64,000 nucleotides of DNA from Morinoia aosen. Lineage: Eukaryota; Arthropoda; Malacostraca; Amphipoda; Talitridae. Under the pieces are notes generated by a model. That model ran no database searches, was not told the origin of the DNA, and saw only the letters and a program-made list of their open reading frames with translations. The translations under genes were made by a program, and so were the position numbers. Positions 1-64,000 of the stretch are shown here, in pieces. The first letter of the stretch is position 1. Each line of letters starts with the position of its first letter. The stretch is taken from assembly GCA_030386875.1 (NCBI GenBank), contig CM059563.1, forward strand, positions 45,538,102 to 45,602,101, read 5' to 3'.

Positions 1-118
1 CACATCAAATTTCAGCGTATCACATCAAAGTTCAGCACATCCCATCAAAGTTCTGCGCATCCCATCAAAGTTCAGCGCATCCCATCAAAGTTCAGCGCAT
101 CCCATCAAAATTCAATGA
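1..118. repeat. Tandem array, 20-bp unit, open at the left edge
   Basis: Six consecutive 20-bp units of the type cccatcaaagttcagcgcat, with one or two substitutions each. The array begins at base 1, so its true left end lies outside the window. It passes directly into the 40-bp array to its right, with which it shares the 'ttcagcgcatcaca' core. Confidence 0.9.
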
Positions 119-478
119 ATCGGAGTTCAACGTAGTACATTTAAGTTCAGTGCACCACATTGACATTCAACACAACGTAACACAGTTCAGCGAATCACAC
201 TTACATTCAACACAACGCAACACAGTTCAGCGCATCACACATTCAACACAACGCAACACAATTCAGCGCACCACAGTGACATTCAACACAATGCAACACA
301 GTTCAGTTCATCACACTTTATTCAACACAACGCAACACAGTTCAGCGCATCAAATTGACATTCAACACAACGCAAAACAGTTCAGCCCATCACATTGACA
401 TTCAACACAACGTAACACAGTTCTGTGCATCACGTTGACATTCAACACAACACAACGCAACACAGCGCAACACACCAG
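119..478. repeat. Tandem array, ~40-bp unit
   Basis: About nine imperfect units of roughly 40 bp. Each combines 'ttgacattcaacacaacg' with 'caacacagttcagcgcatca'; some units lack the first few bases. The open frame across it (150-398) only mirrors the repeat and is not a gene. Confidence 0.88.
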
Positions 479-480
479 AG

Positions 481-1585
481 CTCAGCGCAGCGATCGCGTT
501 GGCTAAATCCGCCCTCGTGCGGCGATGTAGGCACCAACCCTAAAAAACTCCCTGAAAGCTTCCAGAAATCTCCCTGAAAACCTTCAGAAACTCCTCAAAC
601 TGCAAATTCAATGGGTGTTCCCATCCCAGTTTTGCATTCAACTGGATGGAAGGGCTCTCGAAATTGAATTACATATCTGATGCGCATTGGAGGCTGTATT
701 TTGTAAATTTGATGATGGTACCGTCCGGGTTATGTTTTTCTCCCTCAGATTGAGAGGTTCCGAGATCTATATTTTCTGGTACAATTCGACGGATTCCTTT
801 TTGGAATAGAACAGCTTCTATGGGCTTGGATTTTTGTTACAATTTTGTAAAACTATGCTTGTATTCCGACTGTAGGGTTTTGATTTTCAACAAAACGGAA
901 ATTTGGGAGTTAGCAAAGCTGATTCCAAAAAGAAAATGGGAATGGGAAAGTTGTTTTCCGTTTTCTCTCATGAAAGTAATAAAGTCCTTTTTCACTCTAA
1001 ATGATTCGCAAGCAGCACGTACTCACCCAGGTTGTTTTATGACTCCGCTGCTCCCACGGTTCCTCACCTGAAAAAATATGAATATTTTTTTCATGTCGAA
1101 ATAAAGCTTGAAAGAAAAACAAAGTGCTATGAGTTTCCACGATATGACGCTATTCTAACGAACAATTTTTTCGGAGTGATTCTTAGCATTATTCAACGTT
1201 TTAGTTAGTATCACTTTCAACTGAAATCATGGTTTGCAATCGTCAGAACTAAGTTTCTGGTGGATGTGATGCGCGTAAATATTAATATGCGACACACCTA
1301 ACATGAATTATGTACAAAATATACAACTGACACCGGCGTATCTGATTTTTGCTGGGACGAAAGAGACATTATTGTTTGTTAAACATTAGTTCACTTTACA
1401 AGGAGTCCAAATTCACGCGAACGTGAGATTTGTTTAGGCTGCGGAAGTAAAAAGAAATAAAGTAATAACGAAAGTCATTCCAAAATTTACCGGCCTTGCT
1501 ATCGGTCAGAAAATTTAGATCAGGTTGTGACGAAAGTTTTGTTCATTTTTAAAGTGAAAATTAAAATTAGACGAAAAAGAAATCT
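481..1585. other. No gene recognised
   Basis: AT-rich single-copy-looking sequence. The open frame at 820-1071 shows no family motif. I see no transposon ends or RNA gene here. Confidence 0.5.
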
Positions 1586-1589
1586 ACTT

Positions 1590-2275
1590 AATTGACAATA
1601 CAATCATAATTTTTATCAATGACATCCCATCTAGATATAAGCTTTTGATACCTCCTGCACCGAATGTATTGAGTTTTGACTCGGAAAGCGACACCCTTCA
1701 TTTCAACCTCTCTCTGCAAGTAGGTCTTTGTCCTGATAGGTGAATCCGTAAGTTCTCGAAGAGATAGTAATCTATTGGATCAAGATCGGGATAATGTGGT
1801 GGGTGAATCAAAACTTCCTGAATAAATTCTTCAATGCGATTATTGGTCGCTCCTGAGACTGGCATAGTCCTGGTGCAGGATCATACATTTTCTGTTCACC
1901 GACCAAGGTTGTTTTTCCTGAAGAAGTCTTCAAACAGTTTAGCTCCTGGCAATATACTCCACGGGTTGATGATGGAGCTGGTCTCCGAAACGTTTTCGAT
2001 TATTTGTTTTGAATAAAATGACAAATTTTGTTAGCAGTTTTTTATTTTTGGATTTTTAGTTTACCCCAAGAGTTATTGTTTGATTGTCGCCTGACAGCTC
2101 ATAATGAAACAATCCCACCATCTCCCACCGCACACACAGACGAATATTTTCGGACGCAGACTACGTCGAGGTTGTGGAATAGGCTTCAAACTACGGCTGA
2201 GCCACTGTCGTTTGCGATTAACATTTTTTTATAGCATATATATCTCAACAAGAAGCGATTTTTATCAAAAAATGG
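1590..2275 (-). pseudogene. Mariner transposase remnant (irritans-like)
   Basis: Read on the minus strand, the block gives successive mariner transposase motifs in different frames. From about 2255 it has 'NRKRQWLSRSLKPIPQPRRS', followed by a Trp-rich 'GGRWWDCFIM' segment matching the family's 'CVWWDWKG' region. At about 1870 comes 'MILHQDYAS', the position of the family's 'HHDNA' catalytic Asp. At about 1795-1760 comes 'HPPHYPDLDPIDYYLF', matching the 'PPYSPDLAPSDYHLF' block with the third Asp of the DD34D triad. It ends with 'FGAGGIKSLYLDGMSLI', like the 'GI..L..RW..VI' tail. Stops and at least two frameshifts break the frame. I could not place inverted terminal repeats with confidence, so element borders are unknown. 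Family assignment is by motif memory, without alignment. Confidence 0.8.
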
Positions 2276-2339
2276 TGTTTAAGGTTGGCGAGAAAGCTGT
2301 GAGACACAGCTGTAAATAAATTGGCAATTGTGTTCTGAA

Positions 2340-2955
2340 GGATTGTGTGGAACCCATTTTCTAGCGAGACTTTACCAAGTCTCATCATTTCACGCTATGT
2401 GGCCATATGGCTAACGTTATACTTTTAGATTAGTTTTTTAGTTGTTTAGGAAGAGTCGTCATCAATTACAGCAAACAATCCCTAAGAATTGAGTCCTTTG
2501 GAGCATTCTTTTCATGATTCGCCCTTACGATTACAGTTTTCCTTTCTTCTATGGGGATAAGTAGTAGTAGTAGTATTAGCATCGATTTGCTAGGCTATGG
2601 GGATAACCAGCTTCTACATGTGCTTTGTGTTACTGCATTATTTAATTGCACAAGTGTCATTGAGCGATCATGTTGCTCAACTGCTGTTATGAACTACTTC
2701 CGGCAAAAAATAATTTATGTACTCTTTGCTTGGAGAACACATTTGGGTCAGTGATAGCTATTTATTACAATAAGTATCACAAAGTCTGAAAATAGAAACA
2801 TTTCTAAAATTTTGATAGTCATGCATTTATTATTTAAATGCTTGATTGGTTTACTCCCACACTAAAATCTCAAATCAAGAAACGGACAGAACTTTGATTA
2901 CGATCTGATCCGAAATATTCCTTCCCCCTCTGGAACTGTACACTGTTTTTAAAAT
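2340..2955. other. No gene recognised; short (TAG)n run
   Basis: AT-rich DNA. A short run of TAG triplets lies at about 2561-2576. The frame at 2551-2754 has no recognisable domain. Confidence 0.45.
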
Positions 2956-2957
2956 AT

Positions 2958-3318
2958 TAGGTTAGATTATGTGTTAGATTAAGCTTCTGTTATAACGTAA
3001 AAAAAGTTACCGAGAGAGGAAAGAAGAAGGCACCATATTTAGTATGGAATTAAGGGAATGGCGATTCCATGTACAAGGTGTGTCGCCACACCCTGCGCAT
3101 AGAAACAGCAAGATTTAAATAAATTAACGAAACTATAAAAGTTTAAGAATAAAATAATGGGTGCTAAAAAAAGACAGCGATAAACCAAAAAGAAAGAAAA
3201 TTATCCGTAAAATAGAAAAACACATTCTACCGCGAAACAAAGAAGGTTTACATGACCTCCAGGTCGGACCCCCACATCTTCCCCGTGGGAGCGCAAATTC
3301 AACTGGATAACTACAGCT
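2958..3318 (-). mobile_element. SINE-like element, copy 1 (degraded)
   Basis: This matches the window's SINE-like family. It shows 'gagaggaaagaagaaggcac', 'tttagtatggaattaaggg', 'gcatagaaacagcaag' and, at the right, the 'ccccgtgggagcgcaaattc' block seen in full copies. The left edge carries the tail 'ttagattatgtgttagatta'. I take the element to be minus-strand because its microsatellite-like tail is at the left. Target duplications are not visible. Confidence 0.7.
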
Positions 3319-3671
3319 AGAGGGAACAGTGAGCTACTTTGAAGTTTGTTCGAGTCGGGAATTTTACATGAAATTTCCTAGTTGAAAGATAGCGAAGGAC
3401 CTTCAATCTTTCCCCACTGGGTTGTGCGGGCGAGAAAATGATGGAATCGAGGCCTTTGATTTTAGCTTTGATTAAAGCAGCCAGTCATCCAAGGCTTCAG
3501 GACCTTTTGTGTGGAGCCCTCGCCCGTTTATGAGAACGTTCAATGCCAAATAAAATTCCGAATGCTAATTGGACTTTATTTTATTCGCGGCTTAATGAAC
3601 CACGAATATCAATGATGGAGTCTGTGATTGAAGTTCCTCTTTCTCTCGGTGACGGTGAGGGCTTATTTGAA

Positions 3672-3885
3672 ATGCCTTTGGAAATGCAGCATGAAGCATT
3701 GGACTCTTAACGACTACGAATAACTGCGGATAAATGCTTTTAGAAATGCGGCATGAAGGATTGGGTTCTTAACGGCTACGAATAACTGCGGATAAATGCT
3801 TCTAGAGATGCAGCTTGAAACATTGGAGCTTTAACGACTGTTAACTAGAGAGAAATGCTTCTGGAAATGCAGCATGGCAGCCTGT
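3672..3885. repeat. Tandem array, ~70-75-bp unit
   Basis: About three diverged units built from 'gaaatgcagcatgaagcatt', 'cttaacgactacgaataact' and 'gcggataaatgcttctag'. The last unit contains 'gttaactagagagaaatgct', which also occurs in diverged form in the array at 43.2 kb. Confidence 0.8.
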
Positions 3886-4540
3886 ACTTGCAAATAACTG
3901 AAGGAATCACGCCCGTGTGAGACTTATTACGGATAGAAGTGCATTTACTCCTACGAGTACTTAAGGGAAAGAAAAAGTTTTCGTTGTGAGGAGAATCGTC
4001 CAGCAAATAATGAATTGTAAAACTGATGATCTATGGACAAAAATCAGGAGAACTTGAGCGTGAAAATGGAATGCTGTTGAAGGATAATAGAACGAAAAAC
4101 TAACATTTGCTGAGACTAGCTAACATGATTTTCCGAAGGAGAAACAAACCTTATAGAAAGCGATCAAATTTATTTTCTTTTAGGCTGAGAAAAATTTATG
4201 GAATGTAGAAAACATTTTTGTAGTTTTGTTAACAAGCACTGTGTGAGTCAGTTGTGTTACATTCAATCATGCATGGCTCCCTCGGAACTGTTATTTTTCG
4301 AAATAACATGAGGTGCTACGGTACGAACATAATGAACAAAAAAATTAAGTTTTACGGTTCATCCCTAATACCGATGTAAGTCCACGTCACTCCATCAATG
4401 AAAGAATTATTTCAAAGGGACCTTTTCGTCATGAATAAAATTATTGTTTTCAGAAGATCTTTCTCTTATTAAATTAAAGATCATCAAAGAAAGGATAAGA
4501 AAGCAAATGCGGCACAGAGCAGCAGATTACACCAATTACT
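3886..4540. other. No gene recognised
   Basis: AT-rich DNA without coding, RNA or transposon features that I can support. Confidence 0.45.
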
Positions 4541-5393
4541 TTTTGTAATTTAAACAATTTAACCAATTTATTTACTACAAGCTATACAGAGATAGATTGT
4601 TTCCTAAGTCTAGTACAATGGTCAAATTTGGGTTTAGCTATCTGGGGGCCCGAATATTAGATTAGATTAGTCGTTAGTTTTAGCCTCCCTACCCTCAGCA
4701 ACAAATGCGATCCAAAGAGAGGAATGAGGAAGGCACCATTTAGTATGGAGTTAAGGAAACGCGGAATCTACGCAGAAAGGGCATAGAAACAGTAAGTTGT
4801 GAAAAAAGATTATGAAACAAGACCTAAGTTGAAGAAGAAAATAGTAGGTGCTGAAAAACAGGGCAGCAGTGAACCAAAAAAAGGTGGTCCTTAACATAAC
4901 AAAATCATTTTATTTCAACAAACAGAAGGCCTACCTAACTCTCAGCTCGCCTGTGGGCCCGAATAAGTTCAGCGACTTCTAAGGCATCCTACCATCAACG
5001 TTATTTTAGGGTGTACAATAATGTTTAACCTAACTCACTTAACCTAGTTACGCATTAGACTGATCAATGAAATAGTTAACTTGATATTCGATGCTTCATC
5101 TAAAAAACTAGTTTATATAGGCTAGATTTCAACAGTCTATTCTACAAACGATTTAGGAGCAGACTGAAGATCAGCGATATTAACCATGGCAAATTACATT
5201 ATCAGGACCAGTCATGTTAGAGACAAGATTTGACTTGGTAATCTTACACGACTAGTATTCTGATAAGAAATGAGATTCAAGATTTATTTTGAATACTTTG
5301 TAAGAATTACTTTCACGGATCTCTGCAGGGATTGAGTTCCAAGTTTTAGTTCCAACGAAGACAATACTGGAGCCTTTGAATAATAAGGAAGCT
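4541..5393 (-). mobile_element. LINE 3' end (family L-A), split by a SINE-like insertion
   Basis: Outside the insertion, this copy aligns by eye with the 3' part of the LINE at 14.1-15.5 kb: 'caatttatttactacaagct', 'cagcgacttctaaggcatcc', 'ggtgtacaataatgtttaac', and then the C-terminal coding end around 'tcacggatctctgcagggat'. The tail 'aatttaaacaatttaaccaa' is at the left, so the element lies on the minus strand and is 5'-truncated at about 5393. A SINE-like copy sits inside it at 4657-4954. Confidence 0.82.
4657..4954 (-). mobile_element. SINE-like element, copy 2, with 11-bp target duplication
   Basis: It is inserted in a LINE 3' end. The 11-bp sequence gggcccgaata occurs at 4646-4656 and again at 4955-4965; other copies of the LINE have it once at this point, so it is a target-site duplication. 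The left side carries a 'ttagattagattag' tail. The right part of the family consensus is missing, as expected for 5' truncation of a minus-strand retroelement. Confidence 0.88.
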
Positions 5394-5637
5394 TTTGACA
5401 ACAATGACAACGTGACGTTGAGAACACTGCTAAAATAGCAACATCAGAGACCCATTCCCTTGTAATTTGATACGATGAGGGAAACTTTCATGAAGCACGA
5501 GCGTTGAGGCATAAAATGCTGACTCTTCTCTTCATAATAAAGATTTAAAGCTTACGTAAAAACCCGGAGAAGCTTTCAGCCAATCAAGCAAAGAAAAAAG
5601 CGGCATCGAGTGTTTTGACGCGCGCTTCTGGGGAGAC
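5394..5637. other. No gene recognised
   Basis: Short anonymous interval between a LINE fragment and a tandem array. Confidence 0.4.
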
Positions 5638-5878
5638 TTTGATGCTCATCCCCTCCATCTGGCGATGCTCCCCTTCACGTAATGCTCAGAGTGATGCACT
5701 TCCCCTCCATCTGGTGATGCTCCCCTCCACGTGATGCTCAGAGTGATGTACTTCCCCTCCATCTGGTGATGCTCCCCTTCACGTGATGTTCAAGGTGATG
5801 TACTTCCCCGGCATCTGGTGATGCTCCCTTTCACATGATGTTCAGAGTGATGCACTTCCCCTCCATCTGGTGATGCCG
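5638..5878. repeat. Tandem array, ~59-bp unit
   Basis: About four units made of 'cccctccatctggtgatgct', 'cccctccacgtgatgctcag' and 'agtgatgcacttcc', with a few substitutions. The array ends abruptly in 'gatgccgtagtgatgtatcg'. Confidence 0.9.
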
Positions 5879-5879
5879 T

Positions 5880-8757
5880 AGTGATGTATCGCATGTGACG
5901 GCACCTGTCGGAAATAATTTTAACCTATTCATGTACTCAGCTATATTTTCTGCGAAGATTGTTTTTCTGGCGTTCGATAGTATTTTTTGCCCTAGATAAT
6001 AATTTTGCTCAAGATAGTTTTTCTTTCGTCAAAATTAAACATTCAGTATTATGATACACACACATAAAATAATGAATGTCGTACGCATGCCGTTTATTGG
6101 GAATCCGATCATCAGTTACTAAATTTAATGAGATTGATTTTCCAAGAGCACTATGAGAACATATACTCGTAAGGATTATGGTACAAACGTGTTTCCGGTT
6201 AAAGTCTGGGTTAGTTTATTTTGTGGCCAAAAAAAAATCAAAAAGCGAATTGCTTAGGGTGTGTCATCGAAAAGTGTAGCCAGTGTTTAGAATGTTAATT
6301 ATTCTCTGAAAAAATAGTTGTGAGGATTTCCCTAACAAACTCTCCAGGGTTGCACGGGAGGCGCTTCAACTTTGGTACCTTAATAGATCCAGCTACGCAG
6401 CCCGGCAGTAAGGTCGGAGGGCGCAGGGCTGAGACAGGAGGATGCGTTTTGGAACTCGGTTCCTTTTGAGTTTGATTCATTTCGATAATTTACAACTTTA
6501 TATACTTTTGAACTTAACTCTTCTGAGAGGTTTGAACCCTAATTTCATGGATCTGGAATTTTATTACCGTTGCTGCTACGAAGGCCAGTGTTAACGTCTT
6601 CGCGGTGTGTCTTGCTAATTTACTACTGAATGGAGTGACCTGAACTACCCCGTCATTATTTAGCGTGTCTTGCGCCGTCAACTGCGCGTACTTGGGCCCC
6701 AGCTCTGCGGGTCACCGGCGTCTCGTCTGTTAAGTTGGCATCTTTCCTCTTATTCTTTATCATTGTGTGTCTGTGGGAGTGCTTGATTATTTCGATTACC
6801 GGCTTTCGTTTAAATTCTTACTTACTTAAAGGTTGCGTTGGTGACCAAATAAACTTACCTTAACCTACTTAAACTTACTTAAACATACTTATTTAACTCT
6901 CTGATGAGAGCTCTACCTGTTACAGGGGAGTCTATAACTCCCCTCTTTGAGCTCCGTCTTCTCCTCTTACTATCTTCTTGAAAGTGCGGTACTTTTGCCC
7001 TTTGCCTTAACCTTGACAACTCTTCCTGCCATAAAGTTTCTACACTGGACGAACCATAAAGTTCAGGTGTGGTTATTCTCGAGTTTCATATAAATTATAA
7101 ATTGTCTTGTCTAAATTTGTTATAACTGACTATTTGTTGATAATTATTTTTCCTGTTGCCCACCTTCGTATGTGTAACCTTGTCGTCTTCTCGCAGTATA
7201 TTCAAGAGTGGCTGCGTGGAGAATGGTCCGGTGCTCCTTTCGTCGGTACCTCATAACCCCTTGCAGCTGCCTTGATTAGGTAATTTATCTTTCTCATTTC
7301 TAATAACAGCTCTGTTGATTTTCTAATGCCACTTTGGCTTTCTCATCTCTAATAACAGATCTGTTGATTTTGTAATAAGGACATTTATTCAATTGCTTTG
7401 TCTTCATATTTTATTTTATTAGCAGACGAGTCGGTGCACCTGGGAGTTTCTTGACGGTTGCCGCGCTCCTGGAACGCTCCGCCGCCAGCACGCGCTTTTC
7501 TCTGCTGCGAGGGTGGGCTGCTTCCACGTCCGCACCGAAGACGTGGTGTTGCGTCGGGTCGCTGGGGGCTTTATCCTGGTCGTACCGCACCTCCGCCGTG
7601 CCGCATGACAGCCGGCTGGCAGTTGGCCTTCTACGTCTCCGTTTCGCTGACTGCATTGCTGGCCCAAGAGCGTTATTCTGCGGGAAGCCATTGCTAGACC
7701 CGTATTACCGCTTAACAGCTTCTACAGCCGTTTTGGGTGGACGTCCCGTTCGAGTTCAATCTAGACACTACTGGCTTTCGCAGCTTTTACTTCAACCTTT
7801 TAAGAAAATATTACTTATATAGCAATCGGCCAATTGCTCTAATAAATGCGATACTATTGGAATAACTTCACTTCCTAATAGTTTTTAACACTAGCTTTAT
7901 TGCCTGTCTCTCAAGACGAGCAGGCTGTTCCCCTTTTAATTGTTCGCCTAATCTTTGAAATGTGCACGAGTTTTTAATGAACTGATTTTCCTTGTTGCTT
8001 CTTTAATTGTCATTTGTTAAGTTTTGTGGACGCACATGCTCCACATAGTTTTCTGTTAAAGAAACAAAAAATATTCTCACAAGTGAAAAATTTCTGCGGC
8101 AACGACAGCTATATAAATATGTGAAAGCACCTGATGAAAAAAAAATAAAAATATAATGAGAAAATTAAACTAAAAAAAAATACTGAAAAATTAAACTAAA
8201 AACAACTAGGGATAAGTTCAGCAGTAAAAGGTCTTTACAGTTAGGAAATGTTCTAAAATCTACCTTACATAAAATGTAGTCAGTTTTTCTTTGTTCGAAT
8301 CCACAAAAGAATTTGCTGAAATTACTGAAAAAGTCGAGGGTAGAAAGTTAAAATAGTCGTCTAAGAGCGAATAACATCGAATGTTGAATTCGATGTCACC
8401 ATTAACCTCACAAATACATTTCAAAATATCGTTGAAATGAAGAAACCAGAGAAAATTCTAAACCAAACAAAGGAGGCGTTTCCATTATTGGTAACCAGAG
8501 TTGCCTGAAATTAAAATTCCACCAGACGTTCAGAGGGCTCAGAAATTTCTAAAACATATTCCAAGTAGCCCACACATGTTAAAATTTTCAGTAGATGTTA
8601 AACATTAGCGTGTATGTTTTTCGGTCGTTCTCTTACCCCAATCGCACCCGCTTGAAAAATATTTTGCATTGTCTAATTAGAGGTCACTACAACGCCCTCA
8701 GTCACGGAGTATGTTAGTACAAAAAGTGTTTTTAAATATGGGCCTAAAAGAATATTC
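5880..8757. other. No gene recognised; contains a GC-rich island
   Basis: A long anonymous region. Around 7423-7770 the base composition shifts to GC- and CpG-rich inside AT-rich DNA, just after a pyrimidine-rich stretch ending in 'attagcag' that looks like a splice acceptor. The frames there (7451-7822 plus, 7411-7656 minus) overlap one another, have low-complexity content and no family motif. I do not call a gene. Confidence 0.45.
7291..7376. repeat. Direct duplication, 49-bp period
   Basis: Two tandem copies of a block starting 'ttctcatttctaataacagc', with three or four mismatches, at 7291-7327 and 7340-7376. Confidence 0.85.
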
Positions 8758-8771
8758 AATGATTCTCGAAT

Positions 8772-9127
8772 AATAATAATATAAGAAAATTTTAGACTCC
8801 CTTAACCACGAAAAATATGTTCTAAGAGAGGAAAGAGGAAGGCACCATTTAGTATGGAGTTGAGGGAAAGCGGAATCTATGCACAAGGTGCACAGAAACA
8901 GTAAGCTAGGAAAGAAATTCATGAAACAAGAAAAAAGTTGAAGAAGAAAGTAGTAGGTGCTGAAAAACAGGACTGCAGAGAACCGAAAAAAGATGGTCCG
9001 TAACAAAACAAAAACCTATTTTATTACAGCAAAAAGGAAGCCTACCTAACCTTTAGCTCAGACCCTCACATGGTTCCCCTGGGAGCGCCAATTCCCATAG
9101 ATACAATAGTTGTATCCCCCTGAGGGG
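8772..9127 (-). mobile_element. SINE-like element, copy 3, full length with 14-bp target duplication
   Basis: One of the clearest copies. The 14-bp sequence aatgattctcgaat is found at 8758-8771 and at 9128-9141, flanking a 356-bp insertion. The right end is the family 5' terminus 'tgtatccccctgagggg' and the left end has an 'aataataat' tail. Family landmarks: 'gagaggaaagaggaaggcac', 'tttagtatggagttgaggga', 'aagttcatgaaacaag'-like block, 'ggtgctgaaaaacaggac' and 'ctcccatagatacaat'-like end. The minus-strand open frame across it is incidental. Confidence 0.92.
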
Positions 9128-9141
9128 AATGATTCTCGAAT

Positions 9142-12100
9142 TAATGAATGGATTTAGGAAAACAAAGTATTTATGAATTCATGGAAAATAGTTTTATTCT
9201 GATTACTTTTTGAATATAATGTTCACGTACCACCTTCCTGAGTGCAGACAAAAGCCGGTAGGATAACGCAGGCTGTTCAGTGAGATAAGATCTAATTCGC
9301 CGGATTTCTTTCTCGATAGATCTCATGAGCTGGTGTAGATTCGTTCGTTTTTTACGGTGAACTTTTACTAAAAGGTATTCCCAGAAGAAAAATTGATTGG
9401 TGATATGTCATGGAAAAGTTGATACCCCAAAGGGAAGAGGAGTTTTTTTGCCCTGCTTGTCATTTTAGATGTAACGCTAACGTCATACATTTTTCATTTG
9501 AATGTGGCTGCCAGACTGTGTATTTTGGTTACAAAAATACCCAAGAAAACTAATATTTTAAGAATTACAAAATACTTTCTAGTTTCAAATCCATTCTCTA
9601 AGACAGTAGTTATTAAATATTCGTTTTGGTCCCATACTTGAAAATCACCCCGTATAATACGTATTTTCTAATATTTATAAAATCACCCTCGTAATTATTA
9701 AAATCGGTGACATCATTTCTTATAACTGGGGAACATTTATCTCTGTAGCTAAAGTCTTTTTAACTGATATTTTAACTAATTTTATCATGTCTGTTTGTCG
9801 ACCAATGAATAAAAACCTTCACATCACCAGCTCCACCATTTCCATTTCCCATGCAATATTAACTCTGATTTTGAAATTCCACTTTCTTCATCAATGAGTC
9901 ATAACTACCCGCTCATCAACGTATACATAGAATTAACCTCAAATTAATTAAAATATGCCCAAAAATTGAAGTTTCAATCAGGAAGAATAACAGTAAAAAG
10001 AATGCTGAGACCTTACTTAAACACAGCACGAGTTAGAAACATTTTGCTTCGACCATTCTTCGGGGGCTCCGAGTTTCAGCGTTCACATGTAAAAGCCTGT
10101 CCAGTTTTAGTCAGCGGAGTAGTCAGGAAATATTCCACCGTCTCCTTATTTTTGAGGCGGCGGAGGGGATCCCACTTCATAAAAAGCGCCGTCACTGATT
10201 GACCCTTTGTGTCAACGCAAGTTTTGCCGGCTCTCAATAGCTGCGAGCGGCAGGGACGGCTGGAGATGACATATATGGGCACGGTGCAGTGAGCGGCAGG
10301 TGGTCTACCAACAAAAGACGATCTTTTGTTTTCCACGGGGAGTAATCAGAATAATGAATATGAAGGCTTACTGGAATCAATTATTAATCACTTTGAGGTG
10401 ATGTTTATTGATTGTAATTAGGAATTGATTCCAGGATCAATGGATGAAATTTGAAATTGATGTTAGTGACAATCATTATCAAAATGAATTTAAGTCATTT
10501 GATTTAGTTTTTAACCGATACATCAGATTCTGAGCGTCGACGCCAAAAGATTGGAGTAAATATGGCAAGATTTAGTGACCCACGGAATCAAGTTAAATTT
10601 TTCTGATTGAGTGGTGTAAATTTTCTGGCATAAACATAAATATTTTTAGAGCTATTTGCGTCTGTTCCAGGAGAGATATTTGCAAATATTTCAGGGCTAT
10701 GTTTTGATAAACTTAATTAAAACTTACATCACTGTGCGAGGTATTAATTACTGTTTTCCAGCGCAACGTCTCAGACAGCTTTCATAAAAGCGTATTACTC
10801 CTGCTTGTTAGAAATAGCCTTTTAGTTGCATCTTAACATAAAAACGCTTGCAGCTGAAAAACCACAAGGAGATTTCGTATCACGGAGTCTCACGGGAGTA
10901 TTTCAACACAACTTACAGGGTATATGCCTTGAAATCTACAAAGAAAGTTGTCCAAAAACAGAAGCCATTTCGTTTTATAACGAAAAAGGTCTTCGAGTGT
11001 AGCCGCTTCCCGCGACTTTGAGCGCCGGTGTCTCCGCAAATCCGGGTCTCTTCTATTAAAGTAGGCAATCTAATATGGTCAGAGTCCATGCAGGTTCAGA
11101 ACTTGTTCCATTATTGTTGCATTGAGATGAAACATTTGAAAGAAAAATATCCTAAGCCTCTATGAGTTCTAATAGAACTACAGGAGGTAGGGTTGGGGTG
11201 ATATTTGTAATTGTAAAAGTTGTGATTGAAGCAGATTAATTTAGGTGCTGTTCGTAAAATGAATAAAATGTCAACCGTACAAAAAAATCAATAGCCTTTG
11301 CTAAGGGTCAAGGCTCAGCGATGCTGACATTCCCTAAAACAATTCGAAACTCACAGGCTATAAACTTAGGCTTAATTAGATTAGAATATAATGAAAAATA
11401 AAAAAACCAGTAAATAATCAGAACTTACTTGCTTAGATGTAAGGAAAACTTATAGGAAGTTCACACGAGAAGAATTAGTTTTATTTTTAGATTTTAAGTG
11501 TTATTGTTAATTCTGGGATATGGATGACAGCTCATATACATTTTTGTTGGGCTTTGGGTGCGTAGTGGGGCTGGCTGGTGGCGGTAGTGGCTGGGATGTG
11601 TTGTAATCCTGTTGAAGGCGTCATTTCAACATCAAAACGTCACAATTTTATCACGCGTCATTTTTTTCGAAATCTACAAACTCACAAACGAATTCGCTAC
11701 CTCCACCAGCGTTGGAATTTGTGAAACAAGAAATTTTCAGTCAGTATGTGGAAGTATTTGATTGATATTTTGGTAGGGTTATTTCATCAGAACATGCTTT
11801 CAGAAAGCAATAGTTAATAGCGCTGAACGTTGGTCATCATTTGTATCGAAACTAACAGATAATTTAGAAGCTCAGGAAAAGATCAATAGAATTATTACTA
11901 GGAGAAACTGCTACCACACGTTCTCGCAGAACAATTGCTAGAAGGAACACATAATAACCTCTAAATGTATTAAAAAAATTATCTGAAATTAGTGGATCAC
12001 TGAACGCATTCCATATGAGCAGAGGGTTAAATGCTACGTAAAAAAATCGAAGAGGGAACCTCCTCATTGTAGACAATAGAACGGTATAAATCAATTGAAA

Positions 12101-12195
12101 TTAGGAGTTAAAATCAATCAATCAGAATGATCGTGCAATTCAACTATGAAAGCGCACACGTTCACTCATAATTGCAATGGTACTTTTAAACAATT
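9142..12195. other. No gene recognised
   Basis: About 3 kb of AT-rich DNA. A locally GC-richer patch at about 10.05-10.32 kb carries overlapping frames on both strands (9966-10202 plus; 10076-10336 minus), neither with a recognisable domain. I see no transposon ends. Confidence 0.45.
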
Positions 12196-12196
12196 G

Positions 12197-12380
12197 AAAT
12201 AATTTGAACAATTTGAACAATTTATTTACCACAAGCGATACATAAATAAATGATTTCTTACGTCTAATACAATGATCAAATTTGAGTATAGCTACCCGTG
12301 GGCCTGAATAAGTTCAGCGACTTCTAGGGCATAATCCTACCATCAACGCTATTCTAAGGTGTACAATAATGTCTAACTTC
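12197..12380 (-). mobile_element. LINE 3' end (family L-A), strongly 5'-truncated
   Basis: It has the same 3' untranslated sequence as the copies at 4.5, 14.1 and 58.7 kb: 'atttgaacaatttgaacaat' tail, 'atttattta-ccacaagcgatac', 'gggcctgaataagttcagcg', 'cttctagggca' and 'aggtgtacaataatgtctaa'. It stops at about 12380. The tail at the left places it on the minus strand. Confidence 0.82.
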
Positions 12381-14055
12381 GTAACACCGTTCGATAATGA
12401 GGGTGAATGGGTATTATCTTGAAGATACTCTTTAACATTTGCTCAGTTCACCGGTTGCGAGTGACGACATTTACAATAGGCATGACCGGGCAATCAATCT
12501 AGTTACATTTGAGGTGGTCCTTCCAATTAGGGGCGTTGCACAGCAGAGGCGCTTTGTGTATTCTTCCTGAAGTTACAGTAACTCGCTCCGCAGACCGACC
12601 GAATCAAGTGGCTGAGGGCAACCTGTGTTGAGCATGGTTCTTGAGAACAAACGTGTCATATTGGTGCTGCAACAAACATGAGTACTTTATGACGTTGACA
12701 GTAATACCAAAATATACTTGTACTACCTATGATTGGTTTCACATATAAGTTTCTTAAAAAAAAGATTAAGAATTGTATTAGTGGAAGGAAAAGGAAAATG
12801 TTTTTTATTCATGGTCCTGCTGGAGACGGATGTGCGAAGAACGCAGTAGGAGCATCGCTTGCTCGAAATCAAATCTGCCCGATATCAAATGAGGTTGAGA
12901 TGAGTTGATCAGGAAGTTCCCGAAGATTTAGATTTCGATGTTGAAGCTTTGCGATGAGGATAATTTCTTTTCGTAAGAATCGCATCCTTTTTTGTATAGT
13001 TAATTCGTACTGGGCATAACGAGAGCCAGTATTACTGCCTTGAATCTCACTTTAATAGGCACATAATTGTGCCCCTGCTGACGACGATGGCAATTGTGGC
13101 TGGGTGGTGGTGGCTCCATATCCAAGTAAAGAAATAGCTTCTTTCTCATGCAAACATTGTTACGTTCAAAAATAATTCACAAAATGCTGTCTTGGATTTA
13201 CGTAAAACTACGGAGAAAACACCTCAAACAGTGAAACCACCTCTCGTTCTAATGCGTCACATTATCACGAAGCGCGCACATCGAATACGGAAACAACCCA
13301 ACAATACGAAATGCACCCATCGAACAGAAACACAACTCAAATATAAACACATTCACAAAACTAAATTTCTTTCAAACCAAAATAGAGACCCAAACGCGCT
13401 CTATAAAATCGCAGTGAGCAGCTGCAGAACCGGCACACAAAATTTCGACCCTAAACCCGAACGAGAAGTTTGGATCGGCTTGTGCCAGCTTACTGACCCC
13501 CAACTCGGCCACGAATTTTATGAAGCCTTTAAATATCGAACTGCACATTGAGCACTGCCGTAAAAATGCGAGGATATTGAGCTTGAATTTCCCGGAGTTG
13601 AGCTCTACATGGCCTTGCGGTGGAGGATCTGATGGCCGCAATGAATTGACGGTCTCTCTCCATCTCATCGCGGGGCGGAATGTTCCTCGCAAACAGAAGC
13701 GGTTTTCAAACCTGATTTATTTAATTTTTTTCTAACCGCATTAAGTTCTGCGCTCCGAGATGGTCGGGAATGGAGGTTGAGAAATCGATGCGATGATTGT
13801 TTAGGTGCAACGAACTATACCGTAAATGTGAAGTAGACACCGTGTGTGGGAACGCGCATGCAGTCACTTAATTTATGATACGCTGACGCGTGACAGCTTC
13901 TCCAGAGAATGTAGCGTACTTGTTGTTAGAGGTTTTTTGATGACAGTTTCCATATTTATTGCGGGAACTATTGACATTTCAGAGTTTCATACATTCTAGT
14001 GAAGGTTCTCGATTCAAGACAATTCATGTCAAAGGTCTCCGTAACTGATGATTCT
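12381..14055. other. No gene recognised
   Basis: Anonymous DNA. Frames at 13192-13551 (plus) and 13372-13692 (minus) overlap in a patch of more balanced composition, but I recognise neither product. Confidence 0.45.
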
Positions 14056-14059
14056 TGGT

Positions 14060-14112
14060 CTCATTTGTTGAAATTGATTTTCGATCGCTGAAATTGAGTT
14101 GCATTGGAATTG
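14060..14112. repeat. Degenerate ~23-bp repeat, left flank of a LINE
   Basis: Two or three poor copies of 'gctgaaattgattttcgatc'. The same motif resumes on the other side of the LINE at 15500-15592, so the LINE appears to have landed inside this array. Confidence 0.6.
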
Positions 14113-14115
14113 ATA

Positions 14116-15487
14116 ATTTAAACAATTCAAACAATTTATTTTCCACAGGTGATACAGAGATAGAATATTTTTTAAGTTTAGTACAATGGTCAAATTTGAA
14201 TATAGCTACCTATGGGCCCGAATAAGTTCAGTGACTTCTAGGGCATCCTACCATCAAGGTTAGTCTAAGGTGTACAATAATGTTTAACCTAATTCACTTA
14301 AACTAGAGACGCATTAGACTGATCAATGAGATAATTAAATCGAAATTAGATACTTCATTTCACAATATAGTTCATATGGACTAGATTTAACAGTATATTC
14401 GACAAACGATTCATGAACAGACTGAAGATCGGCGAAATTAACCCAGGCAATTTACATTATTAGGACCAGTTATGTAGGGGACAAGGTTTGACTCTGTGAT
14501 CTTACACGACTAGTAATCTGATAGGAAGCGAGACTCAAGACTTTTTTTGAATACCTTATAAGAATTACTTTCACGGATCTCCGCAGGTATTGAGTTCCAA
14601 GTTTTAGTTCCAACGAAGAGGATACTGTGTTGTGACCGAGCCTTTGAGTAATAAGGAAGCATGAATTTACTTCTATTTCGGGTTAAATGGTCGTGATGAC
14701 CAGTTTGCGCAGTTAATAATTGTTTTAGACTATTGTCGCCATCATTTGTTAATGTTTTGTAAATGAAATTGCAAATGGAGATTTTGTAGAGGTCCGAGAG
14801 CTTAAGTATTCGTAAATTTTTGAATGAGTCATTTGTATGAGCATTATATTCTAGATTCTTTACCGCTCTTATGGCTCTTTTTTGCAGGGTAAAAGTTTTG
14901 TTGGTTTTATTTTTATCAGTTCCGTGCCTGCTTCTATTCCGTATTGCAAGTATGGTGAAATGAGCGTTCGGTAGAGCATTTGTAAGGCTGTTTCAGGCAG
15001 GAAATTTTCAACTTTATTTAGGATTCCGATAGATTTTGAGAATTTAGAACTAATATGAGCGATGTGCTCTTTAAAGGTTAGATGTTTGTCTATTATGATG
15101 CCCAGGAATTTACTTGAGTTGGTTTCTTCGATTTCACCTTCGCCAATTTGAATGCGTGGGAGAGATATATTTTTCTTGTATGAGAATGTAATATATTTTG
15201 TTTTATCGATATTAAGGCTCATTTTATTAGCTTTAAGCCACAATGAAACCTTATGAAGTTCATTATTTATACGCTCCGCCATCCTAGCGGGATTTTGGTT
15301 TGGAAGGACCGCAGAAAGGGTACTGTCATCGGCAAAGAGTATGAATTTGAAGAATGATGTAGATTTAATGATATCATTGATAAAAATTAGAAATAGGAGA
15401 GGCCCAAGGACAGATCCTTGTGGAACTCCATGGCTAATTGTCTGTGGGTCTGATTTTGCGTCCTCAATGACCCACGTCGTCAATAAT
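14116..15487 (-). mobile_element. LINE (family L-A), 5'-truncated, CR1/jockey-type
   Basis: The longest copy of the family in the window. On the minus strand it runs from a truncated reverse transcriptase at about 15485, through the C-terminal region, to a ~390-bp 3' untranslated segment and a tail of 'ttgtttgaa'-like repeats at about 14116. Shorter copies of the same 3' end occur at 4541-5393, 12197-12380 and 58671-58872. Both flanks carry the same degenerate ~23-bp repeat. Confidence 0.88.
14510..15483 (-). pseudogene. LINE reverse transcriptase, C-terminal half, one frameshift
   Basis: Reverse transcriptase of a non-LTR retrotransposon. It begins inside the palm domain with 'HGVPQGSVLGPLLFLIFIND', followed by the catalytic 'LFADDSTL' box, 'ANKMSLNIDKTKYITF', 'SKFLGIIIDKHLTFKEHI' and 'LISPYLQYGIEAG'. 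A frameshift in an A-run near 14880 ends the first frame at 14869. In the next frame the protein continues with 'RAIRAVKNLEYNAHTND', 'LRILKLSDLYKISICNFIYK' and 'TWNSIPAEIRESNSYK' to a TAG at 14510-14512. The upstream endonuclease and palm motif A are missing through 5' truncation. Only one visible lesion over about 320 codons suggests a fairly young insertion. Clade assignment (CR1/jockey-like) is from motif style. Confidence 0.88.
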
Positions 15488-15499
15488 CATTCGTTTAAG

Positions 15500-15592
15500 T
15501 CGATTTTTATTTTCTGAAATTAATATTCATTGGCTGAAATTGATCTTATTCTCGGAAATTTATTTTCATTCGCTAAAATTGATTTCCACATT
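15500..15592. repeat. Degenerate ~23-bp repeat, right flank of a LINE
   Basis: Four imperfect units: 'ttttctgaaattaatattca', 'ttggctgaaattgatcttat', 'tctcggaaatttattttcat' and 'tcgctaaaattgatttccac'. It matches the left-flank array at 14060-14112. Confidence 0.6.
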
Positions 15593-16424
15593 GAAGAAAA
15601 AGAACGACCATTAAAATCACAGCCTAAGAACCTAAATTTATGGAGCATCCGGAACAATGCCCACGGAACTCCCAAGCAGCGCAGTAACACTCGGGCATCA
15701 CTGCATATTTCACAGAGCACAGGCTGGCGGCTTTGATTGGGCGCAGCAGTGCCGTGGCGTCCAAACTCTGGCCAAGTTTGGAAGGAGCTTTCGTTATTGA
15801 GGGAAGCCGTGGCTTCTGTGTAGCAGGAGCAGCAGGCCGGCCAAACTTGTCCCTAACTTGACCAGGCAACATCGCGGCTCCATACTAAGTTGGTCGGGCC
15901 TGTCTCCACTCTCTCCAACCAAGGCAGGAGAGCGTGCGTTGACTCAGTAATCATCTTTATTGCTATCTCCGTTATTACAATCCAGTTCTACAAATGGTTC
16001 CCAGCTTTTTAAGCTGAAGAGAGGGACTGTAGGACTAAAGTGAATTTGCAAGGAATGGAAGCATTTCCCTCAAATATCCACAACTAGTTTTTTTGTGAGC
16101 TATTTTCACCTGAGGCCGCAAAGACTCTGGTGTAAATACTGTGAGGGCCGTACTGGGGTCGATCCAGAGAGTAGCGCTTTACTCCTCGCGCTACGGAGAA
16201 CACTGCACACGAAGGCTGACATCCAGTTTTCAAATGATCTGACAGGGGAATAATTCTTTAATTATTTGATAATTATCAAATACTACGAAACCAACTTTGG
16301 AAAAAAATGAAGGTAAGATGTTGTTATTTCATTCTTTGTGTAGTTTAATGAGTTACATGTTTGAATTTTTCGATGAATCCTTGACCGGTGAGCTTTTCCA
16401 ATATATTAGAATATAAATTAATTT
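15593..16424. other. No gene recognised; small hairpin at 16.16 kb
   Basis: GC-richer patch at 15640-15930 with uninformative frames on both strands. At about 16165-16195 there is a perfect 7-bp stem (gtagcgc/gcgctac, 10-nt loop) beside 'ggggtcgatccag', which superficially resembles a tRNA T-arm. No tRNA cloverleaf can be formed, so no RNA gene is called. Confidence 0.45.
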
Positions 16425-16762
16425 TTAGTTAATTAAGGCTCCCGAATCATATAAAATGTGTTCCTACGAGGGAAAATAGCAAGGTACCGTTCAGTATGGC
16501 ATTGTAGAACTTGGAATTTATGTACAAGTGTGTTCCCACCCCGGATCCTTGCTCAGCACGAATGAGATTAGTTTATGATACGTAGTAAAAGTTGAAAAAA
16601 GTAATAAGTGTTGAAAGTAAGACAGCAGTGAACGAAAAGCAAATTGTACGCAACAAAACTACAACCATTTCATTTTAACAAAAGAAAGGTATCCCTAACC
16701 ATCAGATTATGAACCTTACATTTTCCCACTGGGAGCACTGACCACCTTGGATACAATATTTA
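16425..16762 (-). mobile_element. SINE-like element, copy 4 (degraded)
   Basis: Family landmarks remain: 'aaggtaccgttcagtatggc', 'gacagcagtgaacgaaaagc', 'caaccatttcattttaacaa' and 'ttcccactgggagcactgac', between a 'ttagttaattaaggctccc' tail at the left and a decayed right end. No clear target duplication. Confidence 0.68.
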
Positions 16763-17100
16763 GCAAGATATAATCACTTCTATGAATATGCAAAGGTGCT
16801 ACATAATCGAAAAAGAACAACTGAACAAGTTGGCATTAAGTGACGCTTTTTAGCAGGCGAGAGAGAGTCGATCAATTTTGTTTGTTTGAATTAAAAAGTC
16901 AAAACACTCTCAGAAATATAGTATTTAATTAGCTTGGATTCAGTAAAGCTTTTTAATATTAGTTCAAATTATTATTTGATAATATTACTAGAGACAAGGT
17001 TTGAAATTAAGGCTTAATTAGTCGAGCAACTCTAAAATAGGACTCAAAATTCCTAGTTGGAACATTTTCACAGAAAGTTTAAGCAACGAACATTTTAACG
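16763..17100. other. No gene recognised
   Basis: AT-rich anonymous DNA between a SINE-like copy and a tandem array. Confidence 0.4.
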
Positions 17101-17432
17101 AGAATGTTTCAACGAGACACAATATTCAGCAAGACACAATATTCAGCAAGACACAATGTTCAGCAAGACACAATGTTCAGCAAGACAATATTCAGCAAGA
17201 CACAATGTTCAGCAGGACACAATGTTCAGCACGACACAATGATCAGCAAGACACAATATTCAGCAAGACACAATGTTCAGCAAGACACAATGTTCAGCAA
17301 GACACAATGTTCAGCAAGACACAATGTTCAGCAAGACACAATGTTCAGCAAGACACAATGTTCAGCAAGACACAATGTTCAGCAAGACACAATGTTCAGC
17401 AAGACACAATGTTCAGCAAGACACAATGTTCA
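17101..17432. repeat. Tandem array, 17-bp unit
   Basis: About 19 near-identical copies of acacaatgttcagcaag. Because 17 is not a multiple of three, the frames cycle through all three phases and stay open with a 17-residue protein period. The frames at 17104-17547 and 17205-17576 are by-products. Unit purity is highest at 17270-17430, suggesting recent expansion there. Confidence 0.93.
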
Positions 17433-17639
17433 TACACAACTAATATTAAACAAAAATCAAGAGTGCAGTGCTCGTGTATGGAGCTATACTCAGTTTACTA
17501 TTTATTCACTTCGCAAAAAAGACTTCAAAGCAACGGCAGCGATATAAGAGAACACTCATCGCCAGTCGTATTCTGATCATTTATGGCGCGCTGGGCTGCA
17601 GTAAACTGCGCAGCTGGGTCCCTTTATGTGGTAGGTCTG

Positions 17640-17822
17640 CAGGTGTAACCGCAGCAGCATGGCACTGTACAGCATCAGCTACAGCTGCATGGCAGTAGCA
17701 CAGCAGCAGCATGGCACAACACAGCATCAGCTGCAGCAGCACGGCAGCAGCATGAAACAGCACAGCATCAGCTGCAGCAGCATGGCACAACACAGCATCA
17801 GCTGCAGCAGCACGGCAGCAGC
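17640..17822. repeat. CAG-rich minisatellite
   Basis: Repeats of 'acagcatcagctgcagcagc' with 'atggcacaacacagcatcag' and 'acggcagcagcatg', roughly 45-65 bp per unit with internal CAG triplets. About three to four units are visible. Confidence 0.85.
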
Positions 17823-17984
17823 TGTAAGTCTCACATGACTAAGGCTTCATTCAATTAGACTCGTGTGCCACGTAACAAAAACTGGGCACATAATCAAAAT
17901 GATGAACACCATTTTTGTGCGGCCTGAGTGGATGATATTTGTGGCGTGAAGTTGATGTGTGACATGAAGGCCTTGAATAACGCG

Positions 17985-18215
17985 AATGGGGTGTGTAGAA
18001 TGGGAAGAAGTATGCAGCGTTAAGAAGGTAAGAGGATTGGCGTGTAAGGGGCTAAGAGCATGAAGGTGTGCAGCGTTAACGGGGCAAGTACCGTGAAAAA
18101 GGGGTTGTGTAGCGTGAAAAAGTGGCGAGCAGCGTGAAGAAAAGGGTGTGCAGCCTGGAGGAGTGTAACGTGAAGGGTGAGTAGCATGAACAGGGTGAGT
18201 AGCATGGAAGGATTG
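17985..18215. repeat. Degenerate ~20-bp tandem repeat
   Basis: Repeats around 'gtgtgcagcgtgaagaaagg', 'gagtagcatgaacagggtga' and 'gtgtagcgtgaaaaagtggc'. Units are poorly conserved in length and sequence. The minus-strand frames through it (17847-18233, 18020-18205) translate the repeat only. Confidence 0.7.
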
Positions 18216-18760
18216 AGTTACAAAATAACTCATAGGCGAAAATTCTTTGATAAATCCAAACTTAAATATTCACTGATACTTTATACGAAGCTGTTTTGAC
18301 ATTGCACCTTTAACCCTCATTCGAGGAACATGAGTTACTTAACTGGCACTGCATACTGTGAGCAAAGGCACTGCTTTAGCCGTTGCTCCCAAGGATCATC
18401 TTCTGGACATTCCGTAGATTTTTCGGGGGTAGAGCCCTATCCTTATAAAGATAATGATCATTAAAATGCTCGAGTAATCCTCCTATCCCGGGAAATTCTG
18501 TGGCTTTGGTACAGCACATAGCTACATCCCTTAGTGGATGATGATGAAAACGTTAATGTTAATCGCAATAATCGGACCGAGAAAATTTCAGGTCAACCTG
18601 AGCCAGTCGTCATAATCTAGATCTAGTGGGGCCATGTTTGTGTCCTTCCAATTTGTACCGTTATTGTGAGAGCGCTTATAAAGTGTGCAAGATTGTGTCA
18701 CTGTTACTTGCACTATTGTTGCAGTTTAATGTTTCTTTGCATTACAGGCTCTCAATCTCT
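18216..18760. other. No gene recognised
   Basis: Anonymous DNA between two arrays. Confidence 0.4.
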
Positions 18761-18761
18761 G

Positions 18762-19160
18762 CATCACCCCCTCACCATATTGCCCCCTCAAAACCACCAC
18801 ACCAAATCCCCACCACCTCACCATGTCTGCACCACCACCTCACCATTTCCGCACCTTACCAAATCACCACCACCTCACCATATCACCACCACAACACCAC
18901 CACCTCACCATATCACCACCACAACACCACCACCTCACCAAATCATCACCACCTCATCCAATCACCACCACCTCACCATATCACCACCACCACACCATAT
19001 CACCACCACCACACCATATCACCACCACCACACCATATCACCACCACAACACCACCACCACGTTTACACCACCACCTCACCAAATCACCACCATCCCACC
19101 AAATCACCACCACCTCACCATATCACCACCACAACACCACCACGTTCGCACCACCTCCTA
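18762..19160. repeat. CACCACC-type minisatellite, almost G-free on the plus strand
   Basis: Variable units such as 'caccatatcaccaccacaac' and 'accaccacctcaccaaatca'. From 18852 to 19143 I find a single G on the plus strand. All three forward frames are open (His/Thr/Ser/Pro-rich), as expected for this composition, and are not genes. Confidence 0.92.
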
Positions 19161-19469
19161 ACTCCCAAGATCGTGAACGGCACCGCGATTAATGCGAAAG
19201 ATTAATTTTAATGGATGATTGCCAATCTCGCTAGAAGCGATTATTGGTCAGGGTATTAGACCCTCGTTAATGACTTACGTCGGGTAAATTCATCCGTCCA
19301 ATTGATCAGCTTCCATCTTATACAGGACGGTCTTGCTGTAAGATCGGAATTAATGATCCACTTTACAGCTATCTCTTATTCCTTGTTATAAAGACCTGTT
19401 TGTTGTCATTTAGGGATAAGAGGCAGACTTTATTTGCTGTTTGTTTTGGACTGCCTGCCAGTTTATTCA

Positions 19470-19695
19470 CCAGTAAATTGGCCAGTATTTTAGCTGGTAT
19501 ATTGGCTAGTTTATTAGCTAGTATATTAGCTAGCATATTAGCTAGTATATTAGCTAGTATATTAGCTAGTATATTAGCTAGTATATTAGCTAGCATATTA
19601 GCTATTATATTAGCTAGTATATTAGCTAGTATATTAGCTAGTATATTAGCTAGTATATGAGCAACTATGTTGGGTAGTATATTGGCCAGTATATT
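19470..19695. repeat. Tandem array, 12-bp unit (ttagctagtata)
   Basis: About 17-19 copies of ttagctagtata with a few variants (gctagcata, gctattata). The unit holds the palindrome 'tagcta', and 12 bp equals four codons, which explains the open frames at 19400-19660 (plus) and 19369-19596 (minus). Confidence 0.93.
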
Positions 19696-19962
19696 GGCAT
19701 GCTTATTGCTATATGGGGGAGAAGTGCATATATTTTTATAATTTTAGATAGTTTATAGACTTGTTCTTCTTATAATGGAGAAGAAGGTTGTCCCCATTGT
19801 CCACCTTTTGAAGGACCTGCCTATATATAAAGTTTTTTTCTGTCACATAGGTAAGAAAAGTGACCTTGTACACTTTTTGTTGTGAAATTCCTACCAGAAT
19901 GTTAATCTATCTTTAGTCAAGTGGAGATGGTGAGAGAATTTTTCTGGCCAATGTTTGCAAGA

Positions 19963-20082
19963 TTAGATCATAAGTTAGTTTAAGTAATTCCTTACCACAA
20001 CAAAGGTGTTCTAATAAGAGGAAGGAGGAAGGCATCATTTAGTTCGTGGTTAAGAGAAGGCGGAATTTATGCTCCAGAACAA
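19963..20082 (-). mobile_element. SINE-like element, copy 5 (fragment)
   Basis: It carries the family's 3' part only: 'agattagatcataagttagt' tail, 'acaacaaaggtgttctaata', 'gaggaaggaggaaggcatca' and 'tttagttcgtggttaagaga'. It breaks off where the adjacent MITE fragment starts. Confidence 0.72.
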
Positions 20083-20232
20083 TTTTGAAAATAACGAACA
20101 GTAAATAGATCCTGCCTTCATTTAGTTTTCGTTTAGTAATTATGAAAATAGAGTTTGCGACTACTGGTCGCTCAGCAGCATAATAAAATTTCCTCCAGTG
20201 ACCACCGGTGGGTCACGTCGTAATTAAAGTGG
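20083..20232 (+). mobile_element. TTAA-type MITE (family M-B), truncated copy
   Basis: It matches the right two-thirds of the intact MITE at 53786-54006: 'gatcctgccttcatttag', 'agtttgcgactactggtcgc', 'cagcagcataataaaattt', 'accaccggtgggtcacgtcg'. The left inverted repeat is missing. Confidence 0.75.
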
Positions 20233-20915
20233 TCATTTAGCATCCATTACCAGAAGAACCAACTTAACAAAACAAAGGAATCGCTGTGAGGATGAAGGCT
20301 GCACATAGATTTAACACCACCGAATTTAAAATAAAACCTTACCTAGGCACGACCAACCGATGAACAAACAATGGATTTGAAAATCAAGCGTCTAAGTGTA
20401 TCACATCTATAAAATTTTCCCACAACTGAACTTTACGATGACTGCCTACCATTACCATGAACTGTAACATACACTTGAGACGAGCATTACTTTCAAAAAA
20501 TCATTTAGTCTAAGCGACATTCATTTATGAACAAACACAGGCTCTAAGCCAAAATCCTGTTTTCAATTCATATTCATGCGGACATAAGTAACATTTGTCT
20601 TCGTTCAGTTTAAGGTAGAGTGAAGCAAACGTGCAAAAATCGGATCTTGGTGGAGCAAAATCTTGGAGGAACACAGCGCTGATGAAGGTGCCTCGGGCGA
20701 GCAAAGAGTTCGCATCGGTTCAATTACGGCTTTATGAGCTAATCCTGAGAGAATGGTTTAATAAGCCTGTCGAAAAATCTGCATTGAGGGGCAGGAATTT
20801 TGAGCGGCGTCGCTGGAAAATTTTAGGTGAAAAGTTACGTGATTGGTGCAGATAAACACCGTGACGGGCAGGGGAAGGAAGAGGTGCTGCTGCAGGGGGG
20901 GCAGCGCGCTCAAAT
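20233..20915. other. No gene recognised
   Basis: AT-rich DNA. The frame at 20631-20855 has no recognisable motif. Confidence 0.4.
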
Positions 20916-21240
20916 TGGCTACTGCATTGATACGAAATGGTACGGGGGTACGAGGGGTGTCATTGATACCAAATGGTACAAGGGGTATCGTTGATACCAA
21001 ATGGTACGAGGGGTATCGTTGATACCAAATGGTACAAGGGGTATCGTTGATACCAAATGGTACGAGGGGTATCGTTGATACCAAATGGTACGAGGGGTAT
21101 CGTTGATACCAAATGGTACGAGGGGTATCGTTGATACCAAATGGTACGAGGGGTATCGTTGATACCAAATGGGACGAGGGGTATCGTTGATACCAAATGG
21201 TACGAGGGGTACAGTTGATACCAAATGGTACGGGGAGACC
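20916..21240. repeat. Tandem array, 28-bp unit with an internal palindrome
   Basis: About eleven copies of a 28-bp unit: 'ggtatcgttgatacc' plus 'aaatggtacgagg'. GGTATC-gtt-GATACC is a perfect 6-bp inverted repeat in nearly every unit. Differences are single substitutions (tacaagg/tacgagg). Open minus-strand frames across it are by-products of the repeat. Confidence 0.93.
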
Positions 21241-21480
21241 ATTGACGCTCTTGCGCGTTGAAATTGGCGAATGCTTAATACAAAATTCTCCATTTGTGTT
21301 AAAATTGCGTTAATCGTTGATACAAAATGGTTATTGAATGTTAAAAATGGGTTAATCATTGATACAAAATGGTTATTGAATGTCTAAATTGAATTAAGTA
21401 TTGATGAAAAATGATCCTTGCGTGTTAAAATTGGGCTCATCGTTGATAAAAAATGGCTCTTGCGTGGTAAAGTTGTTAAA
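21241..21480. repeat. Degenerate ~42-bp array related to its left neighbour
   Basis: About five diverged units of 'gttaatcgttgatacaaaat' followed by 'ggttattgaatgttaaaaat'. They share the core 'tcgttgatac-aaatgg' with the 28-bp array, which looks like a younger derivative of this longer unit. Confidence 0.75.
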
Positions 21481-22534
21481 GGCAAGTAAATAATATCCTT
21501 CTAAAAATCAGCTGAATCATTTGTAGAAAATTTTAGGACGCATGCGCAAATCAGCGGAGTAATCTGCACCAAATTTTGCCACGGGATTCCGAATAACGTA
21601 AATAATTTAAAATTAAATTTTTTTCTATCGTTCAAAGACTAGCTAGACAACTGTTGAAAAATTGATCGTGCGCTCTAGGATATTCTAAATAATTGACATG
21701 AAATTTTTGCATGAACTCACAAATGGGCTAAATGAAATCGCCGTGAATTTTGCCAAGTCGTCACCTGACGTCTCAGAGGAGACGCGATTTTGCGTCTCAT
21801 GGTTACGCGCAGAGCGTTACCTAAAATTGACGCAAATTTTTAGCACGAACTTAGGATGTTATTTCACTTACAGAAATGACGCACTGTACATTTTTATCCC
21901 TGCTAAAAAATTCTGAATGCCTTGAAACCAATTTAGGTGAAGTTTTAAAACCGTTCAATTTTGCCTTCTCGAAGTGTTCTATTTTTCGTTCTAAACACAC
22001 TCTATTTTTAATTTTCAAATTTTCTATTTTTTATTTCTAAAGTGCTCTATATTTGGTTTCTGAAGGACTCAATTTTTTATTTTCAAACGATATCCTTTTT
22101 CGTTCACAAAGTTCTCTATTAATTGTTCGGAAACCGCTTTGTTTTTCGCACTCAAAATACAACATTGAAAGGGGACATGTCGCTGCCATAGAACTTCAGC
22201 CACCAACTCACAATACACCGTAACGTTCACGCTCAGTCCCGCTGCCAAAACCTCCGCAGCAGCACACAAGTGCTCACCCCATCTAGTCAGCAGCCCCGAC
22301 CTGACTCAGAGTCTACTGTAGGCGCAATTTTTTAGGTACGATTTGAAATAATTTAATAAGCACCAGCAAAAATTTCGCTGGCTGATCCTTATTAGGAAAT
22401 TTAGGGAGGCGGGAAAAGCTTTTAGACAGAATTGTACATTGAACGTTGACAATTAAGTCTCAAAACGTTTTTTATTAAATCGTTTGATAAAATCAATGGA
22501 ACTTTTAGAGTATTTATCGTTATTTATAAAACAA
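21481..22534. other. No gene recognised
   Basis: AT-rich flank of the large 9-bp array. 'cgttctaaa'/'tttctaaag'-like motifs recur weakly at 21960-22150. Nothing identifiable. Confidence 0.4.
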
Positions 22535-25500
22535 CTTGCGCCACTGACACCACTCGCACCACTCGCACCGCTCGCACCGCTCGCACCGCTCGCACCGCTC
22601 GCACCACTCGCACCACTCGCACCGCTCGCACCGCTCGCACCACTCGCACCGCTCACACCGCTCGCACCGCTCGCACCACTCGCACCGCTCGCACCACTCG
22701 CACCACTCGCACCGCTCGCACCGCTCGCACCGCTCGCACCGCTCGCACCGCTCGCACCACTCGCACCGCTCGCACCGCTCGCACCACTCGCACCACTCGC
22801 ACCGCTCGCACCACTCGCACCGCTCGCACCACTCGCACCGCTCGCACCACTCGCACCACTCGCACCGCTCGCACCGCTCGCACCCCTCGCACCACTCGCA
22901 CCGCTCGCACCGCTCGCACCGCTCGCACCCCTCGCACCGCTCGCACCGCTCGCACCGCTCGCACCCCTCGCACCGCTCGCACCCCTCGCACCGCTCGCAC
23001 CGCTCGCACCGCTCGCACCGCTCGCACCACTCGCACCGCTCGCACCACTCGCACCGCTCGCACCCCTCGCACCGCTCGCACCGCTCGCACCGCTCGCACC
23101 GCTCGCACCGCTCGCACCGCTCGCACCGCTCGCACCGCTCGCACCGCTCGCACCGCTCGCACCGCTCGCACCGCTCGCACCGCTCGCACCCCTCGCACCG
23201 CTCGCACCACTCGCACCGCTCGCACCACTCGCACCGCTCGCACCACTCGCACCGCTCGCACCGCTCGCACCGCTCGCACCACTCGCACCGCTCGCACCAC
23301 TCGCACCGCTCGCACCACTCGCACCCCTCGCACCACTCGCACCCCTCGCACCACTCGCACCGCTCGCATCACTCGCACCCCTCGCACCACTCGCACCGCT
23401 CGCACCACTCGCACCACTCGCACCACTCGCACCCCTCGCACCACTCGCACCGCTCGCACCACTCGCACCCCTCGCACCGCTCGCACCACTCGCACCACTC
23501 GCACCACTCGCACCCCTCGCACCACTCGCACCGCTCGCACCACTCGCACCCCTCGCACCGCTCGCACCACTCGCACCACTCGCACCGCTCGCACCACTCG
23601 CACCGCTCGCACCACTCGCACCGCTCGCACCACTCGCACCGCTCGCACCACTCGCACCGCTCGCACCACTCGCACCGCTCGCACCACTCGCACCGCTCGC
23701 ACCACTCGCACCCCTCGCACCACTCGCACCGCTCGCACCACTCGCACCCCTCGCACCACTCGCACCACTCGCACCCCTCGCACCACTCGCACCGCTCGCA
23801 CCACTCGCACCGCTCGCACCACTCGCACCCCTCGCACCACTCGCACCGCTCGCACCACTCGCACCGCTCGCACCGCTCGCACCACTCGCACCGCTCGCAC
23901 CGCTCGCACCGCTCGCACCACTCGCACCACTCGCACCGCTCGCACCCCTCGCACCACTCGCACCACTCGCACCGCTCGCACCCCTCGCACCGCTCGCACC
24001 GCTCGCACCACTCGCACCCCTCGAACCACTCGCACCGCTCGCACCGCTCGCACCGCTCGCACCACTCGCACCGCTCGCACCACTCGCACCACTCGCACCG
24101 CTCGCACCACTCGCACCACTCGCACCACTCGCACCGCTCGCACCGCTCGCACCGCTCGCACCGCTCGCACCGCTCGCACCACTCGCACCGCTCGCACCGC
24201 TCGCACCGCTCGCACCGCTCGCACCACTCGCACCGCTCGCACCGCTCGCACCACTCGCACCACTCGCACCGCTCGCACCGCTCGCACCGCTCGCACCGCT
24301 CGCACCACTCGCACCGCTCGCACCGCTCGCACCACTCGCACCGCTCGCACCACTCGCACCGCTCGCACCGCTCGCACCACTCGCACCGCTCGCACCACTC
24401 GCACCGCTCGCACCGCTCGCACCACTCGCACCGCTCGCACCACTCGCACCACTCGCACCACTCGCACCGCTCGCACCGCTCGCACCACTCGCACCACTCG
24501 CACCACTCGCACCACTCGCACCACTCGCACCGCTCGCACCGCTCGCACCACTCGCACCGCTCGCACCGCTCGCACCGCTCGCACCGCTCGCACCGCTCGC
24601 ACCGCTCGCACCACTCGCACCACTCGCACCGCTCGCACCCCTCGCACCCCTCGCACCGCTCGCACCGCTCGCACCACTCGCACCCCTCGCACCACTCGCA
24701 CCACTCGCACCACTCGCACCCCTCGCACCACTCGCACCGCTCGCACCACTCGCACCGCTCGCACCACTCGCACCGCTCGCACCGCTCGCACCGCTCGCAC
24801 CGCTCGCACCACTCGCACCGCTCGCACCACTCGCACCACTCGCACCACTCGCACCACTCGCACCGCTCGCACCGCTCGCACCGCTCGCACCGCTCGCACC
24901 GCTCGCACCACTCGCACCACTCGCACCACCCGCACCACTCGCACCGCTCGCACCGCTCGCACCACTCGCACCGCTCGCACCACTCGCACCGCTCGCACCG
25001 CTCGCACCGCTCGCACCACTCGCACCGCTCGCACCACTCGCACCGCTCGCACCGCTCGCACCGCTCGCACCACTCGCACCACTCGCACCCCTCGCACCGC
25101 TCGCACCACTCGCACCGCTCGCACCACTCGCACCGCTCGCACCGCTCGCACCGCTCGCACCGCTCGCACCGCTCGCACCGCTCGCACCACTCGCACCGCT
25201 CGCACCGCTCGCACCGCTCGCACCGCTCGCACCGCTCGCACCGCTCGCACCGCTCGCACCACTCGCACCGCTCGCACCGCTCGCACCACTCGCACCACTC
25301 GCACCACTCGCACCACTCGCACCGCTCGCACCACTCGCACCACTCGCACCACTCGCACCACTCGCACCACTCGCACCACTCGCACCACTCGCACCACTCG
25401 CACCACTCGCACCACTCGCACCGCTCGCACCACTCGCACCACTCGCACCACTCGCACCGCTCGCACCACTCGCACCACTCGCACCACTCGCACCACTCGC

Positions 25501-27349
25501 ACCACTCGCACCGCTCGCACCACTCGCACCACTCGCACCACTCGCACCACTCGCACCGCTCGCACCGCTCGCACCGCTCGCACCGCTCGCACCGCTCGCA
25601 CCGCTCGCACCACTCGCACCGCTCGCACCGCTCGCACCGCTCGCACCGCTCGCACCGCTCGCACCGCTCGCACCACTCGCACCGCTCGCACCGCTCGCAC
25701 CACTCGCACCACTCGCACCACTCGCACCACTCGCACCGCTCGCACCGCTCGCACCGCTCGCACCCCTCGCACCGCTCGCACCACTCGCACCGCTCGCACC
25801 GCTCGCACCGCTCGCACCGCTCGCACCACTCGCACCGCTCGCACCACTCGCACCGCTCGCACCGCTCGCACCACTCGCACCACTCGCACCACTCGCACCA
25901 CTCGCACCACTCGCACCACTCGCACCACTCGCACCGCTCGCACCGCTCGCACCGCTCGCACCGCTCGCACCGCTCGCACCGCTCGCACCGCTCGCACCAC
26001 TCGCACCGCTCGCACCACTCGCACCGCTCGCACCGCTCGCACCACTCGCACCGCTCGCACCACTCGCACCGCTCGCACCACTCGCACCACTCGCACCACT
26101 CGCACCACTCGCACCACTCGCACCACTCGCACCACTCGCACCACTCGCACCACTCGCACCACTCGCACCACTCGCACCCCTCGCACCGCTCGCACCGCTC
26201 GCACCGCTCGCACCACTCGCACCACTCGCACCGCTCGCACCGCTCGCACCGCTCGCACCACTCGCACCACTCGCACCACTCGCACCACTCGCACCACTCG
26301 CACCACTCGCACCACTCGCACCACTCGCACCACTCGCACCACTCGCACCACTCGCACCACTCGCACCACTCGCACCACTCGCACCACTCGCACCCCTCGC
26401 ACCGCTCGCACCGCTCGCACCGCTCGCACCACTCGCACCACTCGCACCACTCGCACCACTCGCACCACTCGCACCGCTCGCACCGCTCGCACCACTCGCA
26501 CCGCTCGCACCGCTCGCACCACTCGCACCCCTCGCACCACTCGCACCACTCGCACCACTCGCACCCCTCGCACCCCTCGCACCACTCGCACCACTCGCAC
26601 CACTCGCACCACTCGCACCACTCGCACCACTCGCACCCCCTCGCACCACTCGCACCACTCGCACCACTCGCACCACTCGCACCACTCGCACCACTCGCAC
26701 CGCTCGCACCCCTCGCACCACTCGCACCACTCGCACCACTCGCACCACTCGCACCACTCGCACCACTCGCACCGCTCGCACCACTCGCACCGCTCGCACC
26801 GCTCGCACCACTCGCACCCCTCGCACCACTCGCACCACTCGCACCACTCGCACCACTCGCACCGCTCGCACCGCTCGCACCGCTCGCACCACTCGCACCC
26901 CTCGCACCACTCGCACCACTCGCACCCCTCGCACCACTCGCACCACTCGCACCACTCGCACCACTCGCACCACTCGCACCGCTCGCACCACTCGCACCAC
27001 TCGCACCGCTCGCACCACTCGCACCGCTCGCACCACTCGCACCACTCGCACCCCTCGCACCACTCGCACCACTCGCACCACTCGCACCACTCGCACCGCT
27101 CGCACCACTCGCACCACCCGCACCGCTCGCACCACTCGCACCGCTCGCACCGCTCGCACCGCTCGCACCACTCGCACCCCTCGCACCACTCGCACCACTC
27201 GCACCACTCGCACCCCTCGCACCACTCGCACCACTCGCACCACTCGCACCACTCGCACCACTCGCACCGCTCGCACCCCTCGCACCACTCGCACCACTCG
27301 CACCACTCGCACCGCTCGCACCACTCGCACCCCTCGCACCACTCGAACA
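22535..27349. repeat. Giant 9-bp minisatellite, unit gcacc[A/G/C]ctc, about 535 copies
   Basis: About 4.8 kb of the 9-bp unit gcaccNctc, where N is nearly always A, G or C; very few other changes occur (for example gcatcactc near 23368, gaacc near 24011, gcacccgc near 24927). One inserted C at about 26636 is the only length change I noticed. Because 9 bp is three codons and no phase contains a stop, frames on both strands stay open for over 1,300 codons (Ala-Pro-Leu forward; Gly-Ala-Ser, Val-Arg-Ala and Cys-Glu-Trp types in reverse). These are not proteins. The first two units are degenerate (cttgcgcca, ctgacacca) and the last reads ctcgaacaa, marking the edges. Confidence 0.97.
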
Positions 27350-28290
27350 ATGAGTAAAATAATAATACAATTCGGTACCCAGGAGAGCACAATTTACCGG
27401 CTAAGAGTTATAAAAAGCGCAAAATAATTCTCATATTCTGTGATCTCGAGCTTAGTTAAGAGACAGATTGGTTACGTACTCTGCTGTGCATTGCGGCCTA
27501 ATGAGCAAATTTCTTCTCTCATATGACAAAGGTGTTGAAAAAATACTGACCAGGCATAGGTGTTGAGACAAATCTGCGTGGTGCCGCTTCCTATGCTACT
27601 GTGCAATGAAATAGGGGCCTGGAATATTCGCCGATTTCTTTTTATTTTATCATTTTTTGTGGCAAATTTGAAATAAAATATTTTGTAATATTGTGTCTGG
27701 GAATTTGATAATTTCATTGCCTTTTTTCTGAGCTGCACAAAATCACAAGTGCATAACGTTTTTTAACCTAAAGCCGACATTTCATGATATTTTAGAGCCG
27801 GGCACATCTTGATGTACTGTTCTTTAGGTTCGCTCATGCCACTCGACTGTCGGTGTTAATGATGACGCTCACGCACAATGGTTTGTGGCTTGATTTCTTT
27901 TAGTCCAAAGCTCAAAAAATAAAAAAAAAAATTAGGAAAAACTACCGGAAAAGCACGAAATTCAGAATACGTTGTTACAAAATCACCAACTACGAGAAAC
28001 ATTTATGTCGTCTCATAACACCAATTCAGGAACTACAAGACGACTGTACGCATAGCCTGTAATAATGACACGGTTGAATATCACAAACTGAGAAGCCCAT
28101 AATTACACGAGGTGTGTTTTTAGTTCTTCATTCCTAAGAGATGAGCAGGGCAGGCGCGCCTTTTGTTGCACGGCGGCCTCCTGTGCTGTGATCTCATTAA
28201 GATTTGCTTCATCCTTGTATTGTGCGTCGGGCCGCCGGTGCTTTGTTTTAATTAGCGCGCAGCTCTTCTGTGCGCGGCGTAGCCCTCTTC
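27350..28290. other. No gene recognised
   Basis: AT-rich DNA to the right of the giant array. The frame at 27472-27738 (minus) has no motif I know. Confidence 0.4.
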
Positions 28291-28800
28291 TCTAGTCGCC
28301 CCACTGCTCCACCACTGCACCACTGCCTGCCCCACCACTGCCCCACCACCGCCCCACCACCGCGCCACCACCGCGCCCCCACCGCCCCACCACTGCACCC
28401 CCACTGCCCTACCACTGCCCCCCCCACTGCCCCACCACTGCCCCCCACTGCCACACCACTGCCCCACCACTGCCCCACCACTGCCTCACCACTGCCCCAC
28501 CACTGCCCCACCACTGCTTCCCCCACTGCCCCCCCCCACTGCCCCACCACTGCCCCACCACTGCCCCATCACTGCCCCCCCACTGTCCCCCCCCTGCCCC
28601 ACCACTGCACCACCACTGCACCACCACCGCCCCACCACTGCCCCACCACTGCACCACCACTGCCCCACCACTGCCCTACCACTACACCACCACTGCACCA
28701 CCACTGCACCACCACTGCATCACCACTGCAACATCACTGCACCACCACTGCACCACCACTGCACCACCACTGCACCATCACTGCACCACCACTGCACCAC
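28291..28800. repeat. Minisatellite of ~10-12 bp, ccaccactgccc type
   Basis: Repeats of 'ccccaccactgc' in the left part shifting to 'accaccactgc' in the right part, with runs of C up to eight. The minus strand is G-run-rich (gtggtgggg) and therefore G-quadruplex-capable. Frames on both strands are by-products. Confidence 0.93.
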
Positions 28801-29107
28801 ACGGTCTCCTGCGATTGAGCTAAAGTGGTGACGTAAACTAATTATAAACATCAACATCGCCAATCTTATCCCAATTCAATGGAATTTAACGCAAATAAAT
28901 AGAGCTCAATTTTAGCAGTGCAACCTGGAGAGAGTGGACTTGAATTTCAAGTTATTTATGCAAATTATTTTTGCAATTTTTTTTGGCTCTGGGACGAACC
29001 AATTTTACCAATTACCCGCACCTGCTGCAAGTTATTGCTTGGTTAATTACTGAAACAATACTCGGTTAGAACGGGCACAACACTTGCCCAACATTGTAAA
29101 TTTTTAC

Positions 29108-29455
29108 TAGGTTAGTTTAAGCCTTTCTAAGAACAATGACGGTGCTCTAAAGCGAGGGAGCAGGAATGCCCCGAGTGTTATGGAATTATGGGAACGGGGA
29201 ACCTATGCAATAGGTGTCCCGTCAAACTCTGCGTATAGAAACAGGAAAATGTAAAGAAGTTCATGAAACAAGGTTAATATTGAAGAGGAAAGTAATAGGT
29301 GCTGAAAAAGGAGGGCAATGAACAGAAAATATCTTTCGTAGCTAGACAATAAACCTATTCTATTTCCACCAAAGAAGGCTAGCTCTAAACTTAACATCTC
29401 CCTTCTGGGAGCCTGAATTTCTATAGATATAATATTTTTATCTCCGTGGAAAGAC
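29108..29455 (-). mobile_element. SINE-like element, copy 6
   Basis: 'aggttagtttaagcctttct' at the left end, then 'cggtgctctaaagcgaggga', 'gaaacaggaaaatgtaaaga', 'aggtgctgaaaaaggagggc', 'ctattctatttccaccaaag' and 'atagatataatatttttatc' at the right. Moderately diverged and with no clear target duplication. Confidence 0.78.
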
Positions 29456-29830
29456 GCGATACTGAAGCAATACTCAGGTAATGCTGACACAATACTTGGT
29501 CAATACCGAATAGGTCTTTGTGAATACAAAACCTACATCCAACAAGCAGGGGAGTTACATAGTTACATATGTTGAGTCAATACAGAAGTCATGTTCGACT
29601 GATATTTAAATAGTTCGCGTTCAATACTGAGCTATTCTTTATCTTCATCATAGTAATTTTAGGTCCTTAGCGTAACACTGCCTGATCGATGTTAAGCCAA
29701 TACTTGATCGCTACTGCAGTAATACTTGGTTAATACTGGAGAATCCCTCACCCATTGCTAAATCAATACTTTGTCATCATAAAGCAATACTTGGGCACTA
29801 TCAAGCAGTATTTGAAAGATAATAAACCCA
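29456..29830. repeat. Degenerate repeat around 'caatacttggt'
   Basis: At least ten irregular occurrences of 'caatactt(g)g(t/g)' and 'ttaatactg', spaced about 20-60 bp apart, for example 'acacaatacttggtcaatac', 'agtaatacttggttaatact' and 'agcaatacttgggcac'. It looks like an old, eroded satellite. Confidence 0.6.
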
Positions 29831-31568
29831 AACATGACCTAGAGTGACGGAACGTGTTGCCAGTATGTATGGTACTGAAGCGTGAAAAAAAATGGTGATA
29901 ATAACTTCCTATAGCTATAATTGATAAATACCTATTATTTTATAGCTGCTTCTCACCTCAATAAATGAAATATAGCTAAAGTTCTTATAATAAATGCTAT
30001 AGAGTAACATGTTTCTCAATATTCCTAGCCATTAAAATGATTGACATACAATAACTGTTTTTTATCACAACGTTGTTCTAAACGTTCATTCATTTATTTG
30101 AAGTGTGTGTGATCACTCACGCACACTCACTGCGTGATTTTCAGCAAACTGCATGAAAACTTTAAGTGTCGAGCATTTACATTTAACTGAACAATGTTAA
30201 GCGTTATTCTCTTCTACTTCTACGAGGTGTGAAGCCCAAACATGAAGAAAAACATTTTAAAAATAATTCAATACATTCAAACTTTATTTTGAAATCCAAA
30301 ATTTCTACACCTAAGCAGCCAGATGATTTGGTTTGCCGGTCGGCTTGCTGCGGTGTACGCTTGCTTGTCACCGCCCACGCTCTGCTGTCTGCAACAATAT
30401 AGGGCAAAATTCCGGACACAGCTTCAGCATTAACGTGAAGAAACTTTGAAATTCTTGCAAAGTGTTAATTTAAAATAGGGTCTGTCAAGAAATTACATCG
30501 TTTATTGCCTATTAAATTTGGATGTCACTCCTGAGTAGTCAGATATCCCCATAAAAAGTTAATGATATTGTTTTATCGCTATTCGTTTGTTTAGTGGATC
30601 GTCACCGTTCAAGCTTTGCTATAACCTACTCCAAAAAGTCAACCTTTTTTCAATAAATTAATTCGAAAAACAAATTAAAAATTAGAAATTGAAAACTGCA
30701 AAAATCGAAATTGAAAATATAATATTGAAGAATAAGCTTACGACAACAACACAGCAATAAATCATTTGGTTTTCCCTGTTACAGATGATATAAATGTTTA
30801 ACAAATACGTAGAGAGAAATTCTCGCTGATCTCGGTCCAAGTGACCATATTCATCCCTGACGAAGTAGCGTGGATACGAATTACCCCATATGTTCACCCT
30901 GTGAAAGTTATTTCTCACGTTTTCTTCGGATAGCAATTATAAAATATATTTGACGGAATATATTCCTTTCGAAAAGTTATTGCGGTAAAGTGTGTAATTT
31001 CTCAACGGAATATTAATCGCGTGAAAAGAAAGTCTATAAATCAGTCTCTAGGCTAGAAAAATTTTCTACTGGCAATCGGACTCGAAGACTTACGGGTGTT
31101 GTCTGATTCGTGATAAAATTTATATATATTGAACATTAATATTAATTATATTGAACAAGTTTAATTGACCAAATTTATTATATTAAACATTAAGCGATCA
31201 TAATTAATAATAAATTTACAGAAGCAAACATATCTACTACGACAATAATCAGACAATTTATAAAACTAACTGAGATCATTTGATGCCTTGTGTAGTTGTC
31301 ACCGTCCACGCGGTTGTCATTAATCAGCTCACAGATCAAATTGATCAAACATCAGTTAGATTCTCCAACACCCATTTTTCAGCGATAAGAAAGGGTATAA
31401 TTCAAGTTCCTTTTCAAAATGCCATGAAGTTATCCTTTCCACTAATCCGTCGCTGAAATTTCAAGATTTTCTTTGTTCAACTTGCCAACATAATACCACT
31501 GGTTGTGCGGTGACGTGCTACGCTACAACGATAAATGTTATTTTTCTTTAATAGTATGTTTAGCAACC
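29831..31568. other. No gene recognised
   Basis: AT-rich DNA with several frames under 90 codons and no recognisable domain. Confidence 0.42.
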
Positions 31569-31581
31569 AATTTTTAGAATA

Positions 31582-31927
31582 AGATTAGATGAGATGTTAG
31601 TATAATCCTCCCTATCCGCAACAAAGGCGATCCAAAGCGAGGAAGGAAGGTACCATTTATCATGGAGATGGTAATGCGGAATCTATGAACAAGGTGCATA
31701 GAAATAGCAAGTTGAGAAAGAAGTTCACGAAACAAAATAAAAGTTGAAGAAAAAAGTAGTAGGTACTGAAAACCGGGACTGAAGTGAGCCCCCCAAAAAT
31801 ACGGTATCACAATAACATTTTGTTCCAACAAAAAGAAGGCGTACCTAATTTTCAGCTCAGAACCTTACATTTTCCCCCAGGTAGTGTTAATTCACATCGA
31901 TACCATATAGTTATCCCCCTCTGTGGG
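31582..31927 (-). mobile_element. SINE-like element, copy 7, with degenerate 13-bp target duplication
   Basis: It carries 'gatgagatgttag' tail, 'caacaaaggcgatccaaagc', 'agttcacgaaacaaaataaa' and right end 'atccccctctgtggg'. Flanks aatttttagaata (31569-31581) and aatatctagaata (31928-31940) match at 11 of 13 positions, as expected for an aged target duplication. Confidence 0.85.
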
Positions 31928-31940
31928 AATATCTAGAATA

Positions 31941-32414
31941 CTAATTAATAATAAATTCAAGAGGTCTATAGATTCTGAGGAATAGAATTCCTGGCATCTA
32001 AAATTTAGATTTGGAACAATTAATAAGCAACTGGCTCGTGTTAAATATTATACTGCTTTTCAACGTAAATTTGTTAACCAACAGTATCCAAACGAACCTC
32101 TCCTGATACATTTTATCTAAACCTCACACAACCTGATGTGTTCAAACCTATCCAAGCTAACCTTACTCATCCTAAAGTAGCCTAACCTATACTCTTGGAT
32201 CCATGAAAAATTGAAATTATTTTCAAATTGAACAAGTTAAGCGGAACAACATATTCTTACTAACTCATCCTAACTTATCTTCGATTGCGAACTAATCAAG
32301 CATATACTAACCTCACCATGAATTTTACATTCTCTTAAAGACTACAGTTGATCAGAGAAAGATCTCCCGGTGCCAGCAGTAAAGCTTTGTATTTTTATTA
32401 TTACTAGTGCACAC
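31941..32414. other. No gene recognised
   Basis: AT-rich sequence with several 'cctaac' and 'aacctaacc'-like stretches at 32100-32200. Nothing I can name. Confidence 0.4.
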
Positions 32415-32811
32415 GTGCTAGTCGGAATTATTCTGAAGAATTTCATTCCTTCTTTCTTGAGTTAAATTCGCTTGTGCAAGTCGATGCTGTCCAGCATTAG
32501 TCTGAAGAATTTCACCCCTTCTTCCTTGAGTTAAATACTCTCGTGTCACTCGATGTTGTCCAGCGTTATGCCGAAGAATTTCCTCGCTTCTTTCATGTGT
32601 TAAGCTCTCTCTAGCTACTCGGTGCTGCTCTGCATTTATTGTGTAGAATTTCCAAACGCCGTTCAAGGACCAATTTATCTCTAGCTTCTCGTTGGCGAGC
32701 AGCATTGCTTCGTCTTGCCATTTCGCGTTGTTTATCCAATCGTCTTCGGCGTTTTTCTTGCTGTCGAAGTTTTGCTACTTATCTCTTGCGGTTGGACACA
32801 TTTCTATCCAT
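32415..32811 (-). pseudogene. Arg/Glu-rich repeat protein fragment, possibly Helitron-like N-terminus
   Basis: A minus-strand reading frame starts at ATG 32811-32809 within a strong start context (gccaccatgg). It gives 'MDRNVSNRKR', an in-frame TAA, then 'VAKLRQQEKRRRRLDKQREM', 'RRSNAARQREARDK' and 'LERRLEILHN'. A one-base insertion (aataaatgc) then shifts the frame. After it, three ~23-residue repeats follow: 'NAEQHRVARESLTHERSEEI', 'NAGQHRVTREYLTQGRRGEI' and 'NAGQHRLAQANLTQERRNEI', ending in TAG near 32415. The charged, helical 'QxR..R..LT.ER' repeats recall the N-terminal part of some arthropod Helitron helicase-like proteins. That link is inference from style, and no Rep or helicase motif is present here. 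Confidence 0.5.
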
Positions 32812-32814
32812 GGT

Positions 32815-33528
32815 GGCCTCTTTGGCCGGAATTTTATTCTGAAATGTCGTCTATTATCTCTTCGGAGCTTTTCGAGAAAATCACAATTTCGAAAACAATA
32901 ACTCAAGTTCCAAAATCTGGAGCCTTATATTAAGTGGTAGCCAGGTTACTGGTCAAACGTGTTTAAAACATTTCTTTTCGCATTATCAATTTAAAATATC
33001 AAAGCAACACGATGAATTTCAACAGAGAAAGCTCCAAAAAAAATTCTATTTCTAAAAATTAGCCGATTGCGTATTCGGGATACCATAATGCAAGTGAAAG
33101 GGAATTGAATCGCCTCAGAAAAAAAATGCAGTAGAATAATTTCTTGTTTTTCTTAAGCTTTATCCTTGTTGGTATCAAAGCTATCGATTATAGAAGAGTG
33201 TGACGCACGGAAGGACGTGGCTCCTTTTATAATAATGATTTACCAGGCTTTTTAGTAAAGCTACAACATAATTTTTCAAACCCGCCCCTACATAGCTGCA
33301 TAAAATAGAACCGCTCACTGCGCAGCGATTTCCGAAATAAAGAAGGAACATACGCTGTGCGGCGCATAAAGTCTAATCGCAGTATCCATGATACAGATGC
33401 TCTCAAAAGACCATTAATGCTGCTCATTTCCGTATTCCGGCGCGCCTATTGAGAAGTTGTTGCGTGGAATAAAATTACAGCATGCGAAATCTTTTCTGAA
33501 CTTTCATTTACGCATCACCCATGCTTAT
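32815..33528. other. No gene recognised
   Basis: Anonymous DNA between the repeat-protein fragment and the Penelope-like element. Confidence 0.42.
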
Positions 33529-33572
33529 AATTTTAAGTTTATCAAGGTGAATAGTTGACGCCTGGGTTCCAT

Positions 33573-34987
33573 ATTTGCAGTTAGGTTTTTTAAATAACTC
33601 TTCCAGGTTAAAATATATATTAGGCCAAGCTTTCGAACTCACAAGTGGAGTTCGTCAACAGGGCTGAAACATTCACAAGAGCTGGACGCATATGGCTACA
33701 CACGTACGTATCTATGATACAGTTTTTTTAACCCTTTCGGTCCTGACGGCTACTCCAGTGCCAAGTTGGCTAGTGCTTCCAGTTTAGGGCATCTAACCTA
33801 GTTTTAAACTAATTTAACTAGTGAGGGAATATTTTGGAGTAATAACAAAATTAGGGAAATTACAAACATTCATTAAACTAGTTTTTAAACAATTCCAGAA
33901 ACCTGCACGCGTAAACTACCATAGGTTACCATAGGCCCCTGTAATTACCATAGGACCCTGTAGCACGCGTAAGTTCATGCTACAGAACCCGAGCAACATA
34001 TTCAATACCCTTTCCATTTAACTTGAGCAAGTTTTTTCTGAACTTTGTTGATTTTTGGTAAATTCGGGCAAAAACGTATAAATAATTTCTTCGTAAATAC
34101 GAAAACTTTATTATCAACATCAAAAATTTCTGTCGCCAAGCATCGAGCTTCAAAGATACAAAAAATTTCAAAATTAAAATAATGAAGAAGGCACTTACTT
34201 AAGCTAAAAGCACCACACTAGGACAATTTCACTGACAATTCAGGGTAATGACAACTTTTTCCCCTGGAAGTTTTTACCCAAACAATTTGAATTATCGTAC
34301 CGAAAGGGTTAAAGTAATTATTATTAAGCGGGCTTCTACTTGGTACTGACATCATTCCAAGCACATACGCTGTCATTTTGGAGGTAATAATTCATCTATT
34401 ATCGGGAAATAACATGGGGGATATCTTGTCTTCTATTAATTGATGCGGAATTTTACCTAGAGTAGCACGCTTCTACGAATTTTCTTGACATTGTTTTCGA
34501 CTCCGTTGCTAAAATATTAAAATTTTCGATATTCATTTAGTGACCAGTTTCTTGCTGGTGTTGGGAAACGTTACTTGTTATTTATCGGAGCTGAATTGAA
34601 CGTGTATGTTCCTCAATGCGTTACTTCGCTGTTCTCCCAGTCTCTCCTATGTATGATGCTGCACATTGCTTGCAGTCAATTTAGTATACAACATTTTTTC
34701 TCTCTTCCTTGGACCTTTTATCTTTCAATTTACAAAGTTGATTTTTCAGACTATGAGTGGATTTACTACAAAGCACAATATCCAATGGTTTGAGAATTTT
34801 TGCCACTCTTTCTGTGACCCCGTTAATATAAGGTACTGAAACAAATTTTCTACCATCGCTTGATGCTGCTGGAGGCATGGCTGGTTTTGTGACTAAAGTT
34901 ACTGATTTTTATATAATTTCAGAGGGGTATCCATTATTTCGTAGTTGTTTCTTTAACAAATTCAATTCTTGGATTTTATCAGTTTCT
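33573..34987 (-). repeat. Left inverted arm of the Penelope-like element
   Basis: This is the reverse complement of 36264-37102, with scattered substitutions. It holds a minus-strand copy of the endonuclease end of the protein: frames at 34681-34878 repeat those at 36373-36570. Comparing the arms gives mostly amino-acid-level single changes (for example Lys/Glu, Ser/Cys, Asn/Lys, Val/Ala, Ile/Met). All six TAA codons of the shared coding part are kept in both. A C-run is five long here (34416-34420) against six in the right arm (36831-36836). The arm is split by a TTAA MITE. Confidence 0.92.
33732..34308. mobile_element. piggyBac-type MITE inserted in the Penelope arm
   Basis: A 577-bp insertion absent from the other arm. 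It is bordered by TTAA on both sides (33728-33731 and 34309-34312), with terminal inverted repeats ccctttcggt / accgaaaggg. TTAA duplication with a C-C-rich terminus is the hallmark of piggyBac-type elements. It has no transposase; the small minus-strand frame at 33980-34171 is not recognisable. Inside is a short tandem 'taccataggcccctgtaatt' / 'accataggaccctgtag' with 'cacgcgtaa' on both sides. Comparison with the right arm shows the pre-insertion target as a T-run followed by 'aaagtaatt'. Confidence 0.9.
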
Positions 34988-34989
34988 GC

Positions 34990-36879
34990 CGAGGACTGAA
35001 TTTTACAACGAAGCACAACAAACAAGATAAAATTTCCTTTCTTGCAAATGTGGAAAGTGCCTTAAAATAAAAAAGAAATCTTCCTGAAGATCAAAAAGAG
35101 CGAATTCGTCAATAAATTGCTTCTTCTATCGCCAGTGTCAAATAAAAACACAATCTACTCCCGGAGGAAAGAAATGCCCTTAGAGCCCTAAAATAAGATA
35201 GCTCAATATCTATAGTTCCGGCAGATAAAGGCCGCACCACGGTTGTGATCGACACCTGTGATTACAAAGAAAAAATTGCGGACCACCTAAATGATGCCAC
35301 TACGTATCAACTGATTGGGAGAAGTGACTAATCTAATAATGTCAACCAAACGGTGCAAAGGAAATTAAACAAAATTTTAAAATCTTTAAAAAATAGCTAA
35401 ATCATGTCAGAGGAATAGCACAGGTACCTTTACGCAAATTCAGCAGTAGTCCCTCTATTTTACGCAACAATAAAAATTCATAAAATAGGTTTCCCAATCA
35501 GACCAATTGTATCATTCATTGATACACCTACATACCGTACAGCCTAATTCCCTTCTAAGCTCCTCACCCCTACTTCGAACAGAGCAGAGTAAAAAATAAA
35601 GCACACCCCAGAAGTAGTAAATATGGTCTCATCTCTGACCATCCCTGCTGATTATTCACTCGTCTCGTTCGACGTTAAAAATTTATTTACAAGCATTCCT
35701 TTAAACTTAGCTATCGAAAGCGTACGAACCTTAATCAGTGAAGATGACACCCTTGTTGAGAGAACATGTCTTAACCCTACTGAAATTTTAAATCTGGTCA
35801 AATGCTGTTTGAAAGCCAGTATTTTTCAATATAATGGATCCCTCTACAGACAAATCAAAGGTGTACCTATGGGATCTCCGGTGTCCGTTGTCGTAGCAGA
35901 GCTTACGATGTAGCTTCTGGAAAGGAAGATCTTTGAAGCCCCTCCCGTCTAGCCCATCTCTTGGAAACGTTTTGTGGATGATTGTTTAACAGCACTACCA
36001 ACGACGTCAATTGAAACCTTCCTAAACCATATAAACTCCTTTGATTAATGCATATAATTTACAGCAGAAGTAGAAAAGGACAACTAAATCCCATTCCTAG
36101 ACGTTTTAATTCACCGTCAACCAAGTGGATAACTGAAATGCACAGTTTACCGTAAACCAACGACAAATGACCGTTACCTGGACTTCGAAAGTTATAACCC
36201 CTTGTAATATGAATTGAGCACGTTCAAAACCTTATAACGAAGAGCGTTCTCGATTTGCACAGAAGAAACTGATAAAATCCAAGAATTGAATTTGTTAAAG
36301 AAACAACTACGAAATAATGGATACCCCTCTAAAATTATATAAAAATCAGCAACTTTAGTCACAAAACCAGCTATGCCTCCAGCAGCGTCGAGCGATGGTA
36401 GAAAATTTGTTTCAGTACCTTATATTAACGGAGTCACAGAAAGAGTGGCAAAAATTCTCAAACCATTGGATATTGTGCTTTGTAGTAAATGCACTCATAG
36501 TCTGAAAAATCAACTTTGTAAATTGAAAGATAAAAGGTCCAAGGAAGAGAGAAAAAATGTTGTATACTAAATTGACTGCAACCAATGTGCAGCATCATAC
36601 ATAGGAGAGACGGGGAGAACAGCGAAGTAACGCATTGAGGAACATACACGTTCAATTCAGCTCCGATAAATAACAAGTAACGTTTCCCAACACCAGCAAG
36701 AAACTGGTCACTAAATGAATATCGAAAATTTTAATATTTTAGTAACGGACTCGAAAACAATATCAAGAAAATTCGTAGAAGCGTGCTACTCTAGGTAAAA
36801 TTCCGCATCAATTAATAGAAGACAAGATATCCCCCCATGTTATTTCCCGATAATAAATAAATTATTACCTCCAAAATGA
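34990..36879 (+). CDS. Penelope-like reverse transcriptase + GIY-YIG endonuclease, readable only if TAA/TAG are sense
   Basis: One uninterrupted frame of 629 codons before the first TGA (36877-36879). In order: 'RGLNFTTKHNKQDKISFLAN' (PLE N-terminal 'GLNF' block, ~34990); 'SISIVPADKGRTTVVIDTCD' (~35200-35260); 'PLFYATIKIHKIGFPIRPIV' (~35452); palm motif A 'LVSFDVKNLFTSIP' with catalytic Asp at 35671-35673; 'IKGVPMGSPVSVVVAELTM' (~35854); motif C 'FVDDC' (Asp-Asp at 35977-35982); 'IPFLDVLIHR' and 'VYRKPTTNDRYLD'; then the endonuclease 'DCNQCAASYIGETGR' (~36574), 'QETGH' and 'KFVEACYSR'. The frame crosses 23 codons TAA (20) or TAG (3), no TGA and no indel; 18 Gln codons are CAA/CAG. The N-terminus is cut at the inverted-arm junction. 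The C-terminal end depends on a C-run (6 here, 5 in the other arm). With the standard code this would be a pseudogene. Confidence 0.85.
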
Positions 36880-37102
36880 CAGCGTATGTGCTTGGAATGA
36901 TGTCAGTACCAAGTAGAAGCCCGCTTAATAATAATTACTTTGAAAAAACTGTATCGTAGATACGTACGTGTGTAGCCATATGCGTCCAGCTCTTGTGAAT
37001 GTTTCAGCCCTGATGACGAACTCCACTTGTGAGTTCGAAAGCTTGGCATAATATATATTTTAATCTGGAAGAGTTATTTAAAAAAAAAACCTAACTGCAA
37101 AT
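36264..37102 (+). repeat. Right arm of the Penelope-like element
   Basis: 3' end of the element: endonuclease coding part, then about 220 bp of 3' untranslated DNA with 'tccacttgtgagttcgaaag' and 'gccatatgcgtccagctctt', ending in an A-run and 'cctaactgcaaat'. Nearly identical in inverted orientation to the left arm. Confidence 0.92.
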
Positions 37103-37427
37103 TTTAAGTTTGTTTCAACGATGCGCTTCTCATTAAAATACAAGCCTCTCTACTGTGGTATACGCTTATAGTTGTGTGCAGTGCACATCGTCGGACGTTG
37201 GCATGATGTCTCGAAATTTTTACGTCAGGATAGAAGCATCGATTCAGAGCATCGGGATTGAAGCTTTCGTACTGTGATTCTGCTCGCTCACCAATCTCAA
37301 TCTGCAGTGCTCATTCATGTTGAAAAATGCAACATTTCCATATCTGCTCCCGATTGCAAAATTTTAGATTCATCTTCAATTCTGAACGATCTCAGGACTT
37401 CAAAGTTTGTAAGCATTTTCAAGTGAA

Positions 37428-37783
37428 GATTAGATTATTAGTTAGTTTAAGCCTCTCTATCCGCAACAAAGGCGATCCAAAGAGAGGAAAGAAGAAGGCA
37501 CCATTTAGTATGGAGTTAAGGGAACGTGGAATCTATGCAGAAAGGGCACAGAAACAGTAAGATGAGAAAGAAGTTCATGAAACAAGATCAAAGTTGAAGA
37601 AGAAAGTAGGAGGTGCTGAAAAACAGGACAGCAGTGAACCGAAAAAAGTTGGTCCGTAACCAAATAAAATCCTATTCTATTTCAACAAAAATAAAGCCTA
37701 CCTAACCTTTAGCTCAGGCCCTTACTTAGTCCCCCTGGGAGCGCTAATTCCCATAGATACAATAGTGGTATCCCCCTGAGGGG
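37428..37783 (-). mobile_element. SINE-like element, copy 8, full length with 13-bp target duplication
   Basis: The 13-bp sequence attttcaagtgaa flanks the copy at 37415-37427 and 37784-37796. The 356-bp element has a 'gattagattattagttag' tail at the left and the 'gtatccccctgagggg' terminus at the right. It is one of the least decayed copies and useful as a reference. No recognisable RNA polymerase III A/B boxes could be assigned on the minus strand, so 'SINE-like' is based on size, truncation pattern and target duplications. Confidence 0.93.
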
Positions 37784-38114
37784 ATTTTCAAGTGAAAACC
37801 AAACAAACAGACAGCTTATATATCTGGCTAATAGGTAATGGATATTTAAAATGTATTTCAATTACAGTTGCTCAATTTCATTTTCATCGCATTTTTCATG
37901 GTATTTAATTTTTAATGTCTTCTTTTCACCGACGTTTTATTTTTTATTTCAGAAATGTAATGATCTTTCACTGAACTGGTATTAGCTCTGGCCTTTGAAA
38001 CGTTATCTACCAAATATGACTAATTTACTACGACTTTTATTCGTTTTGAAGTTTTTAATCAATATGCGTTTCAAACAATCCACTAACTCATTCAGATGGT
38101 GTATTTCATAGTAT

Positions 38115-38336
38115 CATTTTGACTGCGGGTAAAACTAAAGTTAAATATTCAACTCAAATTTAAATTCAATTATGGTGAGAAATGTTGAAAATAACAAACG
38201 CTAACTGGATTTTGCTTTCTTTTAGTTTTGATTAAGTATTATTTTATAGAAATTGAGTTGGTGACTGGTGGTCGGTCAGCAGCATAGTGAAAATTCCTGC
38301 CTTCCACCACCGGTAGCTCACGTCGCAGTCGAAGTA
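38115..38336 (+). mobile_element. TTAA-type MITE (family M-B), diverged full-length copy
   Basis: 222 bp with decayed inverted ends 'cattttgactgcggg' / 'gtcgcagtcgaagta'. The right flank ctaa is a decayed TTAA. Internal landmarks are shared with 53786-54006: 'gttttgattaagtatt', 'actggtggtcggtcagcagc', 'ccaccaccggtagctcacgt'. Confidence 0.82.
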
Positions 38337-38488
38337 CTAAACCTCTAACATGTATTCGACACAGTTCTCCCTGCGGCCAGAATATTTTAGAGTACTCATC
38401 ATTTTATGAATTTAATGTCACTGAAATGTCTACTCATTCCTTGAATTGCTAAACTGTTTTATTTATAAGTAATTTCACAACGCCTTAC

Positions 38489-38668
38489 CTGGTTTGAACA
38501 GCCCATCGCTTCCTTTGGCTATCGTAAAACATCGCACATTCATTCCAGATATCATCAAAGTCCTTTTGACCTGCCCTGCATACGCTTGAACAACATCTGA
38601 GTTCTCCAAAACATCACCGAAATGAGAAATTGCATAAAACTCTCGGCAGAAAGGCGAGAACTGGATTT
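38489..38668 (-). CDS. Candidate host exon, product unknown
   Basis: Read on the minus strand, a 180-bp open block lies between a pyrimidine-rich 'cctcctctcag' that looks like a splice acceptor (exon start 38668) and a consensus donor, cag/gtaag (exon end 38489). The encoded peptide includes 'IQFSPFCREFYAISHFGDVL', 'ENSDVVQAYAGQVKRTLMIS' and 'GMNVRCFTIAKGSDGLFKPG'. It has mixed amino-acid use and no repeat character, unlike most frames in this window. I do not recognise the family. No matching neighbouring exons were found, so it may be one exon of a gene with long introns, an exonised or degraded gene, or chance. Confidence 0.35.
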
Positions 38669-40339
38669 CTGAGAGGAGGCATCTTTTCAACTTATTTATT
38701 GCGCCGTAAAAAGCGTTCGTTCCGCGAGCAGAGAGTCATGCCGGGTCATATTATTTATAGAATCATGAACCACACGCCCCAGTGGTCCGTGAGTGGCGCT
38801 AAATCCTTTCCTCGGCCCTGCAATTCTCCCAGAAAGAGACGCTAGGGGGAACATACACAGCCCCTGAGGAACTCTTCTGTGTGACATCTCTCCATCGCGT
38901 CATGAGGGATGGTCGCCAATGCTTCGAGAATTAAGCGAAAAATTACTTTCGTCCTTCATTTTGGATGCAGCGCTGAAGATAAGTTGCAATCACGAAGGGA
39001 GGAGTGTTTTTTGTTTCATACGAATTGTGTCTCTCTGGAATATGGACGCACGTAGTGCAGTAGTTCAATTTCCTTGTGTAATGCCACTTTGTCTCACCCT
39101 ATTCCGAGGTTATTTCTTCTCGAATTTGCCAAGTGACTTCAAGATTATTTTGACTGAGTCGGGTTGTGCAGAAAGGAGTTTCAGTTTTTATCTGATGTTA
39201 CTGTGTAACAACATTAATTTCTACACTCACGGGTAGCAAGACTTTTTAGCACACTGCAGATGTACGTTGTGCAATGAAAACCGATTTAAAGAATTTAGTC
39301 TTAAGCTTATCGGCAAACCTCTTACAGGCCAGACGTCTGAATTGGGAATGCACTCCGAATTACAGACTAGAGATGGCTTTAGTGGGAAATTAAATCATTC
39401 GAAAGTATAACTCAATATGCTAGACGGTAAACATTGATAAAATTTTGGGAATGGTGTCTCGTTATTGTCCTTCCAAATTTTAGGCGCTTATTCTCCGACT
39501 ATTTATCTTAGTAGAATTTTGTGGTCCTTGTGCAAGATTTTTACTTTGATTCGATTCACGAATGAAAAAAATTCATTAGGACATATTTTTATGCGGTCAA
39601 TTAGGGGATCTACCTCAGGAGTGTAACAGTCAAAAAACGCGTCATTACTATGGCTCCCCATGGTCTTTGTTCGTTCATGGGGAACATGACATCATCATTA
39701 GTACCTGACCACCATACGATATTGTACAAAACTTTGCAATAATTTTCTCTGGAAATTTCTACTCGAATACCTACAAGGTTCGAACCAATAATCCATTAGA
39801 ATGTTTCAATTTGGGAAACATGACGACGACCGCCAACGGCGTTATGAATTCACGTTTGACACTGACGTAGTTTTGTAAGCACAGGAAACGATTGTACATT
39901 GAAGCCCGAGCAGGGCAGGTACACGAGGGTACTTTTTAATCCCACGTGGCAGCTGATGCTGGGGGCAGAGACTCATTGACACGTTCAGCTCGTAGATGAT
40001 GCAGATAAATGCTGGCAGGCTTGGCACAACACGCAGCAGCTTATGCATGAAGCCGATATTTCTTGTTTTTAACCAACAAGATCATCGTGCAGAATATTTT
40101 TAGCGTTTGTAGCACACGTGGTAGCTGATGCTCTGAACATTTTTAACAATTGAAACAATTAAATCACTGGAGGAAGTGCCTGCAAATCAAAACAATGACT
40201 GCAAGGAGACGTAAGGGTTCCCTCGGGAATACTTCCATCGAGTCACGTGCATAAAAAGCTTTGAGATCAATGCTGTCCTGTCATGAGGTGTGGTTGGTAT
40301 TGTGCGTCTGAAATAAGACTGTTAATCGCTGATAGAATT
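38669..40339. other. No gene recognised
   Basis: Mixed composition, with a GC-richer patch at 38.69-38.88 kb. Several frames of 60-105 codons, none identifiable. Confidence 0.42.
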
Positions 40340-40415
40340 TATCTGATTGATTAGAAGTTACGTAGTTTCAGCCTCCCTTGCCACAATGAAGGTGTTCATA
40401 GAAAAGAAGAACTTA
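40340..40415 (-). mobile_element. SINE-like element, copy 9 (3' fragment)
   Basis: 'gattgattagaagttacgta' tail followed by 'gtttcagcctcccttgccac' and 'aatgaaggtgttcata'. It matches only the 3' end of the family, i.e. a strong 5' truncation. Confidence 0.65.
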
Positions 40416-41074
40416 ATACGTTCCCAGCGTTTCCTCAGCCGTTGACGGTTCGTTTGGTTAAGTTGTTAGTAGCAGAATAGGAAAATCGACTTTCCTGTTT
40501 GAATAAATTTCAATTCTTCCTAAATGAATATGAAAAATAAGGTTGCACGATAACATTTCACCTCGTATGATAACATTTATATTTTTTAAATATTGCGAAA
40601 CAGATAAAATGTTATGCATATATACCGGCACGTAAATGTGCAATTTACCTGTTAGTGCACATTGTAGTGTCGTTGTTATCAGCACGACTTGAGGTTTATT
40701 TAGCGGTAGCTGTAACTACAGTTACTGAAGCCTTGAACTTCAAGGAGGAGGAGAAGGAAACTCTCAGCAACGTTCCTAAACTTGTACTGACTTATCGGTA
40801 AACAGACTTTCCTTAAAAGTAGCAGAGCCCGGAAGTTAAACAAAGCCCATCCAGTGCTTGTAAATGCAATGCGCGCCAAGGCAATTCCGTCGGCCTCTTC
40901 ACCGGTGGCCCCATTAAGACATGCGAACCCAACGCGATCGATAAGGCAAAGCGCAATAAAGATCTTCCGGGGGACCCACAAACCTCAGCGTCCGGAACTC
41001 CCACTCACAAAACCAGCGTCACACCACAACGATGCACACTTCAATATATAACACACATGTGGCCCAATACTCGG
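40416..41074. other. No gene recognised
   Basis: A CpG-richer patch at about 40.85-41.03 kb holds overlapping frames on both strands without recognisable domains. Confidence 0.4.
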
Positions 41075-41366
41075 GGAAAGTGTTAAGTACTATTTAGTAT
41101 GGTGTCAAGGGAACGCGGAATCTATGTGCATGTTGTGTCCCTGCTCAGGATCTCATGCGCTTAGAAACATTAAGTTGAGAAGGAAAGTTATGAAACAAAT
41201 TGAAAGTTGAAAAAAGTCAGAGGAGCTGAAAAACAGGACAGCAGTGAACCTAGAAAATAGTCCGTAACACAAACAAAAACATTCTATTTCAACAAAAAGA
41301 GCGCTATAACTCTCAGCCTGGGACCTCATGTTTCCTTCCTGGGAATGCAAAATCCCATAGATATTA
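41075..41366 (-). mobile_element. SINE-like element, copy 10 (degraded)
   Basis: It contains 'tttagtatggtgtcaaggga', 'cgcggaatctatgtgcatgt', 'gaggagctgaaaaacaggac', 'agcagtgaacctagaaaata' and 'tgcaaaatcccatagatatt'. The tail end at the left is not recognisable. Confidence 0.72.
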
Positions 41367-43211
41367 TTCATTTATTATTTAACATTAATCTGCATTTAGA
41401 TATTATTCAACATTAATTTTATATTCAAAAAAATCGATAGTGTAATAAATGAACCTTACACAGAACTAGGCGCATGTGCCACGCTAGGTTGAAAAACACA
41501 GCTTCATCCACATTGATCGACATTAATGCAAAGCGACAAGGCTTAAATGCGCTAACGTGTTAACTCATCAATAAATTTTTTTCCAGTTTTATAAGCGAGT
41601 ACTCGTTCCATAATTTTAAAAGGAGAGATTTTTAACCCTCTCAAGAACAATAATTTATTATGAGGTAATTTACAAGGAAGAATTAATCATTTAATTTCAC
41701 AAATAGCAAGAAGAATTGCATGAACTTCGCTCCGAGTTAAGAAGTGAACACAGTTCTAGCTAGTGGTATTGCAGTTCAAAAACGCGCACACAGAGTCGCC
41801 TCCAAGCCTTATTTTGGCGCATATCTCGGCTGTGAATTAAAAATTCATAAAATTTCGCTGGTGACAGAGAATCCCAACTTCAAAAGAAGCTCGTTAACTC
41901 TGAAGTTTCTTATTATTTTTGCGATACTTTCGTACGGTCACCTTGTTTTCCGGGGGAAAATGTTCTGCTGTTCATGCCAAAAAAATTTGAGATTTTTTGA
42001 GCTTTAATGAGCTTTTGCAAGAGTAGTTCTTAATGTGCCCACTAACTAAGAAATGCCTATTCACGAAACATATATCTATGTTGTATTGATTTGAAAGAAT
42101 ATATGAAATATTTTGAACGCTGTATCAAAATATGAAATATTCAAATTACAGTATATATTAAGGGAGAATGTGGAACAAACAAGAGGTAGGGAGATGTTTC
42201 AGCAGCAGATAGTAGTTTTTTACCGTTTGCTGTTCACACCTCACTAGCGGACAACACTGTTTACACAGCTTCGCTGTTGTATTTGTCGCATGTGTCACGA
42301 ACATGCAGTAGTTCGGAGACCTAATTATCTCCTAGGTAAACGTTACTAGGTTTATTAATTCACTTTTATGTAATTACAAAAAGAGTATTTACACGCGTCC
42401 CCAAGAACCTTTCCCTGTAGCAGTTCTTTTTTAATGTAATATTCCTAAATTTATAAGCACTTGGGAATCATTTCTATCATTCTACAATAGTAGGATGGGT
42501 GACAAATAGTCGGCATTATGAAGGTTCATGGGCCGAATAATAGGCTGATCAGCTGATTAACTTTCTGAGCCTAGCAATATTAAAAGAGTTGATATCACGA
42601 CAGAAAATGCGTTGGTTAACGCATTCTAAAAGGTAACGAAACAAGTCGCGAATAAATAAAAATGTGGTGCATAAATAAAAGGATTTCAGCCGAAATACTC
42701 GTTACGGAGTAATTTTGATGTCTTGAGCAACGCGTTTTCGGAAATCTTGAATAACGTTAAAATACAACAAAGTTTCGTTGGCGGCCTGAAAAAATGTCTT
42801 CGAAGGACGCGCGGTAACTTTATAGATTCTTTGTAGAAGCTGTTGCTCGGTCATTTTGATTTTGAGACGTATAGCATTTTTTCACGCTCTCAGAAATAAA
42901 AACCTCCCACAGGACGACACAAAACTGTAGATTATGTGGTTATTAAAAGGAAAATAGATGGTGGTCGTCACACAAATGTCTGCCACCGAAGATATTATTT
43001 AATTGATAGTGGGTGATGATCACAAGGAAGAACTTCTTTTCTATAATGGAAAATAATTTTTTTAGAGGGATTTCCGAAAATTATTTGCAGGGAAATTGTA
43101 GCTATTTCATGCTAAAATATTATTGCCATGGTAAAATTTGTGTTGCCAACTCAGGAGCACAAGCGTTAAATTCAAGGTTCGAAAGTTAATTAACAAGAAG
43201 CAATTGTCAGA
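41367..43211. other. No gene recognised; one small clean frame at 42.7 kb
   Basis: AT-rich DNA. On the minus strand, from about 42863 to 42708, a 51-codon frame 'MTEQQLLQRIYKVTARPSK...' reads without odd composition and ends in TAA. Its helical pattern faintly resembles the C-terminal tail of some mariner/Tc transposases. Too short to call. Confidence 0.4.
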
Positions 43212-43440
43212 ACTAAAAAATATTACGAGAAAATTAAATAGAGGAAATATTCTCAGCTGAAAGACAATAAATGATTATTAACTAAAGAGAAATGTTCTCA
43301 GCTGAAATATATTGCATGATTATCAACTGGGAGAAAATTCTGCAGCTGGAACATTGCAGGACAATGAACTAGAATGAATTTCTGCTACTAGATGACAGTA
43401 CAGGACTATTAACTAGGGTAAATTTTCAATACACTCGGCT
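43212..43440. repeat. Degenerate ~56-60-bp tandem repeat
   Basis: Four or so units: 'gaggaaatattctcagctga', 'aagagaaatgttctcagctg', 'tgggagaaaattctgcagct' and 'actagaatgaatttctgcta', each followed by 'attgcaggacaatgaacta'-like sequence. It shares 'attaactaaagagaaatgtt' with the array at 3.7 kb. Confidence 0.7.
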
Positions 43441-44221
43441 AGGAGGGAAACTCATTATACCTCGAAGATCCATGTTAATGTAAAAAAAAATTATATTTTA
43501 TATGCCACGTTTTAACCTTTTTTTTAGTCGCTCCGAATTTTTAATTTCGAGGTACAATTACTCTCCCTTTCAACTTCTACTGCATTTTAAAATCTTTCAA
43601 TCTTGGTGTATCAATGCCCTGAGTGCGGGGACAAACCTTGAGCGCGGATCTCCATCTCCCTTAATTTTTTACTAAATGGTGTTTTTCTCAGTTGGAAACA
43701 CTTCCTTTGCTGTAAGACAAGCTTAAACTAACTTGTCCAATTTAGTCTAATTTCCTGTACAGATTTCAGTTCTGGCTGATAATTTCACCTGATCGTACGT
43801 ACAATTTGGAGCGGTGTTAGGAATTGTACAGGTTTTTTCCAAGTCACAAATGTATTGAAGAAATTTATAAAAATTTGCTGAATACTGGTCAATGAGCTTG
43901 CGTTTATAGCTTTTTTTTTGGTATCCGAGATCCACTTATTCATTTTCACATGAAAGTAACTAAGAACCTTAGTAAATTGCATTTTGTTTGAAACAAGAAA
44001 GCCTCAGTATAAGATTCCCTTTCATACGATTTGTTTGGAATGTTAGGGTTGTATATTGCTCTCGGTATATGTATGTTTTGAATCAAAATGAAGAAGATTA
44101 ATGAGAACGAAAGTTTTGAGACGTGATAAAAACGACATCGTACTTCTTATTCAAATTTTAAACACCGCTTGCAGAGGCACGTGTGCAAAGAAGTGAAAAA
44201 ACGCTACAGACGCAGGCAAAA
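43441..44221. other. No gene recognised
   Basis: AT-rich DNA with short uninformative frames on the minus strand. Confidence 0.4.
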
Positions 44222-44317
44222 GTGCCCACATAACACTGATTTGACTCCATGCTTCACTTCGCAGTTGTAGTTCAAAAGAGATGTGTCCGCCTATTTCTCT
44301 GTAGCATAATACATACG
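44222..44317 (-). repeat. Dispersed repeat pair, copy A (inverted)
   Basis: The reverse complement contains 'gtatgtattatgctacagag' and 'tgcgaagtgaagcatggagt', matching the plus-strand block at 45552-45645 at roughly 80-85% by eye. Read in one frame it gives 'YVLCYREIGGHISFELQLRS'. The partner gives 'YVLCHRETGEHICFELHLRS'. Confidence 0.7.
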
Positions 44318-44384
44318 CGGCGAAACAACTCGTATGAGAAATATGCTCTAAGATAATGCTATACACTCTACATGCCAAAACATG

Positions 44385-44560
44385 ACTCTGACCCTTGACC
44401 CAGAACATGCCAGATGATCCTCTACACGCCAGAACATCCTCTACACTCCAGCAATCACCCTTTATATGTTAGAAACCACCTTCTATAAGGTAGAGATTGC
44501 CCTTTGCGTTTCATTAATCACCCTTTACATTCAATTAATCCCTTCCTACATGCTTGGAAT
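44385..44560. repeat. Possible degenerate ~20-bp repeat
   Basis: 'ctctacacgccagaacatcc', 'tctacactccagcaatcacc' and 'ctttacattcaattaatccc' recur loosely. Unit boundaries are unclear. Confidence 0.4.
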
Positions 44561-45551
44561 GATCATTCACAATCCTGTAATCATTTCATATTGTGAGCTC
44601 GAAGATTAACTCGTGTAATTCAGATCGACCGTCGTACAAACGGAGTCGTCAAGACAACACGTGATGAGGACTGAGACACATTCAACTGTAAGTACTATAA
44701 CTCGTCGTGTTGAAAAATTAACAGAAGCACGTTGGGCTTAAGTTATCTCGAGTTCCACACTAGGCATCATTTCGTGTCTCTTATATATTTCTCATTGGAA
44801 AGACAGGATGCCTTCCGTAAATGTTTAGTACCCAATTATTAATTTAAATTCATAGAGGAGCTGAACAACATAAGTAAATTGGGAAGAGTGAAACCAGTAC
44901 TAAGGCCAAGTCAAAACATTGAGTCAGCTTCAACGGCTTTGTTGTGTATTTCTTATTTGTAATCACAGCAATTGCGATTCGTATTCAATAGATGGATGAT
45001 AAATATGTTCTTACATCGTATTCAAAACAGGTTCTCCCTAGTAAGCGTAGTTTTAACAAAGCAGCCAACTCCGCGGTGCTTCTTTAAACTCGGACCTTTT
45101 TGTTTTTCACCCCTAGTTTGTACTTCTCTTTTTCTTTGCTGGTCTGTTTGTCCTATTGATCATTTTACAGAGAGTGTAATTAGCAATTTTACATCGCTTT
45201 CTCCCTCGAAATTTGCGGTAGAAAACAAAGCGATGCAGAAGCCACCAGAGCTCATTGTTTTTGATCGAACAAGAATGCAATTATTTCTGTCTGCATGGTT
45301 GGCTTCGCATCTTCTGCATGCGATAAAATCTGTTACTTTGAACAATATATATATATATATATACGAGTTTGCGCTGCTAAGCTAATCTCATTCACAGACA
45401 ACGCGTCTGTGTGCTCTAGACGTGGCATGAACCTTTAGAATAACATGTTTAATGAGGTTTTGGTGCACTCAGAGATGAAGGTGAGTTCACGAAAGAAAAG
45501 CACGACAAGGTAAGATAATCTGGTGTAAGAACTCGGCTCTTGCATTGCGTG
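44561..45551. other. No gene recognised; (TA)n run
   Basis: The frame at 44972-45385 (137 codons) has no recognisable domain and ends through a (TA)n microsatellite at about 45344-45362. Confidence 0.42.
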
Positions 45552-45645
45552 GTATATGTATTATGCCACAGAGAAACAGGCGAACACATCTGTTTTGAAC
45601 TGCATCTGCGAAGTGGAGCATGGAGTCATATTCTACGTATTGCTG
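45552..45645 (+). repeat. Dispersed repeat pair, copy B
   Basis: Partner of 44222-44317 in the opposite orientation, about 1.2 kb away. Its frame runs from about 45526 as 'VRTRLLHCVVYVLCHRETGE' to 'ALGPADDS' and a TAA near 45672. Confidence 0.7.
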
Positions 45646-46389
45646 TCGCGTTAGGCCCAGCTGATGATAGCTAACAAACTTTAGATTAATGGATCACAGC
45701 TGTTGTTGTGTTGAAATGTGAAGTGAAGGATAAAAGTAAGAGACACTAGGAATTTTCATTGCTTGAAAATGATTAAAATTTCTACTTAATGTGCTAAATT
45801 TGACAAAAAAAAAGTAAATCAGTTTTTTCCTTAAAGGAAAAAGGGAAATGTATTCTTTGAAAAATTAGATTATTAAGGTTGAAATGGAGATAGAGTAAAA
45901 AGAAGTTTGGCATTACTTGACAAAATGTACTCATTCAAAAGACCTCAGCTGTCTACTTTTTAACCATCTTTCAGTTCTGAACTAGAAACAGTTAGCAATA
46001 TCATCAGTGGACAGTGGGAAAAATATTACACTAATAAAACTCCAAATGGGAAGGTTTTTAGTTTACAAAAAATTCGGCGCTAGTTTACTAGAAATGCAGG
46101 GAAAATTAAGATTGTTGAAACTGTGTCAGAAACTTTTGAAAATTATGAAGCCTTCCACGCAATAAAACACAAAGTTTGCCGAACTCTAATTCCCTTCAAA
46201 GAACTACCGTACACTTCCCGGAGGTAAACAAGGCTTAAAAAACTTACAAACGCCACATGTGCTGAATGTTACTCGAAATGGAGCAACCTAGTTTCCTGTT
46301 TTACTCGCATATCTTGAGGATGGAAAAACCATGTCCCTCCGCGTACCTATTTGGAATAATTCCTTCGTTATCGGTGGGTTATTCAACAC
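45646..46389. other. No gene recognised
   Basis: AT-rich DNA without supportable features. Confidence 0.4.
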
Positions 46390-46560
46390 ATTTCCAGCGA
46401 AGGGACCCACCGGTGGTCACTTGGGCATTTCCATAACGCTGCAGTCACTAAATGAATTATTATAACTACTTAATGAAAGCTAAATGAAGGTACGATCCAG
46501 TTAATATTTGCTATTTACAATTGACTTTATTTACAAATTGAATATTGAACTTTAGTACAA
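46390..46560 (-). mobile_element. TTAA-type MITE (family M-B), reversed, decayed copy
   Basis: In reverse orientation it matches the MITE at 53786-54006: 'gacccaccggtggtcactt', 'ctacttaatgaaagctaaat', 'gaaggtacgatccagttaat' and 'caattgactttatttacaaa'. Ends are eroded. It is the only copy of this family found in reverse. Confidence 0.72.
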
Positions 46561-46911
46561 CGCATCGCAAGACGCGTTTCGAATAAGGATGTAAATTTTG
46601 ATATTAATTACAGATTTTAGGGCAGAAAGAATGAAACTTTTTTTCAAAAACGTCCCTTAGCACCGAGAACGAAATAGAAACACTTGTAGCGCTAAGTTGC
46701 GAGCATTTTTTATTGCCCTGCAAAACCTAAAAATGCATGCACAGCATATTAGACAACTCATTATGATTTTTTTCGAAAATGTGGGAAAATGTAGAATAAA
46801 TTGTCAAGAAATTACCGGTAGGTCGCAAATGAAAAGGTTAAGCTCATAATCGTTCGGGAATTTAACTGCGTTTCTCGTACCAGCCCAGTCAAATTTTTTT
46901 GCCTCCCGCAA

Positions 46912-46963
46912 GCATGTTTTTCGCCGCCCAAGTAATTATTCGTTTGGGCGGCGAAAAACATGC
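46912..46963. other. Perfect 20-bp inverted repeat with 12-nt loop
   Basis: gcatgtttttcgccgcccaa (46912-46931) pairs without mismatch with ttgggcggcgaaaaacatgc (46944-46963). The loop is gtaattattcgt. The flanks 'tttttttgcctcccgca' and 'aggcttcgacgaaaaag' pair weakly, extending the stem imperfectly. The stem is GC-rich inside AT-rich DNA. It could be a structured RNA (hairpin RNA precursor), the tip of a foldback transposon, or a cruciform. No transcript evidence is available. Confidence 0.75.
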
Positions 46964-47571
46964 AGGCTTCGACGAAAAAGTTAGACTAGAAATTAAGGCG
47001 TCGGCGGAGAGAAGTTTTCCAATGCAGAATTAATGCTTATAAAAATATCAAAATATTTTTTATCTTTGATTTAAATTTGGCCTGATTTAAACCTTATATG
47101 ATATTTTTTGGGGAATTTATCTCAACTTGCGCTAGCTGGACAAAATTATTAAAATAAACCTTTCATGCTTTTTTGCAAGATGAAAAATTGATTGAAATGA
47201 TTTTTTCCCACAATTGTAAAACTGAAGATAAATTTTGTTAATTTTTAGGAGAACGTGTTGAGTAATAAAGAATTTATTTGTTTTCAGTACCCATTTGCAT
47301 CATTTGATATCAATTAGCTGAAATAAATCGGAGGCGGCGAATTTTAACAAAAGTGAGAACAGCTTAAAAATTCCTCCGGCTGCTAAATTTCTTCCGTTAA
47401 ATTTTTATGCTTACTAAAATCGAAATATTTTTAAAGCCGATATAACTTCAATAAGATTCTTCAAGAAAAAAGTCGTCAACATAGCAAGTTTTGCCGTATT
47501 TTTGATAGGTTTTAGAACAAAATATCCTTCGATCATTTTCCTAAAAATGCTCACACAGAGAAACATTTAGC
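46964..47571. other. No gene recognised
   Basis: AT-rich DNA between the hairpin and a possible LINE tail fragment. Confidence 0.4.
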
Positions 47572-47760
47572 ATGTTAAATAAGTTACGAAAACATTTTGG
47601 GAACGCAAGTAAAGTAGGGACAATAAATTCAAAATCTTGGAAGAATATCATACGAGGAGTAGAGGAAGAAATATTGGGGCTACCTCAGGCCATTTACATA
47701 GCGACAGATGACTGGCGCATGTGGCAAACTCACATCAATGTATCGAAGCTTGCCATGTGA
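47572..47760 (+). pseudogene. Possible LINE protein C-terminal tail (very weak)
   Basis: A 62-codon frame containing 'KSWKNIIRGVEEEILGLPQA' and 'IATDDWRMWQTHI'. The spacing of Trp, 'LGL' and 'A.D.WRMW' resembles the C-terminal tail 'W...+..DL..LG....A.DR..WR' of some endonuclease/reverse transcriptase proteins. No reverse transcriptase core is found upstream, where the sequence is AT-rich with stops. Could equally be chance. Confidence 0.25.
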
Positions 47761-48500
47761 ATAGTATTTCAAACTAATTCATACACGAGTTTCAAAATTC
47801 ATGAATAATAAATTTTATAAATTCAAATAAATATATTGACGCTAACCACACGGGTCAGTCAACTCATGCCATCACAGCTCTAGATATCCATATTTCTAAC
47901 AGCTCTTTTCAGTAAAGTGTCCTTCCTATGTAAATTCGGAATTTCTGATCCCTTTCTTACAATCATAAATACAATGTTTTCTTAATGAATTTAATATGAT
48001 CCAAGATTCTAAAGCGTCTCTATGTGAGCATTTTTGGATTAAAATCGTAGGAAATTACAGTATTTTCACCAGCGTATTTTATAGGTATACTTCGCATCAA
48101 AACTAACATTGAAGATAGCTCGACTGAAACCTTAGCAGAAAAAATGTAATAACGTGAAATTGTTATATAAACTTTAACTAATAAAGGGTCCTAATGATCC
48201 GATATTCATCCAAAAAGTAGGAACAACCCCAATATTTTTCAGTCCTAGCCCTCATCAGAAACCAATACTTAAGTTGCAAGGGGAGTGTTTTGGAGAAATG
48301 TTTTCTTCTCCAGCTCTCATCAAGGTATTTTTATTTATGTTGACACTAACGTTGCTGCAATACGGGCATTATTGCGGCTGCCGAGTCATTAGGTCTCCAG
48401 GGAATGGCTTTCCTTATTCTAAAGGAAGCGTCCGAACCAAACAAATTAGTGGAGGCCAATGCTGCGGCTGCTCAGGCTGAAAACTGCACTGTTTGATGAA
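47761..48500. other. No gene recognised
   Basis: AT-rich DNA. The frame at 48274-48480 has no recognisable domain. Confidence 0.4.
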
Positions 48501-48673
48501 TGTGTACCTTCCTGCATCGTGTATCTAGCGAACGTGTATCTTCCTGTATCGTGTATCTGAGGAGCGTGTATCTTCCTGTACCGTGTATCTGACGAACGTG
48601 TGTCTTCCTGTATCGTGTATCTGAGGAGCGTGTATCTTCCTATATCGTGTATCTGACGAACGTGTATTTTTCT
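48501..48673. repeat. Tandem array, 32-bp unit in alternating pairs
   Basis: Just over five units of 'cgtgtatcttcctgtatcgt' + 'gtatctgaggag'. Units ending 'gaggag' alternate with units ending 'gacgaa', giving a 64-bp higher-order period. Confidence 0.9.
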
Positions 48674-48959
48674 AATCTACGAATCTCGACAGGCTGTGAC
48701 AGTGCCGAAAAAAAAAATCTTTACATTAGAGCGTTCAAGTTATTTCATCACAGGAATATTGAAGCACAACAATAATTTTCACAGACCTCGAAATTTTCAA
48801 AAACTTTGGCGGTTGATGCGCGAGTTTTGAGGTGGTGCCGATGATGAGACTTATTAAATGGCACAAAAAATAGAGAAAAGTATTGAGCTGAACTCAAGTC
48901 AACCTCAATATCTTCCCATGAGGATTTATCTGGAACTCGTACCTTTTATAAAACTGTCA

Positions 48960-49104
48960 ACGCACAACAGAGTACATTACACCACAGCACGTAACACACA
49001 CCACACATTGCACACCACACACACACACCACACACACACCACATACACACCACACACACCACACACACACACACACACCACACACACACACACACACCAC
49101 ACAC
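48960..49104. repeat. AC-rich microsatellite at the 3' end of the CR1-type LINE
   Basis: Irregular (CA)n with CACCACACA-type interruptions, starting loosely at about 48960 and pure from about 49016. It abuts the LINE's 3' end without a gap. Matching AC-rich DNA lies at the LINE's 5' end (53414-53511). Confidence 0.93.
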
Positions 49105-49310
49105 CTGAGATTCCTTAGATTTCTAAGATATAGTTTGGAGCACAGCTCCAGGCCACGATGAGTCGCCGCCTCACGACGCCGCCAACCTCCCCGCAGCGAC
49201 GGAGCCCCAGGTCCCCAGCAAAGCGAGCCAGCAGCTCCACCACAGCCGAGGCAGGCCACGGCGCCTCCAGAACGAGCGGTGTCAGCCGTCCTTTCCTTGC
49301 CGGGGCAAGG

Positions 49311-52293
49311 TTAGGGGGCAGCCGCTCTCATATATGCCAGCTGCTGCAGGATACTATTACCCTCAGCAGGCTGGTAGTAATGGGGCAAGGGAGGCTTGTC
49401 CGGGATCGTCCTCAAAAATTCATCGTGTCTCCCCTTGAACGACTCCAGTGTCCCCTCAAACTCCCTGGTACCAGCCGGAAAACAGTTGAACAGACGAGGT
49501 CCCATAACAGAGAACGAGTTTTCATGCCTCGTTCTGTTGCTCGCCAGCGCCCTGCTGGTAAAAGCTGGGATGTTACAAGTTTTCCCTCGCCGAATGTGCC
49601 GCTGGGCTGTTAATCGCATCGCCTGGTCCCTGAAATTCGGAGCCAAGCCATTCAGAACTTTCCAGGTATATGTGATGAGGTACCTTTCACGGCGACGCTG
49701 CAATAAAAACAGGGACAGGTGTGATAGCCGTTTCCAGTAGTCAAACGACTGCATTCCATCGATCCTTGCAGTGAAGGTCCTCTGTACACCCTCCAACTTC
49801 TGTACTTCGCCAACAGTGCTCGGACCCCAGAGCTGACAACAGTACTCTGCCAATGGGAGGACTAACGATTTGAACAATTTCAGCATTAGTGGGGCTTCCC
49901 TTGTCTTAAAGGTTCGCAGGATCCATCCGATCTGGCGTCTGAACCTAAGCACCACCTGGTTAATGTGCTCTCCGAAGCCACCGTCATCTGAGATTACGAC
50001 CCCCAGATCCCTGACCGAAGACTTGCGGTCGATCGCTGAACCACCAGTGGGGCTGTACGAATAGGAGGCGTCAGGGTGCAAACCGTACCGCACCAACTCA
50101 AATTTATTTTCATTGAAGGTCATGTTGTTTCGCGTTGCCCACTCGCAAACCTTCTGGAGGTCACTCTGTTGAGCCTCACAGTCCTCCACCGTAGCAATAG
50201 TCTTTAAGACCCTGGTGTCGTCAGCGAAGGATGAGGCCCGTGAGTGCAAGAGATTGACATCGATGTCCGAAATGGGGATCAGGAAAAGGAGTGGACCCAA
50301 AACGGATCCCTGAGGCACACCACTCACCACCACCGACTCCGTCGAGCGGCTCCAGTCCACTGAGACAACTTGTTTCCTGTTTGTTAGGAAGCTATAAATC
50401 CATTCGAGGAGCCTACCACTGATTCCAAAAAGACGGAGCTTCCTTAGCAGCACGCCATAATCTACTTTATCGAAGGCCTTAGCGAAGTCCAGATATACCA
50501 CGTCCACAGCGAGTCCAGAGCCAAGCGCCTCCGTAACCTGCCGCTGATGCTCCAACAATTGTGAGAGGCACGACCGACCCCGTCTGAAACCGTGCTGATT
50601 GTCGTTCAGTAGGTCATTGCTCTCGAGATACGTAACTAGTCGTTTAACTACGATCTTCTCAAAAATTTCAATTACATGGGATGTTAGGGCGATAGGACGG
50701 TAATTAGCGGGGGAATGCTTCACGCCCCCCTTGTGAACCGGAATAATTACTCCCAATTTGAGAGGAGCAGGCACACATCCTTTATCCATTGATGATCTCC
50801 ACAGTGCATGGATAGGAGCCTTAAATTCCTCGCAACAGTTTTTAAAGAGGATCGATTGAATCCCGTCCGGATCCGCTGCGGACGTGGACGGCAGCTCCCT
50901 TATGCATGTCACCAACTCGTTCTCGCCGAACCGAACATCGTCCAGAAGGGAGGGCCTGTCTTTTTCGAGTAGTCCTTGCAGGAGACCTAGAGTGTCCGAG
51001 TTTCTCGGCTTACTGAAGACCGACTCGTACTGCTTCCTCAGCACCTCAGCTTTGGCCAAAGAGTCACCAACGAGCTCTTCCCCAGCATAGAAAGGGCCAA
51101 TCTGGGACTTGGTCTTTGACTTACTCCGTGCGTACCCATAGAAATACTTCGGGTTGTTGCGGATTGCTTCAATCGCCCGCCTCTCCCTGGTTGCAGTTTC
51201 TAGCTCATGGGACTGTATCAGCTGGTGCTCGATCAGCTCTGCCCTGCTCAGTAGTTTCATTCTAATGGCCGAGCTGACTGCCCCGAGCAGCTACCTACGT
51301 ATACGGGCTTTCTTCCGCATTAGGATCTTACGATCTCTTGGAATTGACGCCTGACGAACTGCTGTCTTCGGTGGGGTGTATTTTGAACAGACCTCTGTCA
51401 GGACACCACAAAGATCTTCATACATGTTCAAGGGAAGCATGCCCTCGCTTCTCGAAGCCCAGTCGATTCTTGCAAGCTCCTCCCTTATACTGCACCAGTC
51501 GGTTCGAGAGCTCATGAAGTTAAGTGAACCCAAAGTACTCCCATAGTTCAGCTCAGCGTTGGACTGTTGGTTGGCCCATCCAATATCAGCTTTAACTATT
51601 ATCAGTCTGTGGTCCGACAATGTTGTGTCTTCCACAACCACGTCCCTCACCAGTTCACCATGGCTGGTACAGACTAGGTCTAATAAGCTATCCAGCCTAG
51701 TTGGGCAGTTCACCGATTGTTCAAGCGCGAACTTGTCCAAGAATTCGAGAAGAGATTTGGCCTGTAATCGGTCCTCTCGAGAGCCACCGAAGATACTGTT
51801 TAAGGACCAGTTTATTCTGGGAAATTTAAAATCACCAAGTATAATCACAGTCTGCAGAGGTGTACCCAGGTCGTCAATCCCCTCTGCGATATCAAGGAGA
51901 ACCGGAAAAAACATCTCAGAAGGACAACAGTAATAAGTCTCATCGTTTCAAACCACAGGACGATGTGCTCCACTCATCCATTTGAACCACTTTGAGCACC
52001 ACTGCGGCTGCAGCAAGATCCTCACGGACAAACACAGCAATGCCTCCTTTCTTTCTGTCAGAAGCCCTGTCAGCTCTGTACAAGCAGTAGCCCCTCATGC
52101 TCACCTCGGCATCAAGGATCTCCTCACGTAGGTGTGACTCAACCGCTGCCACAACAACCGCATGCTCCAACAAAGCTCTCTCTTCTAATATCTTAACCTT
52201 ATGTTTCTGAGCGCGTGGGCACAAGCCTTCGAAGTTGCAGGAAATAATTGTGGGGCAAACATTACTCTCTACAAATGGCTTCGGCAGCTGCAC
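49311..52293 (-). pseudogene. CR1-type ORF2: APE endonuclease + reverse transcriptase
   Basis: Endonuclease: 'ISCNFEGL', 'VAAVESHL', 'RADRASDRKKGGIAVFVRE' (52293-51940); then, after a single frameshift near 51950, 'TVIILGDFKFPRINWSLN', 'RLDSLLDLVCTS' and 'TTLSDHRLI'. The family's 'GDFN' appears as GDFK, so a key Asn is changed. An in-frame TAG at 51289-51291 follows 'KKARIRR'. Reverse transcriptase from there to the TAA at 49311: 'NYRPIALTSHVIEIFEKIVV', 'DNQHGFRRGRSCLSQLL', 'VVYLDFAKAFDKVDY' (motif A), 'SGVPQGSVLGPLLFLIPISD', 'SSFADDTRVL' (motif C, FADD), 'GWILRTFKTREAPLMLKLFK' and 'LAEYCCQLWGP'. The last 649 codons are intact. The start is unclear because the frame is open upstream within ORF1 and lacks an ATG; overlap with ORF1 is about 25 bp or more. 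Confidence 0.93.
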
Positions 52294-53288
52294 GGACGTA
52301 GCCCTTGAATAGGAGGGCGTTCGTTGTCCCTCTCCTTCAGGAGCAAGGTCAGCAGGTTCTGAATTTCCTGGACCTGCCTGCGCAGCTCTAAAAAAGACAA
52401 ACTTTCAGTCAGTCCCGGAAAAGACCCTAGTAGTCCTGCATCCTGGCCATACGAACCAGCAGGCTGCGTGTCCCTCTGGGCTGCAACCGGCGCACGCTTG
52501 CTCACCATATCAGCATAAGACAGCCCTCTCTGTGGTGGTGCGCCACTCGGTTCGCGGTGTTCGCTCCTGGGGAGCATTCTCGGCTCCTGGTCACTAATAC
52601 TCGGCTGTTTTTCCCCCGACACGGCCGAGATCAGTCCCCTGGGGTGATAGAATTTGCAGTTTTTGTACGGGCACTACTCCCCCCGTTCCACCCTCCAACA
52701 CACAGCAGGATGGAGAAATTTGCATTCTCGGCCCTTTTTACAACCTCCCGCTCGCTTACCTCCCAGCTTCGCAAACTTACGGCAGAGCTTAGGATGCTCA
52801 AACTTACAGGAGCTTCCTTTCAAACCATGTTTACACTGTCCCTTCAGGTAAAGTCGGCACACAGCTTTTTCTTCGCTCGCTTCCCCCGTTTTTGCACTCT
52901 CAGGGCACCCGGCCGTGTCGTTCAAGCTGTCCATGCTCAACGACTGCCTCCCATGCGCTGCGACCGCACCCGACAGCGGTGGTGCAGTAGGGGTTTTTGG
53001 CTCTCTTCCAGGGCTCTCCAGACCCTTGTCTCCGGAACTTCTGAGCTCCTCCTAAATTGAGTCGAGAACCTCCTGGTACCTCTCGCCACTCTCCCTTGCT
53101 ACACAGCACTCGCACCTATCCGAGGCTCTGGTCAACTCCAGTCGAACAAGGTGGTACGACTGCAGTCCCGAACATTTCAGGTGGGTGTAACAGGAGCAGG
53201 ACTCACACTTAAGCGAGAACTGCCCAACCTCTCCATCGCAGACTCCACACAATGCTCCACTTGGCGCAGTTCGGCAAAGGCGATTCAT
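52269..53288 (-). pseudogene. CR1-type ORF1: PHD-like finger + three CCCH fingers
   Basis: From ATG 53288, 'MNRLCRTAPSGALCGVCDGE' leads into a Cys/His cluster, 'CGVCDGEVGQFSLKCESCSC' then 'YTHLKCSGLQ' and 'RCECC'. The spacing fits a PHD-type finger, a module known in ORF1 proteins of some CR1-group LINEs. In the same frame after an in-frame TAG (53052-53054) come three CCCH-type fingers: 'CRLYLKGQCKHGLKGSSCKF', 'CKKGRECKFLH', and 'CWRVERGE', a second in-frame TAG (52674-52676), then 'CPYKNCKFYH'. The C-terminal part has 'LSYADMVSKRAPV' and a Leu-rich helix 'LRRQVQEIQNLLTLLLKERD' that may self-associate. It ends at TAG 52269. ORF1 of LINEs binds RNA; the fingers suit that role (inference). Confidence 0.85.
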
Positions 53289-53413
53289 CTTCCAGAGATG
53301 ATTCCGTGCTTCCGTACGGATACAGTTTGAAAACACTGATCTGATCTGCAAACACTGATTCCGAAAACACTGATCTGATCAGTAAAACGTGGTAAAGGGA
53401 ACAGTGAAAATTC

Positions 53414-53511
53414 CACCACACACCACACACACACGCACACACACACCACACGCACCACACGCACCACACGCACCACACGCACCAAATGCACCACACGCAC
53501 CACACAAGCGC
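53414..53511. repeat. AC-rich microsatellite at the 5' end of the CR1-type LINE
   Basis: 'accacacaccacacacacac' at the left, then five or six copies of 'gcaccacac'. Same character as the array on the other side of the LINE at 48960-49104. Confidence 0.93.
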
Positions 53512-53781
53512 GGCTCAGCAGCGATAGATCAAAACTCGGCCCGTTTAATTAGCTCTTGTGAGGCGGAGAAATGAGGCTGTGGCGCTGGCATCTGCAGCCT
53601 CAGCCTCGCTGCTCCCTCAGCCTCACTCATGCGTTTTCTCTTCCAAATATATATAAATAATATATATGTATAAACACACTTGTATATATATATATCTTTA
53701 TAGACAACTAAATATCATATTTATAAATAGGTATATATGTATCTTTATACACAATGACACATCTAAATATCATAAATATAT
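53512..53781. other. AT-rich DNA with TATA-type simple repeats
   Basis: Short (TA)n stretches at 53645-53700 and 53720-53745. No gene or element recognised. Confidence 0.5.
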
Positions 53782-53785
53782 TTAA

Positions 53786-54006
53786 CACTTTGACTGCGAC
53801 TACTAAATATCAAGTTCAAAGCCAAACTCAAATTTAAAGTCAATTATAGTAAACTATTTTGAAAATACCAAACATGAACTAGATCGTGCCTTCATTTAGC
53901 TTTGATTAAGTATTTATGAGAATGGAATTTGCGACTACTGGTCGGTTAGCAGCATTAGGAAAATTACCTCCGTGTACCACCGGCGTCGCGCGTCGCAGTC
54001 AAAGTG
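53786..54006 (+). mobile_element. TTAA-type MITE (family M-B), intact copy
   Basis: 221 bp flanked by TTAA on both sides (53782-53785 and 54007-54010). Terminal inverted repeats cactttgactgcgac / gtcgcagtcaaagtg are perfect over 15 bp. No coding capacity. TTAA duplication indicates mobilisation by a piggyBac-type transposase supplied in trans (established for such elements). Three relatives: 20083-20232, 38115-38336, 46390-46560. Confidence 0.93.
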
Positions 54007-54010
54007 TTAA

Positions 54011-55167
54011 ATATATATGTGTCCGTGCGTGAATTTTAGAATAGTACGACGAGGTCTGCTTTTTACGAGGTATTTTTTGCAAATAAATATTATGTTTTGT
54101 GTATATCTTTGTACACAAGATGCAAATCTTTGACAGCAGAAGCACGGCACCATACAAATGCAACGATTTTTAAAGACAAAAAATTGAAGCCATGAAAATT
54201 TTGCATTATATACGATATTAAGTTATTCATCTGGACTTAGCAGGCATGCGCTTCTTTTGCTCATATTTTCATATGAAATATTGTTGTCTTTGTTTCAAGA
54301 GGCAGTAATGTTGGTCGAGACGAAAAGAAGAAAGGCTTACGATAAGCTTTGCCTTATTTTTTAAATCCATGCTTTATGACATCATTTGAATCTTAACATT
54401 CATATATAAATTCAGTATACGAAATTAAAACTTGGTAAACGATTATTTACTTTCAAATGGTTACTGGAAACTACGACACAACTATTTGTGAGGGACTTAT
54501 GAAGAAGTTTGCGCTCGCTTATCGTAGAGGCAACGAGAAGTTCCACACAGAGGAACGGTGAAGAAAATGAGCTCCGTCGGGCTCCGATATCTCTTGTTGT
54601 TGGTGTACTTTGAAAGATGAGCTTTAGGCTCCGACTCCAACTTCAGCGACAAGTTTTCCCATCAGCACTGAAGACAAAGCCACGTAATTGGAACCTCTGT
54701 GAGGTGTCCTCTGGCATACAGAGACAATCATTCATTTGGAAACTGCACGTACTTATGTAGGGGAGTTGCCGGGAGAGATTGCTCTCGGTATTGTAAAACG
54801 GGCTGGATGGCGGAATCATCAGCCGAGTGTCTCCGTAAATAACACGAAAGAAAAAAAGATGAGTAAAGAACAGATAATTTGCTCTTCTAGTCTGCGTTTG
54901 TTATAGCGTGTAAGTTGCTGAAGGAATGAAGAAAGAAGATTCAAGTGTAACCCGAGAGATATTATTCAAAGTCATCTGCATTCCTGAAAGTGTCTCAACA
55001 GCAGCAAAATGTGTGATGAATTTCAACTTAAAATTTCAGGAGTGAAAAGAACAGATTTTGGACTGGTGTACATTTTGGCTTCCCCGATATTCTAATCCAC
55101 AAAATTTCGAATTACATACTTCCTAAAACCCTCAACTTTGCAGAGTCAAAAATATTCTCCTGAGTGG
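54011..55167. other. No gene recognised
   Basis: AT-rich DNA between a MITE and a Tc1-type transposon. Confidence 0.42.
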
Positions 55168-55169
55168 TA

Positions 55170-56345
55170 TACAGGGGTGGACAAAATAATGGAAACGCCT
55201 TGGAAAATCAACAAAATATATTTCAAGATGATGTAGGTCACCTTTTGAGGCAGCTACAGCCTCAATTATACGAGTTACTGATTCAAAAAAAATGTGAATT
55301 GTTTTCAAAGGAATTTCAGTCCATTCTTCAGTTAAAACACCATCCAGTTTTTTTTAGAGACGAAGGTGGCGGAAATCGACTTAGTACTTGAATCTCTAAA
55401 ACCGACCATAAATGCTCAATAGCGTTGAGGTCTGGCGATTGTAGTGGCAAGATGAATTGCTTGGTCACCCAAAATTCCTAAGTAGTCACGGCAGTCTATT
55501 CTTCTATGATGGGGAATCACCGGCCCGGCGGATTACCGAGAAATGGAACCCCAGATCATCACAGAACCCTCGCCATATTTTACGGTTGGGACAAGGCAGT
55601 CTGGATTAAAGGCTTCTTTCGGCTGTCTCTAAACGTACACTCGGCCGGAGGTTGGAAATAAGGTGGTTGGATGATTCGCATGATTCTAATAAGGTCGGAT
55701 GATTCGTCAAATAAAATTGCATTTTTCCACTGCTTGACGAGCCAATTCTGGTTTTTCTCCACCACTCTAAACGCTTCGAAACATTTGTCTTTGTGAGCAG
55801 AGGCTTTCTAATTGAAGCTCATCCGTAGAATCCAGATTTTCTCAGCTTCCGACGGACAGTTCTTGTGGAATCAGGGTTCTGTGTGTGTGTTCATTGAGGC
55901 CTGCAGTGATTTCAAGAGCTCTGGTCTTGCGACCCTCTCTAACAATTCGATTTAGAGTCCAACGGTCTTTCTCACACAACTTCGACTTTCGGCCAGACCT
56001 CTGCTTTGCTGAGGACGTTTTTCTTCTCTTTCGAAGGCAGTCATTACTTTTGAGACAGTACCATCTCGAAACGTCAAGCATTCGGGCAGTTTCTGTTACA
56101 TTAGCACCTGCCACACGAGCTCCCATGACTTGGTTTGGCCTCTTTGAAAGTCAGAGAGGCCTGTCATTTATCAAAGGTTGTAATCAAACTTTTTAGATAT
56201 CTGGTAAAAACAGTTAATTTAAATAAAATATCAAATAAATACAATAATAAGCAATACTACATTACAATGTTTGAAATTTTGATTGTATATAACATGTTCA
56301 AAGATAATGATCAAAAAATGGTCATTATTTTGTTCAACCCCTGTG
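55170..56345 (-). mobile_element. Tc1-type transposon B, decayed
   Basis: The ends are inverted: 'tacaggggtggacaaaataa' at the left and the complement of 'cacaggggttgaacaaaata' at the right. TA dinucleotides at 55168-55169 and 56346-56347 fit the TA duplication of Tc1/mariner elements. The transposase is on the minus strand and has an internal deletion. Confidence 0.88.
55385..56135 (-). pseudogene. Tc1-type transposase, frameshifted, catalytic centre deleted
   Basis: N-terminal HTH region 'GARVAGANVTETARMLDVSR' (56126 downwards), 'TSSAKQRSGRKSKLCEKDRW', 'TLNRIVREGRKTRALEITAG'. First catalytic Asp region 'NAILFDESSDL', then 'AFNPDCLVPTVKYGEGSVMI'. Next the sequence jumps from 'DYLGILGDQAIHL' to 'QSPDLNAIEHLWSVLE', so the 'QDDNAPxH' segment with the second catalytic Asp is missing (an estimated ~120 bp loss relative to Tc1 relatives). 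Multiple frame changes. Non-functional. Confidence 0.86.
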
Positions 56346-56347
56346 TA

Positions 56348-56667
56348 TCACAATTCATGAATCAGTTCCTATGAGCTGGGTTATCGTTGGTGAATAATAT
56401 ACATTTATTCGAAAATCGGCAGCGATTTTGAAGTAGGAGCCATAACTTATTTTTAAAGCCCTTTTCAAAAATTGTTCAAATTGCATACTATTTCTTCATA
56501 TGACTGCTTTACTTTTTGTACTAGGATATCACTGCAATGGATTTCAATCAATATAAACAAACCAATGAATAATTTCAAAATCTAATATGCAGTCATTTCA
56601 CCATGTTGAGCAATCAGTTTAAAGGGTGGGAGAAGAGACGAACTGATCAGCTTTAATTATCAAAAAA
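56348..56667. other. No gene recognised
   Basis: AT-rich DNA between transposon B and a tandem array. Confidence 0.4.
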
Positions 56668-56862
56668 ACAAGCAAGCTTACAAGCAAGCATGCATAGAAG
56701 TAAGCAAGCATACAAGCAAACAAGCATATAAGCAAACAAGTATATAAGTAAACAAGCATACAAGCAAGCAAACAGACAAGTAAGCAAGCATAGAAGCAAG
56801 CAAGCATACAAGAAAGCGTAGAAGTAAGGAAGCATAGAAGCGAGTAAGCATACAAGCAAGCA
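56668..56862. repeat. Irregular repeat of 'aagcaagcatacaagcaa'
   Basis: A mixture of AAGC, AAAC and ATAC tetramers forming units such as 'caagcatacaagcaaacaag' and 'tagaagcaagcaagcataca'. The minus-strand frames (Cys/Leu/Ala/Tyr-rich) are by-products. Confidence 0.88.
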
Positions 56863-57537
56863 GTTTACTAAGAGTATTAGCTGGTAAGTGGATGATGATT
56901 TCTCACGAATTCAAAACTTTTGACACGATACTTGGTGCTAGCGGATTGAATGAAATTTCATGTCGCCAACATAATGAGAGGGCTTGGTGTTAGACACGCA
57001 TTTTTTACACAAGCGCACATTACGCCATTCGCCAGACTTTTTCTCTCAGGAGACCGTCGCACTTGCAGTGTTCAAGAGGGACTTCTCACGTTCTTTTTTA
57101 ATGACAAGAGCTTCACAGAAAAATGAAGCTCGGCGGTTGAATAGCAAGCACCGTCATGAACTAGAATAGTTCATTCACAAGCATTTTAATGCACCACGTC
57201 TCATCATTCCACAGCCAGAATTTGTTAGGAAGATTTAGGGTTGGTGATGATGGGACTACATCAGAGTTGTCTGGAGCGTTTTTTTGCGGTTAGAAATGCA
57301 GTTGGATTCTTGCCAGCCTGCAGTGCGCGTGTTGTGAAAAATGCCGTAGAAAATATACTATCAACGATTTGTTAGTCGCAAGCAGATTTTTTGACCACTG
57401 TTAAAAAATTTTGAAATTGAGCCAAGACGGCTCTTTTGAGTTGTGAAATATATTAATGAATGATGAATACCTTAAAACTCAAAGCTAGACACTCTATGTA
57501 ATATAGTCAGACAGTAGGATATGTGTGAATTGAGTCC
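56863..57537. other. No gene recognised
   Basis: Anonymous DNA. Confidence 0.4.
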
Positions 57538-57625
57538 TGATTAGATGAGATGAGTTAGTTATGCCTTCCTAGCCACAATAAAGGTCTTCCCAAATGAGGA
57601 AGTAGAAAGCACCATTTCATGCGTT
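57538..57625 (-). mobile_element. SINE-like element, copy 11 (3' fragment)
   Basis: 'tagatgagatgagttagtta' tail, 'tgccttcctagccacaataa', 'aggtcttcccaaatgaggaa', 'gtagaaagcaccattt'. It ends after about 88 bp. A second, longer copy begins 30 bp further on, so one member may have landed near the 3' end of another. Confidence 0.72.
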
Positions 57626-57654
57626 ATTAGACCAAAATTATGCAATTACAATAA

Positions 57655-57990
57655 CTAATTTTGAACCTCCTTAACCACAGCAAAGTTGTTTAAATGAGAG
57701 GAAAGATGAACCCACCATTTAGTGTAGGTTTAAGGGAAAAAGTAATTTATACATAAGGGATGTCCCCGCATATAACCCCTCAGAATTGAAACAAGTTAGA
57801 AAATAAGCTTATGAAACAATATAAACATTGAGAGATAAAGTAATAGGTGCCGAAAAACCGAGAAAAGATGGTGAACCACATAACAAAAAGGTGTAATATG
57901 CTTCAATATGAAAGAATTGCTTCCTAACCTTCAGCTCAGGACCTCATATTTTGCCTGCGGGAGATTCAAATATTACTCAATAGATAAAGA
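57655..57990 (-). mobile_element. SINE-like element, copy 12
   Basis: 'ttgaacctccttaaccacag', 'gagaggaaagatgaacccac', 'catttagtgtaggtttaagg', 'taggtgccgaaaaaccgaga', 'accttcagctcaggacctca'. Diverged; no clear target duplication. Confidence 0.78.
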
Positions 57991-58670
57991 AATTTTATTC
58001 CACTGAAAGGCTAGCAAATTGACTCACGATAACTACAGATTTCTGAATGAAATAAAATTTAGTGTGCATTAATTTCATGTTGTGTAAGTAGTCTTGGTGG
58101 TTAAATTTGTATTGCTATCCACTGCGCCTTTACAAATTCAAAAGATTTACAGTAGAACTAGTTCAAATGCTACGTCTCCTAAACAGATTAAACATCAATT
58201 AAATTTATTCTGCATAAAATGTTCACATCAACTAGGTAACGACGTATGCAGGAAGTGAAGCCTGATCTTTTCAAATTTTATTATGAAGAAATGAATATTC
58301 CATTATTATGAAAATCTACGTTCTGCTCATTTCAAAAGGGAAAATGTGCGTTCGTTGCTAAAAAACGTGTCCTGAAATTTAAAATGAAAGAAAATAAAAC
58401 AGCGTATCGGCCTGAATTTATAGTGCTAAGAAAATTTATGATTGAACTTGAAAAAATCTCAATCCGTTATCCTGACATAAGTTTTTCAGCGCATTGCATT
58501 AAAAGTTTCCTGCTATTAAACGGAGTGAAATTCTAATGCTTTGCGGAGTAAAATGCTGGGACTCGAGAATACGATGCAAAATTTAACCATGTTTTGATGC
58601 ATCTGCTTAGTTCATTTCGAAATTGAAGTATACGATTTTATATAGCGAAGTTTTCATGCACGAGCAAAGA
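57991..58670. other. No gene recognised
   Basis: AT-rich DNA. Confidence 0.4.
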
Positions 58671-58872
58671 TAAACAATTTGAAACAATTTGAAAAATTGG
58701 TTTACAACGAGTGAAACATCAAGTGGTGGGTTTCCCAAGGCTATTACAATTGATAGATTTGAATATAGCTGCTTGTGAGCCCGAATTAGTCAGCGACTTC
58801 TAGGACATCCAATCATCAACGGCATTATAAGGTGTACAATGATGTTTGAGCTAGTGCACTTGACCTCGAAGC
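58671..58872 (-). mobile_element. LINE 3' end (family L-A), strongly 5'-truncated
   Basis: 'caatttgaaacaatttgaaa' tail, 'gaatatagctgcttgtgagc', 'cagcgacttctaggacatcc' and 'aaggtgtacaatgatgtttg'. Same family and orientation as 4.5, 12.2 and 14.1 kb. Confidence 0.8.
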
Positions 58873-61277
58873 TTAATTCAAGACTCGGCACAAAGCTAAA
58901 TGTTAACTAGCTTCTAATACGAGATTTTAACCATTTGAAAGTTTCTTCAATGATTTTGTTCATGCTTATGAAGTTCAGTCAAAAATTTAACATTTTACGA
59001 TTGGAGTCCCACGAATGTAACATTGCTATCTTCATTGCTATAATGTTCAAACGCCACCTAATGAAAGATGGAACGCACTGGTATTTCCGGAACCGTCAAT
59101 TTTGTGCGTCTGAAAATCTCATTTCGACGTAAAATTAGCAGTGAGAAGTTGACATTCATTGATAATCAATAATCAGCGGTAAAAATTCATTTGGAGAATG
59201 TTATATTCCCCCGCTGATGCAGCACTTCGGTCTTCAAACCGTTAAGAGTTTTTCAAGGCATTCCACAATTGAACTTTGTCTCTTATCTACACCCATATTG
59301 TCATTAGAACCTGAAATTCAAAGTTTGATGCGGCAATCAAAAAAGATTATATACAGAGTTTTATATCAGGAAAACACAAGTTTTGTCTTTCGAACTCCAC
59401 TCCAGGAGACGAGTGCTGAAAAATCGCAAGACACCAAATTTTAACTTATCATATTAAACTTTTATTTAAAAGTATATAAAAAATTTCATCACAACATGAA
59501 AAATGTTCACCATCTTCAAATCATCAACTACCTTAACACAAGTTTTGTTCAGGAGACAAACAATCAAAAAATCACGATTTGACAACACGTTTTCGCCAAG
59601 AGAATTCAAGGAGACGAGTTTAAATTAAAACCACCACAAATCTAAAAGTTTCCATTATTTGCACTCGAGGAATTCCAAATTCCCGTGGAGTTGCCCGGGG
59701 GCTGCAGCGTTGACTGTCACGTAATTCAGTCGAGGTCTCCTGCCACCAAAGCGGGCCCCGCCGCGCATTTGTATCATTTGAGGGTCGCAATAAGCAAGGC
59801 ACCTCAGGTCATCGTCCTGAGCTCCTGCAAATAGAGTTCTCATTTTTGCAGCGGCATTCTAATTGCAACTCGGGCGGCATACTGAGCATGGCGTCGAGTG
59901 GACTTGAGATTCTGGAACACTTTCAAGAGATCTCATAAGCAGTGTTCAGAAATGTTGTACGTTCTCTTTCTTCGCGTAAAATTTTTACAGATTATGATAT
60001 GCACTGTTTTCAATGTATTTTTTGCTGTCTTTAAATTATTTGTTCTCGCTAGCGAGAAAGTTAGATAGCGAGCAACACGTCATTCAGAAGTCATTAATTT
60101 AAGTCAATGAGAAAGCAGACTGTACCGTCGCGATGTGCTTGTTCTGATGGTTCCTGGAAGGCTGCCTCAGGGTCGTTTCAATTAGAGCCGACTTTGGGCG
60201 AGAAATCTTGGGAAATTCTGCCGGCAAATTACAGGAGAGGCTGGAATTGAGGTGTGCAGTACAATGAATTTCACAGCAAAGAGGTGGTGCTGACATTCTT
60301 ATTGCTCTCGGTGCTAGAGGAGCGGCAGCAATAAATGAAACCTACCAATTGACTCGGAAATTTCTTTCTTCACTCGTGTGAAAGTTGTTCGTGGATCTTT
60401 TTCCGTCTGAATGGTTTGGTAATTTTTTTTTTTCTACGATCTGTAATTCGACATCGTACGACAATAATGAACGATATCGTCTTTAGAGTGAATCTTGTTC
60501 CCGAACTAGGATGGTTCGCATTTTTTCAATCACTCCTGGGATTAAATGTGTTTGTAAAGTTATACATATTTTTGCATTTTCCACATGATAACGCCCCGGA
60601 ACTTTAAGTAATTTAAGTCGTCTTAGCGGTACAGGTGGAATCGTAAATCTACTTCGAATACTTACGGTGCTGTCTGAATTGCTACGCCTACGTAAATTGT
60701 CTTAACATTTTGCCTAAAGCCTTTCAGTCAGGCAATTTTACTGAAAACGGAACATAAATGTATGTTGCTGATCACAAGATAGTACAATTTTAAATTAAAA
60801 CTACACCTTTTTATTTAATACAACTGCAATGGTTTTTACTCATTAACACTGGTACAGGAGCAAGAGAAAAATGCTCAAATTGTGGAATGTTTCAGAAGTG
60901 GTAAAAAATTAGTCAGTTTCCAAGGAATACGTCATAAGCTAACATTAACTAACTTTGTTAAAGAGCGTTTCAAAAAAGCAGAAAAATTCCCAGGTTTGAA
61001 AGAAATATGCTGCGAGAGAGCCGGTGCAAATTAGAAAAACAATTATGGAACGCCATTATTTTTTGGGCAAAAAGAATTACACTGTCACGCTAAAATAATT
61101 ACGATGTTCAATTCTTGTACCTACGACCGTTTCCATAATGTCACATTCAACCGTGCCTAAGCTATACTTAGTCATACTTTAGCCTTTATGCATATCTTAT
61201 ATTCAAACTGCAACATTAACGTCAATTTCGTGAACGATATTCAATATCGAACCCAAACAATTATAAGCAAGCCAACA
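58873..61277. other. No gene recognised
   Basis: About 2.4 kb with several frames of 60-75 codons, including overlapping minus-strand frames in a GC-richer patch at 59.65-59.84 kb. I recognise none. Confidence 0.42.
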
Positions 61278-61279
61278 TA

Positions 61280-61485
61280 CAGTTAGCGACGAAATTATTC
61301 GCACACCCCTCGTCTAACAAAACTTTCTAGAATTACCCAAAAACTATTGTTGCCACAGGCATAAGACTTTCACAGGGTGTGAAGCACATATTAGAGACAA
61401 TAATACGAAGTTCCTAGAATAAAGTAATATTTTCGAAAGATTTAACAAGCTAAACTTCGGAAACACGGGTTAACAAAATTATTCA
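61280..61485. repeat. Left terminal inverted repeat of Tc1-type A
   Basis: Pairs with 63127-63332. The identity decays inward and ends at 'aaaattattca'. Confidence 0.9.
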
Positions 61486-61663
61486 TTCAATTAAGAACAT
61501 TACATTTCATTGAGAAGTATTTACCGTTATACTTGTTTCTTGAAAAAAATTGTGTCTAAAATGTTCTTGAACATTCTAGATGTGAGATCATTCTAGAAAA
61601 TTGTGCCGAAGCTTACGGGGAGCCAGAGGAGTAGAGCTTTGTCATTCGTACACTAGCGCCACG

Positions 61664-63010
<1,347 letters not shown>

Positions 63011-63126
63011 AAAAATTTAATAAAAGGCTTTTAAATGTTATGAAGATGAAAGGTCACGATATTGATTTTTAAAAATATACTTAAACGGTAGATTCAGCTC
63101 AATAGAGTGCAAAAGTACTCACTGTG

Positions 63127-63332
63127 TGAATAATTTTGTCGTATCGTGATTCTGAAATTAAGCTTGTTAAATCTTTAAATAATAATATTTTGTTATAGAA
63201 ACTTCGTATTATTGTCACTAATATGTACTTCACAACCTGTGAAAATCTTATGCCCATGGTAACAATAGTTTTTGAGTAATTCTAGATAGTTTAGAAAGAC
63301 GAGGGATGTACGAATAATTTGGTCGCTAACTG
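63127..63332. repeat. Right terminal inverted repeat of Tc1-type A
   Basis: Pairs with 61280-61485; ends in 'gtcgctaactg' before TA. Confidence 0.9.
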
Positions 63333-63334
63333 TA

Positions 63335-64000
63335 AACCAACCTTCTCAACCAAACTCGATTTGCTGTGTTCGGGCTATTAAAATTCCACAATATTTGTTA
63401 AAGAACTGGATAGCCTACCACTTGAAAATATTCTCGAGTTGTTGGTTGTCGTCTCCCTGGGGTACCTGTACACGATTGCAAATCCATTTCAAATAATTAC
63501 ACCGAGATATTCAACTCATAAAACACATCAATAGCTTGTAATGAGGTCGAACGAAAACGCTAATCCTCAATCAATTCACACACTAAAAGGAAAGCTAGAA
63601 AAACACGCCCATGAAATTTCAGTTTGGACAAATATTTTGCTCCAACCTCTTTCTTCGCTCAAGAGAAGCTTTCTCGCCCATCCCTGCATTAGAAAAACCC
63701 TGAAGTATTCGATGTAGGCCGATGAAAGTCACGAACTCGAGAGCACCTCTATTCCTTCTCTTCACAGCTTTGCTAGAGTTCATTTGCAACGCGACGACCG
63801 TCACAGGAGTCATTGAAAATGAAACTGTCAAGTAAACACGAGTGAGGAAAGCAAGAAAAACTAGTGGGACAGTTGGCGCCGCATTTAAATGGGACCTTGA
63901 GTATGTTACAGCAAGGCGGAGGGGACTATTAACTGCTTTAGAGTTCTACAAAGCTAAATGATCTGCCGACATTGCGCGCGACCCCTGATACAGAATGCTC
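63335..64000. other. No gene recognised
   Basis: The minus-strand frame at 63619-63831 (70 codons) reads without repeats but shows no motif I know. The remainder is anonymous. Confidence 0.42.

Follow-up and report, generated by a model that had tools for sequence, protein, structure and literature searches.

The genome of the amphipod Morinoia aosen (GCA_030386875.1) contains, within a 64,000-nucleotide stretch of contig CM059563.1 (positions 45,538,102 to 45,602,101 of the forward strand, hereafter the window), a long frame resembling a Penelope-like element (PLE) in which UAA and UAG (together UAR) recur and UGA does not. The locus raises the question of whether this frame is the remnant of a dead gene or encodes a protein in which UAR stands for glutamine and, in the latter case, in which organism it has been translated.

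Structure of the Window Copy

The frame lay on the forward strand at positions 34,990–36,876 and comprised 629 codons, with 20 TAA and 3 TAG in frame and no TGA, and was closed by its first TGA at positions 36,877–36,879; these counts, made in the initial annotation, were the same on recounting. The order of PLE landmarks described there, reverse transcriptase (RT) followed by a GIY-YIG endonuclease, was recovered with Pfam for RVT_1 (E = 1.8e-7, above the cut-off) and then GIY-YIG, although the latter fell below its cut-off (E = 0.014). Relatives of the PLE protein with solved structures gave no match at E ≤ 0.1.

The copy was truncated at its 5′ end at about position 34,988, its 629 codons corresponding to codons 171–799 of the full-length frame of a family here called A. 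An identical 10 bp, TTTTAAGTTT, was present at 33,531–33,540 and 37,102–37,111 as left and right target-site duplication. Read directly from the sequence, a 32-bp tail at 33,541–33,572 (reverse strand) corresponded, as reverse complement, to the ATG and opening codons of family-A copies of full length; PMC3846280 describes a tail of 31 bp for Penelope. The tail was followed by the inverted, pLTR-like terminal-repeat stretch of the left partial copy (33,573–33,731, reverse strand; 94.5% match to 36,940–37,102 over 163 columns), and the remainder of the inverted partial copy, containing the 3′ coding part, was found at 34,311–34,987 (reverse strand; 97.8% match to 36,264–36,941 over 678 columns). 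A nested insertion separate from the PLE, which we take to be piggyBac-like, occupied 33,728–34,312 and was delimited by TTAACCCTTTCGG and CCGAAAGGGTTAA. The 3′ terminal repeat, at 36,880–37,101 on the forward strand, was 94% like the stretch directly upstream of the ATG in the full-length copy L016, and across these two copies terminal repeats, inverted partial copy, tail and target-site duplication were all present.

Neither the window stretch nor four loci contained a hammerhead or other Rfam RNA above its gathering score, and ARAGORN detected no element-borne suppressor tRNA in the window or in 15 element loci. Four other frames of the window that were open except for UAR were scanned with Pfam: two had no match, a third had weak zinc-finger matches below the cut-off, and the fourth had an RT match situated in a standard open frame.

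Three Families of the Same Design

The frame stood as first described, but the element is not a lone unit. Besides being 5′-truncated, it belongs to a family dispersed across the 1.99-Gb genome, with at least 56 DNA matches at 96–100% identity, the window copy counted and its inverted partial copy at 34,311–34,987 also among them. At least 71 protein matches were scored, all 71 with in-frame TAA or TAG and six with TGA; both match counts are lower bounds, 70 of 17,657 first-look candidates having been scored. Relatives elsewhere in the genome, proposed as a check, were numerous and, among the scored matches, uniformly UAR-bearing. The full-length key copy of family A had 799 codons, including 40 UAR, and was closed by TGA, and codon 800, readable in 73 of the aligned segments, was TGA in all of them. 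In total, 78 aligned segments contained 1374 UAR codons and five TGA codons, the latter in five different segments. Among viral and prokaryote contigs, a search sensitive to close relatives only yielded no confirmed relative.

The recoding described for one element extended to at least three families. Family B had a full frame of 793 codons with 38 UAR and family F one of 801 codons with 35 UAR, both devoid of inner TGA and closed by TGA, and pairwise identity among A, B, and F was 45–46%. The five non-coding frames of their coding sequences contained 9–30 TGA apiece, compared to none in the coding frames, and selenocysteine-type in-frame UGA was absent from the representatives of all three. 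Family B was also present in many copies: each of 150 scored matches had 6–9 UAR, five had TGA, and 18 of them, on 10 contigs, were tied for the highest protein score. RVT_1 was above the Pfam cut-off in A, B, and F. GIY-YIG (cut-off 22.6 bits) was above it in F (24.8) and below it in B (21.5) and A (18.6), although both A and B aligned with F over the whole length. In a tree of six sequences, the branch separating A, B, and F from three PLEs with the standard code, two of which were partial, had a support of 0.995.

Assignment of UAR

In the alignment of A, B, and F, the partners of UAR columns were enriched 3.8-fold for UAR, 3.0-fold for CAR, 1.6-fold for Glu, and 1.4-fold for both Lys and Ser, while at CAR columns UAR was enriched 3.0-fold and CAR 3.2-fold. 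The Gln enrichment at UAR columns on which the initial reading had been made to depend was thus found. At UAR columns, residue profiles derived from the same alignment ranked Gln first, 38.8 nats ahead of Asn in second place. Among copies of family A, TAA and CAA replaced each other at codons 576 (46/14) and 678 (19/46), and TAG and TAA did so at codons 143 (9/5), 313 (31/5) and 717 (47/21). UAR/(UAR+CAR) was 0.67, 0.54, and 0.54 in A, B, and F, respectively, comparable with TTR/(TTR+CTR) (0.57, 0.55, and 0.60), indicating that UAR was not avoided. Together with the codon-position pattern of shared variants (below), the Gln-like columns and the codon swaps support, at the level of sequence, a code in which UAA and UAG would both be read as Gln and UGA would be the sole stop, as initially proposed for the window copy.

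Shared and Private Variants

Variants of family A differed according to how many loci carried them. Those private to one locus were spread over the three codon positions (165/138/171) and, under UAR = Gln, comprised 136 synonymous, 333 non-synonymous and five TGA changes, whereas variants in at least four loci were found mostly at first and third positions (17/4/30), with 28 synonymous, 23 non-synonymous and no TGA changes. Variants in two or three loci were near neutral (25/19/26; 27 synonymous and 43 non-synonymous). A similar picture emerged from a tree built on 43 of the 78 segments: branches with at least four tips had 20 synonymous and 13 non-synonymous changes (positions 12/1/20), terminal tips had 116, 241 and two TGA, and branches with two or three tips, again near neutral, had 18 and 26. 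These patterns show the imprint expected of protein-level selection under UAR = Gln on the widely shared variants, and its absence from private ones. The signal was strong only for many-locus variants, and the shared ones may in principle have arisen earlier, in a donor organism.

Genetic Code of the Host

The host genes, other retroelements and a further PLE family, as sampled, use the standard code. PLE family C, from the same genome, had a stop-to-stop frame of 860 codons closed by TAA, and 135 of the best 150 RVT_1 matches in the genome were without stops. In the canonical eRF1 gene on C6, eight of nine exon matches had no in-frame stop, and the ninth, a short one, had a single TGA; UAR was absent. 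Chitin_bind_4 matches were free of stops in 111 of 115 cases, with TAG in two and TGA in two. The insect odorant-receptor family gave no matches, and neither did the control for that scan. A ciliate-type code as the code of the host's own genes was therefore not borne out by the sampled eRF1 and Chitin_bind_4 sequences.

Candidate Decoding Components

A host suppressor tRNA had been named in the initial annotation as a point to check. The census of Gln-type tRNA loci yielded 37 distinct loci, of which 12 had the anticodon UUG, 23 CUG and one UUA, with one lacking a called anticodon. The UUA locus (C23:18361475-18361546) was the sole genome match to its search pattern, for which a control gave none. 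Its acceptor stem was fully paired (7/7), but it is structurally weak and of doubtful quality: it scored 30.9–32.1 bits (gathering score 29), compared to 67–70 for four ordinary Gln tRNAs, it had one anticodon-stem mismatch, a 3-base variable loop and an extra base, and its folding was no better than that of shuffled sequences. It could be a pseudogene.

A second, divergent eRF1 gene was found on C16, alongside the canonical one on C6. The Pfam domains eRF1_1, eRF1_2, and eRF1_3 were all above the cut-off, and the closest solved structure was that of an eRF1 (1dt9). The predicted protein retained GGQ, NIKS, E55, Y125, C127, and F131, and was altered at R122, F123, I124, and D126. A TGA directly following codon 333 was read as putatively intronic, because a GTGAGA donor-like site was found there. 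An engineered human eRF1 specific for UGA carries four changes, printed as T112Q, S123F, L124M, and L126F in Table 1 of PMC4698671, and is named Q122FM(Y)F126 in the text of that paper. The C16 protein was changed at the same four positions and had S123F in common with it; Asp at 126 is not among the changes described for UGA-only eRF1 in the accessible part of the literature. Unlike ciliate or engineered human UGA-only eRF1, the C16 gene coexists with a canonical eRF1 gene within one animal genome. From its residue changes, it is a hypothetical candidate for a UGA-specific release factor.

Probable Translation in the Host and Alternative Explanations

We consider it probable, judging from sequence comparison, that the three families are coded with UAR as Gln and are translated that way in this host. 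On this view, translation under this code would have accompanied the multiplication of the A, B, and F lineages inside the arthropod genome, and UAR would be decoded as Gln in some host cells efficiently enough for 35–40 such codons to be passed per message. These would probably be germ-line cells, because heritable transposition must occur there. The most economical machinery would combine a Gln-charged tRNA with the anticodon UUA and weaker release at UAR, for which the Gln-like tRNA on C23 and the C16 eRF1, altered at stop-reading residues, are candidate parts. That these two perform the decoding is a tentative hypothesis, rather doubtful at present. More speculatively still, the host may possess a facultative second code, whereby in some cells, probably of the germ line, a UGA-only C16 eRF1 and the C23 tRNA-Gln(UUA) would turn UAA and UAG into Gln, and a group of retrotransposons would have moved all its coding there, so that its proteins would be made only in those cells.

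An unlikely, though not negligible, alternative is that the families are relics of a foreign code, evolved in some organism that reads UAR as Gln, for instance a ciliate or other protist living with the arthropod. They would have entered the host genome several times, would be untranslated there and would be copied in trans by standard-code PLEs such as family C. Such protists use table 6, with UAR as Gln and UGA as stop. The intact frame of family C in the same genome, the near-neutral variants in two or three loci, and bacterial-looking sequence in the assembly, which suggests that the host may not have been the only organism sampled, are all consistent with this origin. However, at least three separate entries would be required, A, B, and F being so diverged, and also enough entries per family to bring in the selected shared variants of family A. 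The copy numbers are large and dispersed across many contigs, and family C shares only about 27% identity with A (191/696). Trans copying should, moreover, spread masters with frameshifts or TGA, whereas in family A three frameshifts were shared and 43 private, compared to about 11 shared ones expected at the sharing rate of substitutions (43 × 121/474), and no TGA was shared. A foreign lineage and decoding in the host are not decisively separated by these observations; we favor decoding in the host.

It is improbable that UAR is read as sense but decoded as Lys, as Ser or, through near-cognate tRNAs, as a mixture instead of Gln. When UAR columns were compared with the remote standard-code families C and D, Lys was the best-scoring residue, above Gln; a profile test there placed the background (−316.9) ahead of Lys (−317.5) and Gln (−320.0). 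With BLOSUM62 alone, Lys tied with Gln at UAR columns across A, B, and F, and Ser tied with Gln for A versus B. Some shared differences were also non-synonymous under UAR = Gln, namely TAA/AAA at codon 759 (22/49) and TTA/TAA at codon 626 (59/4) of family A, and TAA/AAA at codon 32 of a family-B fragment (13/7). However, within the alignment of A, B, and F the enrichment for Lys at UAR columns was less than half that for CAR, and Lys occurred at 28 of 223 UAR columns, compared to being conserved at 192 of 416 real Lys columns. The profiles from that alignment placed Gln ahead of Lys by 54.5 nats and of Ser by 55.9, and both TAA/CAA swaps involved at least 14 copies of each codon.

Ordinary decay, in which C-to-T changes would have turned Gln codons into stops in dead copies of one ancestor, is hardly credible. 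The change from CAA/CAG to TAA/TAG is of this type, and C>T and G>A were the commonest private changes in family A, but the coding frames of the representatives had no TGA despite 8–12 CGA codons each, and both CGA-to-TGA changes in family A were private. Mixed codons accompanied by TGA and frameshifts, the signature of decay named at the outset, were looked for and did not emerge: four of the eight longest family-A segments were free of both indels and inner TGA, and the design recurs in families of less than half identity, with selection on shared variants. Decay or hypermutation of Gln codons was ruled out by the lack of shared TGA and the codon-position pattern. Long, bacterial-looking open frames among C27 GIY-YIG matches indicate that the assembly is not clean, but an assembly or contamination artefact is scarcely conceivable and a single aberrant copy or contaminant was ruled out, as copies were found across many chromosome-size contigs, which also bear host tRNAs, cuticle-protein genes or eRF1, and the window copy shows both a target-site duplication and a nested transposon.

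Comparison With Known Systems and Implications

Families A, B, and F resemble the endonuclease-bearing PLEs of animals, presumably of the Penelope/Poseidon type, in that a single frame of about 800 codons encodes RT and, after it, GIY-YIG. PMC3846280 describes for Adineta vaga Penelope the further features found here: terminal repeats, an inverted partial 5′ copy, a short tail and a target duplication of about 10 bp. The three families differ from Penelope-type PLEs in carrying 35–40 in-frame UAR as predicted Gln codons, with UGA as sole stop. No PLE with this code was found in a literature search of titles and abstract openings that covered few subscription journals or preprints. The assignments match the ciliate nuclear code (NCBI table 6), but are confined here to mobile elements, the sampled host genes being standard. 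Naiad PLEs also read a stop codon as sense; there, UGA encodes selenocysteine at a few sites, whereas in A, B, and F UAR recurs at 35–40 sites and UGA terminates. Some phages of standard-code bacteria have recoded stop codons, a number of them with a suppressor tRNA as well, so that mobile element and host differ in code as they do here; A, B, and F, however, are eukaryotic retrotransposons and no tRNA was detected by ARAGORN in the 15 element loci. To our knowledge, no animal nuclear genome has a reassigned stop codon and no group of eukaryotic transposons has a code unlike its host's; the same search, with the same coverage, returned neither.

In these families, glutamine appears to be written with two of the host's stop codons, and the frames have been kept open in many copies, which implies that either the host sometimes reads these stops as Gln or the elements originated in an organism with that reading. 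Should they be untranslated in the host, they would be a record of repeated transposon transfer from a UAR = Gln organism to an arthropod. Translation in the host, on the other hand, would mean that animal cells are able to pass 35–40 stop codons in one message, and a facultative change of code, directly testable, would act as a cell-type-specific lock for transposons.

Structure of the Window Insertion

The Penelope-like element (PLE) frame of the window copy (34990–36876) was re-read and agrees with the initial annotation: a single frame with 20 TAA and 3 TAG (collectively UAR), no TGA, and a TGA at 36877. As to the annotated order of reverse transcriptase (RT) and GIY-YIG domains, Pfam placed RVT_1 and a weak GIY-YIG match in this frame. 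Direct sequence comparison revealed a 10-bp target-site duplication (33531–33540 and 37102–37111). The left side of the insertion is an inverted partial PLE copy, broken by a nested TTAA-flanked transposon (33728–34312; ends CCCTTTCGG/CCGAAAGGG) that is presumably piggyBac-like. A 32-bp tail is the reverse complement of the frame start, and the 3′ repeat resembles (94%) the sequence preceding the ATG in a full-length copy. The duplication, inverted partial copy, tail and repeat fit the anatomy of Penelope described in the excerpted text of PMC3846280, and the element is a PLE by structure. The window copy is 5′-truncated; the full-length key copy (L016) runs from ATG to TGA over 799 codons, 40 of them UAR. 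Elsewhere in the window (~22450–27424), all six frames stay open for >1300 codons, which probably reflects an extended array of short repeats.

Copies of Family A and Selection on Their Frame

A search for relatives elsewhere in the host genome (1.99 Gb, 29 contigs), as the initial annotation had proposed, revealed a dispersed family (A) with at least 56 DNA matches, the window copy among them, and at least 71 scored protein matches, adjoining partial copies being counted separately. UAR occurred in 71/71 of the latter and TGA in 6/71. An alignment of 78 distinct genomic segments (103,622 bases), drawn from fetched loci and thus a subset of all matches, contained 1374 UAR codons versus 5 TGA codons, each TGA in a different segment. 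Eight segments covered at least 2340 of 2400 bases, and four of these were free of indels and of inner TGA; two of the four begin at the ATG, while the others, a near-identical pair on contig C7 (1 difference in 2359), begin 41 bases later.

With UAR read as glutamine, each variant was scored by the number of loci carrying it, across 46 loci, two duplicate pairs of which were then merged. Those in one locus comprised 136 synonymous (S), 333 non-synonymous (N) and 5 TGA changes (codon positions 165/138/171), those in 2–3 loci 27 S, 43 N and no TGA (25/19/26), and those in at least four loci 28 S, 23 N and no TGA (17/4/30). In segment-level counts, the last class differed from private variants in codon position (p = 8.8e-4) and S/N (p = 2.5e-4), with p = 0.03 for the 2–3 class versus private variants. 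A tree built from 43 of the 78 segments gave 20 S/13 N (positions 12/1/20) on branches with four or more tips, 18 S/26 N on those with 2–3 tips, and 116 S/241 N and 2 TGA on the tips themselves. Of the frameshift indels, 43 were private and 3 shared. Two of the shared ones, at bases 2351 and 2356, lie near the frame end, with 5 loci carrying one of these two; the third, at base 2072, is found in 2 loci. Some 11 shared frameshifts would be expected if sharing were as frequent as for substitutions (43 × 121/474). Such scarcity is not predicted if the PLEs entered from a foreign source with UAR as glutamine and were then copied in trans, an unlikely reading that also requires several separate entries from such a source. 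The decay pattern that would have refuted the initial annotation (mixed codons with TGA and frameshifts) was not found. Judged by variant positions, S/N and frameshift sharing, the family A protein was under purifying selection in its deeper history, in this frame and with UAR read as sense; for the latest history, no clear departure from neutrality was seen.

Related Families

Family B, first met as a more distant copy flanking loci L054/L057, has the same code as A. Its search gave 6–9 UAR in 150/150 scored matches and TGA in 5/150; from the 18 scored matches, on 10 contigs, that tied at the top protein score, we infer recent activity. A further query, 150 residues of A near the RT start, matched groups at about 86–96% (A), 50–53% and 43–49% identity, with UAR in 150/150 scored matches and TGA in 6, and places fetched from the two lower groups yielded families B and F. 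The full frame of B has 793 codons (31 TAA, 7 TAG, no TGA) and that of F 801 (24 TAA, 11 TAG, no TGA). In a 123-codon piece from 20 copies of B, leaving out two fetched copies of other length, 9 S and 6 N variants were shared, and those seen once comprised 11 S, 21 N and 3 TGA. An unrooted tree of six sequences separated A/B/F from the standard-code families C, D and E (D and E partial) by a branch with support 0.995.

Residue Encoded by UAR

With UAR masked, A, B and F were 45–46% identical pairwise (324/720, 328/723, 332/721). The enrichment of glutamine at UAR columns that the initial annotation called for was found: across 223 pair comparisons the partner was UAR in 40 (expected 10.5) and CAA/CAG (CAR) in 23 (7.7), with K in 28 (19.6), S in 24 (16.9) and E in 22 (13.4). 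Reciprocally, CAR columns (163 comparisons) had UAR partners in 23 (7.7) and CAR in 18 (5.6). Alignment-derived profiles placed Gln ahead of Asn by 38.8 nats, Glu by 50.8 and Lys by 54.5. Several comparisons were less favorable to Gln: BLOSUM62 alone gave Lys 47.5 and Gln 47.1, and in A versus B alone Ser and Gln tied. Against the remote standard-code families C and D, Lys scored highest, and a profile test ranked background, Lys and Gln within ~3 nats. Copies of A swap CAA/TAA and TAG/TAA at several codons, and also AAA/TAA (codon 759) and TTA/TAA (codon 626). Glutamine, as initially proposed, is the best reading of UAR given the A/B/F columns, the profiles and the CAA/TAA swaps. The UAR share of Gln codons (0.67/0.54/0.54 in A/B/F) was similar to the TTR share of TTR+CTR Leu codons (0.57/0.55/0.60), indicating that UAR is not avoided.

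Genetic Code of the Host

In the top 150 RVT_1 hits, drawn from 52,382 first-look candidates, 135 lacked stops, 13 had one or two UAR and three had TGA, one having both. The cuticle family Chitin_bind_4, presumably a sign of an arthropod host from its distribution, gave 115 hits, of which 111 lacked stops, 2 contained TAG and 2 contained TGA. For canonical eRF1 on contig C6, eight of nine exon matches lacked stops and the ninth, a short one, had a TGA. A GIY-YIG family search gave 85 matches, 24 of which, outside contig C27, had stop-free open frames of 627–860 codons. The sole fetched copy of family C (C6:10397700–10400600, L117), ~27% identical to A (191/696), has a stop-to-stop frame of 860 codons that ends in TAA. 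These coding sequences indicate a standard code in the host. Alongside the UAR families there is a PLE family that uses this code and whose copies (one fetched) look intact. The GIY-YIG matches that scored highest in the genome lie at C27:57409264–72625700, three with open frames of 602–614 codons, which we take to be UvrC-like in size; C27 appears to contain bacterial DNA, which may derive from bacteria living with the host.

Candidate Decoding Machinery

The initial annotation suggested looking for Gln suppressor tRNA genes. Among 37 Gln-tRNA-like loci (12 UUG, 23 CUG, 1 UUA, 1 with anticodon not called), the census placed one UUA locus at C23:18361475–18361546 (L075, L078), but its structure is weak. 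It was the sole genome match to a Gln-type UUA/CUA pattern (reversed control 0), and no second copy was found in the genome at the search sensitivity used. T73 and a downstream T-run are kept, and the acceptor stem, although it differs from that of the ordinary gene, is paired throughout. However, the anticodon stem has a mismatch, the variable loop is 3 bases long and there is an extra base; shuffled sequences fold just as well, and the locus scores 31–32 bits versus 67–70 for four ordinary Gln tRNAs; it may be a pseudogene. A large tRNA-Gln cluster with CUG and UUG anticodons lies at C25:34.22–36.51 Mb.

Contig C16 carries a second, divergent eRF1 gene, with exon 1 at 35503686–35504684 (L124; 333 codons, GC3 0.70) and a further exon match at 35508089–35508271 (L127), both fetched stretches being open. 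The frame meets a TGA past codon 333, taken to be intronic because of the GTGAGA donor-like site preceding it. The gene matches Pfam eRF1_1, eRF1_2 and eRF1_3, all above cut-off, and solved eRF1 structures (best E 3e-77), with 134/329 residues identical to human. It retains T32, S33, E55, NIKS, Y125, C127, F131 and GGQ, and changes among the listed positions were G31N, T58K, R65D, N121P, T122R, S123F, L124I, L126D, D128G, N129K and K130S; two fetched canonical eRF1 exons had none of these. For human eRF1 with T112Q, S123F, L124M and L126F (Table 1 of PMC4698671; Q122FM(Y)F126 in its text), the excerpted source reports release of 80% at UGA and of 0% at both UAA and UAG. The excerpt of PMC4482090 assigns the choice of stop to position 126 (yeast 123), with UAA/UAG favored by I or V and UGA by F, A, S or G; the C16 protein has Asp, absent from the residues named there. 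In light of these results, the residue changes make the C16 gene a candidate for a release factor biased toward UGA, and it may be linked to the PLEs.

Openly licensed literature, by titles or abstract beginnings, yielded no animal transposon with a code unlike that of its host, and to our knowledge none has been described. Recoded mobile elements are known in phages; what appears new here is a host-discordant code in a transposon group of an animal. A multi-family PLE group coded with UAR as glutamine and UGA as stop is shown inside a standard-code arthropod, and this group was likely translated in this host.
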